From Syntrophotalea carbinolica DSM 2380 (GTDB lineage: Bacteria; Desulfobacterota; Desulfuromonadia; Desulfuromonadales; Syntrophotaleaceae): a stretch of 64,000 bases of DNA. Of the stretch, positions 1-64,000 are shown one piece after another (positions within the stretch are counted from its first letter, which is position 1; each line of letters starts with the position of its first letter). The notes beneath the pieces are model-generated. The model worked only from the letters and a program-made list of their open reading frames with translations. It was not told where the DNA came from and did no database searches. The stretch is taken from contig NC_007498.2 of assembly GCF_000012885.1 (NCBI RefSeq), positions 2,170,001 to 2,234,000 on the forward strand, read 5' to 3'. The translations under genes were made by a program, and so were the position numbers.

Positions 1-1
1 C

Positions 2-964
2 TACCTGCTGGCGGCGGGTTTGTTCATGCTGGCCAACGCCTGTTTTGCCACCGCCAACATTTTCTACAATGCCTTTTTGCCGGCACTTGCCCAAAACCAT
101 GAAATGGACCGCCTGTCGGCCCGGGGATTCGCCCTGGGCTACGTTGGCGGCGGCCTGATGCTGCTGCTCACCTTTTTGCTGATCCAACACCATGACGTGA
201 TGGGTCTGGCAACCCCCTCGCAAGCCACACGTCTCGGATTTTTTTTGACCGGGCTTTGGTGGTTGTTCTTCTCCTTGCCGACGTTTTATTTTCTGCGCGA
301 GGAAATGATTCCCCTGCCAAGCGTGAAATCGACCACGGCCACCGGTCTGCGCGCCATGTGGCAAGTCTGGAAAGAACTTCGGGACTATCCGGATCTGCTG
401 CGTTTTCTGCTCGCCTACCTGTTTTACAACGACGGTATTCAGACCGTCATTGCGGTAGCCGCCATTTTCGGCAAGGATGAACTGGGACTGGGTACGACCA
501 GCATTCTCGGCTGTTTTCTCATGATCCAATTCGTCGCCATGCCCGGCTCGCTGCTGTTCGCCCGCTTCGCCCACCTGTGGGGCGCCAAAAGAGCTATCCT
601 GCTGTCCCTGGTTTTATTTACGGTGGTCACGGTATATGCCTACGCCATGCAACAGGCCTGGCAGTTCTGGCTCATGGGGTTGGTCGTCGCCCTGATCCTG
701 GGCGGTAGTCAGGCCATCAGCCGCTCCTTGTTCGGAAGTTTGCTGCCACCTGGGAAAAATGCCGAATTCTACAGTTTTTATGCCGTCAGCGGCAAATTCG
801 CCGCCATCCTCGGACCGGTTGCCTTCGGGCTGCTGGCCCAGATCACGGGCTCCAACCGCATGGCGATTCTCGGCCTGGGACTGTTCTTTGGGGCGGGTTT
901 CGGCCTGTTGCTCTCCGTCAACGTGCAACGCGGCCGCGAGGCGGCCCTGGAGAAGACACCATGA
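2..964 (+). CDS. MFS transporter, UMF1/Atg22-like (5' truncated by window)
   Basis: The reading frame is open from base 2, so the N-terminus lies outside the window; about 320 residues are visible. They are strongly hydrophobic with several predicted membrane helices separated by short charged loops, as in the C-terminal two thirds of a 12-helix major facilitator. The pattern (FYNDGIQT, then GGSQAISRSLFGSLLP, then FYAVSGKFAAILGP) resembles the UMF1/Atg22-type MFS family; the substrate cannot be read from sequence. The stop overlaps the ATG of the next gene (ATGA), so the two are probably translationally coupled. The family call is moderate and the membrane transporter call is firm. Confidence 0.8.
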   Translation, partial: YLLAAGLFMLANACFATANIFYNAFLPALAQNHEMDRLSARGFALGYVGGGLMLLLTFLLIQHHDVMGLATPSQATRLGFFLTGLWWLFFSLPTFYFLREEMIPLPSVKSTTATGLRAMWQVWKELRDYPDLLRFLLAYLFYNDGIQTVIAVAAIFGKDELGLGTTSILGCFLMIQFVAMPGSLLFARFAHLWGAKRAILLSLVLFTVVTVYAYAMQQAWQFWLMGLVVALILGGSQAISRSLFGSLLPPGKNAEFYSFYAVSGKFAAILGPVAFGLLAQITGSNRMAILGLGLFFGAGFGLLLSVNVQRGREAALEKTP

Positions 965-1776
965 AATCAAAGTATTTCGACCCACCGCGGCCAAGGCTGT
1001 TCGGTCACCGCGGCAACTCGGGCGATTTTCCGGAAAACACACTGCCCGCCTTTAGCGACGCCCTGGCCTGCGGCACGCCCTATCTCGAACTCGATGTGCG
1101 CGCTACCAAAGACGACGAAGTGGTTGTCATTCACGACGAGTCACTACTGCGCACCTGCGGCATCGACCGCCCCGTCGCCGGCCTGACCTTTGCCGAGCTT
1201 CAAAACTACGATGCCGGTGCGACCTTCACCCCGGACCAGGGGCGTTCCTACCCCCATCGCGGATGCGGAATCCGGGTACCGTTGCTGGCGGATGTATTGC
1301 AGGCTTTTCCCAGGGCCCTGTTCAATATCGAAATCAAACAGGAGACACCGGCGATGGAAACCGCCACCCTGGAAGTCATCCGGCGTGCAGACATGACCGA
1401 GCAGGTACTGTTGGCTGCGGAAAACGACGCGGTCATGGCCCGTTTGCGCCCCCTGTGCCAAACGGCCGGTATTCCGACCAGTTTCAGCTATGGCGAGCTG
1501 GTGAGCTTTTTCACCTGGCTGCAAGCCGGCGGACAATCCCCCTACCACCCGCCGGCACAGGCCCTGCAGATCCCCGAGACATACGAGGGGCAAACGCTGG
1601 TAACGCCCCAGTCCATCGCCGCAGCGCATACCCTTGGGATCGAAATCCACGTCTGGACGGTCAACCAAGCCCAAGACATGGAGCGCCTGCTGCGCATGGG
1701 GGTGGATGGCGTGATGAGCGACCGGCCTGCCGTTTTACAAAAAGTCGCCGCCCTCACCTTGCCCAACGATCATTAA
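961..1776 (+). CDS. Glycerophosphodiester phosphodiesterase family protein
   Basis: A 271-residue GDPD-domain protein, of the family that hydrolyses glycerophosphodiesters to glycerol-3-phosphate and an alcohol. The N-terminus carries the diagnostic catalytic motifs: GHRGNSGDFPENT (His and Arg near residues 17-18, metal-binding Glu in ENT), ELDVRATKD (metal ligands) and VVIHDE (second catalytic His). FNIEIKQ mid-protein and VWTVN near the C-terminus complete the TIM-barrel signature. No signal peptide is evident, so it is probably cytosolic. The ATG overlaps the upstream transporter stop by 4 nt, which suggests one operon that may import and break down glycerophosphodiesters (inference). Confidence 0.9.
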   Translation: MKSKYFDPPRPRLFGHRGNSGDFPENTLPAFSDALACGTPYLELDVRATKDDEVVVIHDESLLRTCGIDRPVAGLTFAELQNYDAGATFTPDQGRSYPHRGCGIRVPLLADVLQAFPRALFNIEIKQETPAMETATLEVIRRADMTEQVLLAAENDAVMARLRPLCQTAGIPTSFSYGELVSFFTWLQAGGQSPYHPPAQALQIPETYEGQTLVTPQSIAAAHTLGIEIHVWTVNQAQDMERLLRMGVDGVMSDRPAVLQKVAALTLPNDH

Positions 1777-1803
1777 AAAATGCCAGTGGCAACAAAATTA
1801 CCC

Positions 1804-1832
1804 TTGACATATATAACCTGCGTGGTTATATA
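1804..1832 (+). promoter_or_regulatory. Sigma70-type promoter of the rubredoxin-like gene
   Basis: TTGACA (1804-1809), a 17-nt spacer and TATATA (1827-1832) make a near-consensus promoter 59 nt upstream of the small rubredoxin-like ORF. It starts a new transcription unit after the phosphodiesterase gene. Confidence 0.75.
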
Positions 1833-1833
1833 T
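1809..1833 (+). promoter_or_regulatory. Palindromic operator overlapping the promoter
   Basis: ATATATAACC (1809-1818) and GGTTATATAT (1824-1833) form a perfect 10-bp inverted repeat around TGCGT. It covers the whole spacer and the -10 element, a position expected for a repressor site. The cognate regulator is unknown; a redox or metal-sensing factor is an inference from the downstream gene. Confidence 0.6.
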
Positions 1834-1890
1834 AGACCACGACTTGAAAGCACATCGGACATCCTGAATTTCTAACCGAGGGAGAAAGTT

Positions 1891-2010
1891 ATGCCGAATA
1901 CCAAAACCTGGCAATGTACTGTCTGTGGTCTCAAGCATGATGGCGACGCGCCTCCGAAAACCTGTCCCAAGTGCGGTGTCAACAGTAGCAAATTTATTAA
2001 AATCAAATAG
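1891..2010 (+). CDS. Rubredoxin-like zinc-ribbon/[Fe(SCys)4] mini-protein
   Basis: A 39-residue ORF with a good ribosome site (GAGGGAG about 7 nt upstream of ATG). The protein has a WxCxxCG pair near the N-terminus (WQCTVCGLKHDGDAPP) and CPKCG further on, the spacing of the rubredoxin-like domain at the C-terminus of rubrerythrin. It is far shorter than a classical rubredoxin (about 52 residues). It probably binds one Fe or Zn by four cysteines and may act as a small electron carrier or metal-binding protein in oxygen or peroxide defence (inference). It has its own promoter, a palindromic operator and a terminator, so it is a monocistronic, separately controlled gene. Confidence 0.8.
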   Translation: MPNTKTWQCTVCGLKHDGDAPPKTCPKCGVNSSKFIKIK

Positions 2011-2032
2011 TTGAGCACCCAGATCGCAACTG

Positions 2033-2062
2033 AAAAAAGCCCCGCATCCGCGGGGCTTTTTT
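2033..2062 (+). terminator. Bidirectional intrinsic terminator
   Basis: A-run, GCCCCGC stem (2039-2045), ATCC loop, GCGGGGC stem (2050-2056), T-run 2057-2062. It ends the rubredoxin-like transcript and, read on the minus strand, also the converging mtaB operon. Confidence 0.85.
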
Positions 2063-2081
2063 GTTGCAGCACACTTAAACC

Positions 2082-3380
2082 TCAACCAACATCATCGATC
2101 AACTTGCCCAGCAAGGTTCCCTGCCGGGTTGTCTCCACACAAACAGTGGCCGTGCGTTGGTTCCAATGATCGTCGGTATCGAACTCCACAGGCAGATAAT
2201 GCACGCTCAGACCGTGACGCTTGCTCCCCTGTTTGCTTCCTTCGACCACGACCTGCAGGTTCTTCCCGATAAAGCCTCGGGCGTATTCCGCCTGTTTCCC
2301 TTCTCCAAGCGCGCGCAGTTCGGCAGCACGTTGCCGCGCAACGGTGCCTGAAATCTGATGGCGCATGGTAGCCGCAGGAGTTCCGGGCCGCTTGCTGAAA
2401 GGGAAAACATGCAGGTGGGTGACCGGCAGATCCCTGACCAGAGCCAGGGTGTTGGCAAAGGCGTTCTCCGTCTCCCCGGGAAATCCCGTAATGATGTCCA
2501 GCCCAATGGCGGCCTGCGGCACCCGCAACTTGATGCCTTCCACCAGATTACGGAAATCCTTCACCGAATAATGGCGATTCATCGCCTTGAGCACGGCATC
2601 GTCGCCGGCTTGCAGCGGGATATGAAAATGCGGACAAAGCCGCTCACAGTGGGCCACCAGATCGATCAATTCCATGGAGACTTCCTGAGGCTCGATGGAT
2701 CCGAGTCGCAGGCGGCTGACCTGGGTGTCGTCTAACAGCCTGCGTACCAGATCCGCCAGGCTCAGGGGCGGCTGCAGGTCGTTGCCGTAACCGCCGATAT
2801 GAATACCGGTCAAAACAATCTCGGGAAAACCGGCGGTGCAGAACTTGCACACCTGGTCCACCACCTGTTGCGGCAAAGCGGACCGGCTGGGTCCCCGTGC
2901 ATGGGGAATAATGCAATACGAACAGAAGGCATTGCAGCCATTTTGAATCTGCACGAAGGCACGGCTGCGGCTGCCAAAAGCGTTCAGGTCAAAGGTAACG
3001 CCGCGGGCCTGGCGGATATCCCCGACCTGCACCTTCGGACCGTCAGCGTCCAACCAATGCAGCAGTTCGCTCTTTTCTTCATTGCCGAGAACCCTGTCGA
3101 CCCCCGGCAGATTTTGCACGGCTGCCGGATCGATCTGGGCATAACAGCCCGTCACAACCACCCGGCAAGCGGGGTTGAGTCGCCGGGCCCGACGTATGAG
3201 ATTGCGCGACTGACTGTCGGTGGCCGCCGTTACGGTGCAGGTATTGACAATGACCAGATCCGCCCCGGCGCTGTAATCGATGCGCCGGTATCCGGCCTGT
3301 TCCAGCTGTTCGGCCATGGCCGCCGATTCGAACTGGTTGGTCTTGCACCCCAAGGTGACAATGGCAAAGCTCCCCTTCAT
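2082..3380 (-). CDS. mtaB: tRNA threonylcarbamoyladenosine methylthiotransferase MtaB
   Basis: A 432-residue MiaB-like radical-SAM enzyme that adds a methylthio group to t6A37 of ANN-decoding tRNAs. The N-terminal UPF0004 domain begins with VTLGCKTNQFES, whose Cys ligates the auxiliary cluster with later Cys residues (NTCTVT, VVTGCYAQ). The radical-SAM motif is CNAFCSYC (CxxxCxxC), followed by PHARGPSRS. A C-terminal TRAM region is expected. The LGCKTNQ signature favours MtaB over MiaB or RimO. Its start codon overlaps the stop of mnmA (ATGA), making it the last gene of the cysE-isc-mnmA transcription unit and linking it to sulfur supply. Confidence 0.9.
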   Translation of the reverse strand: MKGSFAIVTLGCKTNQFESAAMAEQLEQAGYRRIDYSAGADLVIVNTCTVTAATDSQSRNLIRRARRLNPACRVVVTGCYAQIDPAAVQNLPGVDRVLGNEEKSELLHWLDADGPKVQVGDIRQARGVTFDLNAFGSRSRAFVQIQNGCNAFCSYCIIPHARGPSRSALPQQVVDQVCKFCTAGFPEIVLTGIHIGGYGNDLQPPLSLADLVRRLLDDTQVSRLRLGSIEPQEVSMELIDLVAHCERLCPHFHIPLQAGDDAVLKAMNRHYSVKDFRNLVEGIKLRVPQAAIGLDIITGFPGETENAFANTLALVRDLPVTHLHVFPFSKRPGTPAATMRHQISGTVARQRAAELRALGEGKQAEYARGFIGKNLQVVVEGSKQGSKRHGLSVHYLPVEFDTDDHWNQRTATVCVETTRQGTLLGKLIDDVG

Positions 3381-4435
3381 GCAATCCAGCCCCCACCCAA
3401 TACCCGGTCTTCATCGTAAAAAACCGCCGCCTGTCCGGGACTGACGCCGCTTTGCGGCTCATCGAAACGCACCTCCACCCGGTCGTTGCCAAGCACAACC
3501 AGCGTACACGGCGCTTCCTGATGACGGTACCGGATGCGACACCGGGCCTGCAACGGTTGCTGCGGCTGCGCGACGATCCAGTTGGTCCCGGTGGTGACCA
3601 ACCGGTCGACGTGCAGGTGTTCCTTCTCACCGACAATCACCTGTTTTTTGGCCGCGTCGATAGCAACGACATACAGGGGTTCCGGCCAGGCGATACCCAG
3701 ACCCCGCCGCTGACCGACGGTAAACCGATAGGCGCCACGGTGTTTGCCCAGCCGCTTGCCGGACACATGCACTATGGAACCTTCGGTATCTGTGGCATGG
3801 GACTGACGTTCCAGAAAGCCGATATAATCCCCATCCGGAATGAAACAGATATCCTGACTGTCGCCCTTTTGCGCCACATGAAGGCCGAGACGCTCAGCAT
3901 GCGTACGCACCTCCTCTTTGCTCATTTCTCCAAGAGGGAAAACCACCCGCTGCAACTGCTGCTGTGTCAGGGTAAAGAGAAAATAGCTCTGGTCCTTTTG
4001 CCGGTTGCTCCCTTTGGCCAAAACCTTCAGGCCGTCATGCTCGACAATGCGGGCATAGTGGCCGGTCGCCAGGGCGTCGGCGCCAAGACGGTCGGCCTCC
4101 CGTAACAATCGGCTGAATTTAAAGACCCGATTGCACAGCACACAGGGATTGGGGGTGCGTCCGGATAAATACTCCTCGCAAAAAGGGGTGACCACCTGCT
4201 GCAGAAACTCCTCGCGCAAATCGACGACATGCAAAGGTATCCCCAGGTCGAATGCAACCTTGCGCGCATCACGTATATGAGCAGGCTCCCGGCCATCGCC
4301 AAGGGGCTCGGTATCCCAGACCCGCATGGTCACCCCGGAGACCTGATGCCCCTGCGCCAAAAGCAGGGCCGCGGCTACTGTGGAATCGACACCGCCACTC
4401 ATAGCGACCAAGATATGCTTGTTCTTCTCTTTCAT
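3377..4435 (-). CDS. mnmA: tRNA-specific 2-thiouridylase MnmA
   Basis: A 352-residue ATP-pyrophosphatase that thiolates U34 of Lys, Glu and Gln tRNAs. The PP-loop SGGVDSTVAA sits at residues 14-23. The two catalytic cysteines are in NPCVLCNR (about residue 100) and in DSQDICFIPDGDY (about residue 200). The C-terminal beta-barrel has FDEPQSGVSPGQAAVFY. Length is normal. The sulfur is expected to come from the IscS-type desulfurase encoded two genes upstream in the same operon. A 15-bp hairpin separates it from iscU. Confidence 0.95.
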   Translation of the reverse strand: MKEKNKHILVAMSGGVDSTVAAALLLAQGHQVSGVTMRVWDTEPLGDGREPAHIRDARKVAFDLGIPLHVVDLREEFLQQVVTPFCEEYLSGRTPNPCVLCNRVFKFSRLLREADRLGADALATGHYARIVEHDGLKVLAKGSNRQKDQSYFLFTLTQQQLQRVVFPLGEMSKEEVRTHAERLGLHVAQKGDSQDICFIPDGDYIGFLERQSHATDTEGSIVHVSGKRLGKHRGAYRFTVGQRRGLGIAWPEPLYVVAIDAAKKQVIVGEKEHLHVDRLVTTGTNWIVAQPQQPLQARCRIRYRHQEAPCTLVVLGNDRVEVRFDEPQSGVSPGQAAVFYDEDRVLGGGWIA

Positions 4436-4505
4436 GACTAACCTTTACCCCGAGTCTCACCCATACCTTCACCACCGGAAGATACGCCATAGCCCGGGTT
4501 CATAA

Positions 4506-4541
4506 CCGAAGGGCCACCCGCGCTGACGGGTGGCCCTTCGG
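4506..4541 (-). other. Perfect 15-bp intergenic hairpin between iscU and mnmA
   Basis: CCGAAGGGCCACCCG (4506-4520), six-base loop, CGGGTGGCCCTTCGG (4527-4541). No T-run follows on either strand, so it is not a canonical intrinsic terminator. It may be an mRNA processing or stability element that tunes isc against mnmA-mtaB expression (inference). Confidence 0.6.
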
Positions 4542-4564
4542 AATTCGCTTCGGTAGATCTGCAA

Positions 4565-4933
4565 TCAGGCGTTGGTTTCCTGGTAATTCTTGATGGCCTC
4601 ATGCAGAGCATCGGCGGCCAGGTTGGAACAGTGCAGCTTGGGCGCAGGCAAGCCGCCGAGGGCATCGGCAACCTGATCGTTGGTCAGATCGAGGGCCTGC
4701 TGCAGGGTTTTACCGATGACCAGTTCCGACATCATGGAAGAGGACGCAATGGCGGCGCCGCAACCGTAGGTCTGAAACTTGACATCCTCAATGATATCGT
4801 TCTCAACCTTGAGAAAAACCTTCATGCGGTCACCGCAGGAAGAGCTGACTTTTTCGCCGACACCATCGGCATTTTCGATCTCACCAACATTACGGGGGTT
4901 GGTGAAGTGGTCGATAACTTTATCCGAATACAT
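4565..4933 (-). CDS. iscU: Fe-S cluster assembly scaffold IscU/NifU-N
   Basis: A 122-residue scaffold on which Fe-S clusters are built from sulfur delivered by the desulfurase. All three conserved cysteines are present: C33 (SSSCGD, with the conserved Asp35), C58 (YGCGAAIASSS) and C102 (LHCSNLAADAL). Length and the start MYSDKVIDHFTNPRN are typical of the NifU-N/IscU family. It lies directly downstream of iscS. No hscA/hscB, fdx or iscA follows, so this is a minimal isc operon as in many anaerobic Deltaproteobacteria. Confidence 0.95.
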   Translation of the reverse strand: MYSDKVIDHFTNPRNVGEIENADGVGEKVSSSCGDRMKVFLKVENDIIEDVKFQTYGCGAAIASSSMMSELVIGKTLQQALDLTNDQVADALGGLPAPKLHCSNLAADALHEAIKNYQETNA

Positions 4934-4988
4934 AAGGACTCCTTTTCATTATGAACTGAATCAGGCCCGTAGCGGGCATGGGTTGATT

Positions 4989-6179
4989 TCAGGAATTCGC
5001 CGTGGCTTTTGCGGCATCCCGCTCATGGTAAAAGGGACTCATATCGCGTAGTTTCTTAACGATATTGGGGAGGATTTCCAACACCTGGTCGACATCGGCT
5101 TCGGTATTGTCGTAACCGAGGCCAAAGCGTATGGCGGAATTGGCCATCATCGGATCGACACCCATGGCATCGATGACGTGGGACTGGCCTTCCAAATCGG
5201 ACATGCAGGCGGAGCCGGATGAAGCGGCGATACCCTGCATATCGAGAAACAGCAGTACCGCCTCGCCCTCAATGTAATTGAAACTGATGTTGAGGGTATT
5301 GGGCAGGCGCATGGTGGGATGACCATTGACCTGACTCTCGGGGATGGCCGCCAGCAAGCCCTGCTCCAACCTGTCTCGCATGGCGGACAAGCGCTGTGCC
5401 GTGTTGCGAAGATCGGCGTCAGCCAGCTCACAAGCTACCCCCAGCCCGACGATCCCCGGCAGGTTGTGGGTGCCGGCCCGCCGATTGCGTTCCTGGTGCC
5501 CGCCGTGAACCAAAGGCGTCAAGCGGACACCTTTACGCACGTACAGAGCGCCAACCCCCTTGGGAGCACCGATCTTGTGGCCGGAAATCGCCAGCAGATC
5601 GACCTGGGCGGCGTCCACATCGACCGGTACCCGGCCGATGGCCTGCACCGCATCCGTATGAAAACAGATCTTGTGCTTGCGAGCCACGGCGCCGATCTTT
5701 TCGATGGGGAACAGGGTACCGGTTTCGTTGTTGGCCCACATGACGGAAATCAGTATGGTCTTGTCCGTTATAGCGGCTTCAAGAGAAGAAACATCCAGCA
5801 TACCGTGCCCGTCAACGGGCAGGTAGGTGACTTCAAAACCGTGCTTTTCAAGATACTTGCAAGAGTTCAGCACGGCAGGATGCTCAACCGCGGTGGTAAT
5901 GATGTGATTGCCGCGATCCCGGTAGGCATCCGCAACCCCTTTTATGGCAAGGTTGTCGCCTTCGCTGCCGCAGGACGTGAAAACCACTTCTGCTGGCGCG
6001 CAGTTGATAAGTTTTGCCACCTTCTCCCGGGCCGCCTCAAGGGCCGCCCCCGTTTCCCTGCCGGCCCAATGGACGCTGGAGGGATTGCCGAAATGCTCCT
6101 TGTAAAAAGGCAGCATGGCCTCCATCACCTCCGGTCGTACCGCGGTGGTGGCGTTGTTGTCCATATAAATCCGTTTCAC
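4989..6179 (-). CDS. iscS: Cysteine desulfurase IscS/NifS
   Basis: A 396-residue PLP enzyme that converts cysteine to alanine and an enzyme persulfide for Fe-S and tRNA thiolation. Signatures: IYMDNNATTAVRPEV at the N-terminus, HTDAVQAIGRVPVDV, PLP-lysine in SGHKIGAPKGVG, and the mobile-loop cysteine in ASSGSACMSDLEGQS. I chose the GTG at 6177-6179 because GGGAGG (6187-6192) lies 7 nt upstream and the family N-terminus begins with MKRIYMDNN. A longer TTG-initiated frame to 6206 would overlap iscR but lacks a good ribosome site. Confidence 0.93.
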   Translation of the reverse strand: MKRIYMDNNATTAVRPEVMEAMLPFYKEHFGNPSSVHWAGRETGAALEAAREKVAKLINCAPAEVVFTSCGSEGDNLAIKGVADAYRDRGNHIITTAVEHPAVLNSCKYLEKHGFEVTYLPVDGHGMLDVSSLEAAITDKTILISVMWANNETGTLFPIEKIGAVARKHKICFHTDAVQAIGRVPVDVDAAQVDLLAISGHKIGAPKGVGALYVRKGVRLTPLVHGGHQERNRRAGTHNLPGIVGLGVACELADADLRNTAQRLSAMRDRLEQGLLAAIPESQVNGHPTMRLPNTLNISFNYIEGEAVLLFLDMQGIAASSGSACMSDLEGQSHVIDAMGVDPMMANSAIRFGLGYDNTEADVDQVLEILPNIVKKLRDMSPFYHERDAAKATANS

Positions 6180-6202
6180 CTCTGTTCCTCCCAGTAACAC
6201 TT

Positions 6203-6646
6203 TCAAATTTCCCGCTGCTGACGGGTACCTTGCCGGATCACCGATGCCTCTCTGGACAACTCATCCAAAGTGATCGATGCCAGAAATTTCTTTATACGAT
6301 GCCCCAAACCGGCCCAGACCATGTGCGTGAAACAGAGTTCTTCGCATTGGCATTCGCCCGTTTCATCCATGCAGGCCACCGGCATCAACGCTTCCTCCAC
6401 GCTTTCGATGATTTCATCGACGCGGATTTCCTCAGCCGGCCGGGCCAGCACAAAACCGCCGCCAGGTCCACGTACGCTGCGGACGATTTTGCCGCGCCGC
6501 AACTTGGCCAGGATCTGCTCCAGAAACGTGACGGAGATGCCCTCCAGATCGGCGATAGCCTTGCTCGAAACGGGCGTATCGGCATTCTCGAGGCTGAGTC
6601 GAACCATAGCTCGCACGGCATATTGTGCCTTGGTAGACAAACGCAT
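6203..6646 (-). CDS. iscR: Rrf2-family transcriptional regulator, IscR type
   Basis: A 147-residue Rrf2 winged-helix regulator. The N-terminus MRLSTKAQYAVRAMVRLS and the recognition region (ISVTFLEQILAKLRRGKIVRSVRGPGGGF) are typical. Cysteines at 92, 99, 101 and 105 (CMDETGECQCEELC) are positioned to bind a [2Fe-2S] cluster, as in IscR or CymR-like sensors. By family knowledge it senses cluster status and represses its own operon. It sits between cysE and iscS, so it probably couples cysteine synthesis with cluster assembly. Its binding site was not recognised. Confidence 0.9.
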   Translation of the reverse strand: MRLSTKAQYAVRAMVRLSLENADTPVSSKAIADLEGISVTFLEQILAKLRRGKIVRSVRGPGGGFVLARPAEEIRVDEIIESVEEALMPVACMDETGECQCEELCFTHMVWAGLGHRIKKFLASITLDELSREASVIRQGTRQQREI

Positions 6647-6649
6647 GAA

Positions 6650-7336
6650 TTAGATGACCTCTTGTTTGCGATCGCCGGAGCACCGTGCTCCCCGTTCGCC
6701 TTCCAGTTCCTTGACACGCCGTTCAAGGGCATGCAGCTGATCGAACATGCAGGACATGGCCTTGCCTTCGGGATCAGGCAACTGGCCATGTTCCAGGTCG
6801 ATCTGACTACCGACCTTTTCGCCGTTGGCATAGACCACCCGGCCGGGAATACCGACCACGGTCGAATTCTCCGGCACTTCGCGAACCACCACGGAATTCG
6901 CGCCGATCTTGCTGTTGTCACCGACCTTGAACGGCCCCAGAACCTTGGCGCCGGCACCGACCACGATATTGTTACCCAGGGTCGGATGGCGTTTTTCTTT
7001 AGCCCAGGAGGTTCCGCCCAGGGTCACGCCGTGGTAAAGGGTGCAGTCATCGCCGATCTCGGCTGTTTCTCCGATAACCACCCCCATGCCATGGTCGATA
7101 AAAAACCCACGCCCGATGCGCGCGCCGGGATGTATCTCGATCCCTGTAAACATACGCCCGAGATGGGATAAAAAGCGGGCCAGCAAACGGCATTTGCGTA
7201 CCCACAAGGCATGTGCGAGACGATAAAAGAGCAAGGCATGGAAACCGGGATAGCAGAAAATAATTTCCGGAATACTGCGTACCGCCGGATCCCGATCGAA
7301 AACCGTCTTGATGTCCTGTTTCAACGTCCGTAGCAC
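6650..7336 (-). CDS. cysE: Serine O-acetyltransferase CysE
   Basis: A 228-residue enzyme that acetylates serine with acetyl-CoA, the first committed step of cysteine synthesis. A helical N-terminal domain ([17 protein letters not shown]) precedes the left-handed beta-helix hexapeptide repeats ([41 protein letters not shown]), which contain the catalytic His of the DHGMG motif. The GTG at 7334-7336 was chosen because AAGGGGG lies 5 nt upstream and a promoter sits in the longer open frame. The length matches the short bacterial type. It heads the isc operon and supplies cysteine for IscS. Confidence 0.93.
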
Positions 7337-7379
7337 AAAAACCCCCTTGCGTGTTACATGAAAGGATGTCGTTGCGCTA

Positions 7380-7408
7380 CGGATAACATGCCTGATCATT
7401 TTTGTCAA
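7380..7408 (-). promoter_or_regulatory. Candidate promoter of the cysE-isc operon
   Basis: On the minus strand TTGACA (7408-7403), a 17-nt spacer and TATCCG (7385-7380) lie 44 nt upstream of the chosen cysE start. The -35 is perfect and the -10 weak, which fits a regulated promoter. Confidence 0.5.
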
Positions 7409-7434
7409 CTATTAAGCCCGCCGCAACAAGCGCC

Positions 7435-7641
7435 TTAATCGGGGGATGACTTCTCCCTTCCAGGGAAAACGGGACCTTCCTTGACATTTCCACCAGAGAT
7501 TTCGACGCGCCACCCCAGTATGTAGGATTGTCCACAATCCGGGCAGATCAACATGATGCTGAGACCGTCGTCGGTTTCGTGCAGCGAGACATGAAAACCA
7601 CGTCCGTATTGGCATTTGGGGCAGATACGAAAATCACGCAT
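7435..7641 (-). CDS. Small zinc-ribbon protein of unknown function
   Basis: A 68-residue protein with a CPKC knuckle at residues 8-11 and a CPDCG knuckle near residues 33-37, spaced as a zinc ribbon. The rest is polar, with a proline- and charge-rich tail (GPVFPGREKSSPD). There is no membrane segment. It starts 3 nt after the thioesterase stop and is probably cotranscribed with it. I recognise no family beyond the metal-binding fold. Expression looks plausible because the ribosome site AGGAGATGAGAT precedes the ATG. Confidence 0.65.
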   Translation of the reverse strand: MRDFRICPKCQYGRGFHVSLHETDDGLSIMLICPDCGQSYILGWRVEISGGNVKEGPVFPGREKSSPD

Positions 7642-7644
7642 ATC

Positions 7645-8082
7645 TCATCTCCTTTCACCGGGCCGATCATCGTCAAGACCGTCATGCACGACCACCGCTT
7701 TGCGAAAGGCGTCAGGCAGACGGCAGGGACGGCGTTGCTGGTAATCGAAAGCGACCAATGCCGTAGTGCCCTCGGCGGTTACAACACCATCCCTTTCGAT
7801 GCGATAAGCCATGCTGAACGATGAGTTTTTCATACTTTCCACCCGTACGCCGATGACCAACTCATCATTGAGAAACATTTCGGCACGGTAGCGGGTATGG
7901 GCTTCGGGCAATATAATGCCGCAACCGCCGATGTCCATTTCGCTGAAGTCACCCAACTGCGCAAGATAACCGATACGGCCATCCTGAAAGAAACTCAGCA
8001 CCGCGGCATTGGAAACATGTCCACCGTAATTGATGTCGGCGATACGCACCTTGTAGGGCATGGTAAATCGAAAATCCTTCAA
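7645..8082 (-). CDS. Hotdog-fold acyl-CoA thioesterase (4HBT family)
   Basis: About 145 residues with the 4-hydroxybenzoyl-CoA thioesterase/YbgC-like pattern: VRIADINYGGHVSNAAVLSFFQDGR at the N-terminus, with Asp at the family's active-site position, and the central strands ERDGVVTAEGTTALVAFD. It probably hydrolyses a short or medium acyl-CoA; the substrate is unknown. I placed the start at TTG 8080-8082 because GGGGAGG ends 5 nt before it. The GTG at 8088 would overlap that ribosome site, and the later ATG (MPYKV) is also possible. Confidence 0.75.
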   Translation of the reverse strand: MKDFRFTMPYKVRIADINYGGHVSNAAVLSFFQDGRIGYLAQLGDFSEMDIGGCGIILPEAHTRYRAEMFLNDELVIGVRVESMKNSSFSMAYRIERDGVVTAEGTTALVAFDYQQRRPCRLPDAFRKAVVVHDGLDDDRPGERR

Positions 8083-8314
8083 AAGCACCTCCCCGGCCCC
8101 GCAACCACAGGCACCGATACCTTGCTGAAAGCGATAAACACACAGAACTTCTACACGTCACTATACAAACCCGACTCACATGCGCACGCCGGCAGCCTGG
8201 CATCAACGGCCTTTCGGCCGCAACCTTTACAGGGCTCGGGTCTGCGCCGTTGTTTCGGGCCTTGCCAAACGCCGGGATTCGGCGAAATTGCTCATCGACG
8301 AAGCGCTGTCGAGT

Positions 8315-9130
8315 TCAACGCTGGCAGCGCGTGCAGAAGTAACTGCTGCGCTGGCCGATGGTCTCGCAACGGATGGGGCGGCCGCAATGCACGCACGGTT
8401 GTCCCTCGCGTCCATACACAAGCAACCTCTGGCTGAAATACCCCGGACGGCCGTTTTCATCGGTAAAATCCCGTAGCGTGGTGCCGCCGGCTTCGATCGC
8501 TGCGGTCAGTACCTGGCGCACCGCTTCGGCCAGAGCGGCATAGCGGCGGCGGGAAACCCTTCCCGCGGCCCGCATGGGATGGATTCCGGCCCGGTACAAG
8601 GCCTCACTCGCATAGATATTGCCGACACCGACCACGATACGCTGATCCATGATGAAATTTTTAACGGCCAGTTTGCGTCCGCGCGAACGGGCATACAGCA
8701 TGGCTCCGGTAAATTCCACGGCGAAGGGCTCGGGACCGAGATGAGCGAGCAAAGCGTGGTCCTCGGGGCGTCCTTCGATCCACAAAACCGCGCCAAAGCG
8801 GCGGGGATCGTTCAAACGCAGGGTGCGTCCGCTTTCCAGAGCGATGTCGACATGGTCATGTGCGGCGGGTGGAGTATCCGACGGAACGATGCGCAAAGAT
8901 CCGCTCATACCAAGATGAATCAGCAAACAACCGGCCGGATTGGGCAGCAGGAGGTATTTGGCCCGCCGCTCGACGCCGCTGAAAGCATAACCGACCAGGC
9001 ATGCGGACAGATTCGAAGGCACAGGCCAGCGCAACCTGGGCTGACGCACCACCACGGCCACCACCTTTTGGTCAATGACCCAGGGCGATATGCCGCGACG
9101 AATGGTCTCTACTTCCGGCAACTCGGGCAT
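8315..9130 (-). CDS. mutM: Formamidopyrimidine-DNA glycosylase MutM (Fpg)
   Basis: A 271-residue bifunctional glycosylase/AP lyase that removes 8-oxoguanine and ring-opened purines. The N-terminus PELPEVETIRRG supplies the catalytic Pro1 (after Met removal) and Glu2. The helix-two-turns-helix region has VGVGNIYASEALYRAGIHP. The C-terminal zinc finger is CVHCGRPI...FCTRCQ. All key elements are intact. It ends next to the symporter gene, whose stop-to-start gap is only 2 nt, so symporter and mutM are probably cotranscribed. Confidence 0.96.
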   Translation of the reverse strand: MPELPEVETIRRGISPWVIDQKVVAVVVRQPRLRWPVPSNLSACLVGYAFSGVERRAKYLLLPNPAGCLLIHLGMSGSLRIVPSDTPPAAHDHVDIALESGRTLRLNDPRRFGAVLWIEGRPEDHALLAHLGPEPFAVEFTGAMLYARSRGRKLAVKNFIMDQRIVVGVGNIYASEALYRAGIHPMRAAGRVSRRRYAALAEAVRQVLTAAIEAGGTTLRDFTDENGRPGYFSQRLLVYGREGQPCVHCGRPIRCETIGQRSSYFCTRCQR

Positions 9131-9132
9131 AA

Positions 9133-10494
9133 TCAGGCAAACAGCCCGGCTTCGTTAAGCAGCACCAGAATCACTGCCGCCGGTGCCAGGTAACGCACCA
9201 GCACGTGCCACACTTTGAACATAGCCGCGTTGTGTCGCAAATGTGCCAGCGCCTCCCTTTCCTGATCCCTGGACCACACCCAACCGACATACAGAGCCAC
9301 CAGCAGCCCCCCCAACGGCAACATATAAGAAGAGACGAACAGGTCGAAGGTTTGAAATACGGTGCGCCCTGGCAACAACTGCCGATCCGACCAGAGATTA
9401 AAGGACAAAGCGCAGGGTATGCCCAGAACGAATGAGGCGGCGCCGACAAAAGCGGTGGCCCTCAGGCGCGGCCAACGGCACTCGTCGATAACATAGGCGA
9501 CCACCACCTCCAGCATGGAAATCCCCGAGGTCAACGCGGCAAAAGCCAGTAGCAGAAAAAACACCACCGCCAACAACTGACCGAACGGCAACTGCATAAA
9601 CAGGATCGGCAGTGTTTCAAAAACCAGGCCCGGCCCGCCCCCAATGGGCATACCGGCAGAAAAGACCACAGAAAAAATCGTCAGGGACGCCAGCAGGGCC
9701 ACCAGCGTATCGAGCAATGCGATCCGCATGGACAAACCGAACAGATCCGCCTCCGGATCCAGATAAGAGCCGTAGGTAATCATCACGCCGGCACCCAGGG
9801 ATAGGGTAAAAAACGCATGCCCCAGAGCCTCCAGCAGGGAACGGGAAGTCAGTTGCGAAAAATCCGGCTCAAACATGAAGCGCAACGCCTGCGGTCCGCC
9901 CGCGGAAAACATGGCGTGCAGAAACAATGCCATCAGCAGAGCGAACAGTCCGGGCATGAGAATTTTGCTCCAACGCTCGATTCCGCCGCGGATTCCGCCC
10001 AGGACGATCCCCACCGTCGCCAGAATGAACACCCCCTGCCACCACAAAACGCGCCCGGGAGAAGCCGTTAATTGCCTAAATAATTGACTGACGTGTTCGG
10101 GACTGCCCCGATGCAAGGCACCGGAAGCCGCCTTGACCACATAATCGAAACTCCATCCCGCAACCACGGAATAAAAGGCCAGGAGCAGAAAAGCGGCCAC
10201 CACACTGCCCCAACCAACCATGCGCCAAGGGCTGCGGCGCCCCTCCAGGGCAACGAAAGAGCCGACGGCATCACGCTGACCGGACCGTCCGACAAGGAGT
10301 TCCGCCACCATGATCGGCAGTCCGAGCAACACGATGCAGACCAGATACACGAGCACAAAAGCGCCGCCGCCGTTCTTACCGGCAATATAGGGAAACTTCC
10401 AGATATTGCCCAGACCGATGGCACTGCCGGCGGCAGCCAGTATAAAACCGAGCCGGCTGGCCCAGCCACTTCGCATAGCGGGAGGGTTTTCCAT
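9133..10494 (-). CDS. Sodium-dependent amino-acid symporter, NSS/SNF family
   Basis: A 453-residue integral membrane protein. The first helices carry the neurotransmitter:sodium symporter signature GWASRLGFILAAAGSAIGLGNIWKFPYIAGKNGGGAF, whose unwound TM1 holds the Na+ and substrate sites. Other family positions include a conserved GSYLDPEADLFG and a Ser/Gly-rich TM8 region (ALTSGISMLEVVV). The length matches the short bacterial 11-12-helix branch (MhsT-like), which imports amino acids with Na+. The exact substrate cannot be inferred. Confidence 0.9.
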   Translation of the reverse strand: MENPPAMRSGWASRLGFILAAAGSAIGLGNIWKFPYIAGKNGGGAFVLVYLVCIVLLGLPIMVAELLVGRSGQRDAVGSFVALEGRRSPWRMVGWGSVVAAFLLLAFYSVVAGWSFDYVVKAASGALHRGSPEHVSQLFRQLTASPGRVLWWQGVFILATVGIVLGGIRGGIERWSKILMPGLFALLMALFLHAMFSAGGPQALRFMFEPDFSQLTSRSLLEALGHAFFTLSLGAGVMITYGSYLDPEADLFGLSMRIALLDTLVALLASLTIFSVVFSAGMPIGGGPGLVFETLPILFMQLPFGQLLAVVFFLLLAFAALTSGISMLEVVVAYVIDECRWPRLRATAFVGAASFVLGIPCALSFNLWSDRQLLPGRTVFQTFDLFVSSYMLPLGGLLVALYVGWVWSRDQEREALAHLRHNAAMFKVWHVLVRYLAPAAVILVLLNEAGLFA

Positions 10495-10699
10495 ACGCCT
10501 CTTCTTTCATACCTGCAAGCTAGTTTTCGTCACGAAACGGTTCTTTTCCCCAATCTCTGTGTCTAACTTCCCACTTGCTTGTGCGGCGTAAAAACTAGGT
10601 CTCCGCGCAAGTGCTTGATTTCCTTGACCTTGGCAAAAATCGCTCATTTCCTTATGAAAACTACGCAGTTTACTCCCTGAGTTTCCGCATGCACACAAG

Positions 10700-11149
10700 C
10701 TAGAAAAAGACCAGGGATGGAGAATCGAAGAATTCATCGAAGTCGACAGCTTCCGGTGCGCAGGAAAAGTCCTCCACCGGGCGTTTCGCGCCGGAATGAT
10801 AACGCCACCCCTGCTCCGTACGTTTGACGCACGCCAGTTCCAGAGTCCTTTGAACCTGACCGGCGTAATCGACTTCCATCGTGAACAGCACCTGGACTTC
10901 ACCACTCTCGACCGCACGTACCCGCACGATACGGCACTCCCGGATGACAAAAGCCCCCCGCAGCGCTTGCGCGGCATAGTCGAGATAATCGCTACAATGG
11001 GGAAAAGCCTGTAAAAACGGAGCATCGGCATGATAACTGTGAAAGACAAAGCTGAAATCGTTGCGCTGAAAAGCCTTGACCCGGGCCAGCACCAGCTCCG
11101 AGGGCTCCAGGGTATCCAGCGTCTGGCTTTGGTTATGTTGTGCCATCAT
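10700..11149 (-). CDS. YchJ-like (NTF2-fold) hypothetical protein
   Basis: A 149-residue soluble protein. The segment PSELVLARVKAFQRNDFSFVFHSYHADAPF, followed by a strand-rich stretch (VRVRAVESGEVQVLFTMEVDYAGQ, then GWRYHSGAKRP), resembles the central NTF2-like domain of YchJ/UPF0225 proteins. The SEC-C cysteines usual in YchJ are absent, so it is a stand-alone domain. Function is unknown. It follows the permease gene by 14 nt and is probably the last gene of the peptide-transporter operon. Confidence 0.6.
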   Translation of the reverse strand: MMAQHNQSQTLDTLEPSELVLARVKAFQRNDFSFVFHSYHADAPFLQAFPHCSDYLDYAAQALRGAFVIRECRIVRVRAVESGEVQVLFTMEVDYAGQVQRTLELACVKRTEQGWRYHSGAKRPVEDFSCAPEAVDFDEFFDSPSLVFF

Positions 11150-11163
11150 GATTTTCCTTCCGG

Positions 11164-12030
11164 TTATTCTTTGAGACGGGGATCCAGAGCATCGCGAATG
11201 CCTTCACCGAGCAGGTTGTAACCAAGCACGGTTACGAGGATGGCCAGACCGGGAAACACCGACAACCACCAAGCGGTACCGAGGGTCTGCTTGCCGGCGA
11301 TAAGCATATTCCCCCAGGAAGGGGTAGGAGGTTGGACACCGATCCCCAGAAACGACAACGCGCTTTCGACCAGTATCGCACCGGCCACGCCAAGGGTGGC
11401 GGATACCAGGATAGGCGACAGGGCGTTTGGCAGGATATGCAGAAAAATGACACGGCCATCGCGCGCGCCCAAAGCCTTTGCCGCCTGCACATAATCCCTT
11501 TCCCGCAGGGAGAGGAATTCGGCCCGCACCAGCCTGGCCACCCCCATCCAACTGGTCAGGCCGATGACGATCATGATATTCCAGATGGAAGGTTCGAGAA
11601 AGGCTACCACCGCCAGGATCAGGAAAAAACTGGGAAAGCACAGCATGATATCGACAAAGCGCATCACAAGACTATCGATCCAACCGCCGTAATAACCGGC
11701 CAAAGCTCCGATCAGCACGCCGATACAGGTGGAAATACCAACGGCGACGAAACCGACCAGTAAAGAAATCCGCGCACCGTAAAGAATACGTGCCAGTACA
11801 TCGCGGCCGAGATCGTCGGTTCCCAGGGGAAATTGCCAGCAAGGCGCCAGCAATTGACGGGTGATATCGATGTCTCCGGGATCACGTCCGACAACGGAAG
11901 CAAGCATCGCCAGGGCAAACATGGCCACCACGATAACGGCGCCGGCCAGTGCCATGCGATTATGTTTCAACCGCTGCAGAAAAAGTCCGGTTCCTTGAGA
12001 CGGTGTTGTTGTACGTGCATCCATAGTCAT
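11164..12030 (-). CDS. ABC peptide-type permease, DppC/OppC family
   Basis: A 288-residue membrane protein with an N-terminal cytoplasmic tail, a first helix (MALAGAVIVVAMFALAML), an OppC-N region (PCWQFPLGTDDLGRDVLARILYGARISLLVG) and the BPD_transp_1 core. The EAA loop is visible as VQAAKALGARDGRVIFLHILPNALSPI. With the upstream permease it would form the channel of a dipeptide/oligopeptide importer. No ATPase gene is nearby. Its ATG overlaps the stop of the MshEN-domain gene. Confidence 0.92.
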   Translation of the reverse strand: MTMDARTTTPSQGTGLFLQRLKHNRMALAGAVIVVAMFALAMLASVVGRDPGDIDITRQLLAPCWQFPLGTDDLGRDVLARILYGARISLLVGFVAVGISTCIGVLIGALAGYYGGWIDSLVMRFVDIMLCFPSFFLILAVVAFLEPSIWNIMIVIGLTSWMGVARLVRAEFLSLRERDYVQAAKALGARDGRVIFLHILPNALSPILVSATLGVAGAILVESALSFLGIGVQPPTPSWGNMLIAGKQTLGTAWWLSVFPGLAILVTVLGYNLLGEGIRDALDPRLKE

Positions 12031-12626
12031 ATCCGCTCAAGCATCCGAACCTCGTCCAGGGACAACAATCCCTTGGCCTGAAGAAGTTCAACCAGTTTAT
12101 TAAATTTTTCGACGGACACCATCGTTGTTTCGGATGTTTTGGAATCCAACGTCACTTCTGCGCACGGATCCGGCGCCGGGTTATTCACATAACAGCGCTG
12201 AATGGCGGCATGTATGGACTGTTCCGAGGCAAGGACCGGTTGCACATTCAGCCCGGTCATAAATTCCAGGGCATCGATGGCGGTAAGATTGCAGGGATCG
12301 GCCATGGCCATGCGCAAAGCAGGCCCCCCATGCCCCTGACAACGCTCTATGGGAAAGACCGTAAATGCCAGTGCTCGATCCTCAGGCACGTAGGCAAGCA
12401 CCTCGGGAACGGGCAAAAACCCGTCGAGATCGACCCTCTCCAACTGCAAACTGTGCTCGAGAAAATCGAGCAGATTATCATCGGACAGAAAACCGAGCTT
12501 GACCAGAGACGCTCCAAGCAGACAGCGTTGGTTCTTTTGATAGCACAACGCCGCTTTCAACTCCCGTTCACTTACCAGGCCGGCGTCCAGCAATAACTCG
12601 CCCAATTTCAGTTTACTATGATTCAT
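12027..12626 (-). CDS. MshEN (GspE N-terminal) domain protein without ATPase
   Basis: A 199-residue protein with two tandem MshEN-type repeats at residues 6-60: KLGELLLDAGLVSERELKAAL and LLGASLVKLGFLSDDNLLDFL. This is the N-terminal domain of type II secretion/type IV pilus ATPases, known to bind c-di-GMP in some members. The following T2SSE-N-like part contains MAMADPCNLTAIDALEFMTG. The tail (VSVEKFNKLVELLQAKGLLSLDEV) is helical. There is no Walker motif. The ATG at 12626 is preceded by GGGAGGT. It lies between two permease genes and overlaps dppC by 4 nt, an unusual place suggesting control of the importer (inference). Confidence 0.8.
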   Translation of the reverse strand: MNHSKLKLGELLLDAGLVSERELKAALCYQKNQRCLLGASLVKLGFLSDDNLLDFLEHSLQLERVDLDGFLPVPEVLAYVPEDRALAFTVFPIERCQGHGGPALRMAMADPCNLTAIDALEFMTGLNVQPVLASEQSIHAAIQRCYVNNPAPDPCAEVTLDSKTSETTMVSVEKFNKLVELLQAKGLLSLDEVRMLERI

Positions 12627-12707
12627 CGCGCTACCTCCCAACTACGCGCGAGCCCCTTCCCGACATGTCGGCACGGCCCCGTTATCCCCGACCGGCAAAA
12701 AATTTAC

Positions 12708-13682
12708 TCAACGCCGGCGAATACGCGGGTCGGCCATGGCGTAAGCGAGATCGGCAAGCAGGTTACCCGACAGGGTAAGCACGGCGCCAATCACCAGCAC
12801 CCCCATGATCAATGGATAATCCCGCATCATGACACCGTCATAAAACATCTTACCCATCCCGGGGATGGCAAAAATAGTCTCAAAAATAACGCTGCCGCCG
12901 ATCAACCCGGGTATCGACAGACCAAGGATGGTGATCACCGGCAACAGCGCATTCCGCAAAGCGTGCCGATAAACGACCACCCGCTCCGACAAACCCTTGG
13001 CCCGAGCGGTGAGGATGTAATCCTGCCGGATCACCTCCAGCATATTACCGCGCATGTACCGCGAGAATCCGGCCAGGCCGCCGAACGCCGAAACGAAAAC
13101 AGGCAAAATCAGATGATGCAGAACATCTGCGATCTGATGGCCGGTGCTGAGATATTCGTGTCCCAGAGATTTGAGTCCCGCAACAGGAAACAAACCGAGC
13201 CGCACCCCGAAAAAGTCCATCAACAATAATGCCAGCCAGAACGACGGGGTGGCAAATCCGAGGAATACGAAAACTGTGGTAAAGCGATCGAACAGGGAAT
13301 TGCGCCGTACCGCCGAAAGGACACCCAGAGGCACCGCAATCAACAGAATCAAACCGATGGAGAGAACATTGATCATCAGGGTTACCGGCAGCCGTTCAGC
13401 GATCTTTTCAGCCACCGGGCGGCGGTCCTGGACAAAGGATTCGCCGAAATCGAGCCGCGCCAGACGTCCAAGCCACTTGCCGTATTGTACAAGCAACGGT
13501 TGGTCCAGATCGTACTGGGCACGCAACCGCTGGCGCAATTCCGCACTGACTTCCGGATTGAGCTGAGTCTGCAGATCGGTCGGTTCACCGGGGGCGAGAT
13601 GGATGACCACAAAGGAAATCAGGGTAATCCCCAGTAGCAGCGGCACCATCATAATCAAACGTTTGGCTATCTGAACAAGCAT
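12708..13682 (-). CDS. ABC peptide-type permease, DppB/OppB family
   Basis: A 324-residue membrane protein starting [34 protein letters not shown], the typical DppB N-terminal helix and LAPGxP motif. The core includes a periplasmic domain ([34 protein letters not shown]), further helices, and the EAA-type loop [29 protein letters not shown]. It is the partner of the permease at 11164-12030. It starts 13 nt after the binding-protein stop, so the genes are cotranscribed. Confidence 0.93.
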
Positions 13683-13695
13683 GGCAAATTCTCAA

Positions 13696-15318
13696 TCAAC
13701 GCTGGTATTTCTGTTGCTCGCGGGGCACATACCAATGAATAAAATTATGCATGATGCCGGATGGAGCCGGTTCGATACCATGGAAACGTCTGGCGACTAC
13801 CGGCAGGGTTTCAGGAACATAAAGAAAGATATAAGGTTGCTCCTCAGCCAGGATTTCCTGAAAGCGGCCGTAAATTTCCTTCCTGCGATCCTGGTCCAGG
13901 GTACGGCGTCCCGCTTCGAGAAGCGTATCGACCTCGGCACTTTCAAATCCGATGAAATTCAGTTCGCCGACACCGGTCTTACTGGAATGCCAGATATTAT
14001 AGGAATCCGGATCAGGGGTAATCGTCCAACCCAGGATGGTGGCATCGAAGTTTCCGGGGTTGATAAACTCCTTGAGAAAGGACGCCCACTCGATCACCCG
14101 CAGTTTGACCTCAACGCCCACTTCGCGAAAGCGGCGCTGTATAATCTCACCGGCCTTGATGCGCTGATCGTTGCCCTGATTGGTCACAATGGTGAAGGAG
14201 AACCGCTGTCCGTCTTTTTCGCGGACACCATCGCCGTCCCTGTCGTGCCAACCGGCCTCCTCGAGCATTTGACGCGCCTTGACCGGATCGTACGCGTAAC
14301 GGCGCACTTGAGGGTTATGTGGCCAACTACCAGGTTTGTAGGGACCGGTGGCTGCCACTCCCAGACCGAGTAACACGCCATCAACCAACTCCTGTTTATT
14401 CACGGCATGCGCCAAAGCCCGGCGCACCCGAACATCCTGAAACAGGGGGCGACGCAAGTTGAATCCCAGATAGGTGTAGGCGAAATCGGGATAGTGGAAT
14501 TTTTCAAACCGGCGTCTGAAGGCCACCGTATCGGTCTGTCGCGCATATTGCAGAGGGGTCAGATCCATAAGATCCAGGCCTCCGGAACGCAGCTCCAGAA
14601 ACATGGTCGAAGGATCGGGAATAATGCGATAGACCACACGACGGATGTTGGGACGCCCCTCGAAATAATCCGGATTGGCCTCCAGCACCACCTTCTCGCC
14701 CGACTTCCATTCCACGAAACGATAGGGTCCGGTACCGACAGGCGCCCGCGCCAGCGGGCTTTTTGTCACATCCCGGCCTTCGAGCAGATGTTTGGGATGC
14801 ACCGGAAACATCCAGCTGACGAGCGCGCTGGCCAGCGGCCGGGCATAGGAAACGCGAAAAGTGTAGGCATCGGGCGCCTCGGCCTTGACCACCTGCCGGT
14901 AACGTTCCGCATATGCCGTCGGTACCGCGGGATCGACAAGCAGACGGTAGGTAAACAGCACATCCTCGGCGGTCAAAGGATGACCATCGTGCCAACGCAC
15001 GTCCTGGCGCAAATGAAAAGTGATCCTCAGGCTATCCGGTGAAATATCCCATGAACGCGCCAAATCCCCTTCCACCTGCAAGTTTTTATCGTAACGGACC
15101 AGCCCGTTATAGACCAGAGCGTTGATATCGAAAGAGGCCGAGTCGGAAGCCAGCACCGGCAGCAGATTGCTCGGCTCACCGATACTGCCCATCAACAGCG
15201 TATCGCCATAGGCGGCCGACTGTCCCCCTGCGTCCTCTTCAATGGGCGCGGGAGGCTGACGCTCGCAGCCCCACAACAGACTCGAACAAAGCAACACAAT
15301 GCAAAGCAAATGCTTCAA
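13696..15318 (-). CDS. Peptide-binding lipoprotein, SBP family 5
   Basis: A 540-residue extracellular solute-binding protein. The signal peptide MKHLLCIVLLCSSLLWGC ends in a lipobox, so the mature protein is membrane-anchored through Cys18. Family 5 signatures include LVYNGLVRYDKNLQVEGDLARSWDISPDSLRITFHLRQDVRWHDGHPLTAEDVLFTY and later FNLRRPLFQDVRVRRALAHAVNK. It should deliver peptides (or nickel or another family 5 ligand) to the two permeases downstream. Start is TTG with GGAG 6 nt upstream. Confidence 0.93.
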   Translation of the reverse strand: MKHLLCIVLLCSSLLWGCERQPPAPIEEDAGGQSAAYGDTLLMGSIGEPSNLLPVLASDSASFDINALVYNGLVRYDKNLQVEGDLARSWDISPDSLRITFHLRQDVRWHDGHPLTAEDVLFTYRLLVDPAVPTAYAERYRQVVKAEAPDAYTFRVSYARPLASALVSWMFPVHPKHLLEGRDVTKSPLARAPVGTGPYRFVEWKSGEKVVLEANPDYFEGRPNIRRVVYRIIPDPSTMFLELRSGGLDLMDLTPLQYARQTDTVAFRRRFEKFHYPDFAYTYLGFNLRRPLFQDVRVRRALAHAVNKQELVDGVLLGLGVAATGPYKPGSWPHNPQVRRYAYDPVKARQMLEEAGWHDRDGDGVREKDGQRFSFTIVTNQGNDQRIKAGEIIQRRFREVGVEVKLRVIEWASFLKEFINPGNFDATILGWTITPDPDSYNIWHSSKTGVGELNFIGFESAEVDTLLEAGRRTLDQDRRKEIYGRFQEILAEEQPYIFLYVPETLPVVARRFHGIEPAPSGIMHNFIHWYVPREQQKYQR

Positions 15319-15357
15319 GGACGACTCCAGAAATATTTATTCCTACATCTCGATAAT

Positions 15358-16176
15358 TTACGGCAAGGCCTCTACCTGCACACCGGCAGGCGGGGACTGC
15401 TCAAAGCGACTTAGCGGGATATCCACATTGGCGCGCACGTTCCGCCAAACCAGATCTATGGCCATATCTACAGCCGGTAACGCCAGATGCAATTGCTGCG
15501 GCAAATTATCCCCGTCCCGCATATTGCCGTATTCGGCCATCAACAATTCGACATCGTCGGCGAAAAATCGCGCCTGTCGAAGACGCAGTTTTCCATCGAA
15601 CAGCAGTTCCTGACGACGGCCATCACGCGAGCACCGGTCGAGTTGATAAAGGCCATCCTTAATCGCCACTTCACCGGAAGGCAGCGGCAGCAAGGGAACA
15701 TCGTAAAAGATGAACGGCACCAGCTCTTCCAGCGCGAGGGGCAGGCGCACCAGACGGTAAAGGTTAGCCGAACTGGCCGGGCCGGTATAGAATTTCGACT
15801 CGCCGGGCACCAGGGCCGACAAACGATCATCGGCTGCGGTTACGGTCAATACCGGTTGGCCGAACAGTCCAAGCACCTCGGCTCGCAGAAAATCCGGCCT
15901 CCGCACCAGCAAAACCTGCTTGACGGCATGCTCCTCACCGGCGTGCGTAACCCGCAGCGCCGTCATGCCCTGCAAGGATCGAAAACGCTGCCCCCCTGCC
16001 TGCAAGGATGCCAATAAGGTGTCCGCCGAAACAGGCGGCAGAAGCGACGTCGGCGGACGAACCGGAGCACAGCCGCCCACCACCAAAACCGTCAGCAGAA
16101 CAAACAGGGCAAACAAGGCTGGTTTAGCGCCATCAATGCGGCGAGAGCTGCTGTAATTTGTTCCGTAATTTTTCAT
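15358..16176 (-). CDS. LolB/DUF4292-like outer-membrane lipoprotein
   Basis: A 272-residue protein with a hydrophobic signal (KPALFALFVLLTVLVVGGC) ending in a lipobox near residue 36. The mature part is beta-rich: LQAGGQRFRSLQGMTALRVTHAGEEH, then a repeated QVLLVRRPDFLRAEVLGLFGQPVLTVTA pattern as in LolB and DUF4292 outer-membrane lipoproteins. It may help place lipoproteins in the outer membrane (inference). It overlaps the 3' end of the TPR gene by 44 nt; no strong ribosome site precedes its ATG, so translational coupling is likely. Confidence 0.7.
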   Translation of the reverse strand: MKNYGTNYSSSRRIDGAKPALFALFVLLTVLVVGGCAPVRPPTSLLPPVSADTLLASLQAGGQRFRSLQGMTALRVTHAGEEHAVKQVLLVRRPDFLRAEVLGLFGQPVLTVTAADDRLSALVPGESKFYTGPASSANLYRLVRLPLALEELVPFIFYDVPLLPLPSGEVAIKDGLYQLDRCSRDGRRQELLFDGKLRLRQARFFADDVELLMAEYGNMRDGDNLPQQLHLALPAVDMAIDLVWRNVRANVDIPLSRFEQSPPAGVQVEALP

Positions 16177-17842
16177 CCTGGGGTCTCAGTTTCAATGCCC
16201 GGCCATAAATTGCCGCAGCCTTATCCAACAATCCGAGTTCGCGGTATAGATCGCCAAGATGTTCCTGCACGAGGCCATCCTGGGGCAACAGGGCCGCGGC
16301 GGCTTCAAGTTCCCCCCGAGCCTCATCGAAGCGCTTCAATTTAAACAGAACCCAGCCGAGAGTATCGAGGATATGCCCTTCATTATTCAGCTGCAAAGCC
16401 TGGCGGGCAAGAGTCAGGGCTTCGTCAAGACTTTCGCCCTGCTCGGCATAGCTGTAAGCAATGAAATTCATGGCTTCGTAATGTTTATCGTCCAGCTCGA
16501 TGGCGCGGCGCATATCCTCCAGTGCGCCCTTCCGATTGCCCCCGCTTTCCCGCAACAGGCCACGATGGTAATAGAGTTCCGCCGATTCGGGGAATATTTC
16601 AAGCCCCCGCTGCAACCAGTTGCCGGCCTTGGTGTTTTCGTTGTGCTCCCGATATAGACTGGCCAGGAAGGAAAATAATTGCGGCCGCCCCTGCGATTTT
16701 TGCAAGCGTTCTTCCAACACTTGAATAGCTTTTTCCAACTGTCCCTGGCGGTAGTACAGATAGCCGAGATGACTGGTCGCATCGAGGAAAAAGTCCGACG
16801 TGTCCGGAACTTTTTCAAAGGTGGCGATGGCCTCGGTCCATTGTTGCTGATTTTCGTGCACCAAACCTAAATAAAACAGTCCCTGCTCGTGGGACGGATC
16901 CATCTCCAGAAGTTTCCGAAAGGCCTCCCCGGCTTGTTGCCACTGTTTCTTTTCCAACAGCAGCAACCCTGACAACCGCTGCGCCTCAACCCGCTGGGGA
17001 TTTTCCTTCAACATCGTACGCAACTCGACCAGCGCTTCATCAACGTAGCCCAACTCGACCATAGCACGCAACAGCGGATACCGGGAACGATCCTCGGCAA
17101 AATCCTGTGTCAGCCCGCGCCTGAGAACCGCCAGGGCCTGCTGCCCCTTGTTCAGTTGCGTGTAGAGCTGTGCGAGTTCGACGTACCCCTGTATCTGTAG
17201 CGAATGTTTTTCGATAAATTCGCCATAGACCTGTTCGGCCAGCGAGGTCAGACCAAGCTGATGATAGAGACGCGCCAACGCCAGGCGGCCGACCATAGAT
17301 GCAGGGTTCTGCCCCAGAAGACGTTTCAGTATACCGATGGCGTCATCGGTAGCGCCGCCGCGCACATAGGCAACCGCCAGTTGCAAATAAACCTTCTCCA
17401 GGGTCGGGTCGAGGTCTATGGCCCGGGTCAGGTGCTCGATAGCCCCTTGATAGGACTGGCTGTTCAGCAACAGGTTGCCTAGCAACAGATGAGCTTCGAT
17501 ATAATCGGGATCTTGAATCAGGGCGTCTTCAACAGCCCGCCGGGCAAGCTTCTCTTCGCCACGCGCCAACTGTATTTCCGCCATGACCATACGCAGGTAC
17601 GCCGAATGGGGATCGGCATCGATGGCCCGTTCAAGAGCGGCAACAGCCTCGGGCAAACGATTGTCCAAAGCCAGCAGACGGGCCCGGGCATAGTGATAAA
17701 GAGCTTTGCCGGAAACGGAAACATGCGGCTGCAAGGCAGCTGTTTTATCGCCACCGTCAAGAGCCTGACCCGGGACGGATTCCGACAGACACCCGACCAG
17801 CGTGAATGTGAAAAGCAGAAACGGCAACCACCGCTTGAACAT
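16133..17842 (-). CDS. TPR-repeat lipoprotein
   Basis: A 569-residue protein built of about a dozen or more tetratricopeptide repeats (for example LPEAVAALERAIDADPHSAYLRMVMAEIQLARGEE and SQSYQGAIEHLTRAIDLDPTLEKVYLQLAVAYV), a scaffold for protein assembly. The ATG at 17840-17842 starts MFKRWLPFLLFTFTLVGC, a lipoprotein signal with lipobox Cys18. A longer open frame exists but would hide this signal. It is probably anchored in the outer membrane facing the periplasm. It is the first gene of the run through the LolB-like, binding-protein and permease genes. Confidence 0.88.
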   Translation of the reverse strand: MFKRWLPFLLFTFTLVGCLSESVPGQALDGGDKTAALQPHVSVSGKALYHYARARLLALDNRLPEAVAALERAIDADPHSAYLRMVMAEIQLARGEEKLARRAVEDALIQDPDYIEAHLLLGNLLLNSQSYQGAIEHLTRAIDLDPTLEKVYLQLAVAYVRGGATDDAIGILKRLLGQNPASMVGRLALARLYHQLGLTSLAEQVYGEFIEKHSLQIQGYVELAQLYTQLNKGQQALAVLRRGLTQDFAEDRSRYPLLRAMVELGYVDEALVELRTMLKENPQRVEAQRLSGLLLLEKKQWQQAGEAFRKLLEMDPSHEQGLFYLGLVHENQQQWTEAIATFEKVPDTSDFFLDATSHLGYLYYRQGQLEKAIQVLEERLQKSQGRPQLFSFLASLYREHNENTKAGNWLQRGLEIFPESAELYYHRGLLRESGGNRKGALEDMRRAIELDDKHYEAMNFIAYSYAEQGESLDEALTLARQALQLNNEGHILDTLGWVLFKLKRFDEARGELEAAAALLPQDGLVQEHLGDLYRELGLLDKAAAIYGRALKLRPQDEKLRNKLQQLSPH

Positions 17843-17948
17843 CAGAGGACCCCACAGGGCTGAGGAAAAAAAGAAGGGCAACGATACATGAGGATAGGAT
17901 GCCGGAACAAAACGCACACCCGATTCCGACCCCCTGTAAAATGCCACG

Positions 17949-17977
17949 AAATTATCATACCACACCGACACCGTCAA
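17949..17977 (-). promoter_or_regulatory. Candidate promoter of the TPR lipoprotein operon
   Basis: Minus strand TTGACG (17977-17972), 17-nt spacer, TAATTT (17954-17949), about 105 nt upstream of the TPR gene start and in the divergent intergenic region. Confidence 0.4.
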
Positions 17978-18067
17978 TCATTTTGCCCGGATGGCAAAAG
18001 AGCCTTTACAGAAATATTCAATATGTTAAAGTCTCTGAAATATCAAAGCTTTACCTTGGGAGACCCT

Positions 18068-19633
18068 ATGGATTCGCAAACCCTGCACAAAGCCCTCCTC
18101 GCCCCCTCGACCTACGACAGCGGTGAGACCGAAATAACCTTCAAGGAAACCCACATTTCACGACTCTATTTTGTCGGAAATCGCGTTTATAAAATTAAAA
18201 AACCGGTGGATTTCGGTTTTCTGGATTTCACAACCCTTGAAAAGAGATTGTTTTACTGCCAGGAGGAAGTACGCCTGAACAAACGCTTCTGCGAAGGCGC
18301 CTACCTCGGGGTCGCGGAAATCCGCGAGCATAACGGCCGTATCAATCTCGACGGCCCGGGGCAGACCATCGACTACGCCGTTGTGATGAAACGATTCCCG
18401 GAAGAAAATATGCTGCCCCAGTTGTTGTCCCGAAACGACCCCGCCCTGCCCGAGCGCATGGCCGACCTGGCACGCCATATTGCCGAACGTTATCAGCATT
18501 TGCAAAGCGTCGGCCCGGGGGAGGATACTGCGCACCTGGATGTGGTGAAAAACAACTGGGAAGAAAACTTCGTCCAAACCGAGCCCTTTATCGGAACCAC
18601 CATTTCATCCGGTACGTTCGAACGGCTTGCCGAGTATGTCCGTAGCTTCGAGGACAGTCAGGCTGAACTTTTCCACAGGCGCGAAGCCCAGGGATGGGTT
18701 CGCGACGGACACGGCGACCTTCACTGTGAACATATCTGTTTTCTCGACGGCAATATCGCCATTTACGACTGCATCGAATTCAACCGTCGCTTTCGCATCG
18801 CGGACGTACTTGCGGATCTGGCCTTTTTGCTCATGGATCTGGAATTGCGCGGACGCTACGATCTGGCCACCATCGTTCGCGACAACTACCTCGAGGTCAT
18901 CGGCATAAGCGACGACACCGACCTGCTGCTGCCTTTTTACCAGATCTACAGGGCCTACGTCCGCGGCAAGGTCGACTCGTTTTTAAGCAGCGACCCGAAT
19001 GCCGACCAGAATAATCGCAGCGCGGCAGCGGGCCGGGCCAAAAAATATTTCAACCAGGCCCTCGGTTATTTGTGCCGCACACCGAAACTGATTCTTACCT
19101 GCGGATTGATGGGGGTGGGAAAATCGACCATCGCCCGCGAGCTGGCAACCCCCCTGGGTGCAGAACTGCTGAGCTCCGACGCGTTGCGCAAAGAGCTTGC
19201 CGGCATCCCTCAGCAAGAACGCCACCATGAGGCATTCGGCGAAGGCATCTACAGCCAGAGTTCGCGTCAAGCTACTTACGACGCCCTGCTCACCGGGGCG
19301 CTGGCTACACTTGAAACAGGCCGGCCCGTCATCGTCGATGCCAGCTTTGCCGATGAAAAGGAACGAAAAAGATTCCACGCCGCGGCAAACCGGGCGGGAT
19401 ATCCGGTGTGGACGGTACTGGTGACATGCGATCGGGAGATTGCCCTGCAAAGACTCGACGACCGTCAGGCCAAGGGCAAGGACGCATCCGATGGCCGCAG
19501 AGCCCTTTACGACCAGCAGGCCCGGAACTTCGATCCGGTCAAGGAGGCTACCCGGGTATTGCGCGTCGACGGCAATGCCGACACTGCAAGCGTCATCGAC
19601 GAACTTCTCAATGCAATGCTTTCAGATTCCTGA
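18068..19633 (+). CDS. Two-domain protein: APH-like kinase fold plus AAA/zeta-type P-loop kinase
   Basis: A 521-residue protein. Residues 30-330 look like an aminoglycoside-phosphotransferase/kinase fold: early lysine-rich strand VYKIKKPVDFGFLDF, catalytic loop HGDLHCEH (215-222) and metal-binding region IYDCIEFNRRFRIADVLADLAF. Residues 340-521 form an AAA_33 P-loop kinase with Walker A GLMGVGKST at 346-354. The family is widespread in bacteria but its substrate is not known. The ATG at 18068 has GGGAG upstream; the longer frame has no ribosome site. It is transcribed away from the TPR operon. Confidence 0.85.
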   Translation: MDSQTLHKALLAPSTYDSGETEITFKETHISRLYFVGNRVYKIKKPVDFGFLDFTTLEKRLFYCQEEVRLNKRFCEGAYLGVAEIREHNGRINLDGPGQTIDYAVVMKRFPEENMLPQLLSRNDPALPERMADLARHIAERYQHLQSVGPGEDTAHLDVVKNNWEENFVQTEPFIGTTISSGTFERLAEYVRSFEDSQAELFHRREAQGWVRDGHGDLHCEHICFLDGNIAIYDCIEFNRRFRIADVLADLAFLLMDLELRGRYDLATIVRDNYLEVIGISDDTDLLLPFYQIYRAYVRGKVDSFLSSDPNADQNNRSAAAGRAKKYFNQALGYLCRTPKLILTCGLMGVGKSTIARELATPLGAELLSSDALRKELAGIPQQERHHEAFGEGIYSQSSRQATYDALLTGALATLETGRPVIVDASFADEKERKRFHAAANRAGYPVWTVLVTCDREIALQRLDDRQAKGKDASDGRRALYDQQARNFDPVKEATRVLRVDGNADTASVIDELLNAMLSDS

Positions 19634-19844
19634 GAACGGAAAGACGGAAACTTCCCCCCATTGGGGGACAAAGCATATCCCGAACAAGATGCGCTACCAG
19701 AGGATCTGAAAACCCATCGCGACCGCATAGAGCAAATGCGGGCAGGCATGAGGGCATTTACTACGCGTACTCGCTCGTCGATAAACGTGGTATTATTGCA
19801 ATTAATCCGTTACCAGAACTGGCGAACCGACCAGGAGTTGAGGA

Positions 19845-20186
19845 ATGAATATTCAGATAAATGAGCGCGGCGATATCGTATTGATTTCGGTAGATGAGGA
19901 GCGCCTCGACGCCCATAACAGCACCGACCTGAAAACCCGTCTTTTATCTCTTTTCGAAGACGGAAAAAACAACATGGTCATCAATCTTGAGGGGGTGCGA
20001 TTCGTCGACTCTTCCGGCCTGGGCGCTTTGGTGTCCGGATTTAAAAATGCCAGTGCCAGGAACGGAAGCCTCAAACTTTCCAACCTGCAACCGCAGGTGC
20101 AATCGATGTTCGAATTGACCCGCCTGCACCGCGTATTTGAGATTTTCCCCAATTCCGAAGACGCTATAGCGAGCTTCCAGGCCTGA
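19845..20186 (+). CDS. STAS-domain anti-sigma factor antagonist
   Basis: A 113-residue single-domain STAS protein. The phosphorylation loop VRFVDSSGLGALVSGF places the target serine at about residue 56-57. By family knowledge, the unphosphorylated form binds a cognate HATPase anti-sigma kinase and the kinase inactivates it by phosphorylation. The next gene, 16 nt downstream, encodes such a kinase, so the two form a partner-switching pair. No sigma factor or PP2C phosphatase gene is in view. Confidence 0.92.
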   Translation: MNIQINERGDIVLISVDEERLDAHNSTDLKTRLLSLFEDGKNNMVINLEGVRFVDSSGLGALVSGFKNASARNGSLKLSNLQPQVQSMFELTRLHRVFEIFPNSEDAIASFQA

Positions 20187-20202
20187 TGTTTGCGGAGTTT
20201 CT

Positions 20203-20622
20203 ATGAGCGAAAGGATCGAACTGGACATAACGCTTCCCAAGGAAACCCGCTATCTGAGCCTGGTCGGGCAGATCGGCGAATCGATGGCCCGTTCCCTGCG
20301 ACGTTTTTCAGGCGACCGTGAGGAACTGGCGTACCATATCAACCTGGTGCTCACCGAAGCTATGGCCAATGCCATCCAACACGCCCAGAAACCCTCCTCC
20401 ACGGAAATACGCATTACCATCACCCTGATCCAGCACAAACTGACCATCAAAGTCTACGACCAGGGGCAGGGCTTCGATCTCTGCACCCTCGCCCCCCCGG
20501 ACGCAAGCCATCTACAAGAACACGGGCGTGGTATCTTCATTATTCGCACCATCATGGATCGGGTAACCTACCGCAAACTCGAATGCGGCCATGTGCTTGA
20601 AATGGAAAAAACCCTTCACTGA
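20203..20622 (+). CDS. Anti-sigma regulatory factor (RsbW-type serine kinase, HATPase_c)
   Basis: A 139-residue HATPase_c protein with the N-box LVLTEAMANAIQHA, G1 box YDQGQGFD and G2 box GRGIFIIRTIMD: the ATP-binding site of the RsbW/SpoIIAB anti-sigma kinases. It probably phosphorylates the upstream STAS protein and binds another partner (sigma factor or effector) encoded elsewhere. The ATG is preceded by GGAG. The two genes form their own operon on the plus strand. Confidence 0.9.
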   Translation: MSERIELDITLPKETRYLSLVGQIGESMARSLRRFSGDREELAYHINLVLTEAMANAIQHAQKPSSTEIRITITLIQHKLTIKVYDQGQGFDLCTLAPPDASHLQEHGRGIFIIRTIMDRVTYRKLECGHVLEMEKTLH

Positions 20623-20674
20623 CGCCATGACCTGCTGCCTTGCAGGTCCCACCCCCATGCGTTGATGCCGAGAA

Positions 20675-21310
20675 TCAAACCTCCCGGGAGGATAGATCCA
20701 ACAGTGTCAGCAGTTCCATATGGTCCTGAATCACCAGGTCACTTTCCACCAAACCCTTATACGCCACAAACCGTACTCCGGCATGAAAGGCCGCCTGGCG
20801 ATCCAAATCCGAATCACCGACAAATAAAACCTCACCAGGGCTCAGACCCAGTTTCTCAACGGCCAGCAGCAGCATATCCGGTGAAGGCTTGGGACGATGG
20901 ACGTCCTGGGATGTCACGATGGTGTGAAAATGGGGCAACATGCGGAAATGCGCCAGAAGATCGCGAACGCTATGGCCGCGATTGGTTGCCAGAGCCAATT
21001 CCATGCGCCCGGCCAACGATTCGAGAACACCCGGCATGCCCTCCTCGGGGGTCATAAGATCCAGCAGAAAACGCAGGTCGGCGGAAGCTGCAAAGGCTTG
21101 AGCTTCGGCCACCCTGGCCTCCCCGAGCAGAACTTCGAATACGACGGTACTGGCATGTGTATGACAGAGATCGGCCTCAGGACTGTTCTCGGTCAACGAT
21201 AAGGGGCTATCAAAGTGATCGAGAACATGGCGGTAAAAAGCAAGATTGGCACGTCGGCTATCGAACAAAACGCCATCGCAGTCGTATATGATTCCGCGTA
21301 TCTCGGTCAT
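20675..21310 (-). CDS. HAD-family hydrolase (phosphoglycolate phosphatase-like)
   Basis: A 211-residue haloacid-dehalogenase phosphatase. Motif I is IYDCDGVLFDS (nucleophile Asp9 and Asp11), motif II LATNRG, motif III Lys in HRPKPSPDMLLLA, and motif IV VGDSDLDRQAA. A helical cap sits between motifs I and II, as in Gph-type enzymes. The substrate is uncertain. The ATG at 21308-21310 overlaps the lgt stop by 4 nt (ATGA), which supports this start and operon membership. Confidence 0.88.
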   Translation of the reverse strand: MTEIRGIIYDCDGVLFDSRRANLAFYRHVLDHFDSPLSLTENSPEADLCHTHASTVVFEVLLGEARVAEAQAFAASADLRFLLDLMTPEEGMPGVLESLAGRMELALATNRGHSVRDLLAHFRMLPHFHTIVTSQDVHRPKPSPDMLLLAVEKLGLSPGEVLFVGDSDLDRQAAFHAGVRFVAYKGLVESDLVIQDHMELLTLLDLSSREV

Positions 21311-22092
21311 GGTTGCATTGCGCGGCGCCAGCAATACCACACCCCGACAATCCCCACCAATATCATGGGCGCAGACAGCAGCTGTCCCATGGAGATCGTG
21401 CCCCAGAGCAATCCGATATGGGCATCAGGCTCCCGCACCAACTCGATGAGAAACCGAAAGCATCCATAACAGGCCAGGAAAGCAAAAAACGGAACACCGA
21501 TTGCCGCACGCCGAAGATGGAGCAGCCAGAGAATGCCGAACAATACCACACCCTCGAGCACAGCTTCATAAAGCTGGCTGGGGTGACGTGGAAGCGGCCC
21601 CGCACCCGGAAAAACCATCCCCCAGGGCAATTGGGTGGTACGCCCCCATAATTCACCATTGATAAAATTACCAATACGACCAAGACCAAGCCCGACGCTG
21701 GACGCAGTAACCAGAATATCGCCCGTCAATAAAATACGGTTTCCCGTGTGCCGACACCACCACAGTACAGCAACCACGACACCAAGCAACCCGCCATGAA
21801 AGCTCATGCCCCCTTGCCATACAGCCAAAATCTGCCATGGATGATTAAAATAAAAAACGGGATCGTAAAAGAGCACGTATCCCAATCGGCCCCCGGCTAT
21901 CACGCCGAGCACGCAATAGAACAACAGGTCCGCCACCTGATCGGAGGTGACGTCGAGTTGACGGTAGCGGGCCAGAAAACGAATCAGAACGTAGGCCGCC
22001 AGAAATCCAAGCAGATACATCAAACCGTACCAGCGCACGGCCAAAGGACCGATCCTGAAAATAATCGGATCGATATGAGGGTAGGTCAACAT
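21307..22092 (-). CDS. lgt: Prolipoprotein diacylglyceryl transferase Lgt
   Basis: A 261-residue inner-membrane enzyme with seven predicted helices that adds diacylglycerol to the lipobox Cys of prolipoproteins. Signatures: FRIGPLAVRWYGLMYLLGF at the N-terminus, GGRLGYVLFYDP, the Lgt signature GRIGNFINGELWGR, and HPSQLYEAVLEG with the conserved His. It lies downstream of an RluA synthase and overlaps the HAD phosphatase gene. It serves the several lipoproteins encoded in this window. Confidence 0.96.
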   Translation of the reverse strand: MLTYPHIDPIIFRIGPLAVRWYGLMYLLGFLAAYVLIRFLARYRQLDVTSDQVADLLFYCVLGVIAGGRLGYVLFYDPVFYFNHPWQILAVWQGGMSFHGGLLGVVVAVLWWCRHTGNRILLTGDILVTASSVGLGLGRIGNFINGELWGRTTQLPWGMVFPGAGPLPRHPSQLYEAVLEGVVLFGILWLLHLRRAAIGVPFFAFLACYGCFRFLIELVREPDAHIGLLWGTISMGQLLSAPMILVGIVGVWYCWRRAMQP

Positions 22093-22137
22093 GATATCCT
22101 CGGTATTTGGGAAAACGGCAAAACTGTCATGGAAAAC

Positions 22138-23091
22138 TCAGACGATAGCATCCGAACCATCGGCCGCAGTCTGCTGCGATCGCCCGAGTTCGAGCAACTT
22201 CAGAAAGTCTTGCGGCAAAGGCGCCTCGATATTCAGTGGTTCCTTGCTGATTGGATGCAGCAATTCAAGTCGCCGGGCATGCAACATCTGACGCGGAACA
22301 TCCACCCCACGCCAGCGGTCCGGTCCCCCGTAGCGAATATCTCCAAGCAGAGGATGACCGGCTTCGGCAAAATGAACCCGAATCTGGTGGGAGCGTCCGG
22401 TGGGTATTTCGACCTCCAGCAATTCCGCGTCGCCGAATTTTTCAATGACACGGTACCGAGTCACCGCTTCCTTGCCTCCCCTGGCTACCGATTTCATAAG
22501 GTTGGTACGATGTTGACGGGCCAGAAGGGAACGAAATTCTCCTTGGGGGGCCTGCATACAACCTGCGACCAGGGCAAGATAGTGTTTTTGCACACGGCGG
22601 GCGGCAAAGATATCGGACAAGGATTTGTGCGCACGCGCATGAATGGAAAAAATCATTACGCCGGAGGTATCCCTATCGAGCCGCTGGACCATACCGAGAG
22701 ACGGTTTCCGTCCTTTGTTATAGGGATCATCGAGCAGCCTCAGCAACGCCTCGTAAAGTGTCCCTTTATACCGTGCAGGGGTCGGCTGGGAGTTAATACC
22801 GGGGGGCTTGTTTACAACAACGAGATACCTGTCGCGCAGAAGAATATGTTCATCGTCAAGGGCAAAGATATCGAGATCCCGATGATCCAGATAGACCTCG
22901 ACAGCGGCATGGCCCGGTACGGGAAAAGAACTCCTGCGCATACGCCGACCATTAAGGTGAACCCCACCCAAATCGATAATTTTACGCGCAAAAGAACGCG
23001 AAAAATCGGGAATGGCTGATGCCAGATATTGATCGAGTCGCATGCCATTGCATTCCTCAGCAACAGTGCGCCTGAAAACGCCCCCCGCCAT
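22138..23091 (-). CDS. RluA-family 23S rRNA/tRNA pseudouridine synthase
   Basis: A 317-residue protein with an N-terminal S4 RNA-binding domain (RLDQYLASAIPDFSRSFARKIIDLGGVHLNG) and an RluA catalytic domain. The catalytic Asp is in VQRLDRDTSGVMIFS; KHYLALVAG and TGRSHQIRVHFAEAGHPLLGD are the other signatures. This architecture matches RluC/RluD; which uridine is modified cannot be decided from sequence alone. AAAGG lies 6 nt upstream of the ATG. Confidence 0.92.
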   Translation of the reverse strand: MAGGVFRRTVAEECNGMRLDQYLASAIPDFSRSFARKIIDLGGVHLNGRRMRRSSFPVPGHAAVEVYLDHRDLDIFALDDEHILLRDRYLVVVNKPPGINSQPTPARYKGTLYEALLRLLDDPYNKGRKPSLGMVQRLDRDTSGVMIFSIHARAHKSLSDIFAARRVQKHYLALVAGCMQAPQGEFRSLLARQHRTNLMKSVARGGKEAVTRYRVIEKFGDAELLEVEIPTGRSHQIRVHFAEAGHPLLGDIRYGGPDRWRGVDVPRQMLHARRLELLHPISKEPLNIEAPLPQDFLKLLELGRSQQTAADGSDAIV

Positions 23092-23199
23092 GATTAACCT
23101 TTCTATGCGAATGATTGCCGGAAGTTTAGGATAGGGAGAATGCTACCACAAGCCCTTACGGTTGTCCTGGCAAAATGTCCATGCCAACTGCCGTCTTCG

Positions 23200-23227
23200 T
23201 TGACAGGGGCAGGTTTCGTGGTAGTCT
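23200..23227 (+). promoter_or_regulatory. Candidate promoter of the 6S RNA gene
   Basis: TTGACA at 23200-23205 with a poor -10 (TAGTCT, 23222-23227, 16-nt spacer). It would give a short 5' precursor extension before the mature RNA near 23250. Confidence 0.35.
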
Positions 23228-23249
23228 TTTTACCACAAGGTTATGGAAA

Positions 23250-23427
23250 GTTGTCTCTGAGATGCACGAGCACCCTGGATGAGATGACCAACATTTTGAT
23301 CGGAGCGTCTATCGCCACAGGTCATGGTGAGCCAGCCCGCCTACGAGTGGGACGCCTGAAATGACCAGCGAGGACCAGGATATTAAGCCGGTCGTATTTT
23401 CCGGGAGGTCGACATCTCGGAGACACC
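23250..23427 (+). ncRNA. ssrS: 6S RNA
   Basis: GTCTCTGAGATG (23253-23264) and CATCTCGGAGAC (23413-23424) form the closing stem and match almost exactly the terminal sequences of Escherichia coli 6S RNA (TCTCTGAGATG ... CATCTCGGAGA). A second stem, CCTGG (23274-23278) with CCAGG (23375-23379), leads to the central region. The length, about 178 nt, is the normal size. 6S RNA mimics an open promoter and sequesters the housekeeping RNA polymerase holoenzyme in slow growth. No protein gene fits the 430-nt gap between the RluA-type gene and the thioesterase. An intrinsic terminator follows at once. Confidence 0.9.
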
Positions 23428-23444
23428 CATAATCAGCGATCCGC

Positions 23445-23483
23445 AACAACAAAGCCCCGCACAGATAGCGGGGCTTTGTTGTT
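23445..23483 (+). terminator. Strong intrinsic terminator after 6S RNA
   Basis: Perfect 16-bp inverted repeat AACAACAAAGCCCCGC (23445-23460) / GCGGGGCTTTGTTGTT (23468-23483) with a 7-nt loop and T-rich 3' arm. It can also stop the converging minus-strand transcript of the thioesterase gene. Confidence 0.85.
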
Positions 23484-23521
23484 GTTATGAAATGTGACGA
23501 CGAGCACAAGCGATGACAAGT

Positions 23522-23908
23522 TCAGTCAAGGATGTGTTTTTCCAGCACGAAACAAGTAAACGTTGCCTCAAAAACCCGCTTGCCCTCGACCTCGACAGTA
23601 CAGAAAACACTGTGTTTCTTCCCTTCGCGACTTTCGAGGATGGCGTGAGCCTTCATGGTATCACCGCAGCGAACAGGGGCCAAAAATCGAACATCGGCTG
23701 CACCCAACACGACGAACGGATCGTTAACCGCAAGCATGGCCGCATAATCGGCAAGACCAAATGTAAAGCCACCGTGAACAAGACCGTGATCGTCGGCGGA
23801 CATATCGGCGAAGGTCTTGAGCTGCGCCGAAGCCTCACCATCCTTAAGCTCCACCATCTCCCCCACCAGGGTGGGCGAAATCGCTTTATGCGTCCTTGAT
23901 TGCATCAC
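23522..23908 (-). CDS. Hotdog-fold thioesterase, PaaI/YigI-like
   Basis: A 128-residue protein with the PaaI-type motif HGGFTFGLADYAAMLAVN near residues 45-62, whose Asp is the expected catalytic residue, followed by strands LGAADVRFLAPVRCGDTMKAHAI. It probably hydrolyses an acyl- or aryl-CoA thioester; substrate unknown. It is the last gene of the run beginning with the aromatic amino acid genes, though cotranscription with ihfB (40-nt gap) is not certain. Confidence 0.85.
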   Translation of the reverse strand: MMQSRTHKAISPTLVGEMVELKDGEASAQLKTFADMSADDHGLVHGGFTFGLADYAAMLAVNDPFVVLGAADVRFLAPVRCGDTMKAHAILESREGKKHSVFCTVEVEGKRVFEATFTCFVLEKHILD

Positions 23909-23947
23909 GCCTCCATGCAGCTGAAACCCGTAAAATACCCTATGTAC

Positions 23948-24232
23948 TTATGCGCCTTTATCGACGCGCTCGCGAAGCTGTTTGCCGGTTTTGAAAAAAG
24001 CTGTCTTTTTGGCCGGAATAGCAACAACTTCACCGCTTTTGGGATTGCGGGCTTCCCGAGCTTCACGGGTGCGTACCGTAAAGGACCCGAAACCACGGAT
24101 TTCGACCCGGTCTCCTCCGACCAGCGCATCACGTATGCCATCCAGCAGCGTATTGACCACCAGTTCGGACTCTTTTTTACTCAGGATCCCATTCAAATAG
24201 GAAAGCTCTTCAATCAACTCGCTCTTGGTCAT
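23948..24232 (-). CDS. ihfB: Integration host factor beta-type DNA-bending protein
   Basis: A 94-residue HU/IHF protein. The beta-arm contains GFGSFTVRTREAREARNPKSGE with the intercalating Pro in RNPKSG, and the C-terminus has PAKKTAFFKTGKQLRERV. The N-terminus MTKSELIEELSY and its position downstream of rpsA and sppA match IhfB (HimD) rather than HU; the paralogue distinction is by context. It organises the nucleoid and assists sigma54 promoters. Confidence 0.88.
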   Translation of the reverse strand: MTKSELIEELSYLNGILSKKESELVVNTLLDGIRDALVGGDRVEIRGFGSFTVRTREAREARNPKSGEVVAIPAKKTAFFKTGKQLRERVDKGA

Positions 24233-24246
24233 GAACTATTACCCTC

Positions 24247-25143
24247 CTAATCACGGCCCGTCCACAGATATTGCATTGCCGGAGAACCCTGTTGTCGCTG
24301 TTGCAGAGCTCGGCCAACCTGAGAAACGGATTCTTCAATAAAATATTTCAGTAAACTTTCTTTATCCTTGGGTGGATAGACCAGTTTGGGTTCGCCACTT
24401 ATACCCGCCAATTCCGAGGCTATGGCAACGGCATCCTGCATACCACCCAAAGAGTCGACCAAACCTGCCTGCATGGCTTGCCGGCCGGTAAAAATCCGCC
24501 CGTCAGCCAACGTCCGAACCTTTTCAACAGGAAGCTTACGCCCCTTGCTGACAGCCGAAACGAACTGATCATAAACATCGTCGATAACACCCTGAAGTAT
24601 TTTTCGATCGGCAGGGGTCATCGGTCGTAAAGGTGAACCGAGGTCCTTATGCTGGCCGCTTTTGACAACCTCATTTTTAAGACCCAACTTATCATACAAT
24701 TCCTGATAGTTAGTGGTCTGCATAATGACCCCAATGCTACCGGTGATGGTTCCGGGATTGGCGACAATGCGTTGAGCAGGGATACTGACGTAGTAGCCGC
24801 CGGAGGCGGCGACCGATGCCATGGAAACAACCACGGGTTTCAGGGCAGCGACCCTTGCAACTTCATCATGAATTTCCTGGGAGGGAGCGACAGCACCTCC
24901 GGGGGAATTAACGCGTAGGATAACAGCTTTTATGGAATGATCTTCCTTAAAGGAAACAAGCTGTTTAACGGTTGGCTCTGAGACCATCAGCATGCCGCTG
25001 ATCTCGACAACGCCGATGCGTTCGCCAACAGGCAATCCCTGAAAATTGCCCGTACAACGCGAAAGCAGCAGCGTAATGATCAAAAATAAAATAAAGATGG
25101 CCCCGAGAGTGAACAGGGCCATCAGAAAAGGTCTCTTTTTCAT
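24247..25143 (-). CDS. sppA: Signal peptide peptidase SppA (short form)
   Basis: A 298-residue membrane-anchored serine protease that degrades cleaved signal peptides. An N-terminal helix (FLMALFTLGAIFILFLIITLLLS) anchors it. The catalytic Ser is in SVAASGGYYVSIPAQRIVANPGTITGSIGV and the Lys in SGQHKDLGSPLRPMTPADR, the Ser-Lys dyad of the S49 family. At about half the E. coli length, it is the common single-domain form. It lies 14 nt before ihfB and after rpsA. Confidence 0.94.
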   Translation of the reverse strand: MKKRPFLMALFTLGAIFILFLIITLLLSRCTGNFQGLPVGERIGVVEISGMLMVSEPTVKQLVSFKEDHSIKAVILRVNSPGGAVAPSQEIHDEVARVAALKPVVVSMASVAASGGYYVSIPAQRIVANPGTITGSIGVIMQTTNYQELYDKLGLKNEVVKSGQHKDLGSPLRPMTPADRKILQGVIDDVYDQFVSAVSKGRKLPVEKVRTLADGRIFTGRQAMQAGLVDSLGGMQDAVAIASELAGISGEPKLVYPPKDKESLLKYFIEESVSQVGRALQQRQQGSPAMQYLWTGRD

Positions 25144-25156
25144 GGAGCCTTAAGGC

Positions 25157-25186
25157 GTATCGGTCCGCCGTCAAGCGGACCGATAC
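25157..25186 (-). other. Perfect 12-bp hairpin between rpsA and sppA
   Basis: GTATCGGTCCGC (25157-25168), 6-nt loop, GCGGACCGATAC (25175-25186). No T-run follows on the minus strand, so it is not a classical terminator. It may limit readthrough or protect the rpsA mRNA end. Confidence 0.55.
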
Positions 25187-25201
25187 CATCCGGTAAGAGT
25201 T

Positions 25202-26923
25202 TTATTCTTTATCGCCGGCCTTGTCCATGGCGCCTTTGAAAATGTCCCCAAGATTGGAGGTAGCGCTTTTTTGCGAACCGAGGAAGGCATCGACTTCAGC
25301 CTTTTCCTTCTGGTGCGCAACATGTTTGATAGACAGGGCGATCTTCTTGTCTTCGGTGTCCACATGCAGCACAACGGCCTCGAGGTTATCGCCGACTTTA
25401 GCGAAATCCTTCGGCGAATCGACCTTTTCCTTGCTGATTTCGGACACGTGAATCAGGCCTTCGATCCCTTCCTCGACTTCGAGGAAAATACCGAAATCGG
25501 TTACGGAGGTGACCTTGCCGCTGATCATGGTACCCGGCGCATAGCGGGTGGCGATGGTCTGCCAGGGATCGGAAGCGAGTTGTTTGATACCGAGAGAGAA
25601 ACGTTCGTTCTCCTGATCGATATTCAGCACAACAGCCTTGACCACATCACCCTTTTTGAACAACTCGGAAGGATGCTTGATGCGCTTGGTCCAGGAAAGA
25701 TCCGAGATATGCACCAGACCGTCAATGCCGTCGTCAACGCCGACAAAAATACCGAAGTCGGTGATATTCTTGACCTGACCTTCGATAATGGTTCCGATGG
25801 GGAACTTCTCGCCGATAACTTCCCAGGGATTACGCTCGATCTGCTTGAGACCAAGGGAGATACGACGATTGGACACATCGACAGCCAGCACAACCGATTC
25901 AATATCGTCGCCGATATTGAGGATCTTGCTGGGATGTTTGATACGCTTGGTCCAGCTCATTTCGCTGACGTGAATCAGGCCTTCAACGCCTTCATCCAAT
26001 TCAACGAATGCACCATAATCGGTCAGGCTGACCACCTTACCGGAAACCCTGTTACCGGTAGGATATTTTTCAGCCACGCTCAACCAGGGATCGGCGGTAA
26101 GCTGTTTGAGGCCAAGGGAAACACGCTCTTTTTCGCGATCGAACTTGAGAACCTTGACTTTGATCTTGTCGCCGACGGCAAGCACATCGGAAGGATGCGC
26201 GACGCGACCCCAGGACATATCGGTAATATGCAACAGACCGTCAATGCCGCCAAGATCGATAAATGCGCCGTAATCGGTGAGATTTTTAACCACACCGACG
26301 ACTTCCTGATCTTCCGCCAGCGTCTCAAGGGTGTCCTGACGCAGGGACTCACGCTGTTCTTCCAGCAGTACCCGACGCGACAGCACGATATTACCGCGAC
26401 GCTTATTGAGCTTGATGATCTTGAACTCGAAGGTTTCACCAAGCAGCTTATCCAGGTTGCGGACAGGGCGCAGATCGACCTGGGAACCGGGCAGGAAGGC
26501 GTTGACACCGATGTCTACGGACAGACCGCCCTTGATACGGGCCGCGATACGTCCTTCGACAACAGCGTCTTCTTCCAGGCTGTTCCAGATCTTCTGCCGA
26601 TCGGCTTTCTCCTTCGACAGACTGATCAGGCCGTTTTCGTTTTCACGGCGCTCGAACAGCACATCGATTTTGTCTCCGACCTTGATGTCCACCTGACCGC
26701 TTTCATCAGCGAATTCGGCCAGCGGGATAATACCCTCGGACTTGTACCCGACATCAACGACAACCATGTCACCGTTGATCTGCAGAACAGTGCCTTCGAC
26801 GACATCGCCGACGTTCAGCTCCTTGATGCTGTTTTCAAAAAGCTCACTAAAGCTCTGTTCCATGTCTTCGAATTCATCATCCATGAATTCATCAGTGTTG
26901 TTGTTTTCCTTAGCTTCTACCAT
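25202..26923 (-). CDS. rpsA: 30S ribosomal protein S1
   Basis: A 573-residue protein with six S1 (OB-fold) repeats, the last four nearly alike (for example GNRVSGKVVSLTDYGAFVELDEGVEGLIHVSEMSWTKRIKHPSK and GTIIEGQVKNITDFGIFVGVDDGIDGLVHISDLSWTKRIKHPSE). S1 brings mRNA to the 30S subunit. Length is as in other Proteobacteria. The ATG at 26921-26923 is taken as start (MVEAKENNN), with GGGGG 11 nt upstream; an in-frame TTG six bases earlier is possible. ispH lies just upstream on the same strand, the usual order. Confidence 0.97.
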   Translation of the reverse strand: MVEAKENNNTDEFMDDEFEDMEQSFSELFENSIKELNVGDVVEGTVLQINGDMVVVDVGYKSEGIIPLAEFADESGQVDIKVGDKIDVLFERRENENGLISLSKEKADRQKIWNSLEEDAVVEGRIAARIKGGLSVDIGVNAFLPGSQVDLRPVRNLDKLLGETFEFKIIKLNKRRGNIVLSRRVLLEEQRESLRQDTLETLAEDQEVVGVVKNLTDYGAFIDLGGIDGLLHITDMSWGRVAHPSDVLAVGDKIKVKVLKFDREKERVSLGLKQLTADPWLSVAEKYPTGNRVSGKVVSLTDYGAFVELDEGVEGLIHVSEMSWTKRIKHPSKILNIGDDIESVVLAVDVSNRRISLGLKQIERNPWEVIGEKFPIGTIIEGQVKNITDFGIFVGVDDGIDGLVHISDLSWTKRIKHPSELFKKGDVVKAVVLNIDQENERFSLGIKQLASDPWQTIATRYAPGTMISGKVTSVTDFGIFLEVEEGIEGLIHVSEISKEKVDSPKDFAKVGDNLEAVVLHVDTEDKKIALSIKHVAHQKEKAEVDAFLGSQKSATSNLGDIFKGAMDKAGDKE

Positions 26924-27025
26924 TAACAAACTTACCCCCTAAACGATAATCCTGCCGCCCGGCGACAGCGATGCCCTGAGGTCATCAGCGCAAACATAAC
27001 ACGACAACCTATAAAAAACAAACAT

Positions 27026-27865
27026 TTATTTGGACATGTCGGAGACCCGCTCGACGACCTGATCGATAATCCAGCGCGGCGTGGAAGCCCCGGCGGTAAT
27101 ACCGACGCATTCGACCCCTTCAAACCACCCGTCCTGAATCTGCTCGACCGTTTCGACATGAAAAGTCCGCGGTTGGATTTCCTGGCAGATCTGGGCAAGC
27201 CTGGTGGTATTGGCACTGTTGAAACCACCCACAACCAGCATGAGATCGGCTTCGCAGGCTATTTTACGAGCTTCGTTCTGACGCACGGAAGTTGCATCGC
27301 ATATGGTATTGAATATACGAACTTCCTTACTCTTTCCGAGACAGATATCCGCTATTTGCTGAAGATTCTTAAACGACTGGGTCGTCTGTGCGACAATGCC
27401 CAGTTTGGGCCTGTTGGGCAGACGCTGGGCTTCCTTGCAATCGGCTACGACAAACACTTCACCGCCCCGCGTGTAGGAAATAATGCCCTGCACTTCCGGA
27501 TGGTCCTTTTCGCCGACCAGAACCACCGAATAGCCTTCGTTACAAAGCATGGTGGCATAATCCTGGGCCTTTTTTACGAACGGACAGGTCGCATCCACAA
27601 TCTTCAGTTCGCGATCGTGAATAATGTCGAGTTCCTCGGCCGTTATACCGTGGGAGCGAATAATCACGGCGCCATGATCGATGTCCTCGACCTTGCGGAT
27701 GACCTTGATCCCTTTTTCCTCCAGCTTTTTGACTACCTGCGGCGAATGGATAATGGGACCGAGTGAACAGATGTGCTCAAATTGCTCGGCGGCATCAAAA
27801 GCGAGGTTGGTGGCACGCTTGACGCCAAAACAGAAACCGGCACTATCGGCCAGAATGATCTTCAT
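27026..27865 (-). CDS. ispH: 4-hydroxy-3-methylbut-2-enyl diphosphate reductase IspH
   Basis: A 279-residue [4Fe-4S] enzyme of the last step of the MEP isoprenoid pathway, making IPP and DMAPP from HMBPP. The three cluster cysteines are in DSAGFCFGVKRA, VDATCPFVKKAQ and NTICDATSVRQNEA. TRGGEVFVV and the C-terminal GITAGASTPRWIIDQV are further family marks. The ATG overlaps the cmk stop by 4 nt. It works with dxr at 61.4-62.6 kb. Confidence 0.97.
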   Translation of the reverse strand: MKIILADSAGFCFGVKRATNLAFDAAEQFEHICSLGPIIHSPQVVKKLEEKGIKVIRKVEDIDHGAVIIRSHGITAEELDIIHDRELKIVDATCPFVKKAQDYATMLCNEGYSVVLVGEKDHPEVQGIISYTRGGEVFVVADCKEAQRLPNRPKLGIVAQTTQSFKNLQQIADICLGKSKEVRIFNTICDATSVRQNEARKIACEADLMLVVGGFNSANTTRLAQICQEIQPRTFHVETVEQIQDGWFEGVECVGITAGASTPRWIIDQVVERVSDMSK

Positions 27866-28569
27866 GATGCAGCACCCTCCTTCGACGGATCACAAACCTG
27901 TTGGCGCTCGGCCACAACCTGAAGCATGCGCTCCAGTACCTGGTCGATATTCATGCAAGTCGTATCGATCAACACGGCATCCTCGGCTTGCCGCAATGGG
28001 GCATGCAGGCGGCCGCTGTCGGCAGCATCTCTGGCTTCGACTTCGGCGATGGTTTGATCGAGATCGACATCCATTCCTTTGGCTTTCAGTTCCAGATAAC
28101 GCCGTTTTCCACGTTCCCGGGCGGTGGCGGCCAGGAAAAACTTGACCTCCGCAGACGGGAATACCACGGTACCGATATCCCGGCCTTCCAGCACAACACC
28201 ACCCTGCTCACCCATCTGGCGTTGCAGCCCCAACATGCATTGGCGCACTGTCGGCTGGGCAGAAACCCTGGATGACAACAGACTGATTTCCGGAGTGCGG
28301 ATAGCTTCCGACACATCCTCTCCGTTCAGTAAAACCTTTTCCGTACCATCCTTACGGACAAAGCGGATCTCCATATCGGCACACAGCGCCTGAAGAGATT
28401 TTTCGTCATCCGCTGCCAGCCCGGCACGGTGAGCCGCCAGAGCGACACAACGGTACATGGCTCCGGTGTCTATATTTACGTACCGCAACTGCTGAGCCAA
28501 ACGGCGACTCAGGGTGCTTTTACCGACGCCGGACGGGCCGTCGATGGCTATAATCAACTGCCGATTCAC
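27862..28569 (-). CDS. cmk: Cytidylate kinase
   Basis: A 235-residue kinase that phosphorylates CMP and dCMP. The P-loop AIDGPSGVGKSTLSRRLA is at residues 7-24, followed by NIDTGAMYRCVALAA. The NMP-binding region holds RTPEISLLSSRVSAQPTVR, and GRDIGTVVFPSAEVKFFLAA is a strong family signature. The gene sits between aroA (39-nt gap) and ispH (overlap), a common arrangement in this group. Confidence 0.97.
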   Translation of the reverse strand: MNRQLIIAIDGPSGVGKSTLSRRLAQQLRYVNIDTGAMYRCVALAAHRAGLAADDEKSLQALCADMEIRFVRKDGTEKVLLNGEDVSEAIRTPEISLLSSRVSAQPTVRQCMLGLQRQMGEQGGVVLEGRDIGTVVFPSAEVKFFLAATARERGKRRYLELKAKGMDVDLDQTIAEVEARDAADSGRLHAPLRQAEDAVLIDTTCMNIDQVLERMLQVVAERQQVCDPSKEGAAS

Positions 28570-28608
28570 GAGTGTGGCCTTTCTGACCCTGAAAAACCAA
28601 GGGCGCCT

Positions 28609-29904
28609 TTAATGTTCCCGAACACTGTTGAAGAGTTCCCAAAAACCGGGAAAAGAGGTTGCCGTACATTCAGTATCGGTAACGGTTACCGGAGCGGAGG
28701 CGCGCAATGCCGCCACCGCCATACTCATGCCGATACGATGGTCGCCCAGGGAACTGACCTTAGCTGCGCCAAGAGAAGGTCCGCCGGTGATCACCATGCC
28801 ATCCTCCCGCGGCTCCACCAGAGCACCGAGTGCCCCCATTTGCGAACACATGGATGCGATTCTATCGGTCTCCTTGACGCGCAATTCCCTGGCATCACGA
28901 ATCACGGTCCGGCCTTCGGCAAAAGCGGCTGCAACACTGATAACAGGGAACTCGTCGATGGCACGAGGGATCACGGCGCCACCGATTTCGACACCCTTAA
29001 GGTCACTTGCCTTAACCAGGATATCGGCGACCGGTTCGCCGGAGCAGTCGCGCTCGTTGAGCAGTTCGATGTTGCCGCCCATCTGACGAAGGATATCGAT
29101 AACACCACTGCGGGTCGGATTAACCCCTACCTGTCGTATCAGGAGTTCGGAGCCGGGCACGATCAATGCAGCCACCATAAAAAAGGCTGCCGAAGAGATA
29201 TCCCCGGGCACTATAACCTCGCCCCCTTTAAGACAAGAACCGGGATGCAGGGTCACGCCGCCTTCAAAGGGCCTGACATCGGCACCGAACCAGGTCAACA
29301 TGCGTTCGCTGTGATCTCTGGAACGATGGGGCTCGTGGACCGTCGTCGGGCCTTCGGCGTAAAGTCCACCCAGCAGCAAGGCGGATTTGACCTGCGCGCT
29401 GGCAACGGCAGAGTGATGGGTGATTCCCTGCAGTGTTTTCCCCTGCAATGCCAAAGGCGCATATTCACCGCCGGCCCGACCCAGAATATGAGCGCCCATT
29501 GCGGTCAAAGGGCCAACCACGCGCTTCATGGGGCGTTTACGTAAAAACCGGTCGCCCGTCATAACCGAGAAAAACTGCTGGCCCGCCAACAGGCCGGTCA
29601 TTAAACGCATGGTGGTTCCGGAATTGCCGCAATCGATAACGTCCTGAGGTTCCTGCAAACCATGCAAACCGCGACCGGCAATACGCAACGCGCCGTCGCC
29701 ATCCTCGCAGAAAGCCACGCCCATAGATCGAAAGGCCTCCAGAGTGGCTAAATTATCCTCGCCGCGCAAAAGCCCGCGCACCACGGTCTCACCCTCACCC
29801 AGCGCACCAAGCATAATGGCCCGATGCGAAATAGACTTATCTCCGGGAACCTGCACTTCGCCAACCAATCGGCCGCCGGGTTTTATTACCTGATTTTCAC
29901 TCAT
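28609..29904 (-). CDS. aroA: 3-phosphoshikimate 1-carboxyvinyltransferase (EPSP synthase)
   Basis: A 431-residue enzyme of the shikimate pathway that joins PEP to shikimate-3-phosphate. Substrate-binding motifs VPGDKSISHRAIMLGALGEG, CGNSGTTMRLMTGLLAG and RKRPMKRVVGPLTAMGA are intact. The wording of these motifs is closer to the Bacillus (class II) type than to E. coli. The ATG at 29902-29904 (MSENQVIK) is preceded by AGGGG, so an upstream in-frame start is less likely. It follows tyrA and precedes cmk. Confidence 0.96.
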   Translation of the reverse strand: MSENQVIKPGGRLVGEVQVPGDKSISHRAIMLGALGEGETVVRGLLRGEDNLATLEAFRSMGVAFCEDGDGALRIAGRGLHGLQEPQDVIDCGNSGTTMRLMTGLLAGQQFFSVMTGDRFLRKRPMKRVVGPLTAMGAHILGRAGGEYAPLALQGKTLQGITHHSAVASAQVKSALLLGGLYAEGPTTVHEPHRSRDHSERMLTWFGADVRPFEGGVTLHPGSCLKGGEVIVPGDISSAAFFMVAALIVPGSELLIRQVGVNPTRSGVIDILRQMGGNIELLNERDCSGEPVADILVKASDLKGVEIGGAVIPRAIDEFPVISVAAAFAEGRTVIRDARELRVKETDRIASMCSQMGALGALVEPREDGMVITGGPSLGAAKVSSLGDHRIGMSMAVAALRASAPVTVTDTECTATSFPGFWELFNSVREH

Positions 29905-29949
29905 TGTTTCCCCTAACATTCATACAATCGAATTGTTCAGCCAGGCACG

Positions 29950-30816
29950 TTATACGATGGCATCCCGACGCTGCTTGGACCGTAGGAAAAAGTCGTATAG
30001 CGCCTCACCGTTGCCCTGACAAATATCGCGCTTGACCTCTGCCAGACTGTGCTCGAAAGTCTCGAGGACTTCCAGCAAAGCAACCCGGTTACTCAGAGCG
30101 ATATCCCGCCACATGGTCGGATCGGAAGATGCGATGCGCGTAAAATCACGGAATCCCCCGGCGGAATAGTTGAGGATATTCTCATTCTCACCACCGCAAT
30201 TGGCCACGGCATCGACCAGTGCATAAGCCACCATATGCGGCAGATGGCTGATGCCGGCAAGCACGCGGTCGTGTTTTTCCGGTGTCATCACGACCACCTC
30301 GCTGCCGGCAGCCTGCCAGAGAGATTTGATCAGCTCCAGAGCCTGGCCATCGGTACGCGAGGTCGGCGTAAGAATACAACGGCGTCCCCGATAAAGAGAG
30401 GCAAATGCAGCCGCTGCGCCGCTTTGTTCAGTACCGGCTACCGGATGTCCGGGCACAAACTGGATATCCTCGCGCAACAGAGGTTCTATCGCGCAGATGA
30501 CTTCGGCCTTGACGCTGCCGCCGTCCGTCAACACGGAACCGGGTTTCATATGCGGGATAACCTCGGCCGCTACTTTGGCCAGGGTCTGCACCGGCGTTGC
30601 CAGAAAAACCACATCCGCGCCGGCCACACCCTCGGCCAGGGAATGAGTGAACGCGTCGACCACGCCCTTTTTGAGGGCCGTTTCGAGATTGGCACGGCCA
30701 CGGCCGATACCGACAACCTCGCCGACCAGGCCGGCCTCCTTGAGGGCCAGGGCGAAGGATCCTCCGATCAACCCGACACCGACCACGGCTAATTTGGGAA
30801 TAAAAAAATCCGACAT
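29950..30816 (-). CDS. tyrA: Prephenate dehydrogenase
   Basis: A 288-residue NAD(P)-dependent enzyme for tyrosine synthesis. The Rossmann motif AVVGVGLIGGSFALALKEAG opens the protein; HPVAGTEQSGAAAA carries the catalytic His; the C-terminal helical domain has HDRVLAGISHLPHMVAYALV and AGGFRDFTRIASSDPTMWRDI. No ACT or chorismate mutase domain is fused to it. It follows pheA and precedes aroA, forming the aromatic amino acid part of the operon. Confidence 0.96.
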   Translation of the reverse strand: MSDFFIPKLAVVGVGLIGGSFALALKEAGLVGEVVGIGRGRANLETALKKGVVDAFTHSLAEGVAGADVVFLATPVQTLAKVAAEVIPHMKPGSVLTDGGSVKAEVICAIEPLLREDIQFVPGHPVAGTEQSGAAAAFASLYRGRRCILTPTSRTDGQALELIKSLWQAAGSEVVVMTPEKHDRVLAGISHLPHMVAYALVDAVANCGGENENILNYSAGGFRDFTRIASSDPTMWRDIALSNRVALLEVLETFEHSLAEVKRDICQGNGEALYDFFLRSKQRRDAIV

Positions 30817-30859
30817 GTTAGCTATCTATACCTTGATTGAAATGAACTCACATTCAGCG

Positions 30860-31948
30860 TCAACGACAGCGGGGATAGGAACCGAGCACCTTGAAAGAGC
30901 GGCAGCAAGCCTGCAGGTCTTCCAGCGCCTCAGCGACGGCGGCATCTTCAACATGCCCTTCCAGATCGAGGAAAAAGATATACTCCCACGCCTTGGTTTT
31001 AATGGGGCGGCTTTCGATTTTGGAAAGATTGATACCGCGTTTATTGAAAGGCCCAAGCATCCGGCAAAGGACTCCGGGCTCATCCGCGACAATGAACAGT
31101 ACCGAGGTTTTATCATGTCCGGTAGGAGACGTAAGCTGCCGCCCTACGACAAGGAAGCGCGTGAGGTTGTTGGTGTTGTCCTGAATCTTGGGCTTGACGA
31201 TGCGCAATCCGTAAAGGGAAGCCGCAATTTCGCTGGCGATGGCGGCAACGCTGGAATCCTCCGCCGCCTGGCGTGCCGCCATAGCGGTACTCGATGCATC
31301 GACCAACGGTACATCTGGCAGATTTTCCTCCAGCCAATGACGGCATTGCGCCAAAGCCTGGGGATGCGACAGCACCTTTTCGATATCTTCCATCTTTCCG
31401 GAAAGAGAAAGCAGATCGTGGGAAATCTCCAGAAGAATCTCCGCATTGATTTTAAGATCGGACTCGACAAACATATCGAGGGTATGGGACACAATGCCCT
31501 CGGTGGTATTTTCGACCGGGACCACGCCGTAGTCGGCGCGCCCGCGACGCACCTCTTCGAATACTGCCGGGATACTTTTCTGCGCCACCAGCTGTGCAGA
31601 AAAACCGAACTGTTTTTGAGCCGCCTGATGGGTGAATGTTGCCGAGGGCCCGAAAAAGGCCACCTTCATGGGCTGCTCAAGGGACAGCGACGCGGAAATA
31701 ATCTCCCTGTACACACGGCGGATAGCTTCAGACGGGAACGGGCCGCTATTCCGGGCGATAAGACGCTCGAATACAGCCAGTTCGCGGCCGGGGTTATAGA
31801 ATTCCAGCCCCTGCCCGGCCTTGGCGTGGCCGATGTCCTGGGCGACACGCGCCCTTTCATTGAGCAGATCCAAAATCTCGTCATCGATGGTATCGATTTT
31901 GTGACGCAATTTCGACAAAACTTCCAGATCTTTTTTTTCCATGGTCAC
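30860..31948 (-). CDS. pheA: Bifunctional chorismate mutase/prephenate dehydratase (P-protein)
   Basis: A 362-residue enzyme for phenylalanine synthesis. Residues 1-90 are an AroQ chorismate mutase (LSKLRHKIDTIDDEILDLLNERARVAQDIGHAK). Prephenate dehydratase follows (VAFFGPSATFTHQAA, then VPVENTTEGIVSHTLDM, and NNLTRFLVVG with the catalytic Thr-Arg-Phe). A C-terminal ACT domain with the ESRPIKTKAWEYIFFLDLEGH motif probably senses phenylalanine. It is the first gene of the pheA-tyrA-aroA-cmk-ispH-rpsA run. A weak promoter (TTGCTT, 17 nt, TAATCT near 32002-31974) is possible. Confidence 0.96.
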   Translation of the reverse strand: MTMEKKDLEVLSKLRHKIDTIDDEILDLLNERARVAQDIGHAKAGQGLEFYNPGRELAVFERLIARNSGPFPSEAIRRVYREIISASLSLEQPMKVAFFGPSATFTHQAAQKQFGFSAQLVAQKSIPAVFEEVRRGRADYGVVPVENTTEGIVSHTLDMFVESDLKINAEILLEISHDLLSLSGKMEDIEKVLSHPQALAQCRHWLEENLPDVPLVDASSTAMAARQAAEDSSVAAIASEIAASLYGLRIVKPKIQDNTNNLTRFLVVGRQLTSPTGHDKTSVLFIVADEPGVLCRMLGPFNKRGINLSKIESRPIKTKAWEYIFFLDLEGHVEDAAVAEALEDLQACCRSFKVLGSYPRCR

Positions 31949-32044
31949 CCCATCCCTTAAAATTTGGCCTGAAAGATTAGCCTATTCATGCATAAAAAGC
32001 AAACGAAAGCCTGCGTTGCGCCCTGACGCCCTTCTGCTAAATCC

Positions 32045-32073
32045 TTGACCGGCCACGATCCAGGGATTACACT
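32045..32073 (+). promoter_or_regulatory. Promoter of the aminotransferase gene
   Basis: TTGACC (32045-32050), 17-nt spacer, TACACT (32068-32073), 44 nt upstream of the ATG. The region is divergent from pheA. Confidence 0.65.
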
Positions 32074-32116
32074 ACGGCGTATACCATCGCAGGTGTATTT
32101 TTCTCACGGAGGGATC

Positions 32117-33307
32117 ATGGCAATTTCCACCAAAGTTTCCGGCTTTATCGAACGGGCATCCTGGATTCGTAAAATGTTTGAAGAAGGTTCGCGCCTTAAG
32201 GCTATCTATGGCGAAGACCAGGTCTTTGATTTCACCCTCGGCAACCCCTCGACAGAGCCGCCGAAGGCCTTCAACAAGGCGTTGCAGGAACTGGCCCTGA
32301 ATCCGCAACCGGGCATGCACCGTTACATGAACAACGCCGGCTACCCGGAAACCCGCGAGGCCGTGGCCCGCCATCTGTCGAAGGTGGCCCAGTCTCCGGT
32401 TGAAGCCGGCCATATCATCATGACCTGCGGTGCAGGCGGGGCCTTGAATGTAACTCTCAAAACCATCCTCGACCCGGGCGACGAAGTCATTATTCTGGCC
32501 CCTTATTTTGTCGAATACATTTTCTACGTCGATAATCATGGCGGTACAACCAAAACCGTGCCTACCCGCAAAGACAGCTTCCAACTCGACATAGATGCCA
32601 TTGAAGCTGCCATCGGCCCCAAGACCAGGGCCATTATCATTAATTCGCCCAACAACCCCACCGGAGTCATCTATCCGCCCGAAGACCTGCAGACTCTTGG
32701 CGACATGCTGGAACGCAAGCAACAGGAATTGGACCGTACCCTGTTTGTGCTGTCCGATGAACCGTACGCTCGTTTGAGCTACGACCATGCCGAGGTACCC
32801 TGCATCTTCTCCCATGTGCGGAATGCGGTTATTGTGACATCCCACTCCAAAGACCTGGCCCTGCCGGGTGAACGCATCGGGTACCTGGCCGCCAATCCAG
32901 CCATGGATGAGGTGCAGAAATTCATGGAAGGAGCGATTTTCTGTAACCGTGTCCTGGGGTTTGTCAATGCTCCGGCCCTCATGCAGCGACTGGTTGCCGG
33001 GTTGCAGGACGAAAGCGTAGATATCGCCGACTATCAGGCCAAGCGGGATGTCCTCTACAACCACCTCAGCGCGCTCGGCTTTCGCATGGTCAAGCCCCAG
33101 GGCGGCTTTTACCTGTTTCCCGAATCCCCCATGGAAGATGACGTGGCCTTTGCCCGCCTGACCCAGGAACACCGGGTGCTGGTCGTTCCCGGACAAGGTT
33201 TCGGCACCCCGGGTTATTTCCGTATCGCCTATTGCATCCCCATGGAAACCATCCAGGCAAGTCTGCCCGCCTGGGAAAAAATCGCACGCGATACCGGCCT
33301 CTGCTGA
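32117..33307 (+). CDS. Class I/II PLP-dependent aminotransferase
   Basis: A 396-residue fold-type I aminotransferase. FTLGNPSTEPPKAF near the N-terminus, NSPNNPTGVIYPPED, a DEPYARLSYD loop, and the PLP-lysine in SHSKDLALPGERIGYLA are all present. It resembles the aspartate/aromatic aminotransferase group; the substrate is not decidable here. Its divergence from pheA-tyrA hints at transamination of phenylpyruvate or hydroxyphenylpyruvate (inference). The ATG at 32117 has GGAGGG about 5 nt upstream. It is monocistronic, with its own promoter and terminator. Confidence 0.9.
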   Translation: MAISTKVSGFIERASWIRKMFEEGSRLKAIYGEDQVFDFTLGNPSTEPPKAFNKALQELALNPQPGMHRYMNNAGYPETREAVARHLSKVAQSPVEAGHIIMTCGAGGALNVTLKTILDPGDEVIILAPYFVEYIFYVDNHGGTTKTVPTRKDSFQLDIDAIEAAIGPKTRAIIINSPNNPTGVIYPPEDLQTLGDMLERKQQELDRTLFVLSDEPYARLSYDHAEVPCIFSHVRNAVIVTSHSKDLALPGERIGYLAANPAMDEVQKFMEGAIFCNRVLGFVNAPALMQRLVAGLQDESVDIADYQAKRDVLYNHLSALGFRMVKPQGGFYLFPESPMEDDVAFARLTQEHRVLVVPGQGFGTPGYFRIAYCIPMETIQASLPAWEKIARDTGLC

Positions 33308-33330
33308 TCCGTGCCGTCCTGAACCTACGA

Positions 33331-33361
33331 AGCCCGGCGGATTTTATCCCCGGGCTTTTTT
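33331..33361 (+). terminator. Intrinsic terminator of the aminotransferase gene
   Basis: GCCCGG (33332-33337), with an inner GGA/TCC extension, pairs with CCGGGC (33350-33355), followed by six T. Confidence 0.75.
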
Positions 33362-33393
33362 CATATGGAGTCCGCTTTTACGGCTTCAAGAAT

Positions 33394-33945
33394 TCAATGA
33401 CGCCATTTGATGGAACACCCCATGGAGGGCGATTGAACTTCCAGACACGGCGCACCGTGTACAAGCGCTTCCATGGCGTCCCTGAGATTGTGCCGGGTCA
33501 CCTTCCCCTCATCCTTCCAATTGTCATCGATACGACCATGATACACAAGAAACCCCGCGGCATCGAACAAGTAGGGGTCCGGCGTGCATTGCGCGGCAAA
33601 ATCGCGTGCAACCTGCTGCGTGTCATCCACGAGATAAGGAAAATCGATCTGCAACGCGGCGATTTTCCGTTTCATTGCCGAAGGCGCATCCTCGGGATAG
33701 TCAGGGTGGATATTGCTGTTAATGGCCACGCAGGCTATACCACGCGATTTGAACTCGGCAGCCAAAGCGACAAGCCTGGGCCATTGGGCATTGGCATAGG
33801 GGCAGTGATTGCAGCTGAACACCACCAGCAATCCCTTGCGTCCGAACAATTCATCACTGCCGAAAAGATGCCCGTAGGGATCCTTGAGACGGAATGCCGG
33901 CATGGCGCTGCCAATGGGCATATCTTGCGAATAAACCAGGGACAT
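33394..33945 (-). CDS. Thioredoxin-fold (AhpC/TSA-like) protein
   Basis: A 183-residue redoxin. The CNHCPYANAQWPRL motif (CxxC) at about residues 45-58 follows a typical strand (KGLLVVFS). FKSRGIACVAINSN, YLVDDTQQVARDFAAQCTPDPYLFD and the conserved cis-Pro region complete the fold. It belongs to the thioredoxin family protein group often annotated as thiol-disulfide or peroxiredoxin-like; the electron partner is unknown. No signal peptide is present, so it is cytosolic. It follows recJ by 93 nt. Confidence 0.88.
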   Translation of the reverse strand: MSLVYSQDMPIGSAMPAFRLKDPYGHLFGSDELFGRKGLLVVFSCNHCPYANAQWPRLVALAAEFKSRGIACVAINSNIHPDYPEDAPSAMKRKIAALQIDFPYLVDDTQQVARDFAAQCTPDPYLFDAAGFLVYHGRIDDNWKDEGKVTRHNLRDAMEALVHGAPCLEVQSPSMGCSIKWRH

Positions 33946-34038
33946 AACACCACCTCCCTTGCGGAAAAGATTATTCGTCCCTGATATGATAACGCATCAC
34001 GCCGGAATGAAAACCGGCAGGAAGGGTAAGATGCGGAT

Positions 34039-35763
34039 TCAGGCCATGGAAACCGGGCGGATATCGCGCACCTGCAACTGAACGGAAACGCGCTCCCGCC
34101 ATTCGTTGCGTTGCGGAGTGAACAGAATATCCTGCGGGCCGGCCAACTGCGCCTGCCTCTCCGCCATCCCGAAGGCGATACAAGGCAGACCGTGCCCTCC
34201 CTGACAGGCAATGAAACGCAGGTGTTTGTCCCCCACCCGTTGCACGCTTTGCAGATGCACTCCCCGCGCCAGATAAACCGGCTGCGGGTTGCCCGGACCG
34301 AAAGGGGCCAGACGAGATAGTTCATCGATGCTGTCGAGATCGATTTCCTCGAGAGAAACCTCGCCATCATGAAATTGCCTGAACCGCAAATCTTCCGGGC
34401 TCAGGGTCTGGCGGGCCAGTTTTTCGAAATCCCTGGCGAAGGCCTCCACCCGGCCGGCATCGATTGTCAATCCGGCTGCATACTCGTGCCCCCCGAACCC
34501 CTGCAGAAAGGCTTGACAGTCCGACAACGCCTGATAGAGGTGCAACCCCTTTATCGACCGGCCCGACCCCTTCCCCACCCCCTCGTTCAGTGCGATCAGG
34601 ATGGTCGGACGATGATACTTCTCCACCAGGCGGCTGGCAACGATACCGATCACACCGGGATGCCAGCGCTCGTCAGCCAGCACAATGCTATGGGTGGCGC
34701 CGGATGACCGCTGCCGCCAACGCTCATCGGCCTGTTCCAGGGTCTGCTGTTCAATAGCCTGACGGTCGCTATTGACCCTGTCCAGCATTTCGGCCGTCGC
34801 CATGGCATCCTGTACGGACTCTTGCAGCAACAACTCGACACCGACAGCACCGTCTTCGAGGCGGCCGGCGGCGTTGATCCGCGGCGCCAGGCGGAAACCG
34901 ATGCTCCCGCAGGTGACCTTGTCCACGCCGGCGACCTTCTTCAAAGCCTGTAGTCCGGCCCGACCGGAATGGGACAGCAACTCCAGTCCCGCCTTGGTCA
35001 AGGCCCGGTTGAGGCCCTTGAGCGGTACAATATCGGCAATTGTCCCCAAAGCGACAAGATCGAGTCCGTAACGCAGGTCGGGCTCGCAAACCGTCTTCCA
35101 GTGACCAAGATCCCGGAGGTGTTTTCGCAACGCGACCAACAGCAAAAATGCCACCCCGACACCGGCGAGATTCTTGAAAGGATAACCGCAATCCGGGCGG
35201 GATGGATTGACAATGGCAAGGGCCGCAGGTAGCGTTTCCGGAACCTGATGATGGTCGGTTATGATCAGATCCAGCCCCAGTTCAGCCGCCCGCATGGCCT
35301 GTGCGTGCGCGGAAACACCGCAGTCCACGGTCACCGCAAGAGTCGCGCCATGGGTCGCGCAATCTTCCAGGGCCGCGGCGGAAACGCCGTAGCCGTCCTT
35401 GAGACGCAGCGGAATATGATAGGAAACCCGGGCCCCGAAGGCCCTCAGGGTTTCAACCAGCAACGCTGTACCGGATATGCCGTCGACGTCATAATCGCCG
35501 TGCACCGCAATCTTTTCGCGGTTGCACACCGCCTGCGCAAGGCGCTCTACGGCCTTGTCCATATCGGCCATCAGGCAGGGATCGGGCATACTGGACAGTT
35601 TTGCCTGCAAAAAGGCTTGCACCTCATCGAGGGAGCCAAGCCCGCGCCGCAACAGCGCTTCCGATGCAAGTCGCGACAGGCCCAGGCATTGCTGCAAAGC
35701 CACGGCATCGAGTTGTTCGCTAACGTCTCGCTCTAACCAGAGCGTGTCGGATGCTTCACTCAT
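34039..35763 (-). CDS. recJ: Single-stranded-DNA-specific exonuclease RecJ
   Basis: A 574-residue DHH-superfamily 5'-3' exonuclease used in recombination and repair. Motif I is VHGDYDVDGISGTALLVETL, motif II TVDCGVSAH, motif III IITDHHQVPETLP; DHHA1 features include RSIKGLHLYQALSDC and GFGGHEYAAGLTI. A C-terminal OB domain follows. The ATG at 35761-35763 has GAGGA 4 nt upstream, so the longer frame was trimmed. An intrinsic terminator separates it from secF, so its transcription may be partly independent of secDF. Confidence 0.95.
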   Translation of the reverse strand: MSEASDTLWLERDVSEQLDAVALQQCLGLSRLASEALLRRGLGSLDEVQAFLQAKLSSMPDPCLMADMDKAVERLAQAVCNREKIAVHGDYDVDGISGTALLVETLRAFGARVSYHIPLRLKDGYGVSAAALEDCATHGATLAVTVDCGVSAHAQAMRAAELGLDLIITDHHQVPETLPAALAIVNPSRPDCGYPFKNLAGVGVAFLLLVALRKHLRDLGHWKTVCEPDLRYGLDLVALGTIADIVPLKGLNRALTKAGLELLSHSGRAGLQALKKVAGVDKVTCGSIGFRLAPRINAAGRLEDGAVGVELLLQESVQDAMATAEMLDRVNSDRQAIEQQTLEQADERWRQRSSGATHSIVLADERWHPGVIGIVASRLVEKYHRPTILIALNEGVGKGSGRSIKGLHLYQALSDCQAFLQGFGGHEYAAGLTIDAGRVEAFARDFEKLARQTLSPEDLRFRQFHDGEVSLEEIDLDSIDELSRLAPFGPGNPQPVYLARGVHLQSVQRVGDKHLRFIACQGGHGLPCIAFGMAERQAQLAGPQDILFTPQRNEWRERVSVQLQVRDIRPVSMA

Positions 35764-35788
35764 ATTTCCTCGGATCGATCGGTACGCA

Positions 35789-35828
35789 CCAAAAGTGAAA
35801 GGGCCGGAAGGGTTTCCCCCCCCGGCCC
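35789..35828 (-). terminator. Terminator between secF and recJ
   Basis: GGGCCGG (35801-35807) pairs with CCGGCCC (35822-35828); on the minus strand it is followed by TTTCACTTTT. Confidence 0.6.
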
Positions 35829-35856
35829 CATTTTTACCAGTAACGGCAACCCGCAA

Positions 35857-36780
35857 TCAAGGTGCCTTGACGGCCGCCTGCTTGCGATTCTTGTAGTCAT
35901 CCCAGAACAGCAACACGGGGCTGGCAACAAAAATCGACGAATAGGTTCCGACCACCACCCCGACCAGCATGGCGAATGCGAAGTTGTGGATGACACCGCC
36001 ACCAAACAGGAACAAGGCCAGGATAACCAGCAGCGTCGTTCCGGAGGTAAGAATGGTCCGGGACAGGGTTTCGTTGATACTGGCATTGACCCTGGTGGGG
36101 AATTCCTCCTTGGTCGATTTCGCGCAGTTTTCGCGGATGCGATCGTAAACGATAATGGTGTCGTTCAGAGAGTAACCGATGATGGCCAGAAAAGCGGCGA
36201 TGATCGGCAGATCGATCTCCTTGTTGAACAAGGAAAACGCGCCAAGGGTGATAAGTACATCGTGCAGCAGGGCGATGATGGCACCCACGGCGAACTTGAA
36301 CTCGAAACGAATGGTGATATAGATCAGGACGCCGACCATGGCAAAGACAATGGCCAGCAGACCTTTTTTGCGCAAATCCTTACCGACCTGCGGACCGACC
36401 ATTTCCACCCTGCGGATTTCAACGGTACCTTCACCGTAGGTTTTTTCCAGGTGAAGGCGAATCTCATCAGCAAGCCCCTCGAGCTCGGAACTGGTATCCT
36501 GGGCGCGCAGCAGAAATTCATGGGAATCTCCCTCGAAGTTCTGCACCAGCAAACCCTTCATATCCATCTCCTTAAGAGCGGACTTGATCTGGGCTGCCTT
36601 GGTCGCTTCGGTAAACTTGACCTGAATGAGGGTTCCCCCGGAAAAATCGATACCGTAATTGGGACCGCCCTTGACGACCAGAGAACCCATGCCCACTACA
36701 ATCAGCACCAGAGAGAAGATCAGCGCCAGTTTGCGCCAGCCGACAAAATTTATATTGATATCATGCTTGATAACCTGCAT
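35857..36780 (-). CDS. secF: Protein translocase subunit SecF
   Basis: A 307-residue inner-membrane protein with six helices. The first helix is followed by GPNYGIDFSGGTLIQVKF, the family signature, then a periplasmic domain, then the core helices with IIAAFLAIIGYSLNDTIIVYDRIREN, where the Asp of the proton path lies. With SecD and YajC it pulls preproteins across the membrane using the proton-motive force. The gap to secD is 10 nt. Confidence 0.97.
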   Translation of the reverse strand: MQVIKHDININFVGWRKLALIFSLVLIVVGMGSLVVKGGPNYGIDFSGGTLIQVKFTEATKAAQIKSALKEMDMKGLLVQNFEGDSHEFLLRAQDTSSELEGLADEIRLHLEKTYGEGTVEIRRVEMVGPQVGKDLRKKGLLAIVFAMVGVLIYITIRFEFKFAVGAIIALLHDVLITLGAFSLFNKEIDLPIIAAFLAIIGYSLNDTIIVYDRIRENCAKSTKEEFPTRVNASINETLSRTILTSGTTLLVILALFLFGGGVIHNFAFAMLVGVVVGTYSSIFVASPVLLFWDDYKNRKQAAVKAP

Positions 36781-36790
36781 GCCGTCCTCC

Positions 36791-38392
36791 CTAGATACTC
36801 AATCGCTTGACCTGGTAGCGTTCCAGGAAAAAGTCGAAAATAACACGTGAGACGAATATCGCCGTAAACAGCGACGCGGCAATCCCGATGGACAGGGTCA
36901 CGGCAAAGCCTTTGACCGGACCGGTGCCGAACTGAAAGAGCACCAAAGCAGCGATCAGGGTCGTGATATTGGCATCCATAATGGTCAAAAAGGCTTTACT
37001 GTAGCCGGCCTCCAGGGCATTGCGGGCACTCTTGCCGAGCCGCAACTCCTCACGGATACGCTCATAAATGAGCACATTGGCATCCACCGCCATCCCCAGA
37101 GTCAGCACGATACCGCCGATACCTGGCAGCGTGAGACTGGCCTTGCACAGACTCAGCATGGCCATAATGAACACCAGGTTGAGTACCAGGGCCAGGTTGG
37201 CCACCAGGCCGGCGAGGTTGTAATAGATGCCCATGGCCAGCACCACCGCCACGCAGCCGATAATGACCGACCAGATACCACGATGGATGGAATCCAGACC
37301 GAGGGAGGGACCGACGGTGCGATTTTCAAGGATGGTAACCGGCGCAGGCAATGATCCGGCCCGCAGTACGATGGCCAGATCGGTGGCCTCCTGCTCGTCG
37401 AAGGAACCGGAGATCTGCGCGCTGCCGCCGGAGATCCGTTCGCGGATAAACGGCGCGGAATAAACGGTATCGTCAAGCACGATGGCCATGCGCTTGCCGA
37501 CATTGGAAGCGGTTATCTGGTCGAAACGCTTGGCACCGACAGCATTGAAGTCGATCGATACGTAGGGTTCGTTGAATCGGGGGTCTATCCGCACCTGCGC
37601 ATCGGAGACCAGATCGCCGGTAAGCACGGTTTTGTCGTAGACCACCAAGGGCGTCTGGGTGACCGCGCCACTGCGCCGGTCAACCTGTCTTTCGTAAAGC
37701 AACTGGGTACCGGGAGGCAACACCCCTTTGGCCGCAGCCTGCAGATCGATGTTTTCCGCAACCATCTTGAATTCGAGCAAAGCGGTTTTGCCGAGCAGGT
37801 CCACGGCCCGCCGGGGATCCTTGATGCCGGGCAACTGAACCAGAATACGGTCGCTGCCCTGCCTTTGCAGAACGGTTTCACTGACGCCGAATTGGTCGAT
37901 GCGGTTACGTAAGGTCTCGAGAGCCTGCTTCACGGCATTATCCTGGATGGACGCCACGGCAGAAGAGGAAAAGCGGAAATATTTTTCGATATAACCGCCC
38001 TGAGTTTCCAATGTTAAAGGCTCCAGATCGCGATAGCCGCCGTCGGCCATAAAGGCATCGACCTGCTTGCCGGCCTCGTCGTCATAAACAACGACAACCA
38101 AGCGATCGTTACCCACCCGGGAGACGCGCTTGAAAATGATGTCTTTTTCTTTCAGCTCGGTTTCCACCTGGTCGACGATGCCGTCGATCCGGCTTTCGAC
38201 CGCTTTTTCGACATCAACCCCGAGAACCAGGTGCATGCCGCCCTGCAGATCGAGTCCGAGATGCAAAGGGTCGAAGCTCTTCTTCAGCCAATCAGGGGAA
38301 CTGTTGGGAAACAGAGTCGGCATTAAAGCCAACAATGACAGAGCGAGGCAGAACAGTACAACCCCTCCCCGCAGCTTGATGCTCTTGGACAT
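36791..38392 (-). CDS. secD: Protein translocase subunit SecD
   Basis: A 533-residue membrane protein. The N-terminal helix is followed by LHLGLDLQGGMHLVLGVDVEKA, the large periplasmic P1 domain (VLQRQGSDRILVQLPGIKDP) and six-helix core with LTLGMAVDANVLIYERIREEL, the D-A-N motif of the proton channel. Length is typical. It precedes secF by 10 nt and follows yajC, the standard order. Confidence 0.97.
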   Translation of the reverse strand: MSKSIKLRGGVVLFCLALSLLALMPTLFPNSSPDWLKKSFDPLHLGLDLQGGMHLVLGVDVEKAVESRIDGIVDQVETELKEKDIIFKRVSRVGNDRLVVVVYDDEAGKQVDAFMADGGYRDLEPLTLETQGGYIEKYFRFSSSAVASIQDNAVKQALETLRNRIDQFGVSETVLQRQGSDRILVQLPGIKDPRRAVDLLGKTALLEFKMVAENIDLQAAAKGVLPPGTQLLYERQVDRRSGAVTQTPLVVYDKTVLTGDLVSDAQVRIDPRFNEPYVSIDFNAVGAKRFDQITASNVGKRMAIVLDDTVYSAPFIRERISGGSAQISGSFDEQEATDLAIVLRAGSLPAPVTILENRTVGPSLGLDSIHRGIWSVIIGCVAVVLAMGIYYNLAGLVANLALVLNLVFIMAMLSLCKASLTLPGIGGIVLTLGMAVDANVLIYERIREELRLGKSARNALEAGYSKAFLTIMDANITTLIAALVLFQFGTGPVKGFAVTLSIGIAASLFTAIFVSRVIFDFFLERYQVKRLSI

Positions 38393-38462
38393 GGCTTTTC
38401 ACTACTCCTTTCGCAATCAATGGCAACACGTCGTCCGACAATCCCCCGCGAGTTGAGTATTC

Positions 38463-38480
38463 CGGCAGGAGGTCCTGCCG
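38463..38480 (-). other. Hairpin in the yajC-secD spacer
   Basis: CGGCAGGA (38463-38470) and TCCTGCCG (38473-38480) form a tight palindrome within flanking partly complementary TTGAG/CTCAA. No T-run follows; role unknown. The remaining spacer of about 200 nt shows nothing else. Confidence 0.45.
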
Positions 38481-38597
38481 AATCTCAATAACGCTCGCAG
38501 CAAGCGTCAGCGCCGTAAATAAGAATCTCTTCCCGCCCGCAATGGCAACATGCAAAAGCAACAGGTCGGATCCGCCGAAAGGGTTACCCCCTGAGGC

Positions 38598-38909
38598 TTA
38601 ATTCTGCCCAACACTTACAATAGAGGAACGATTCATCTTGATTTTGACACCGGTGGCAACTTCCAGGGTGACGATTTCATCCTGCACGCTGGCCACTTTG
38701 CCATGAATGCCGCCGGCGGTAACGACCATATCGCCGACCTTGAGTGCATCCACCAGGTTCTTATGCTCTTTGGCGCGTTTTTGCTGGGGACGAATCAGCA
38801 AAAAGTAAAAAATACCGAACATCAACACCAGCATGATGACCGTTCCGTAGGGATTGCTTTGACCACCGGGAGGGGCCGCCATGGCATGTGCTTCGGAAAT
38901 CCAGAACAT
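38598..38909 (-). CDS. yajC: Preprotein translocase subunit YajC
   Basis: A 103-residue protein with one N-terminal transmembrane helix (YGTVIMLVLMFGIFYFLLIRPQQKRAKEHK), the YajC signature, and a small cytosolic domain with LVDALKVGDMVVTAGGIHGKVASVQD. It associates with SecDF. It follows tgt and precedes secD, as is common across Proteobacteria. Confidence 0.96.
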   Translation of the reverse strand: MFWISEAHAMAAPPGGQSNPYGTVIMLVLMFGIFYFLLIRPQQKRAKEHKNLVDALKVGDMVVTAGGIHGKVASVQDEIVTLEVATGVKIKMNRSSIVSVGQN

Positions 38910-38949
38910 AATCAGCTCCTTTAGTTTGAAGTTTCGATCTTCGAGGTTG

Positions 38950-38978
38950 AGTTTATGAGCAGACTAACATAAATGCAA
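38950..38978 (-). promoter_or_regulatory. Candidate promoter upstream of yajC
   Basis: Minus strand TTGCAT (38978-38973), 17-nt spacer, TAAACT (38955-38950), 41 nt upstream of yajC. Weak -35, fair -10. Confidence 0.35.
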
Positions 38979-38996
38979 GAACAGTCTCCGACTTTT

Positions 38997-40130
<1,134 letters not shown>

Positions 40131-40201
40131 TCACATTTCTCTCTAAAAGACGATCGAAGGAAACATTCGGAGACATCTCCGGACTTCGACATGGGTACCT
40201 A

Positions 40202-41233
40202 TCAAAGGATCAACATACAGTCGCCGTAACTGAAAAATCGAAATTTTTCCGCCACAGCCCGCTGATAAGCCTCAAGGATGAATTCACGTCCGGCAAGGGC
40301 GGCCACCAGCACCAACAATGTGGAGCACGGAAGATGGAAATTCGTGACCAGCCCGTCAACGATCCGAAACTTGAATCCGGGGCGTATAAACAGATCGCAT
40401 GTGCCGGCCCCTGCCTGCAACCTGCCCTGTTCATCGACAGCGTACTCCAGTGTACGGGTACTGGTGGTACCGAGGGCAATCACACGCCGGCCGTCATCCT
40501 TGGCCCGATTAACCGCAGCGGCCGTACCCTCGGGCACAAAATAATTTTCCTCGTGCATCCGGTGTTCGGTAATATCGTCGGTACGCATGGGAAGGAATGT
40601 CCCCAGGCCGACATGCAGGGTCAGAGGCTGAATCTCTACCCCCTTGGCCCGCAAAACATCGAGAATCTCATCGGTAAAATGCAGCCCTGCCGTGGGCGCC
40701 GCCACCGCGCCGGCCTCGCGTGCAAAGACAGTCTGATAACGGCTGCGGTCATCCGGTGTAGCCTCACGTCGGATATACGGCGGCAGCGGTATCCGGCCCA
40801 CCTGCTCCAAGACTTGACTGAAATCGCCCTGAAAAGAAAACCGCACATGCCGATAAGGAGGTTCACCCCCTTCGACAACCGTGCCTTCAAGGCCTTCGCC
40901 AAGAATCAAGCGCGTCCCCGGACGGGGTGATTTGGAACACTTGGTAAGGCACGCCCAAACCTCTTCCACGCCGGGCAAACGCCGTACCAGAAATACCTCG
41001 ATACGGCCGCCGGTTTGCTTGCGGCCGATCAGACGCGCCGGGATTACACGCGTATCATTCACCACAAGCACATCACCCGGACGAAACCAATCGGCGATAT
41101 CGGCGAACTGCGCCAATTGAAGCTGTTGCGTCACTCGGTTGAGAACCATCAGGCGGGAAGCCTGTCTTTGCGCCAAAGGATGTTGGGCGATCAATTCCTC
41201 CGGCAACTCAAAATCAAAATCACTCAAACGCAT
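40202..41233 (-). CDS. queA: S-adenosylmethionine:tRNA ribosyltransferase-isomerase QueA
   Basis: A 343-residue enzyme that transfers the ribosyl part of SAM to preQ1 in tRNA to make epoxyqueuosine. Signatures: FDFELPEELIAQHPLAQRQASRLMVL, VVNDTRVIPARL, AAPTAGLHFTDEI and NFHLPCSTLLVLVAAL. Length is standard. It is followed by tgt, yajC, secD and secF on the same strand and has its own upstream promoter. Confidence 0.97.
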   Translation of the reverse strand: MRLSDFDFELPEELIAQHPLAQRQASRLMVLNRVTQQLQLAQFADIADWFRPGDVLVVNDTRVIPARLIGRKQTGGRIEVFLVRRLPGVEEVWACLTKCSKSPRPGTRLILGEGLEGTVVEGGEPPYRHVRFSFQGDFSQVLEQVGRIPLPPYIRREATPDDRSRYQTVFAREAGAVAAPTAGLHFTDEILDVLRAKGVEIQPLTLHVGLGTFLPMRTDDITEHRMHEENYFVPEGTAAAVNRAKDDGRRVIALGTTSTRTLEYAVDEQGRLQAGAGTCDLFIRPGFKFRIVDGLVTNFHLPCSTLLVLVAALAGREFILEAYQRAVAEKFRFFSYGDCMLIL

Positions 41234-41278
41234 CGCTTGAAAAACCTACCGGTTGCGCGGGGCCCAAGTGCCCCAGCA

Positions 41279-41307
41279 ATCAAACATACCTGTCGAACAA
41301 AAGTCAA
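41279..41307 (-). promoter_or_regulatory. Promoter of the queA-tgt operon
   Basis: Minus strand TTGACT (41307-41302), 17-nt spacer, TTTGAT (41284-41279), about 45 nt upstream of queA. Confidence 0.6.
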
Positions 41308-41434
41308 CGTCTATCGGCCTCTGGCAAAAAATCGGACATCAATAACGCGCCATGCAAATCATCCGGGAAACAGGCCGGCTCCAAGCCGACTGCGGATATG
41401 GAATGCAAAAAAAGGAGCGTCGATATGACAAGGG

Positions 41435-41623
41435 TTATCCCTTCACAAGATATACCAGCAGCAATCCGCCCAGCATCAGAAACAGGCCCATACCACGCAA
41501 AACACGATCCGGCAGCGCGACAAAACTGAGCAGCGTTCTTTTCATTCTCGGCGGTGAAAGAAACCAGGGCATCCCTTCGACAATCAAAACGACCCCTGCA
41601 ACTGTCACCAAAAATTCGACCAT
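41435..41623 (-). CDS. DUF2065 family small membrane protein (YjeT-like)
   Basis: A 62-residue protein with two hydrophobic segments: VEFLVTVAGVVLIVEGMPWFLSP at the N-terminus and GMGLFLMLGGLLLVYLV at the C-terminus, joined by a basic loop (PPRMKRTLLSFVALPDRVLR). This is the DUF2065 pattern; function is unknown. The ATG at 41621-41623 was chosen because GGAG lies 7 nt upstream. The much longer open frame above it has no such support. It stands between queA and the ygiQ-like gene on the same strand. Confidence 0.82.
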   Translation of the reverse strand: MVEFLVTVAGVVLIVEGMPWFLSPPRMKRTLLSFVALPDRVLRGMGLFLMLGGLLLVYLVKG

Positions 41624-41845
41624 GGTTGTCTCCTGCCGGAATTGTCTAAAACCATTATCATTCCCTGACTTATAGACCTTTGCAGGGCAAGAACACGCTC
41701 GAAGACCGTATCGACCGGACTCAGCAGACCGACCTGGGCCTTCGCCAAGGGGCGCTATATTAAGCTTCCGTGCCAGGCCTGTCAAGCAGGCCTCCAGGTT
41801 AGAGCCAGCGCACAATCGTTCACAGAAAACGGCCTGGATCCCAGG

Positions 41846-43723
41846 TTATTTTCCGCGACTCGGCCTTTTCGGGGGGCGCCTTCTCGATCTTCGGGGCGGC
41901 CCGGCCTTTTTCGGCATGTTGGCAGGAGGGGCTCCCAATAGTTGCGCGGCAACGTCCTCCCGCCCGCAGATTTGCAATGCCTGCAACACATCATCCCGGT
42001 TTTCGGGAAGATGCGATAACAGCAAAGCTTTTTGCAGTCGCCTTTCCCTGGCCGACCTGGCAACCGCAACGGGCGTATCCGAATAGGGATCGACCCCCGT
42101 ATGGTACATGCATGTGGCAAGGGTCCCGGGCGTGGGAGTGAATTCCTGAACCTGCTCGACGCGCATCCCGTTTTCCTTGAGGAACAACGCGGTATCGACC
42201 ATATCGCCAAGGGTACATCCCGGGTGACCGGCGATCAGATAAGGGACCACGGATTGACGTTTATCCAGAGCGCGGCTGTAAGCACGAAACTGTTTCAAAA
42301 AACGGTTGAAAAGCGCCGCACCCGGCTTGCGCATGATACGGGCCACTTTGTCGCTGAGCGTTTCAGGCGCAACTTTCAACAATCCCCCGACATGATGTTT
42401 AAGCAATTGTTGAAAATATGCCGGCTGTCGTTCCAACAGATCCAGGCGAATTCCGGACGCGACAAAAACATGCTTCACGCCGGGGAGCCTTCTCACTTTT
42501 TCGAGCAGTGAGGCCGCGGCTTGATCTTCGATGACCAGATGCCGACACGGCTGCGGAAACAGACAACCGTCACGGCGGCACGATTTGCGTGCCTTGATAT
42601 TCCCGCAGGACATACCGTACATATTGGCGGTCGGGCCGCCCACATCGGTGATTGTACCGCGGAAGCCCTTATCCCGGGCCATGTCCGTTACTTCAGAGAC
42701 AATCGAAGCCTGAGAGCGAGACTGGATAATTTTTCCCTGGTGAGACGCGATGGCGCAAAAAGCACAGCCCCCGCAACAACCTCGATGGCTGGTAACGGAA
42801 AAACGGATCTGTTCAAAAGCCGGGATCGATTCCCGGTAACCGGGATGGGGCTTACGACTGAAAGGCAAGGCATAAATGCCGTCAAGCTCGGTCTGGGATA
42901 ATGGCAGAGACGGCGGATTTACCAGCACCCAACGGTTGCCGTGCCGTTGCGCCACAGCCCGGCCGCTATAGGGGTTGCCCTCCTCGGCGGCGAGACGGAA
43001 GGCACGACCGAAAGCCTCCGGGTCGTTGCTGACCGCTTCATAAGATGGAAGTTCCAGGGCACCAGGGGGGATATCCGGACAAACAACAGCGGTGCCGGGC
43101 AGATTCATAATCTGTGCGGGGCTCTCCCCGGCGCAACAGCGCCGGGCCAGCTCGAGCAAGGTATTTTCGGCCATGCCGTAAATCAGAAGATCGGCCTTGG
43201 CGTCAACCAATACCGAACGACGCACCTGCTCGGTCCAATAGTCGAAATGAGCCAGGCGGCGCAAACTCGCTTCGATGCCGCCGACAACGACGGGCACCCC
43301 TTTGAATACGCCCTTGAGAGCCGCGGTATAGGCAATCACGGCCCGATTCGGGCGGGCGCCCGCTTTACCGCCGGGAGTGTAAGCATCGTTCCGCCGCAGC
43401 TTGCGCGCGGCCGTATAGTGATTAACCATGGAATCCATGGCGCCGGCGGACACGGCGGCAAACAACCTTGGACGCCCCATGACGCTAAAGGCTTGCGGCT
43501 GACGCCAATCGGGCTGAGCCAGGATACCTACACGGTAACCGTAATGGGCCATAAACCGGGCCAACAACGGAACGCCAAAGGCCGGATGATCGATATAGGC
43601 ATCGCCGCTGACAAACAGGATATCCAGTTCGTCCCAGCCGCGGGCGAGCATTTCCTGCCTGTTGGTAGGCAAAAAATCGCTGCAGTGCTGCCCTCCGGAA
43701 GTCCCGGCGGCTGGATTAATCAC
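41846..43723 (-). CDS. YgiQ family radical SAM protein
   Basis: A 625-residue protein. The N-terminal YgiQ domain has [34 protein letters not shown]. The radical-SAM cluster motif is [12 protein letters not shown] (CxxxCxxC) near residue 318, followed by [15 protein letters not shown]. The C-terminal part has [42 protein letters not shown], and a basic proline-rich tail ([17 protein letters not shown]). The reaction is unknown for the family. The start is GTG at 43723; the ribosome site is weak, but homologues have this N-terminal extension. Confidence 0.9.
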
Positions 43724-43784
43724 CTTGTTGACCGATACATTGACATAGAAACGACACAGGGTTCCTCAATCGGCAAGACATAAA

Positions 43785-44822
43785 TCAGGGATACAGCGGA
43801 AGATCACTCAATCCGCTATCTTCCGACCACGCCTGCATAAGATTCATGTTCTGTACCGCCTGACTTGCCGCCCCCTTAAGCAGGTTATCGATAACCGACA
43901 CGATAATGACGCGACCGGTTCGCTTGTCGCTGACCACACCGATATTGCAGTAGTTACTGCCACGTACATGCAAAATATTGGGAAGCTCGCCTTGAGGATG
44001 AACCCGCACGAAGATCTCGCCGGCATAGCGCTGGGCGTACAATTGCTGGAGCTGTGCCGTGTCCATCGGCTGCACTAAAGAAGCGTAACAGGTTGACAGG
44101 ATACCGCGGTTCACCGGCAACAAATGGGGAGTGAAACTGACCTGCACAGGCTTTCCGGCAAGCTGCCCGAGGGTCTGTTCGATCTCGGGGGTGTGCCGAT
44201 GAGACGCCACGCCGTAGGCCTTGAATCCCTCATTGACTTCGCAGTAAAGGCTGCCGACCTTGGCTGATCGACCCGCCCCGCTGGTACCTGACTTGCTGTC
44301 GATAATCAGCGAAGCTGCGTCGATAAGGTTATTTTCCAACAACGGAGCCAACCCCAGCGCAATGCTGGTAGGATAGCACCCCGGATTGGCGACGAGCCGG
44401 GCATCAACCACCTGCTGACGATACAGTTCAGGCAAGCCGTAGACCGCTTCGTCAAGCAACTCGGGGCTGGTGTGTTTGTCATACCATGCTTCGTAGACAT
44501 CGACATCGTGCAGGCGATAATCGGCGGAAAGATCCACCACCTTTTTCCCGGCATGGAGGAAAGCCGGAACCACGGCCATAGCTGCCTTGTGGGGCAATGC
44601 CGTGAACACGAAATCGGATTTCCGAATAATCGTATCGACATCTACGGGATCGAATGTCAGATCGATGCGCCCAGCCAGAGAAGGAAACACACTGTCAATA
44701 CTTGCACCGGCGTTTTGCCGGGACGTGACACAAGTGATTTCGACTTGAGGATGGTTGAGCAACAGACGAATCAGTTCGACGCCGGTATATCCACTGGCGC
44801 CGACAATGGCAACTTTCAGCAT
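43785..44822 (-). CDS. argC: N-acetyl-gamma-glutamyl-phosphate reductase ArgC
   Basis: A 345-residue NADPH-dependent enzyme for the third step of arginine synthesis. The Rossmann motif [22 protein letters not shown] opens it; the catalytic Cys is in [29 protein letters not shown] contains the conserved His. Length is normal. It follows rplM-rpsI on the minus strand, separated by two hairpins. Other arg genes are not in view. Confidence 0.97.
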
Positions 44823-44842
44823 GATATCCTCCTCAAAAGCGA

Positions 44843-44868
44843 AAAGGGAAACCCACGGGTTTCCCTTT
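44843..44868 (-). terminator. 12-bp hairpin just upstream of argC
   Basis: AAAGGGAAACCC (44843-44854) and GGGTTTCCCTTT (44857-44868). On the minus strand it is followed by TCGCTTTTGAGG, which contains the argC ribosome site. It may be a weak terminator or a translation-controlling hairpin. Confidence 0.45.
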
Positions 44869-44876
44869 GCACCTTG

Positions 44877-44912
44877 ACTGACAAGAAACAGCCCCGCCTG
44901 ATGCCGGGCTGT
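44877..44912 (-). terminator. Intrinsic terminator of the rplM-rpsI operon
   Basis: ACAGCCC (44888-44894) pairs with GGGCTGT (44906-44912); on the minus strand TTTCTTGT follows. It lies 13 nt after the rpsI stop. Confidence 0.65.
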
Positions 44913-44924
44913 AACATATCCGGA

Positions 44925-45317
44925 TTAACGTTTGGAGAACTGGAACCGCGCACGAGCACCTTTGCGCCCGTATTTCTTACGTTCCTTGGCACGGCTGTCA
45001 CGGGTGATGAAGCCGGCTTTTTTGAGAACGCCGCGCAATTCGGGATCGGCCTCCAGCAGAGCCTTGGTGATACCATGCTTGATGGCACCGGCCTGTCCGG
45101 AAGGTCCACCGCCGCAGACATTGACCATAATATCGAACTTACCCATATTGTCGGTCAGCTCGAGCGGCTGGCGGATAACCATCTTGGAGGTTTCACGACC
45201 AAAGTACTCATCCAGAGTGCGACGATTAACGGTAATATTGCCTTCACCCGGCTTCAGCCAGACGCGAGCAATGGAAGTTTTTCTTTTGCCGGTTGCGTAG
45301 AACCTTTGTTCGGCCAT
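44925..45317 (-). CDS. rpsI: 30S ribosomal protein S9
   Basis: A 130-residue protein. The pattern [21 protein letters not shown] near the N-terminus, [19 protein letters not shown] mid-protein and the basic C-terminus [24 protein letters not shown] (ending in the P-site-contacting Lys-Arg) identify S9. It follows rplM by 29 nt, the universal bacterial order. Confidence 0.98.
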
Positions 45318-45346
45318 CTTTATCTCCTGACTCGGTTCTGAATTCT

Positions 45347-45775
45347 TCAGATGTTCAATTCGAGCGGCTGCTGAGCTGCGTGGGGATGATCGCTGCCGGT
45401 ATAAACCTTCAGCTTGCGGAACATGTCACGCCCCAGTTTGTTCTTGGGAAGCATGCCCTTGACAGCTTTTTTGATCAGATCTTCGGGTTTTTTCTCGAGC
45501 ATCTGAGCGGCGTTGGCTTGACGCAACCCGCCAGGATATCCCGAATGACGATAGTACATCTTAGCGGACATCTTGTTACCGGTCAGCTTGACTTTCTCGG
45601 CGTTGACGACAACGACGAAATCGCCGGTATCGACACTCGGGGAGTAGATCGCTTTATGCTTTCCCCTCAAAACGCGAGCAATTTCAGTCGCAGCCCGACC
45701 CAGCACCTTGCCGTCCAGATCTACGATGTACCAATTCTTTTTGACCTCGGATTTCTTTGCTACCTGCGTGCTCAT
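45347..45775 (-). CDS. rplM: 50S ribosomal protein L13
   Basis: A 142-residue protein: [61 protein letters not shown], and [21 protein letters not shown] are diagnostic. The ATG at 45773-45775 ([13 protein letters not shown]) has GAGAGGAA upstream, so the longer open frame, which runs through the promoter, was rejected. Confidence 0.98.
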
Positions 45776-45830
45776 GGCTTCCTCTCTATGCGTAAACTGT
45801 GATTTTCGTAACGGGACCACAGGACAACCG

Positions 45831-45859
45831 AACTTAACGGAAAGCCCCCGGTATGTCAA
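45831..45859 (-). promoter_or_regulatory. Promoter of rplM-rpsI
   Basis: Minus strand TTGACA (45859-45854), 17-nt spacer, TAAGTT (45836-45831), 55 nt upstream of rplM. Confidence 0.55.
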
Positions 45860-45866
45860 GGTCTTT

Positions 45867-46625
45867 TTAGCCTTCGACGCAATCCTGGGGCGCATAGGCG
45901 ACTTCCATCAGACAAAGCCCCTGCGCAGGTGCGGTTATGCCGGACTGTTTGCGGCAACCACCGGCCAACATGGCGCCGACCTCTTCCGGCGGACGAGCCC
46001 CCCGGCCAACCTCGACCAGGGTGCCGACCATGATACGCACCATGTTGCGCAAAAACCCGCTACCGCGCACATCGACATAAACCCACTCCTCGGCATCCAC
46101 AATATCGACGGAAAATACCTCGCGAACCGTGGTGCGGGCGGCACATCCGCTGGCACGAAAGGCCGCGAAATCATGACGGCCGACCAGCAACCGAGCTGCC
46201 TGTCGCATAGCTTGCAGATCGAGCACGGTCCGCACATGCCAGCTAAAGCGGCAAGCCAACGGCGATCTCACCGGCGAGCGGTAAATACTGTAACGATACC
46301 ACTTGCCCACAGCGCTGTAACGGGCGTGAAAATCATCCGGCATCAAAGCCGCATCGCGCACCGCGATCTGGGCGGGAAGAAAACGGTTCACACCCTCCCT
46401 GTAGGCCGCCATCGGCAAAGGTTGCGGCGTAACGAAATGCGCCACCATGCCCCGTGCGTGCACACCAGCATCGGTACGTCCGGAAGACACCAGGCTATGC
46501 GGGCCGCCACAAACCTTTGCCAGTGCTTCTTCGACCACCTGTTGCACCGAGAGACCATTGGGTTGTCGCTGCCAACCAACGTACGGCGTTCCATCGTATT
46601 CAATAATAAGCCGGACTACGCTCAC
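45867..46625 (-). CDS. truA: tRNA pseudouridine(38-40) synthase TruA
   Basis: A 252-residue synthase that modifies U38-40 in tRNA anticodon stems. The catalytic Asp is in [37 protein letters not shown] and [22 protein letters not shown] are the other marks. The GTG at 46623-46625 was chosen because GGGGG is 5 nt upstream and it overlaps the preceding gene's stop (GTGA), a coupling seen elsewhere in the window. Confidence 0.95.
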
Positions 46626-47389
46626 GGCAACCCCCAGAACCAAACGAATGCAAAAATACCTACGACAAAAAAGATCCCCAGGTCACGAAAAGCCAAACGA
46701 TGGGCGACGCCGGCTCCCTCCATCGAAACAGGAACCTCGCCGTCAAGCACGGCGTCGGCCATCGTATCGGTCGCCAGAATCAGTCGGTCGAAGAGATGGC
46801 CGAACTCGCTAACCCATCCTGCGACCCCATAGCGATGGGCGCCGACAGCAGCCTTGCGAGCATCCATAAAAGCCAACACTTCATCCTGAACCCGGGGCAA
46901 CCACATAAGGACCAGCATACCGTGGCGAGCCACACGATGAATCGGGACCAATCCTTCGACCGGCCTCATCACGACAAGCACAGCCGCCAGCAACGCCGGC
47001 GCTGAGGTAGTCCAGCAAAATAACGATGAACAGGTAACCGCCAATATCAGGCGCCAACCCACCATCGAACCTGCTATCAATCCATCGAGAGACAAAAAAG
47101 GCAGCCCCATAAGCGTTCGTCCCGAACCACCGATCAGATGCAACAACACACCCGCCATCAACACCCAGCGCAAGGCATAAACCCGCTTCAGAACACGAAG
47201 GAAGGAAACACGCCCCACCATGACCGCCAGCAACACGACCATCGTCAGCAAGGCCAACCGCCAGATCTGCGTGGCGGAAAAGACCGCAACAAGGACCGCC
47301 GTCAGAGCAACCAGCTTCCCCCGGGGGTCAATATTTACGATCCAAGGCGCCGCAACATCGCCACCTGCTGAACCCCAATCGATGCCCAT
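46622..47389 (-). CDS. EcfT/CbiQ-like transmembrane protein
   Basis: A 255-residue membrane protein with N-terminal NIDPRGKLVALTAVLVAVF, as at the start of the energy-coupling-factor T component, several helices, and a C-terminal cytoplasmic portion. A conserved Ala-Arg-Gly type coupling motif seems altered (FMDARKAAVGAHRYG). In ECF importers this subunit joins the S component to two ATPases, but none is in view, so this is an orphan. ATG 47389 (MGIDWG) was chosen, with GGTGA upstream. It overlaps truA. Confidence 0.7.
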   Translation of the reverse strand: MGIDWGSAGGDVAAPWIVNIDPRGKLVALTAVLVAVFSATQIWRLALLTMVVLLAVMVGRVSFLRVLKRVYALRWVLMAGVLLHLIGGSGRTLMGLPFLSLDGLIAGSMVGWRLILAVTCSSLFCWTTSAPALLAAVLVVMRPVEGLVPIHRVARHGMLVLMWLPRVQDEVLAFMDARKAAVGAHRYGVAGWVSEFGHLFDRLILATDTMADAVLDGEVPVSMEGAGVAHRLAFRDLGIFFVVGIFAFVWFWGLP

Positions 47390-47397
47390 GGTCGTCA

Positions 47398-47428
47398 CCA
47401 AAAGATAAAGGGGGCCAAGCGGCCCCCT
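47398..47428 (-). terminator. Intrinsic terminator of the leuB-asd unit
   Basis: AGGGGGCC (47409-47416), 4-nt loop, GGCCCCCT (47421-47428); minus strand continues TTTATCTTTT. It lies between asd and the EcfT-like gene, only about 10 nt before that start. Confidence 0.8.
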
Positions 47429-47465
47429 CTGTCCATAAAGTCAAACGATAAAACGCATCCAACGA

Positions 47466-48485
47466 TCACAGATACTTGGCCGCAAGCAATTCGGCTATCT
47501 GCACTGCATTGGTAGCTGCTCCCTTACGCAGATTGTCGGCCACCACCCACAGGTTCAAACCGTTATCGATGGACTCGTCTTCCCGGATGCGCCCGACATA
47601 GGTAAGATCCTGCCCGGCCGCATCGATGGCCGTAGGATAAACCAGATTGGCCACATCATCCACCACCTTGACACCGGGGGCCGCCGCAAGCAGTTCACGG
47701 GCCTTGGCCGCGGACAGCGGTTTTTCGGTTTCGATATTTACAGCTTCACTGTGGCTGTAAAAAACCGGAACGCGCACGGTTGTCGCGGTAACCCGCAAAG
47801 ATTCGTCACCCAGAATCTTCTGCGTCTCGTTAACCATCTTCATCTCTTCCTTGGTATAGCCGTTATCGAGGAAGACGTCAATATGGGGCAGACAGTTAAA
47901 GGCGATCTGATGAGGATACACCTTACATTCTGCGGGACGGCCGTTAAGCAATTCCCCCGACTGAACGCGCAGTTCGTCGATGGCGTTGAGGCCGGTACCG
48001 GAGACTGCCTGATAGGTTGACACCACGATACGCTTGATTTTGGCATAATCGTGCAACGGCTTCAGTGCCACCATCATCTGAATGGTGGAACAGTTGGGAT
48101 TGGCGATGATCCCTTTATTGGTATGCAGCGCTACGTCTGCGGGGTTAACCTCGGGAACCACCAGGGGCACATCCGGATCCATGCGCCAGGCGCTGGAATT
48201 ATCGACACAAACAGCGCCGGAAGCGGCAGCAATGGGGCAAAACTCCTCACTACGGGATCCCCCGGCGCTGAACAGGGCGATATCGATATCCTTGAAAGAA
48301 TCCCTGCCAAGCTTCTGCACCACGAGTTGCTCGCCCTTGAATTCAAGAAATTTGCCTTCAGAACGTTCGGAGGCCAGCAGCCGCAACTCCTTAACGGGGA
48401 AATTGCGCTCGGCCAATACTTCGAGCATCTGATTTCCCACGGCGCCGGTGGCCCCGACAACTGCAACATTAAACAACTTGGACAT
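47466..48485 (-). CDS. asd: Aspartate-semialdehyde dehydrogenase
   Basis: A 339-residue NADPH enzyme that makes aspartate semialdehyde for lysine, threonine, methionine and diaminopimelate. Motifs: NVAVVGATGAVGNQMLEVL, catalytic Cys in IANPNCSTIQMMVALKPLHDY, and VSTYQAVSGTGLNAIDELR. The ATG at 48483-48485 (MSKLFN) has GGAAGGA upstream; the longer frame is unsupported. It follows leuB by 71 nt. Confidence 0.97.
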   Translation of the reverse strand: MSKLFNVAVVGATGAVGNQMLEVLAERNFPVKELRLLASERSEGKFLEFKGEQLVVQKLGRDSFKDIDIALFSAGGSRSEEFCPIAAASGAVCVDNSSAWRMDPDVPLVVPEVNPADVALHTNKGIIANPNCSTIQMMVALKPLHDYAKIKRIVVSTYQAVSGTGLNAIDELRVQSGELLNGRPAECKVYPHQIAFNCLPHIDVFLDNGYTKEEMKMVNETQKILGDESLRVTATTVRVPVFYSHSEAVNIETEKPLSAAKARELLAAAPGVKVVDDVANLVYPTAIDAAGQDLTYVGRIREDESIDNGLNLWVVADNLRKGAATNAVQIAELLAAKYL

Positions 48486-48556
48486 GGGTGATTCCTTCCG
48501 CTTGAACCGCAATAATATAGATTCGTCAGGCCGGACCTACTCCGGCCCCTTTCCGT

Positions 48557-49654
48557 TTAACTTTTAATAAGCTCGGCAACCACGGCATCGCCCATGGCGC
48601 TGGTGGATACCAGTTGTTCACCGTCGGCATCCTGATAGATATCTCCGGTACGCAAACCGGCGGCGAGGCAATTTTCCACGGCTTTTTCGACAGCATCGGC
48701 GGCATCGGCAAGTCCGCAGGAATAGCGCAGCAACATGGCCGCAGAAAGAATCTGAGCCACGGGGTTTGCTATATTTTTGCCGGCAATATCGGGGGCGCTG
48801 CCACCAGCCGGCTCATACATGCCGAAACTACCCTCGGCCAGGGAGGCGGAGGGAAGCATACCGAGGGAGCCGGTGAGCATAGCCGCTTCATCGGACAAGA
48901 TATCGCCGAACATGTTGGGGCACAAAAGAACATCGAACTGCTTGGGTGCCTTGACCAACTGCATGGCGGCATTATCGACATACATGTGGCTCAAGACAAC
49001 GTCCGGATAATCGGCGGAAACACGCTCGACCACTTCACGCCACAGCACCGAGGTCGACAGTACGTTGGCTTTATCGATGGAAACGAGTTTCTTGCCGCGT
49101 TTGCGGGCCGCATCGAAAGCCACGCGCGTAATACGCTCGACTTCGGCATCGGTGTAAGCCATGGTATCGAAACCGCGGCGCTCACCGCCTTCGCCTTCCA
49201 CGCCTTTGGGCTGGGCAAAATAAATACCGCCCGTAAGCTCCCGCACGACCAGAATATCGAAGCCACCCGCAATGACTTCCTCTTTCAAAGAGGAAGCGGA
49301 GGTCAGGGCAGGAAAAACGATGGCGGGCCGCAAGTTGCAGAACAGCCCGAAAATACGCCGCAACGGCAACAATGCCCCCCGCTCGGGGCGCTCTTCGGCA
49401 GGCAACGTATCCCACTTGGGACCACCGACGCTGCCGAATAGAATAGCGTCGGAAGCCTGGCAGATCTCCACAGTCGCATCGGGCAAGGCCTTGCCATCCC
49501 GGTCGATAGCGGCGCCGCCGACATTGGCGAACTGACGCTCAAAACGCACTTGAAACTTCTGTTCCACGGCATCGAGTACCTTCATGGCTTCCGCCATGAT
49601 TTCAGGACCGATTCCATCTCCGGGCAATACCGCCAACTTGAATTCTTTTTTCAT
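48557..49654 (-). CDS. leuB: 3-isopropylmalate dehydrogenase
   Basis: A 365-residue NAD-dependent decarboxylating dehydrogenase in leucine synthesis. [21 protein letters not shown] opens it; [16 protein letters not shown], the catalytic Lys in [17 protein letters not shown], and [25 protein letters not shown] with the metal-binding Asp residues are intact. It has its own strong promoter, so it is not merely the tail of leuACD. Confidence 0.97.
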
Positions 49655-49729
49655 CTGAATATACTCTCCTCACGGCCGAGCCCCTACCCTGCCACACAAT
49701 CCGGCACAGGTTCCCGCTCAACCGGCGTC

Positions 49730-49759
49730 ATGATAAAAAGCACCCCTGGAAATTGTCAA
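49730..49759 (-). promoter_or_regulatory. Strong promoter of leuB-asd
   Basis: Minus strand TTGACA (49759-49754), 18-nt spacer, TATCAT (49735-49730). Five of six -10 bases match consensus. It lies 76 nt upstream of leuB. Confidence 0.75.
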
Positions 49760-49844
49760 ATATTTTCCCCTGACCCGAGAACACAACATCAAGCCTGGTC
49801 CAGCTTCGACACAACCATGTGTGCAACTTTTGGCACATGTGACA

Positions 49845-49876
49845 CAAAAAACGACCGGACCCTTGGCCCGGCCGTC
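49845..49876 (-). terminator. Intrinsic terminator after leuD
   Basis: On the minus strand GACGGCCGGG...GTCCGGTCGT forms a stem with one G-T pair, followed by TTTTTT (49850-49845). It begins 7 nt after the leuD stop and isolates the leuB promoter from leuCD. Confidence 0.75.
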
Positions 49877-49882
49877 TTCTGC

Positions 49883-50413
49883 TCAATAACGCTTATCAGC
49901 GAACTCGACCCAACCACCGGCCTCAACCAGCGCTTGATCGAAGGGACTGATGTCGAAACGGCATACCTCGTTGCGCCCACCGGCCGAAGCCGTAAGCTGG
50001 TGCCCCTGAAGATCAACCTCGATACTGACTTCACCCTCCTGTGACAGGGCAAAAATCCGATCGATATCGGCTGCAGGCAACTCAATGGCCAACATCCCGC
50101 AATTGAACATATTCTGGCGGAATATGCGCGCGTAGCTCTCTGCAATCACCGTATAAATGCCGTTAACCTCAAGAGACCAGGGCGCATGTTCACGGGAAGA
50201 TCCGCAGCCGAAGTTTTTACGCGTGACCACTACCGTAGCTTTTTGCAATGCCTCGCCGGCAGGATCAAACCCCTCCAGCTTCAGATCCTCAAGCAAGTAG
50301 GGCTTAAGGGCTTCCTTGGTAACCTCGGTCAGGTAACGGGCCGGAATAATTTCGTCGGTATTGATATCGGACCGGTCCAGAAACAATGCCGGCCCTCCAA
50401 AAGTTCTTTTCAT
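49883..50413 (-). CDS. leuD: 3-isopropylmalate dehydratase small subunit
   Basis: A 176-residue aconitase swivel-domain protein. LDRSDINTDEIIPARYLTEVTKE and the key VVTRKNFGCGSSREHAPWSL motif are intact. The short N-terminal variant and partner LeuC of about 426 residues place it in the homoaconitase/IPM-isomerase group rather than the E. coli type. It forms the heterodimer with LeuC; the gene starts 39 nt after leuC. Confidence 0.95.
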   Translation of the reverse strand: MKRTFGGPALFLDRSDINTDEIIPARYLTEVTKEALKPYLLEDLKLEGFDPAGEALQKATVVVTRKNFGCGSSREHAPWSLEVNGIYTVIAESYARIFRQNMFNCGMLAIELPAADIDRIFALSQEGEVSIEVDLQGHQLTASAGGRNEVCRFDISPFDQALVEAGGWVEFADKRY

Positions 50414-50452
50414 GGGTATCTTTGCTCCTTCCTATAAAAACCGCCGCAGCCG

Positions 50453-51733
50453 TTAAAGATCGCGCGGATCGGTAACGGTTCCCTTAATACCGGTGGCGGC
50501 AGCCGTGGCCGGACTCATAAGGTAGACCATTCCGCCTTGCCCCATGCGCCCCTGGAAATTGCGATTACTGGTAGCCGCACAGGCTTCATCGGGCGCAAGC
50601 ACGCCGTTACTCATACCGAGACAGGCGCCGCAGGTGGGATTGGTAATACAAAAACCGGCATCCATAAACGTGGCAAGGATCCCTTCTTCCATGGCCTCGC
50701 GGAAAATTTTCGGCGTCCCCGGCGAGAGAATGCCTCGCACATTGGGCGCCAGCTTATGCCCCTTGAGAATATCCGCGGCCTGACGTAAATCCTCCAGTCG
50801 ACCGTTGGTACAGGTACCGATATAAACCTGATTAACAGGCGTACCGGCCATCTGCCGAGCGGTCTTGACGCAATCGGGTTTATAGTCGTAGGTCACCTGC
50901 GGCTCAAGTTGGCTGACGTCGATATCGAGCACCTTGGCGTATTCGGCATCGGCGTCGGAATGCCACTTACGAAAATCGGCGAGGGCCGCTTCCTTGCTGG
51001 CATATTCTTCCGAGATAAACGGCCAGAGATAATCGACAGTCACCTGATCCGGCAGACAGATGCCGCAAGTGCCGCCGGCTTCGATGGCCATGTTGGTCAA
51101 GGTCATACGAGCATCCATGGACATGGCATCGACCACGGGCCCACGGAATTCGAGCACGTGATCGGTAGCGCCATTAACGCCAAGCTTGTGAATAATGTGC
51201 AGAATCACGTCTTTGGAATACACATGTTCGGGCAAGGTACCGGTAATATTGACCAGAATGCTCTGCGGCTTGCGAAAAGCACATACCCCCTTGAGGATGC
51301 CGACCTCCAGATCGGTGGTCCCGACACCTGCGGCAAAAGCACCGAAGGCTCCGTGGGTACAGGTATGACTGTCCCCCATGATGACCGTGTAACCGGGTCG
51401 GATGAACCCCTTTTCAGGGAACAGCGCATGGCATACACCGTTCTGACCGATATCGAAAAAGTCGGGAATGTCATGACGTTGCGCCCACTCGCGCAGGATT
51501 TTACCCTGAATGGCCGTTTTGGTATCCTTGGCCGGGGTCACATGATCGATAACGGCTTTAATTTTAGATGGATCGAAAACCCGATCCTTGCCCCGCCACT
51601 CGAGATCGGCAATAGCGACAGGGGTAGTGATTTCATGACAGAGAACCCGGTCCAGGTCGAGAACGTAAGTACCCGGAAAAGGTTCGTCACGCAAATGCGC
51701 TGCGAATATTTTCTGTGCGATAGTCTGTCCCAT
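50453..51733 (-). CDS. leuC: 3-isopropylmalate dehydratase large subunit
   Basis: A 426-residue [4Fe-4S] isomerase subunit. Cluster cysteines are in IGTCTNGRLEDLRQA and in NPTCGACLGMSNGVL; GDSHTCTHGAFGAFAAGVGTTD is the substrate-side signature. The ATG at 51731-51733 (MGQTIAQKIFAAH) is preceded by GGAGT; the longer frame runs into the leuA terminator. A T-run terminator lies just upstream between leuA and this gene. Confidence 0.96.
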   Translation of the reverse strand: MGQTIAQKIFAAHLRDEPFPGTYVLDLDRVLCHEITTPVAIADLEWRGKDRVFDPSKIKAVIDHVTPAKDTKTAIQGKILREWAQRHDIPDFFDIGQNGVCHALFPEKGFIRPGYTVIMGDSHTCTHGAFGAFAAGVGTTDLEVGILKGVCAFRKPQSILVNITGTLPEHVYSKDVILHIIHKLGVNGATDHVLEFRGPVVDAMSMDARMTLTNMAIEAGGTCGICLPDQVTVDYLWPFISEEYASKEAALADFRKWHSDADAEYAKVLDIDVSQLEPQVTYDYKPDCVKTARQMAGTPVNQVYIGTCTNGRLEDLRQAADILKGHKLAPNVRGILSPGTPKIFREAMEEGILATFMDAGFCITNPTCGACLGMSNGVLAPDEACAATSNRNFQGRMGQGGMVYLMSPATAAATGIKGTVTDPRDL

Positions 51734-51754
51734 AAATGACTCCAAACAATTCTT

Positions 51755-51783
51755 GAAAAAAACAGGCCGAACAGGCGGCCTGT
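51755..51783 (-). terminator. Intrinsic terminator between leuA and leuC
   Basis: ACAGGCC (51762-51768) pairs with GGCCTGT (51777-51783); on the minus strand the stem is followed by seven T (51762-51756). It begins 8 nt after the leuA stop and ends about 20 nt before leuC. Confidence 0.8.
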
Positions 51784-51790
51784 GACACAC

Positions 51791-53332
51791 TTAAAAATGG
51801 GCCGACGGGCGGGCCTTTACGATCAATGCCAAACGGTTAAGGGCATTGATGTACGCCTTGGCGCTGGCCACGATGATATCGGGATGTGCGCCCTGACCCA
51901 GAACTTCGCGGCCGTCAAGCTCCAAACGGACCGTACATTCACCTTGTGCGTCAGTTCCCCCGGTTATAGCCCCCACGGTAAAACTGAGCAGATCGGCCTT
52001 GCTGTCGGTCAGCTTTTTGATGGTTTTGAAGGTGGCGTCTACAGGACCGCCGCCCATCATAGCCGCCTTTTTGATTTCGCCGTCAATCTCCATGGCCACC
52101 GTAGCGATCGGGGCGGCAAACGAACCGGAACTGGTAACCATCTGCACCAGCTTGTACTTTTCAGGGATACGAATAATTTCGTCGGCCACAATGGCGTCGA
52201 GATCTTCGTCGAAAATTTCTTTTTTCTGATCGGCAAGTGCCTTGAAACGGGTAAAGGCCCGATCCAGATCTTCCTTGGAAAGATCGTATCCCAACTCAAC
52301 CAGACGCTGTCCGAAAGCGTGACGCCCGGAATGCTTGCCCAGGACCAGCTTGTTCTGGGTCAGGCCGATCGATTCGGGGGTCATGATTTCGTAGGTCGAC
52401 TTATCCATCAAAACGCCGTGCTGGTGAATCCCGGCTTCGTGGGCGAAGGCATTGGCACCGACGATGGCCTTATTGGGCTGCACCTGAATGCCGGTAATGG
52501 TCGATAACAGCTTGCTGCTGGCATAAAGATGCTCGGTCACGATATCGGTCTTGAACGGCAGGATATCGGCCCGGGTGCGCAGGGCCATAACGACTTCCTC
52601 CAACGAGCAGTTTCCGGCCCGTTCGCCGATCCCGTTGATGGTGCACTCGATCTGTTCGGCACCGGCTTCGACAGCGGCCAGCGAATTGGCCACGGCCAGC
52701 CCCAGGTCGTTATGGCAGTGAACCGACAGAATGGCTTTGTCCACATTCGGTACGTTGTTTTTGAGACCGCGAATCAGGGCCGCGAATTCGGAGGGGATAC
52801 TGTACCCGACCGTATCGGGGATATTCACCACTTTGGCACCGGCGGCGATAACCGCTTCGACCACCCGGGCCAGAAATTCCGGACGGGTGCGGGCGGCATC
52901 CTCGCAGCTGAATTCGATATTTTCCGTGTAGCGGCCGGCATGTTTGATGGCGGCTACGGCGGTTTCGACAACCTGGTCCTCGCTCATTTTCAGCTTATAC
53001 TTCATATGGATATCGCTGGTAGCCAGGAAGGTATGAATACGCCCGCGTTCCCCCGCATATTGGAGGGCCTCCCATGCACAGTCGATGTCCTTGACCGCCG
53101 CGCGGCAAAGGCCAGCGATCTGCGGCCCTTTGATGGTCTCGGCGATCCGCTTGACGGCCGCGAAATCCCCTTCCGAGGCAATGGGAAAGCCTGCCTCGAT
53201 AACATCGACATTCAGCTTTGCAAGCTGGGAAGCTATCCGCAGTTTTTCATCGATATTCATGCTGGCGCCGGGCGATTGTTCGCCATCGCGCAAGGTGGTG
53301 TCGAAAATTTTGATACTTTTGACGTTCTCCAT
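51791..53332 (-). CDS. leuA: 2-isopropylmalate synthase
   Basis: A 513-residue HMGL-like TIM-barrel enzyme that condenses 2-oxoisovalerate with acetyl-CoA, the first step of leucine synthesis. IFDTTLRDGEQSPGASM and LSVHCHNDLGLAVANSLAAVEAGAEQIECTINGIGERAGN are the synthase signatures with metal-binding His residues; the C-terminal regulatory (LeuA allosteric) domain follows. The ATG at 53330-53332 (MENVKS) was chosen. Expression is under a leucine T-box. Citramalate synthase is a close relative, but the T-box specifier and leu neighbours favour LeuA. Confidence 0.95.
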   Translation of the reverse strand: MENVKSIKIFDTTLRDGEQSPGASMNIDEKLRIASQLAKLNVDVIEAGFPIASEGDFAAVKRIAETIKGPQIAGLCRAAVKDIDCAWEALQYAGERGRIHTFLATSDIHMKYKLKMSEDQVVETAVAAIKHAGRYTENIEFSCEDAARTRPEFLARVVEAVIAAGAKVVNIPDTVGYSIPSEFAALIRGLKNNVPNVDKAILSVHCHNDLGLAVANSLAAVEAGAEQIECTINGIGERAGNCSLEEVVMALRTRADILPFKTDIVTEHLYASSKLLSTITGIQVQPNKAIVGANAFAHEAGIHQHGVLMDKSTYEIMTPESIGLTQNKLVLGKHSGRHAFGQRLVELGYDLSKEDLDRAFTRFKALADQKKEIFDEDLDAIVADEIIRIPEKYKLVQMVTSSGSFAAPIATVAMEIDGEIKKAAMMGGGPVDATFKTIKKLTDSKADLLSFTVGAITGGTDAQGECTVRLELDGREVLGQGAHPDIIVASAKAYINALNRLALIVKARPSAHF

Positions 53333-53361
53333 GTGACCTCCGTCAGTCGTGACTCCCCACT

Positions 53362-53463
53362 TCACCAAGAGCCGGGAGCAGTCGTTGTTGTGAATGATTT
53401 ACGGACGATTTCAGGTACTTCATCATGCGGATGAAGCATCAGGTCGCTTAGGTCCGATTCCAC
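53362..53463 (-). CDS. Possible 33-residue leader ORF before leuA
   Basis: A GTG-initiated frame (VESDLSDLMLHPHDEVPEIVRKS...) with GGGGGTGG about 6 nt upstream, between the T-box terminator and leuA. It ends 29 nt before the leuA start. It is not leucine-rich, and no homologue is recognised. It may be a real small protein or chance; confidence is low. Confidence 0.25.
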   Translation of the reverse strand: MESDLSDLMLHPHDEVPEIVRKSFTTTTAPGSW

Positions 53464-53520
53464 CTGACCACCCCCTTTCTTTCCACTTTGGCAAAAGAAC
53501 CGCGAGTCGTGCGCTGCATA

Positions 53521-53770
53521 CAAAAAAGCTCCCTCCCTTCCAGGGGCGAGAGCTTTGCTTCGCGGTACCACCCTGATTCAGTTCCAGCAGGAACCCTTCA
53601 TTGCCCTTAACGCAGGATCACGTCACGACCTAGCCGATTTCAACCGGATCAACCGTGCGACTCCGAGGCGAGTTCAGTCCGCTCGATACCGGCTCGCAGC
53701 GACCGCCGGCTCTCTCCTATCGAGGTAAAGACCTAATACTCCTCTTCAACGTCTTTATTTTTCTTTCGTT
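53521..53770 (-). promoter_or_regulatory. T-box riboswitch (leucine) controlling leuA
   Basis: The conserved T-box AGGGTGGTACCGCG is at 53574-53561 on the minus strand; its TGG half should pair with the tRNA acceptor end. The Stem I region includes a GAGGAGTA-type bulge and the specifier CTC (53672-53670, preceded by GAA), a leucine codon. A terminator hairpin (about 53556-53527, AAAGCTC...GAGCTTTTTT) lies after the T-box. Uncharged tRNA-Leu should favour the antiterminator and switch on leuA. The riboswitch class is certain; the exact pairing was drawn by eye. Confidence 0.92.
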
Positions 53771-53776
53771 CGCCCT

Positions 53777-53806
53777 AATAGACCAGACTCAAAGCCTTAC
53801 TGTCAA
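53777..53806 (-). promoter_or_regulatory. Promoter of the leuA T-box leader
   Basis: Minus strand TTGACA (53806-53801), 18-nt spacer, TCTATT (53782-53777); transcription would start near 53770, at the 5' end of Stem I. Confidence 0.65.
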
Positions 53807-53890
53807 GCCGTAATGGCCCCGAGGCGGGGCAATGCAGCGTTTTTTCGATGCGACAATACGAAATTCAGCGGCCTTGAAATCGATGCGGGC

Positions 53891-53931
53891 AAAACCTCGC
53901 ACCCGGGCATGGCATGGAATTGCCCGGGCGC
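53891..53931 (-). terminator. Candidate terminator of psd
   Basis: GCACCCGGGCA (53899-53909) pairs with TGCCCGGGCGC (53921-53931), 11 bp with one G-T pair; on the minus strand GAGGTTTT follows. It lies 35 nt after the psd stop. Confidence 0.5.
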
Positions 53932-53965
53932 GGTTACATGGCATACCCTCCGGGGCGACGACAAG

Positions 53966-54610
53966 TTACTTCAGGAAGCCGAGGACAGTCTCCCCGCAGC
54001 AAACACGTTCTCCGACAGTCACCTGAATGTCGACGTCGTCCTCCAGATAGATATCAACCCGTGATCCGAAGCGAATCAGCCCGTACCGGGCACCCCGCTG
54101 CAGAATATCGCCAACGACCGGATAGGTCACAATGCGCCGTGCAATCAGACCGGCGATCTGAACCACCAGCATCCGCCGACCGGAGGTATGCTCAAGCAAC
54201 ATCCCGGATTGTTCATTGTGCAGGCTGGCCTTATCCATGGCGGCATTCAGAAACTGGCCCTTATTGTAGAACATATCGACAACCTTGCCGGCCATCGGCA
54301 CCCGGTTGACATGCACGTTGAAGACCGACATGAAGATACTGATTTTGGTCACTTCGCTTTTAAAATAACGCTCTTCAAGCGCGGGGCCGACATAAACGAC
54401 CTTGCCATCGGCCGGCGCCAGTATAGCCGCATCTTCCGCATCGCTATAACGATCCGGATTACGAAAAAAATATGCCGCAAAAAGTGTCAGACCCAGGAAC
54501 AAAAGAGTGCAGACACTCCAACCGAGAAGAGCAAAGACCAAAGTAATAAAAGCAAACAACCCAATGAATGGATAGCCTTCAATAGCAACAGGCTGATTCT
54601 GATTACGCAT
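53966..54610 (-). CDS. psd: Phosphatidylserine decarboxylase (Psd, short archaeal-like form)
   Basis: A 214-residue proenzyme that decarboxylates phosphatidylserine to phosphatidylethanolamine. Two N-terminal membrane helices (GLFAFITLVFALLG and LLFLGLTLFAAYF) precede FRNPDRYS and LAPADGKVVYVG. FMSVFNVHVNRVPMAGKV is the family signature. The self-cleavage site that forms the pyruvoyl group is RFGSRVD (Gly-Ser), not the LGST of E. coli. At this length it belongs to the short PssD class. It is probably cotranscribed with the ilv genes, with a 164-nt gap. Confidence 0.93.
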   Translation of the reverse strand: MRNQNQPVAIEGYPFIGLFAFITLVFALLGWSVCTLLFLGLTLFAAYFFRNPDRYSDAEDAAILAPADGKVVYVGPALEERYFKSEVTKISIFMSVFNVHVNRVPMAGKVVDMFYNKGQFLNAAMDKASLHNEQSGMLLEHTSGRRMLVVQIAGLIARRIVTYPVVGDILQRGARYGLIRFGSRVDIYLEDDVDIQVTVGERVCCGETVLGFLK

Positions 54611-54774
54611 ATAACGGTTTCCTCTCTGGGGCGTATAAAATTGATCTTTCAGATTTCATAAAACCCCCGAAAATACCTGATGGCATGGACTCCAACATTG
54701 TAAGTAAAGCAACCGACCGGGGAAAAGACCAAAGGTCACCTGCAATCTGCCACCCGGAGTGGCAACGGGTGAAA

Positions 54775-55281
54775 TCAGCCGTGCAGGCCCTTGGCGCCCC
54801 GCCCCAGAACGACCGGACCGGAGCGAACGATTTCCTGAATGCCGATGGGCTTGAGTAAATCGATCACAGCCTCGATCTTGCCAGGGGCGCCCGTGATTTC
54901 CATGGTGTAGGATCGCGCTGTCACATCGACAACATTGCCCCTGAAAATATCAACGATGCGCAGCACTTCCGCGCGCGTATCTTCGGTTGCCTGCACCTTG
55001 ATCAGAGCCATTTCGCGCTCTACATATTCGGTATCGGTAAAATCGATAACCTTGATGGTATCGATCAATTTATTGAGCTGTTTGGTGATCTGCTCGAGGA
55101 TGCGCTCATCCCCGCTGGTTACAATGGTCATGCGGGAAAGACTATCATCCAGCGTCGGTGCAACGGAGAGACTCTCAATATTGAATCCCCGCCCGGAAAA
55201 AAGACCCGCAACGCGTGTCAGAACACCGAACTCGTTTTCCACCAAAACGGATATTGTATGTTTTGCCTCACGGCTTGCCAT
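54775..55281 (-). CDS. ilvN: Acetolactate synthase small (regulatory) subunit
   Basis: A 168-residue subunit with an N-terminal ACT domain (TISVLVENEFGVLTRVAGLFSGRGFNIESLSVAPT) that binds valine for feedback control, and a C-terminal ALS_ss domain (RSYTMEITGAPGKIEAVIDLLKPIGIQEIVRSGPVVLGRG). The ATG at 55279-55281 (MASREAKH) was chosen because AGGAGG lies 8 nt upstream. It follows ilvB by 12 nt. Confidence 0.96.
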   Translation of the reverse strand: MASREAKHTISVLVENEFGVLTRVAGLFSGRGFNIESLSVAPTLDDSLSRMTIVTSGDERILEQITKQLNKLIDTIKVIDFTDTEYVEREMALIKVQATEDTRAEVLRIVDIFRGNVVDVTARSYTMEITGAPGKIEAVIDLLKPIGIQEIVRSGPVVLGRGAKGLHG

Positions 55282-55293
55282 GACACCCACCTC

Positions 55294-56991
55294 CTATGAA
55301 GCCAGAACCATTTCATCGATTGCAGCCCCGGCAGGAACCATGGGCATAACGTTTTCTTCGCGATCGACCTTGAACTCCATCAATACCGGGCCGGGCGTTT
55401 CCAGCGCCTTGCGAATAACACCCTCAACCTGATCAGGACTGCTCGCCTGCAGACCGGTAGCACCGTATGCTTCAGCCAACTTGACGAAATCGATGGGCAG
55501 ATCGAGTGGTGTCTGGCTATAGCGGCGGTCAAAGAAGAGCTGCTGCCACTGCCGAACCATGCCAAGGAAATTATTATTCAGAATGGCGATTTTGACCGGC
55601 AATTGATATTGCACAAGAGTCGCCAGTTCCTGGGAATTCATCTGAAAGGAGCCATCGCCGGAGATATCGATAACCTGCCGGTCGGGACAGCCGACCTGGG
55701 CACCGAGAGCCGCAGGCAATCCGAATCCCATGGTTCCCAGACCGCCGGATGTCAGAAAGGTGCGCGGGTGGGAAAAATTGAAAAACTGCGCGGTCCACAT
55801 CTGATGCTGCCCGACTTCAGTGGCAATGATAGCATCCTTGCGGGTTAGCTCGCGTATTTTTTCGATGACGTACTGAGGCTTGATCACCGTATCGCTGGAC
55901 TTGTAGGTCATAGGATACTGGGCCCGCCAGCTATCGATCTGACTGCGCCAGGGAGCGCTGATTTCGGAAAGCTCCTTTACCTTCTCGCTATCCTCCTTCA
56001 GTTTGGCGACAATTTTACCCATAACATCGCGCAGCTCGCCGACAATGGGCAGATCGACACGTACATTTTTCTTGATGGACGTGGGGTCGATATCGATATG
56101 AATGATTTTGGCTTTGGGCGCAAAGGCCGCAATACGGCCGGTAACGCGGTCGTCAAAGCGGGCACCGACGGCAACCAGAAGATCCGCATTGGTTACGGCC
56201 ATATTGGCGTAATAAGTGCCATGCATACCGAGCATACCCAGCGACAAAGGATGGGCCGTGGGGAAAGCCGCCATGCCCATAAGGGTCGTCACCACCGGAG
56301 CCTGGATAAGTTCGGAAAAAGCTACCAGATCCTCACTTGCATCGGAGGCCGTGGCACCGCCACCGACATACAGCACCGGTCGACGGGCGGCCAGGATCAT
56401 CTTGGCAGCTTTGTCGACCTGGCGGACATTGCCGCTGTAGGTCGGTTTATAACCGCGCAATTCAACGTTTTCAGGATAGACGAACTTGGTGGAAGCCAAC
56501 TGCACATCCTTGGGCAAATCGATCAGTACCGGACCGGGGCGCCCCGTTCGCGCGATATAAAACGCCTGTTTTACGATGCGCGCAAGATCCTTGACATCCT
56601 TGACCAGATAGTTGTGCTTGGTGATGGAACGGGTGATGCCGACGATATCGGCCTCCTGAAAGGCATCGTTACCGATCAAGGGCGTGGGCACCTGTCCGGT
56701 AATGACCACCATCGGAGTGGAATCCATATAGGCAGTGGCAATACCGGTTACCGTATTGGTGGCACCCGGACCGCTGGTCGCAATCGCCACACCGACCTTG
56801 CCGCTCGCCCTGGCATAACCGTCGGCAGCGTGTACAGCCGCCTGTTCATGCCGGGTAAGAATATGCTTGATGGGGTAATCGGGTAAATCGTTATAGATAT
56901 TGATAACCGTGCCGCCGGGATAACCGAAAACGGTATCCACACCTTCCTGCAACAGGCTTTCAAGCAAAATCTGAGAACCGGTCTTTTTCAC
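55294..56991 (-). CDS. ilvB: Acetolactate synthase large (catalytic) subunit
   Basis: A 565-residue TPP enzyme that makes acetolactate or acetohydroxybutyrate. The catalytic Glu is in [20 protein letters not shown]; the TPP/Mg motif is [34 protein letters not shown]-binding region [14 protein letters not shown]. The GTG at 56989-56991 (start MKKTGSQ) has GAGGAGG 6 nt upstream, so the longer frame was trimmed. It lies after ilvD with a 75-nt spacer that contains a hairpin. Confidence 0.97.
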
Positions 56992-57029
56992 GCAACGCCT
57001 CCTCACAAGCCAGCTTTACTTAACAAACG

Positions 57030-57052
57030 CCTGGCCGCCGGCAGCGGCCAGG
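57030..57052 (-). other. Hairpin between ilvD and ilvB
   Basis: CCTGGCCGC (57030-57038), 5-nt loop, GCGGCCAGG (57044-57052). On the minus strand CGTTTGTTAAG follows, a poor T-run; it may be a leaky terminator. Confidence 0.5.
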
Positions 57053-57066
57053 CCATATCATTCTTT

Positions 57067-58737
57067 TCAGCGTGCCTTACAGACGGCACCGGTATTGGCC
57101 GACGTGACGACAGAAGCATAGCGGGACAGCCAGCCTTTTTTGATTTTAGGCTCGGGCGCCTGCCAGCGCTCACGACGCTTGGCCAGTTCCTGATCGGAGA
57201 CTTTAACCTCCAGACGCCGGGAAGGAATATCCAACACAATGGTATCGCCATCCTCCACCAGGGCTATGGGACCGCCGACCGCCGCTTCGGGCGAAACGTG
57301 ACCGACACAGGGGCCGCGCGTACCGCCTGAAAAACGCCCGTCGGTAATCAGCGCAACGCTGTCACCCAACCCCAACCCCATAAGGGTGGCCGTAGGTGCC
57401 AGCATTTCACGCATGCCGGGGCCGCCTTTGGGACCTTCATAACGGATAACAACCACATCGCCGGCTTTCACCTGTCCGCCCATCAGCGCCTGCATGGCTT
57501 CTTCTTCGGAATTGAAACACCGGGCAGTCCCCTCGAAGGTCATCATTTTTTCGGATACGCCGGATTGTTTGACAACTGCTCCATCGGGAGTAAGATTACC
57601 GGTCAGAATGGCGATTCCGCCCTCTGGGCGCACGGCATCTTCCTTAGGATGGATAACCGTTTCATCGACATCGATAACGCTATCGATAATCTGCTTCACA
57701 CCGACGCCATTGAGGGTGGGATTATCGTGAATCTGGTCGCGCAACTGGTAAAGCACACCGGGCACGCCGCCAGCCGCATCGAGGTCCTCCATAAAATGCT
57801 TGCCGCCGGGATTCATGGAGGCAAGTTGCGGCGTTTCACGGCTGAGCTTGTCAAACAGATCAAGCGGCAAATCGACTTCGGCTTCATGAGCGATGGACAG
57901 CAGATGCAACACGGTATTGCTGGAACCACCCAGGGCCAAGTCAACCCGGATGGCGTTTTCAAAGGCTTCGCGCGTCAGAATCTGCCGGGGCGTTATGCCC
58001 TCGCGCACCAGACTGACAATCCGCTCGCCGGAAGCGAAGGCAATCTGCCGTTTCAAAGAAGAAACAGCCAGGGCCGTACCGCAGCCAACAAGGCTCATCC
58101 CCAGCGTCTCGGTGAGAATCGCCATGGTATTGGCGGTAAACAACCCCTGGCAGGAGCCGGCACCAGGACATGCACGGTCTTCGCACTGCTGCAATTCCGC
58201 AGCGTTGATCTCCCCGGCTTTGTAGCGTGCCATGGCCTCGAAGGTGTCGGTCACAAAAGAATACCGACGACCACCGCGACCGGTTCCGGTAAGCATGGGA
58301 CCGGCCGTCACCACGATACAGGGAATATCGAGGCGCGCAGCGGCCATCAGCATGCCGGGAGTGATTTTATCGCAATTGGTCAGCAGCACCAAGCCGTCGA
58401 GACGGTGCGCCTCGGCAATGGACTCGACCATATCGGCAATCAATTCACGGGTCGACAGAGAATAATGCATCCCCTTATGCCCCATGGCAATACCGTCACA
58501 GACGCCGGGGATGCCAAACAGGAACGAATACCCGCCTCCGGTATGAACGCCCTTTTCAATAAACCGTTCCAGGTCGCGCATGCCGATGTGACCCGGGATC
58601 AGATCGGTAAAGGAGGTGGCAATCCCGATCAGGGGCTTACCCAATTCCTTGCGGGGGATACCGGTACCCATCAATAAGGCACGATGAGGTGCCCTTTCAA
58701 AACCTTGCGTAATGGCCTCGCTACGTTTGCCTTTCAT
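57067..58737 (-). CDS. ilvD: Dihydroxy-acid dehydratase
   Basis: A 556-residue Fe-S dehydratase of valine, isoleucine and pantothenate synthesis. Fe-S cysteines are in [13 protein letters not shown] and [22 protein letters not shown], with another in the N-terminal third ([10 protein letters not shown]). [21 protein letters not shown] is the C-terminal signature. All elements are intact. It heads the ilvD-ilvB-ilvN run; no T-box precedes it. Confidence 0.97.
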
Positions 58738-58933
58738 ATGGTTTAAATCTTTCCTTTCTTGCTCATCGCTATGGTTTTAGACTCCAGACAAAAATCCCGG
58801 AGCTGTATACCTGCTTTTCAAAGATACCCGTTCCTGACCCGGTATAGGGCCGCGGGCGGGCGAACCAAACGAACCACCTCATGATATCGATAATATGAAA
58901 CTTTTTTTGAGAACAACAAACAACACATGATGC

Positions 58934-58968
58934 AGAAAGGGTTCGGACGGTATGCCCAAACCCTTTCT
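58934..58968 (-). terminator. Candidate terminator after the DUF465 gene
   Basis: AGAAAGGGTT (58934-58943) pairs with AACCCTTTCT (58959-58968). On the minus strand GCATCATGTGTTGTTTGTTG follows; the T-run is interrupted. The rest of the spacer to ilvD shows nothing else. Confidence 0.45.
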
Positions 58969-58989
58969 ACAAAATCGGAATAATGTTTT

Positions 58990-59211
58990 CTACCGCTTGA
59001 ATGAGCGCAATATCTGCTCCATTTCATCCTTGCCTGCCAATTTCAGCTTCTGCACCTTTTTTCTCTGGAATTCTTCTTCGGGACTAAGATGTTGCTGCTG
59101 ATCCAGTACAACCAATTCGCGTTCGAGGAGCACATGCTCTTCATAAAGCCTGCGATAACGTGGGCTTGCATCGCACAGATGCTGGATCAGCCCGAGATCT
59201 TGTTCTTCCAT
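58990..59211 (-). CDS. DUF465 (YdcH-like) small protein
   Basis: A 73-residue charged, helical protein. SPRYRRLYEEHVLLERELVVLDQ, followed by EFQRKKVQKLKLAGKDEMEQIL, matches the YdcH/DUF465 pattern of a helical hairpin with a KxxKLxxKDEM motif. Function is unknown. A good ribosome site (GGGAGG) precedes the ATG. It is probably separate from tsaB (125-nt gap). Confidence 0.85.
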   Translation of the reverse strand: MEEQDLGLIQHLCDASPRYRRLYEEHVLLERELVVLDQQQHLSPEEEFQRKKVQKLKLAGKDEMEQILRSFKR

Positions 59212-59335
59212 CAGACACCTCCCAGGAAAGGGTTGACAAAGAGCGACGAGCTTGTTTCAAAATAACGAATCGGCCCTCATATGTCAACTGCCCTGACAAG
59301 CTTCATGTGACCCCGGATGCGCAGCCCCATCAGGG

Positions 59336-60037
59336 CTAGGAGCTTTTTTGGGATGCACGCATGATTTCGGCCTCGGAAGCGCGGATATAGCACGGCACTA
59401 AGGCCTGGGCCGTGGTTGTCCTGCCGGCCTGAAGCCGGTCCCAAACCAACCCGGCAGCGCTCGAAGCGCGGGGCAGGTTGACGGCCATCGGTGCAAAATG
59501 GGCGCGCGATCCCAGCTGCGCACTGATCAGATCCCGATACAACAGTGCTCCGCTGCCGACAAACAGATGCTCGCCTTGCAGCTGCTGCAACAATGACTTG
59601 GGCGCCAGAACCTGCTCATCCGTCACTGCGGCGGGCATATCGGAGCGACAATCGAAGACCGCTGCGTAGACTTCACTCTTGCGAGCGTCGATTATACTGC
59701 ATACCGGGTAGGCAGCCGACGGACAGGCTGCGGCCAGCGTCTCCAGGGACGAAACGCCGACCACGGATGCACCCGAGGCATAAGCCAATCCCTTAACGGT
59801 GGCCACGCCAACCCGCAAGCCGGTAAAAGAACCGGGACCGACTACGACGCCAAAGGCCTCCACTTCGGCCAACTTGACTTGAGCTTCGGCCAGCAGCCAT
59901 TGCAATGAGCCCAGAACACGATCCGTATGTGTACCGCGCAGGTGCAGCAGCACCTCACCCAGCAATTCGGGGCCGCGACTCAGAGCCACGCTGCCGGCGG
60001 GAGTCGAGGTATCGACAGTAACAATCAACGGCGCCAT
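59336..60037 (-). CDS. tsaB: tRNA threonylcarbamoyladenosine biosynthesis protein TsaB
   Basis: A 233-residue ASKHA-fold protein: IVTVDTSTPAGSVALSRG opens it, VVGPGSFTGLRVGVATVKGLAYASG is the hallmark, and ARKSEVYAAVF follows. TsaB partners TsaD and TsaE to make t6A37. Notably MtaB at 2.1 kb modifies t6A further. It starts 2 nt after rseP and is the last gene of the uppS-cdsA-dxr-rseP run. Confidence 0.93.
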   Translation of the reverse strand: MAPLIVTVDTSTPAGSVALSRGPELLGEVLLHLRGTHTDRVLGSLQWLLAEAQVKLAEVEAFGVVVGPGSFTGLRVGVATVKGLAYASGASVVGVSSLETLAAACPSAAYPVCSIIDARKSEVYAAVFDCRSDMPAAVTDEQVLAPKSLLQQLQGEHLFVGSGALLYRDLISAQLGSRAHFAPMAVNLPRASSAAGLVWDRLQAGRTTTAQALVPCYIRASEAEIMRASQKSS

Positions 60038-60039
60038 GC

Positions 60040-61380
60040 CTACCCTCCAAATGTCAGACGCATGATATCATTGTAAAAGGCCCACGCCATCAGCAGGATA
60101 AGCAAAACCAGCCCAATCTGCTGGGCGACTTCCCTGGCCTGCTCCGACAGGGGCTTGCGACGCACCAATTCAACAACGCCAAACAACAGGTGCCCCCCAT
60201 CCAGAATCGGAACGGGCAAAAGATTGAGAATCCCCAGCTGAATGCTCAAAAATGCCAGCATGGAGAGGATCTGGGCTATGTCGATAGACTCGGCGACGGA
60301 TCCCGCCATCTGCACCACCATAATGGGGCCACCGATATTCTTGGCGGAAACATGGCCGGCGAACAGTTTGCGCAGAAACAGAAGCGTCATGTCGACGAGT
60401 TCAAAACCTCGCGCCGCGCCTTCCCGAAAAGCGTCTCCCAGCACATAGCGCTTGAACACGGACTCGGTTTTGGGGCCGACACCGAGCATATAACGACCCA
60501 CCCCGGACTCACCGCCGGCGTTTTCCTTGAACAAAGGAACCACCTGCAGGGTCAACAGAACCCCTGAACGCTCGACAACCACGGTCATGGGCTTGCCGCC
60601 GCCGGCCTGGACCAATGCGGGAATATCATACCAGGAGCCTAACGGGTTGCCATCGATGGAAACGATGCGATCGTTCAGCTGCAGACCTGCGGAAGCGGCC
60701 GGCATCCGATCCTCGAGGTAGCCGATCACTGCGGCCTGCTTCGGCAACACCCCCAGTCCTCGCAAACCCTCCGTAGCCGAAGCATCGGCGGGCAGTTGCA
60801 CGGCAAACAATTCGCTGTTACGCGCAACCAGAAACGACAGATCGCTGCCCGCCTGGGCCAGAAGCTTTTTTTCTGACTCGGACCAGCTGCCAGCTTCCAC
60901 GCCACCAACCTTGAGGATACAGTCGCCCGCAGCTAAACCCGCCCTATCTGCAGGCGATTCGGTAACCACATGCCCGATACACGCCGGCTGATCCAGAAAC
61001 GCCGGCTGATCCATGCCGATAAAAAAGGCCAGCGGCAAAAACACAAAGGGCAGCACCAGATTCATAACGGGACCGGCTGCGACGATGGCAAGCCGCTGCA
61101 AAACCGGTTTTTCGGCAAAAGAGCGCAGCTTATCCTCTTCGCTTAACGGCAGGGCTTCCTCATCGTTACCCTCCCCAAGCATCTGAACGTAACCACCCAA
61201 CGGTATCAGGCAGATTTTATATTCCGTTTCCCCCAAGGTACGCGAAAAAAGTTTCGGACCGAACCCCAGGGAAAACTTGAGAACCTTGACGCGGCACCAT
61301 TTGGCAACAAGAAAGTGCCCCAGCTCGTGGACGAAAACCAGCACCCCGAGCATCAGTATCCCGCCAAGTATTTTCAGCAT
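60040..61380 (-). CDS. rseP: Site-2 intramembrane zinc protease RseP
   Basis: A 446-residue membrane metalloprotease. The zinc site HELGH is in [14 protein letters not shown] near residues 18-22, and the third ligand region is [15 protein letters not shown] near the C-terminus. Two PDZ domains lie between ([20 protein letters not shown] and [19 protein letters not shown]). It cleaves anti-sigma factors and membrane substrates. The ATG at 61378-61380 overlaps the dxr stop by 7 nt; the longer frame was rejected. Confidence 0.95.
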
Positions 61381-62558
61381 ACCGTCGCTCCTTCGCCCCT
61401 GGCATCGATAAAGCGGCGGGCTTCCTTGCGACCCCAAAGATCGGCGCGCAGAACCTGGTCGATATGTTCCAGCGGCTTGACCTCCAGGCCCTGCAATGCG
61501 GCGCGTATCACCCGGGCGATATCGAGGAAGGCAATTTCTTCATTGAGAAAAGCATCGACAGCGATTTCGTTGGCGGCATTAAGTACGGCCGGAGCGGTGC
61601 CCCCCATCGCCAGAGCTTCATAGGCCAGGGCCAGACATGGAAATCTCTCCAGATCCGGTTCGTCGAAAGTGAGATTGCGCATACTGCAAAGATCGAGCGG
61701 CGGCAGATCCAGAGGCAGACGAGTGGGGTGAGACAGGGCATAGGCAATGGGGGTTTTCATATCGGGAATACCTAACTGGGCAATTACCGCACCATCGACA
61801 TACTCAACCAAGGAATGCACAATACTCTGCGGATGGATATGCACGGCAATGCGCTCTGCCGGCACATCGAACAACCAGCGTGCCTCGATAACCTCGAGCC
61901 CCTTGTTCATCATGGTGGCGGAATCGATGGAGATTTTACGTCCCATGCTCCAGTTCGGATGAGCCAGGGCATCTGCCGGAGTGACACTGGCCATATCCGC
62001 CAGCATCCGGTTGCGAAAAGGCCCCCCCGAGGCTGTCAGGATAAGTCGCCGAACATCATCCATACGATGGCCTTCCAGCGATTGGAAGATAGCGGAGTGT
62101 TCACTGTCCACGGGGAACAGCCGCACACCGTGGCGAGCGACCGCTTCCGTAACCAGGGAACCGGCCGTGACCAACGTTTCCTTGTTGGCCAGGGCAATAT
62201 CCTTGCCTGTCTCGATGGCGGACATGGTTGGAACCAGGCCGGCCGCGCCGACAATGGCGGAGACAACCATGTCTATATCTTCATGACAGGCGCACGCCAC
62301 CAGCCCTTCGACCCCGGAAAGGATCTGCGGAGCATCGGCGCCGAGGCGCTCTTTCAGCTGCTGCGCACCGTCCGCGGATATTACCGCCACCATTTTGGGA
62401 CGGAAGCGGCGGATTTGCTCCTCCAGACGAGCGAGATTGTTGCCGGCTGTAAGGGTAACGACCTCGAACTGTTCGGGAAAAGCCGCAACAATATCCAGAG
62501 TACTTACACCTATGGAACCGGTAGATCCGAGGATGCCGAGTTTTTTAACGGAAGCCAT
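61374..62558 (-). CDS. dxr: 1-deoxy-D-xylulose-5-phosphate reductoisomerase
   Basis: A 394-residue NADPH enzyme of the second MEP-pathway step. [25 protein letters not shown] is the NADPH motif; [37 protein letters not shown] and [21 protein letters not shown] bind metal and substrate. It overlaps rseP and follows cdsA by 8 nt. Together with ispH it shows the MEP pathway is used. Confidence 0.97.
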
Positions 62559-62566
62559 AACCCCCT

Positions 62567-63325
62567 CTAAACCTGAAAAATCAGGATGAAATAGTATGTT
62601 AAAGGAAATGCGAACATCAAACTGTCGAGACGGTCGAGGATCCCCCCGTGTCCAGGAATCAAGGTACCGGAATCCTTGACGCCGAAGGATCGCTTCAGAA
62701 GCGATTCAAACAGATCGCCGAGCTCTGCGATCACCCCCACCACCAGACCCAGGAGCAACAATGGCACAAGTGCCGCCCATGGTGCAAAGGTCAGATGCGC
62801 CAAACCGGCGGCAAGCACACTGCCGCCAAGTCCGCCGATGGCACCTTCGACACTCTTTTTGGGACTCACGCTCGGATAGAGCTTTCGACGCCCGAAAAAG
62901 GTGCCCGTAAAATACGCGCAGGTATCGTTCAACATGACCATCATAAGTACGAGCAGTACCCACTGTATGCCGTGGGGCTGGCTCCTTAACAAGGCCAGAT
63001 GCGCCAGGGGGATGCTGATATAGATGAAACCGAAAAGCAAAAGGGCCAACTGCCCGGAAACTTTATCGATCGCACCGTGGCGGAACAGAAAAACGCAGGC
63101 GAACAAAAAGACCGATGCGATCAAACACCCCACAAACACGGCATAATGGCCCAGCACAAGCGGGACCATAAGGCCGATTCCGGCCACAATGCCCAGGTAT
63201 TTTTCCATGGACCGCCCAGCGGCCAGAGCCATGGCGTAATATTCATATAAAGCCCAGCCGGCAACCGCGTAGGTCAAACAAAAAAAGCCCCATGGCGGAG
63301 CCCACAGGATAAACGCAATCAACAA
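62567..63325 (-). CDS. cdsA: Phosphatidate cytidylyltransferase
   Basis: A membrane enzyme that makes CDP-diacylglycerol. The C-terminal signature [18 protein letters not shown] and [35 protein letters not shown] is intact. The annotated start here is TTG at 63325 (252 residues). However, codons upstream in the same frame (IKSRILTACIALP) match the usual CdsA N-terminus and would give 265 residues; no ATG, GTG or TTG begins that stretch. AAGGAG lies 6 nt before an ATC at 63364-63362. The true start is therefore uncertain. Confidence 0.9.
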
Positions 63326-63375
63326 AGGCAGCGCGATGCATGCAGTCAGAATTCGGGATTTGATAACATTCTCCT

Positions 63376-64000
63376 TCAGTCGGTGACATCATCTTGACAT
63401 TGATCGGCAGTCAAACCGTAACGGCGTTGGCGACGACTGAATTCAGTAAAAGCCTCGTGCAGATGGGTGGGGCTGAAATCGGGCCACAATACCGGAGTGA
63501 AGTAGATTTCCGCATAAGCCAGTTGCCACAAGAGAAAATTACTGATGCGAATTTCGCCACTGGTACGAATGAGAAAATCGGGGTCGGGCATACCGGCGGT
63601 CTGAAGAAAACCGGAGAAACATTCCTCATCTACGGCATCCAATCCGAGTCGCCCAACAGCCACTTCGCCGGCGATCGCCTTTACAGCGCCGAGAATTTCG
63701 TCCCTGGCGCCATAGGAAAGCGCCAACGTCAGTACCATATCCCGATTATTGGCCGTTCGCTCCATAGTACCAATCAAGGTGTGCTGCACAGCTTCAGGCA
63801 ATCGGTGAATGGCCCCGATAACATTCAGACGAATGCGATGGGTCAGAAGGGTTTCCAACTCCCGTTCGAGAAAGGTATTGAGCAGCGACATCAGGGAATC
63901 GACTTCTTCTTCGGGACGCCCCCAATTCTCGGAACTGAAGGCATAGAGGGTCAGATAGGACAGACCCAGCCGTCGCGACTCCTCGATAATAACCTTTGCC
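63376..64000 (-). CDS. uppS: Undecaprenyl diphosphate synthase (5' part outside window)
   Basis: The frame is open to the window edge, so about the C-terminal 207 residues are visible. SYLTLYAFSSENWGRPEEEV, LALSYGARDEI and PDFLIRTSGEIRISNFLLWQLAYAEIYFTPVLWPDF are diagnostic of cis-prenyl transferases (UppS). It makes the C55 lipid carrier of peptidoglycan from FPP and IPP. It leads into cdsA, dxr and rseP, the classic order. Confidence 0.96.
   Translation of the reverse strand, partial: AKVIIEESRRLGLSYLTLYAFSSENWGRPEEEVDSLMSLLNTFLERELETLLTHRIRLNVIGAIHRLPEAVQHTLIGTMERTANNRDMVLTLALSYGARDEILGAVKAIAGEVAVGRLGLDAVDEECFSGFLQTAGMPDPDFLIRTSGEIRISNFLLWQLAYAEIYFTPVLWPDFSPTHLHEAFTEFSRRQRRYGLTADQCQDDVTD

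Follow-up and report, generated by a model that had tools for sequence, protein, structure and literature searches.

The window analysed here, a 64,000-nt stretch of the Syntrophotalea carbinolica DSM 2380 genome, carries a predicted 6S RNA gene. On one side lies a divergent RluA-family gene, on the other a 4HBT/hotdog thioesterase-type gene in convergent orientation (Table 1). These were the neighbours that an earlier, sequence-only reading of this DNA had given. No NCBIfam model scored above its cut-off on the thioesterase-type gene. The ihfB-like gene beyond it reached 116.1 with one NCBIfam IHF-beta model (cut-off 115) and stayed below the cut-off of a second.

Table 1. Features of the 6S locus in the window and the two further 6S-type copies in the genome (C1 coordinates)
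Feature	Position	Strand	Basis
RluA-family pseudouridine synthase gene, divergent neighbour	22138..23091	-	Neighbour in 41 of 42 type B rows
Predicted -35 element TTGACA	23200..23205	+	TTGAC-N15..19-TANNNT conserved upstream of type B
Predicted extended -10 element TGGTAGTCT	23219..23227	+	TAGTCT at 23222, preceded by TG
6S RNA, type B, predicted mature RNA of 177 nt	23251..23427	+	RF00013 alignment, R1, covariation
Terminal stem, 5' arm TCTCTGAGATG	23254..23264	+	Same as E. coli ssrS; helix 1 paired in 98.1% of A1 cells
GACCAAC, conserved 5' strand at edge of central bubble, predicted pRNA template	23286..23292	+	Type B motif
Best-conserved apical arm GGTGAGCCAGCCC...GTGGGACGCCT	23326..23357	+	Alignment A1
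Terminal stem, 3' arm CATCTCGGAGA	23413..23423	+	Same as E. coli ssrS; A1 pairing
18-pair hairpin, predicted terminator common with the convergent thioesterase gene	23443..23485	.	Fold
4HBT/hotdog thioesterase-type gene, convergent neighbour	23522..23908	-	Pfam 4HBT above cut-off; neighbour in 16 of 42 type B rows
ihfB-like gene (integration host factor beta)	23948..24232	-	NCBIfam IHF-beta model; neighbour in 40 of 42 type B rows
Canonical 6S RNA, type A, 87.7 bits	C1:1265585-1265767	-	RF00013
Third 6S-type copy, 40.9 bits, below cut-off	C1:1717478-1717658	+	RF00013

Among the listed open reading frames (50 aa or longer), the two overlapping the RNA (23140-23364 on the + strand and 23309-23509 on the - strand) had no Pfam match. 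Protein-coding reading frames at this locus were therefore rejected, in line with the earlier remark that the region has only spurious ones.

The segment 23250-23427 folded at -70 kcal/mol, compared with a mean of -54.8 (s.d. 4.4) for shuffled sequences (z -3.44), and one of 200 shuffles was equally stable. The architecture of 6S RNA, a rod of about 180-200 nt with a closing stem, a large central bubble and an apical arm, was found here in 177 nt and with covariation. The earlier reading had noted an inner stem and a normal length; the best span was one base shorter than the one it gave. Both arms of the terminal stem, described earlier as almost identical to those of E. coli 6S RNA, were identical to the fetched E. 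coli K-12 ssrS.

The covariation was assessed on an alignment of 16 relatives' sequences (A1), which was made with MAFFT without structure. Four of the 16 (G001, G005, G012 and G013) lie outside the set of 113 rows described below. Of the cells of the 41 pairs, 93.9% were paired, and this fell to 31.5-45.6% when the partners were slid by 1 to 3 columns. Both-sided changes occurred in 22 of the 41 pairs; the shuffled mean was 11.9, and none of 500 shuffles reached 22. Within the rod, conservation was strongest in the helix GACC/GGTC at the border of the central bubble and in the apical arm GGTGAGCCAGCCC/GTGGGACGCCT. In a BLAST search, this arm (23326-23357) was the only stretch common to many more distant relatives.

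The sequence-only reading had named a covariance search with the Rfam 6S model as its check, and a score below the threshold as grounds for giving it up. The score did fall short. RF00013 gave 39.9 bits on the window copy, 6.5 bits below the gathering score of 46.4 bits, with an end-to-end alignment (model positions 1-187 of 187) and an E-value of 1.1e-6 in 511 bases. A standard RNA scan therefore misses this copy, and the RF00013 search of the genome did not list it. The 20 other Rfam matches in 23050-23560 were all below their gathering scores, mostly lay on the terminator hairpin, and were rejected.

At Rfam gathering thresholds, the only match in the whole window was a T-box leader (53539-53758, - strand; 115.4 bits, gathering score 93). 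It lies upstream of a 525-aa reading frame (51791-53368, - strand) that presumably resembles 2-isopropylmalate synthase.

At a loose threshold, RF00013 also matched 8 of 14 control genomes, one archaeon included, and was over the cut-off in 4 of them, so that weak RF00013 matches alone prove little. Among the matches listed, 27 of the 42 copies at the same gene position were over the cut-off, 12 were under it (the window copy included), and three (G006, G020 and G057) had no listed score. Two copies of the same genus reached 55.2 (G002) and 56.5 bits (G004); under the cut-off were the window copy, that of G003 (45.0 bits) and others down to 27.5 bits. With 27 of 42 syntenic copies over the cut-off, the shortfall belongs to the window copy's own fit to the model. 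In our reading, this particular copy matches the model poorly, and its putative subtype as a whole mostly passes.

Searches with RF00013 and with R1, a covariance model built from A1, gave three 6S-type RNAs in the S. carbinolica genome: the window copy and the two listed at the foot of Table 1. R1 matched all three, at 159.2 bits for the window copy and at 57.6 and 40.5 bits for the others. The window copy is among the training sequences, and its 159.2 bits is thus not an independent score.

Multiple copies were common in the order. Among 88 genomes that were at least 90% complete, R1 matched at least 87, RF00013 matched at least 87, and at least 85 were over the RF00013 cut-off. Among the R1 matches listed, some of which are fragments, 71 of the 88 genomes had at least two, 16 had one and one (G043) had none; the most in one genome was five (G094). 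One locus of that genome (L134) held two 6S-like RNAs in tandem (G094:C15:30331-30478 and 30757-30933), about 280 nt apart.

For the comparison of subtypes, 113 rows from 64 genomes were used for the tree and for the synteny, motif, promoter and boxA counts. They were not a random sample but had been picked for their score and availability. A row was labelled A if its RF00013 score exceeded both its R1 score and 60, an unlisted RF00013 score being entered as 0. Of the rest, those whose retrieved flank contained RluA or IhfB were labelled B, and the other 22 rows, a mixed group, C.

The 49 type A rows were set apart in the tree (support 100/100, branch 1.37), in which 43 of the 110 inner branches were open and the bootstrap had not settled. 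Type B comprised 42 rows from 42 of the 64 genomes, which represent 12 of the 18 families among the 88 genomes searched with R1. An A row and a B row were both present in 28 of the 64. All five other genomes of the genus carried the window's 6S copy, as judged by BLAST. In named genomes the type B pattern was found in nine stretches, all from drafts (Desulfuromonadales, Desulfuromonadaceae, Pelobacter sp. and Geoalkalibacter sp.).

Type B lies between ihfB, with or without the thioesterase gene, and rluA. RluA was a neighbour in 41 of the 42 rows, IhfB in 40 and both in 39, counts that partly follow from the definition of the type by RluA or IhfB in the flank. The neighbour counted as IhfB was first labelled HU, and is IHF beta by one NCBIfam model. 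SppA (39 rows), Lgt (36), RpsA (17) and the thioesterase (16) were further neighbours. None of these six was found beside the 49 type A or the 22 other rows.

Behind the type A gene, the longest reading frame looked alike by eye in 9 of 10 genomes (L001 and nine others were viewed). It encodes a protein containing GTAHIS, which we take to be TraB-like. At the type A locus of G004, the longest reading frame was on the other strand.

In the 42 type B rows, 89.5% of cells were paired, and both-sided changes occurred in 26 of 41 pairs (shuffled 20.3; reached in 0 of 500 shuffles). They affected 249 cells, compared with 83.6 in the shuffles. This alignment was fitted to the model, and hence leans towards its structure.

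The two types also differed upstream. The pattern TTGAC-N15..19-TANNNT preceded 37 of 42 type B rows, none of the 49 type A rows and one of the 22 others. The pattern TTG-N19..22-TATANT preceded 46 of 49 type A rows, none of the 42 type B rows and one of the 22 others. For both patterns the shuffled means were at most 0.72 rows; these shuffles, like those for the boxA-like motif below, kept single-base composition only. At the window copy, the usual spacing would place the transcription start near 23234, and the 5' end of the transcript would then be trimmed.

Downstream of the RNA, 23443-23460 and 23468-23485 form the 18 pairs of a hairpin with a T-rich 3' arm (TTTGTTGTTGT), and the segment 23440-23495 folded at -33.6 kcal/mol. 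The 3' end of the transcript would lie at this hairpin. A simple consensus scan of 22900-23700 listed neither a promoter nor a terminator. The putative promoter and terminator of this gene come from comparison (the element conserved in 37 of 42 rows) and from the fold. The strong terminator claimed earlier would correspond to this hairpin.

We interpreted the window copy as a 6S gene belonging to a second subtype, type B, which occurs widely across the order. We put the probability of this reading, including the mechanism proposed below, at about 0.93. It is based on sequence comparison: a covarying rod of about 177 nt aligned over its full length to the 6S model, compensatory changes, a conserved promoter-like element, a downstream hairpin, a fixed gene position, orthologues above the Rfam cut-off and two further copies in the genome. 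The original assignment to 6S RNA is supported by the full-length alignment, the architecture, the compensatory changes, the conserved promoter-like element and the orthologues above the cut-off.

Alternatively, the locus could be a 6S pseudogene, left over from a duplication and now decayed, whose RNA is no longer made or used since the canonical copy does the work. The window copy does lie below the gathering cut-off while the canonical copy reaches 87.7 bits. Against decay, the gene position has been kept in 42 genomes from 12 of 18 families with compensatory changes, the terminal stem is unbroken, and the promoter element and the hairpin are present. We consider this explanation very unlikely and rejected it on the synteny, the covariation, the promoter element and the hairpin.

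A motif at the edge of the central bubble, [TC]G[AG]CCAAC (YGRCCAAC), was found in the first 75 nt of all 42 type B rows, and in none of the 49 type A and 22 other rows. A CGGAAT-like pattern occurred in 48 of 49 type A rows, one of 42 type B rows and none of the 22 others. In the window RNA, GACCAAC ends with a C at nt 42 (23292). Comparison with B. subtilis and E. coli would place the start of the pRNA opposite this C42. In the excerpts available of the published work, the pRNA of B. subtilis 6S-1 starts at nt 40 (PMC8876501), and the E. coli pRNA (PMC12005410) ends at nt 44 when aligned with the ssrS sequence.

The predicted pRNA of the window copy is 5'-GUUGGUCAUCUC. It would be G-initiated, running 5'-GUUGGUCAUC from C42, and it resembles the pRNA of B. 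subtilis 6S-1 as printed in the available part of PMC12005410, 5'-GUUCGGUCAAAACUA. According to the same excerpt, synthesis of the latter depends above all on the initiating GTP. The type A copy of the S. carbinolica genome would start its pRNA at its nt 44 with 5'-AUUCCGCUGGGG.

Published accounts of 6S RNA in E. coli and B. subtilis (PMC12005410, PMC8876501 and PMC4211561, each in excerpt) include open-promoter mimicry and release by pRNA synthesis. By analogy, the window RNA would imitate open promoter DNA, and would by this means bind the sigma-70 holoenzyme and withhold the polymerase from sigma-70 promoters. With rising NTP levels, the bound polymerase would start a short pRNA opposite C42. 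This pRNA would invade the GACC/GGTC helix and so release the 6S RNA.

Their different promoters and template strands make it probable that conditions for synthesis or release are not the same for types A and B. The predicted starts, if correct, would have B begin with GTP and A with ATP, and on this basis one may speculate that type B is responsive to GTP and type A to ATP.

The difference from type A also bears on another interpretation, in which the RNA does not mimic an open sigma-70 promoter. It would then be a 6S-like RNA with another form of polymerase as its partner, such as the core enzyme, as for Ms1 RNA, or a holoenzyme containing a different sigma factor. Its central bubble and template strand are unlike those of the type A copy in this genome, and core polymerase is known to be bound by RNAs of similar shape, as the excerpt of PMC9130861 describes. 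On the other hand, the predicted start at nt 42 falls between nt 40 (B. subtilis 6S-1) and nt 44 (E. coli), the terminal stem is that of E. coli, and 27 of 42 orthologues, among the matches listed, pass the Rfam 6S cut-off. This makes the interpretation even less probable than decay.

A chance inverted repeat, for which the intergenic position, the lack of a coding signal and the empty generic scans might speak, is hardly credible and was rejected on the fold (z -3.44), the RF00013 E-value (1.1e-6) and covariation beyond 500 shuffles, with the synteny also against it.

Returning to the type B gene, we found further elements around it in relatives. A motif TCTTTGA or TCTTTAA, which we take to be boxA-like with a role in antitermination, stood just before 6S in 21 of 42 type B rows, 11 of 22 other rows and none of the 49 type A rows (shuffled means 0.41, 0.18 and 0.60, respectively). 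It sits between the promoter element and 6S, for example in L032, L033, L110, L133 and L099. A literature search on 6S with boxA and antitermination found nothing.

Some relatives also had a second RNA domain, designated X, between 6S and the terminator. X was noticed in printed flanks, and the models R2 and R3 were built from loci that drew attention. R2 was made from nine members of the order, with 12 modelled pairs, and matched 11 of 88 genomes of the order, nine of them training genomes. X was better conserved in other families of the class than in the order. In these sister families it spans about 170-195 nt directly behind 6S (L151, L152, L155, L156, L157, L159, L161, L162, L164 and L165). 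An alignment of ten sequences from nine genomes (A6) gave 37 pairs, 20 of them with both-sided changes (shuffled 11.1; 0 of 500 shuffles reached this), for a structure derived from A6 itself.

R3 matched 43 of 117 genomes of the class, its nine training genomes included, and 6 of 247 of the phylum. Among the matches listed, it began 8 nt past the last 6S base in G103 and G098. The type C loci of G031, G092 and G050 had a weak R3 match right behind 6S. Joint alignments of the X of the order and that of the sister families, which may be one family, were weak (A4 and A7). In scans of 12, 9 and 7 X loci, with three places included twice, no Rfam family reached its gathering score over X. Weak leader-type Rfam matches (at most 34 bits, against 49-55) fell on the terminators, some reaching into the 3' part of X.

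In two phylum genomes of other classes, an R3 match lay directly before a tRNA-Sec gene (L189:1501-1804, 53.0 bits, and L190:1392-1681, 48.3 bits), with no R1 match beside either. In a third phylum genome, a weak R1 match (19.4 bits) lay just upstream of the R3 match.

The window's 6S locus had neither the boxA-like motif nor domain X. The latter was rejected for the window, as R2 matches in the genome were at chance level (best E 3.0) and R3 had none in the window. Elsewhere in the genome there was a diverged R3 match at C1:3203658-3203819 (L177:1501-1662; 37.2 bits, E 3.4e-7), with no R1 match beside it, and R3 had no match in six further genomes of the window's family.

A tentative scheme, to which we give slightly less than an even chance, is that the type B and C 6S RNAs of the class ancestrally belonged to a dual-domain noncoding transcript. 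It would have consisted of a promoter, a boxA-like antitermination site, 6S, X (about 105-195 nt, with a long closing stem) and a terminator. In this scheme X, an undescribed structured domain, would form a new RNA family with links to 6S and RNA polymerase, or else to how the 6S transcript is processed. In the window's family only the type B 6S would be left at this locus, with a diverged X elsewhere in the genome, at the C1 site given above.

The window copy resembles E. coli ssrS (RF00013) in its length, its rod with a central bubble and its full-length covariance match. The terminal stem is identical over 11 positions on both arms, and 105 of 160 aligned positions are identical. It differs in its context (rluA/thioesterase/ihfB instead of zapA-ssrS-fau), its sub-gathering score, its predicted pRNA, and in not being the sole 6S of its genome.

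6S paralogues are already known elsewhere, and the window copy adds another. As with B. subtilis 6S-1 and 6S-2, there is more than one 6S RNA in the genome, and the predicted pRNA, with its initial G, is close to the 6S-1 pRNA (PMC12005410, excerpt). The phylum is another one, and there was no sign that the duplications are related. Differential expression of 6S-1 and 6S-2 was measured, according to the available part of PMC11077062, whereas the window 6S is known from its sequence. The L. pneumophila ssrS/6S2 pair likewise includes an overlooked second 6S beside ssrS in a Gram-negative genome (PMC3048289, excerpt). Expression of 6S2 was measured there; the window type recurs at one gene position in 12 of 18 families.

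Within the wider group, Geobacter sulfurreducens has an annotated 6S RNA, GSUR0059, in the excerpt of PMC10599522. A literature search on 6S with Geobacter, Desulfuromonas and Pelobacter, covering titles and the beginnings of abstracts outside the surveys Wehner 2014 and Barrick 2005, found no paper on paired subtypes in this order.

The window copy adds a 6S gene that threshold-based annotation would miss. Within the order, genomes have 6S subtypes that differ in promoter element, gene position and predicted pRNA. This makes it possible to test whether paralogous 6S RNAs share out their tasks according to the initiating nucleotide (GTP or ATP) or the growth phase. Any deletion of 'the' 6S gene in these bacteria must reckon with two or three genes.
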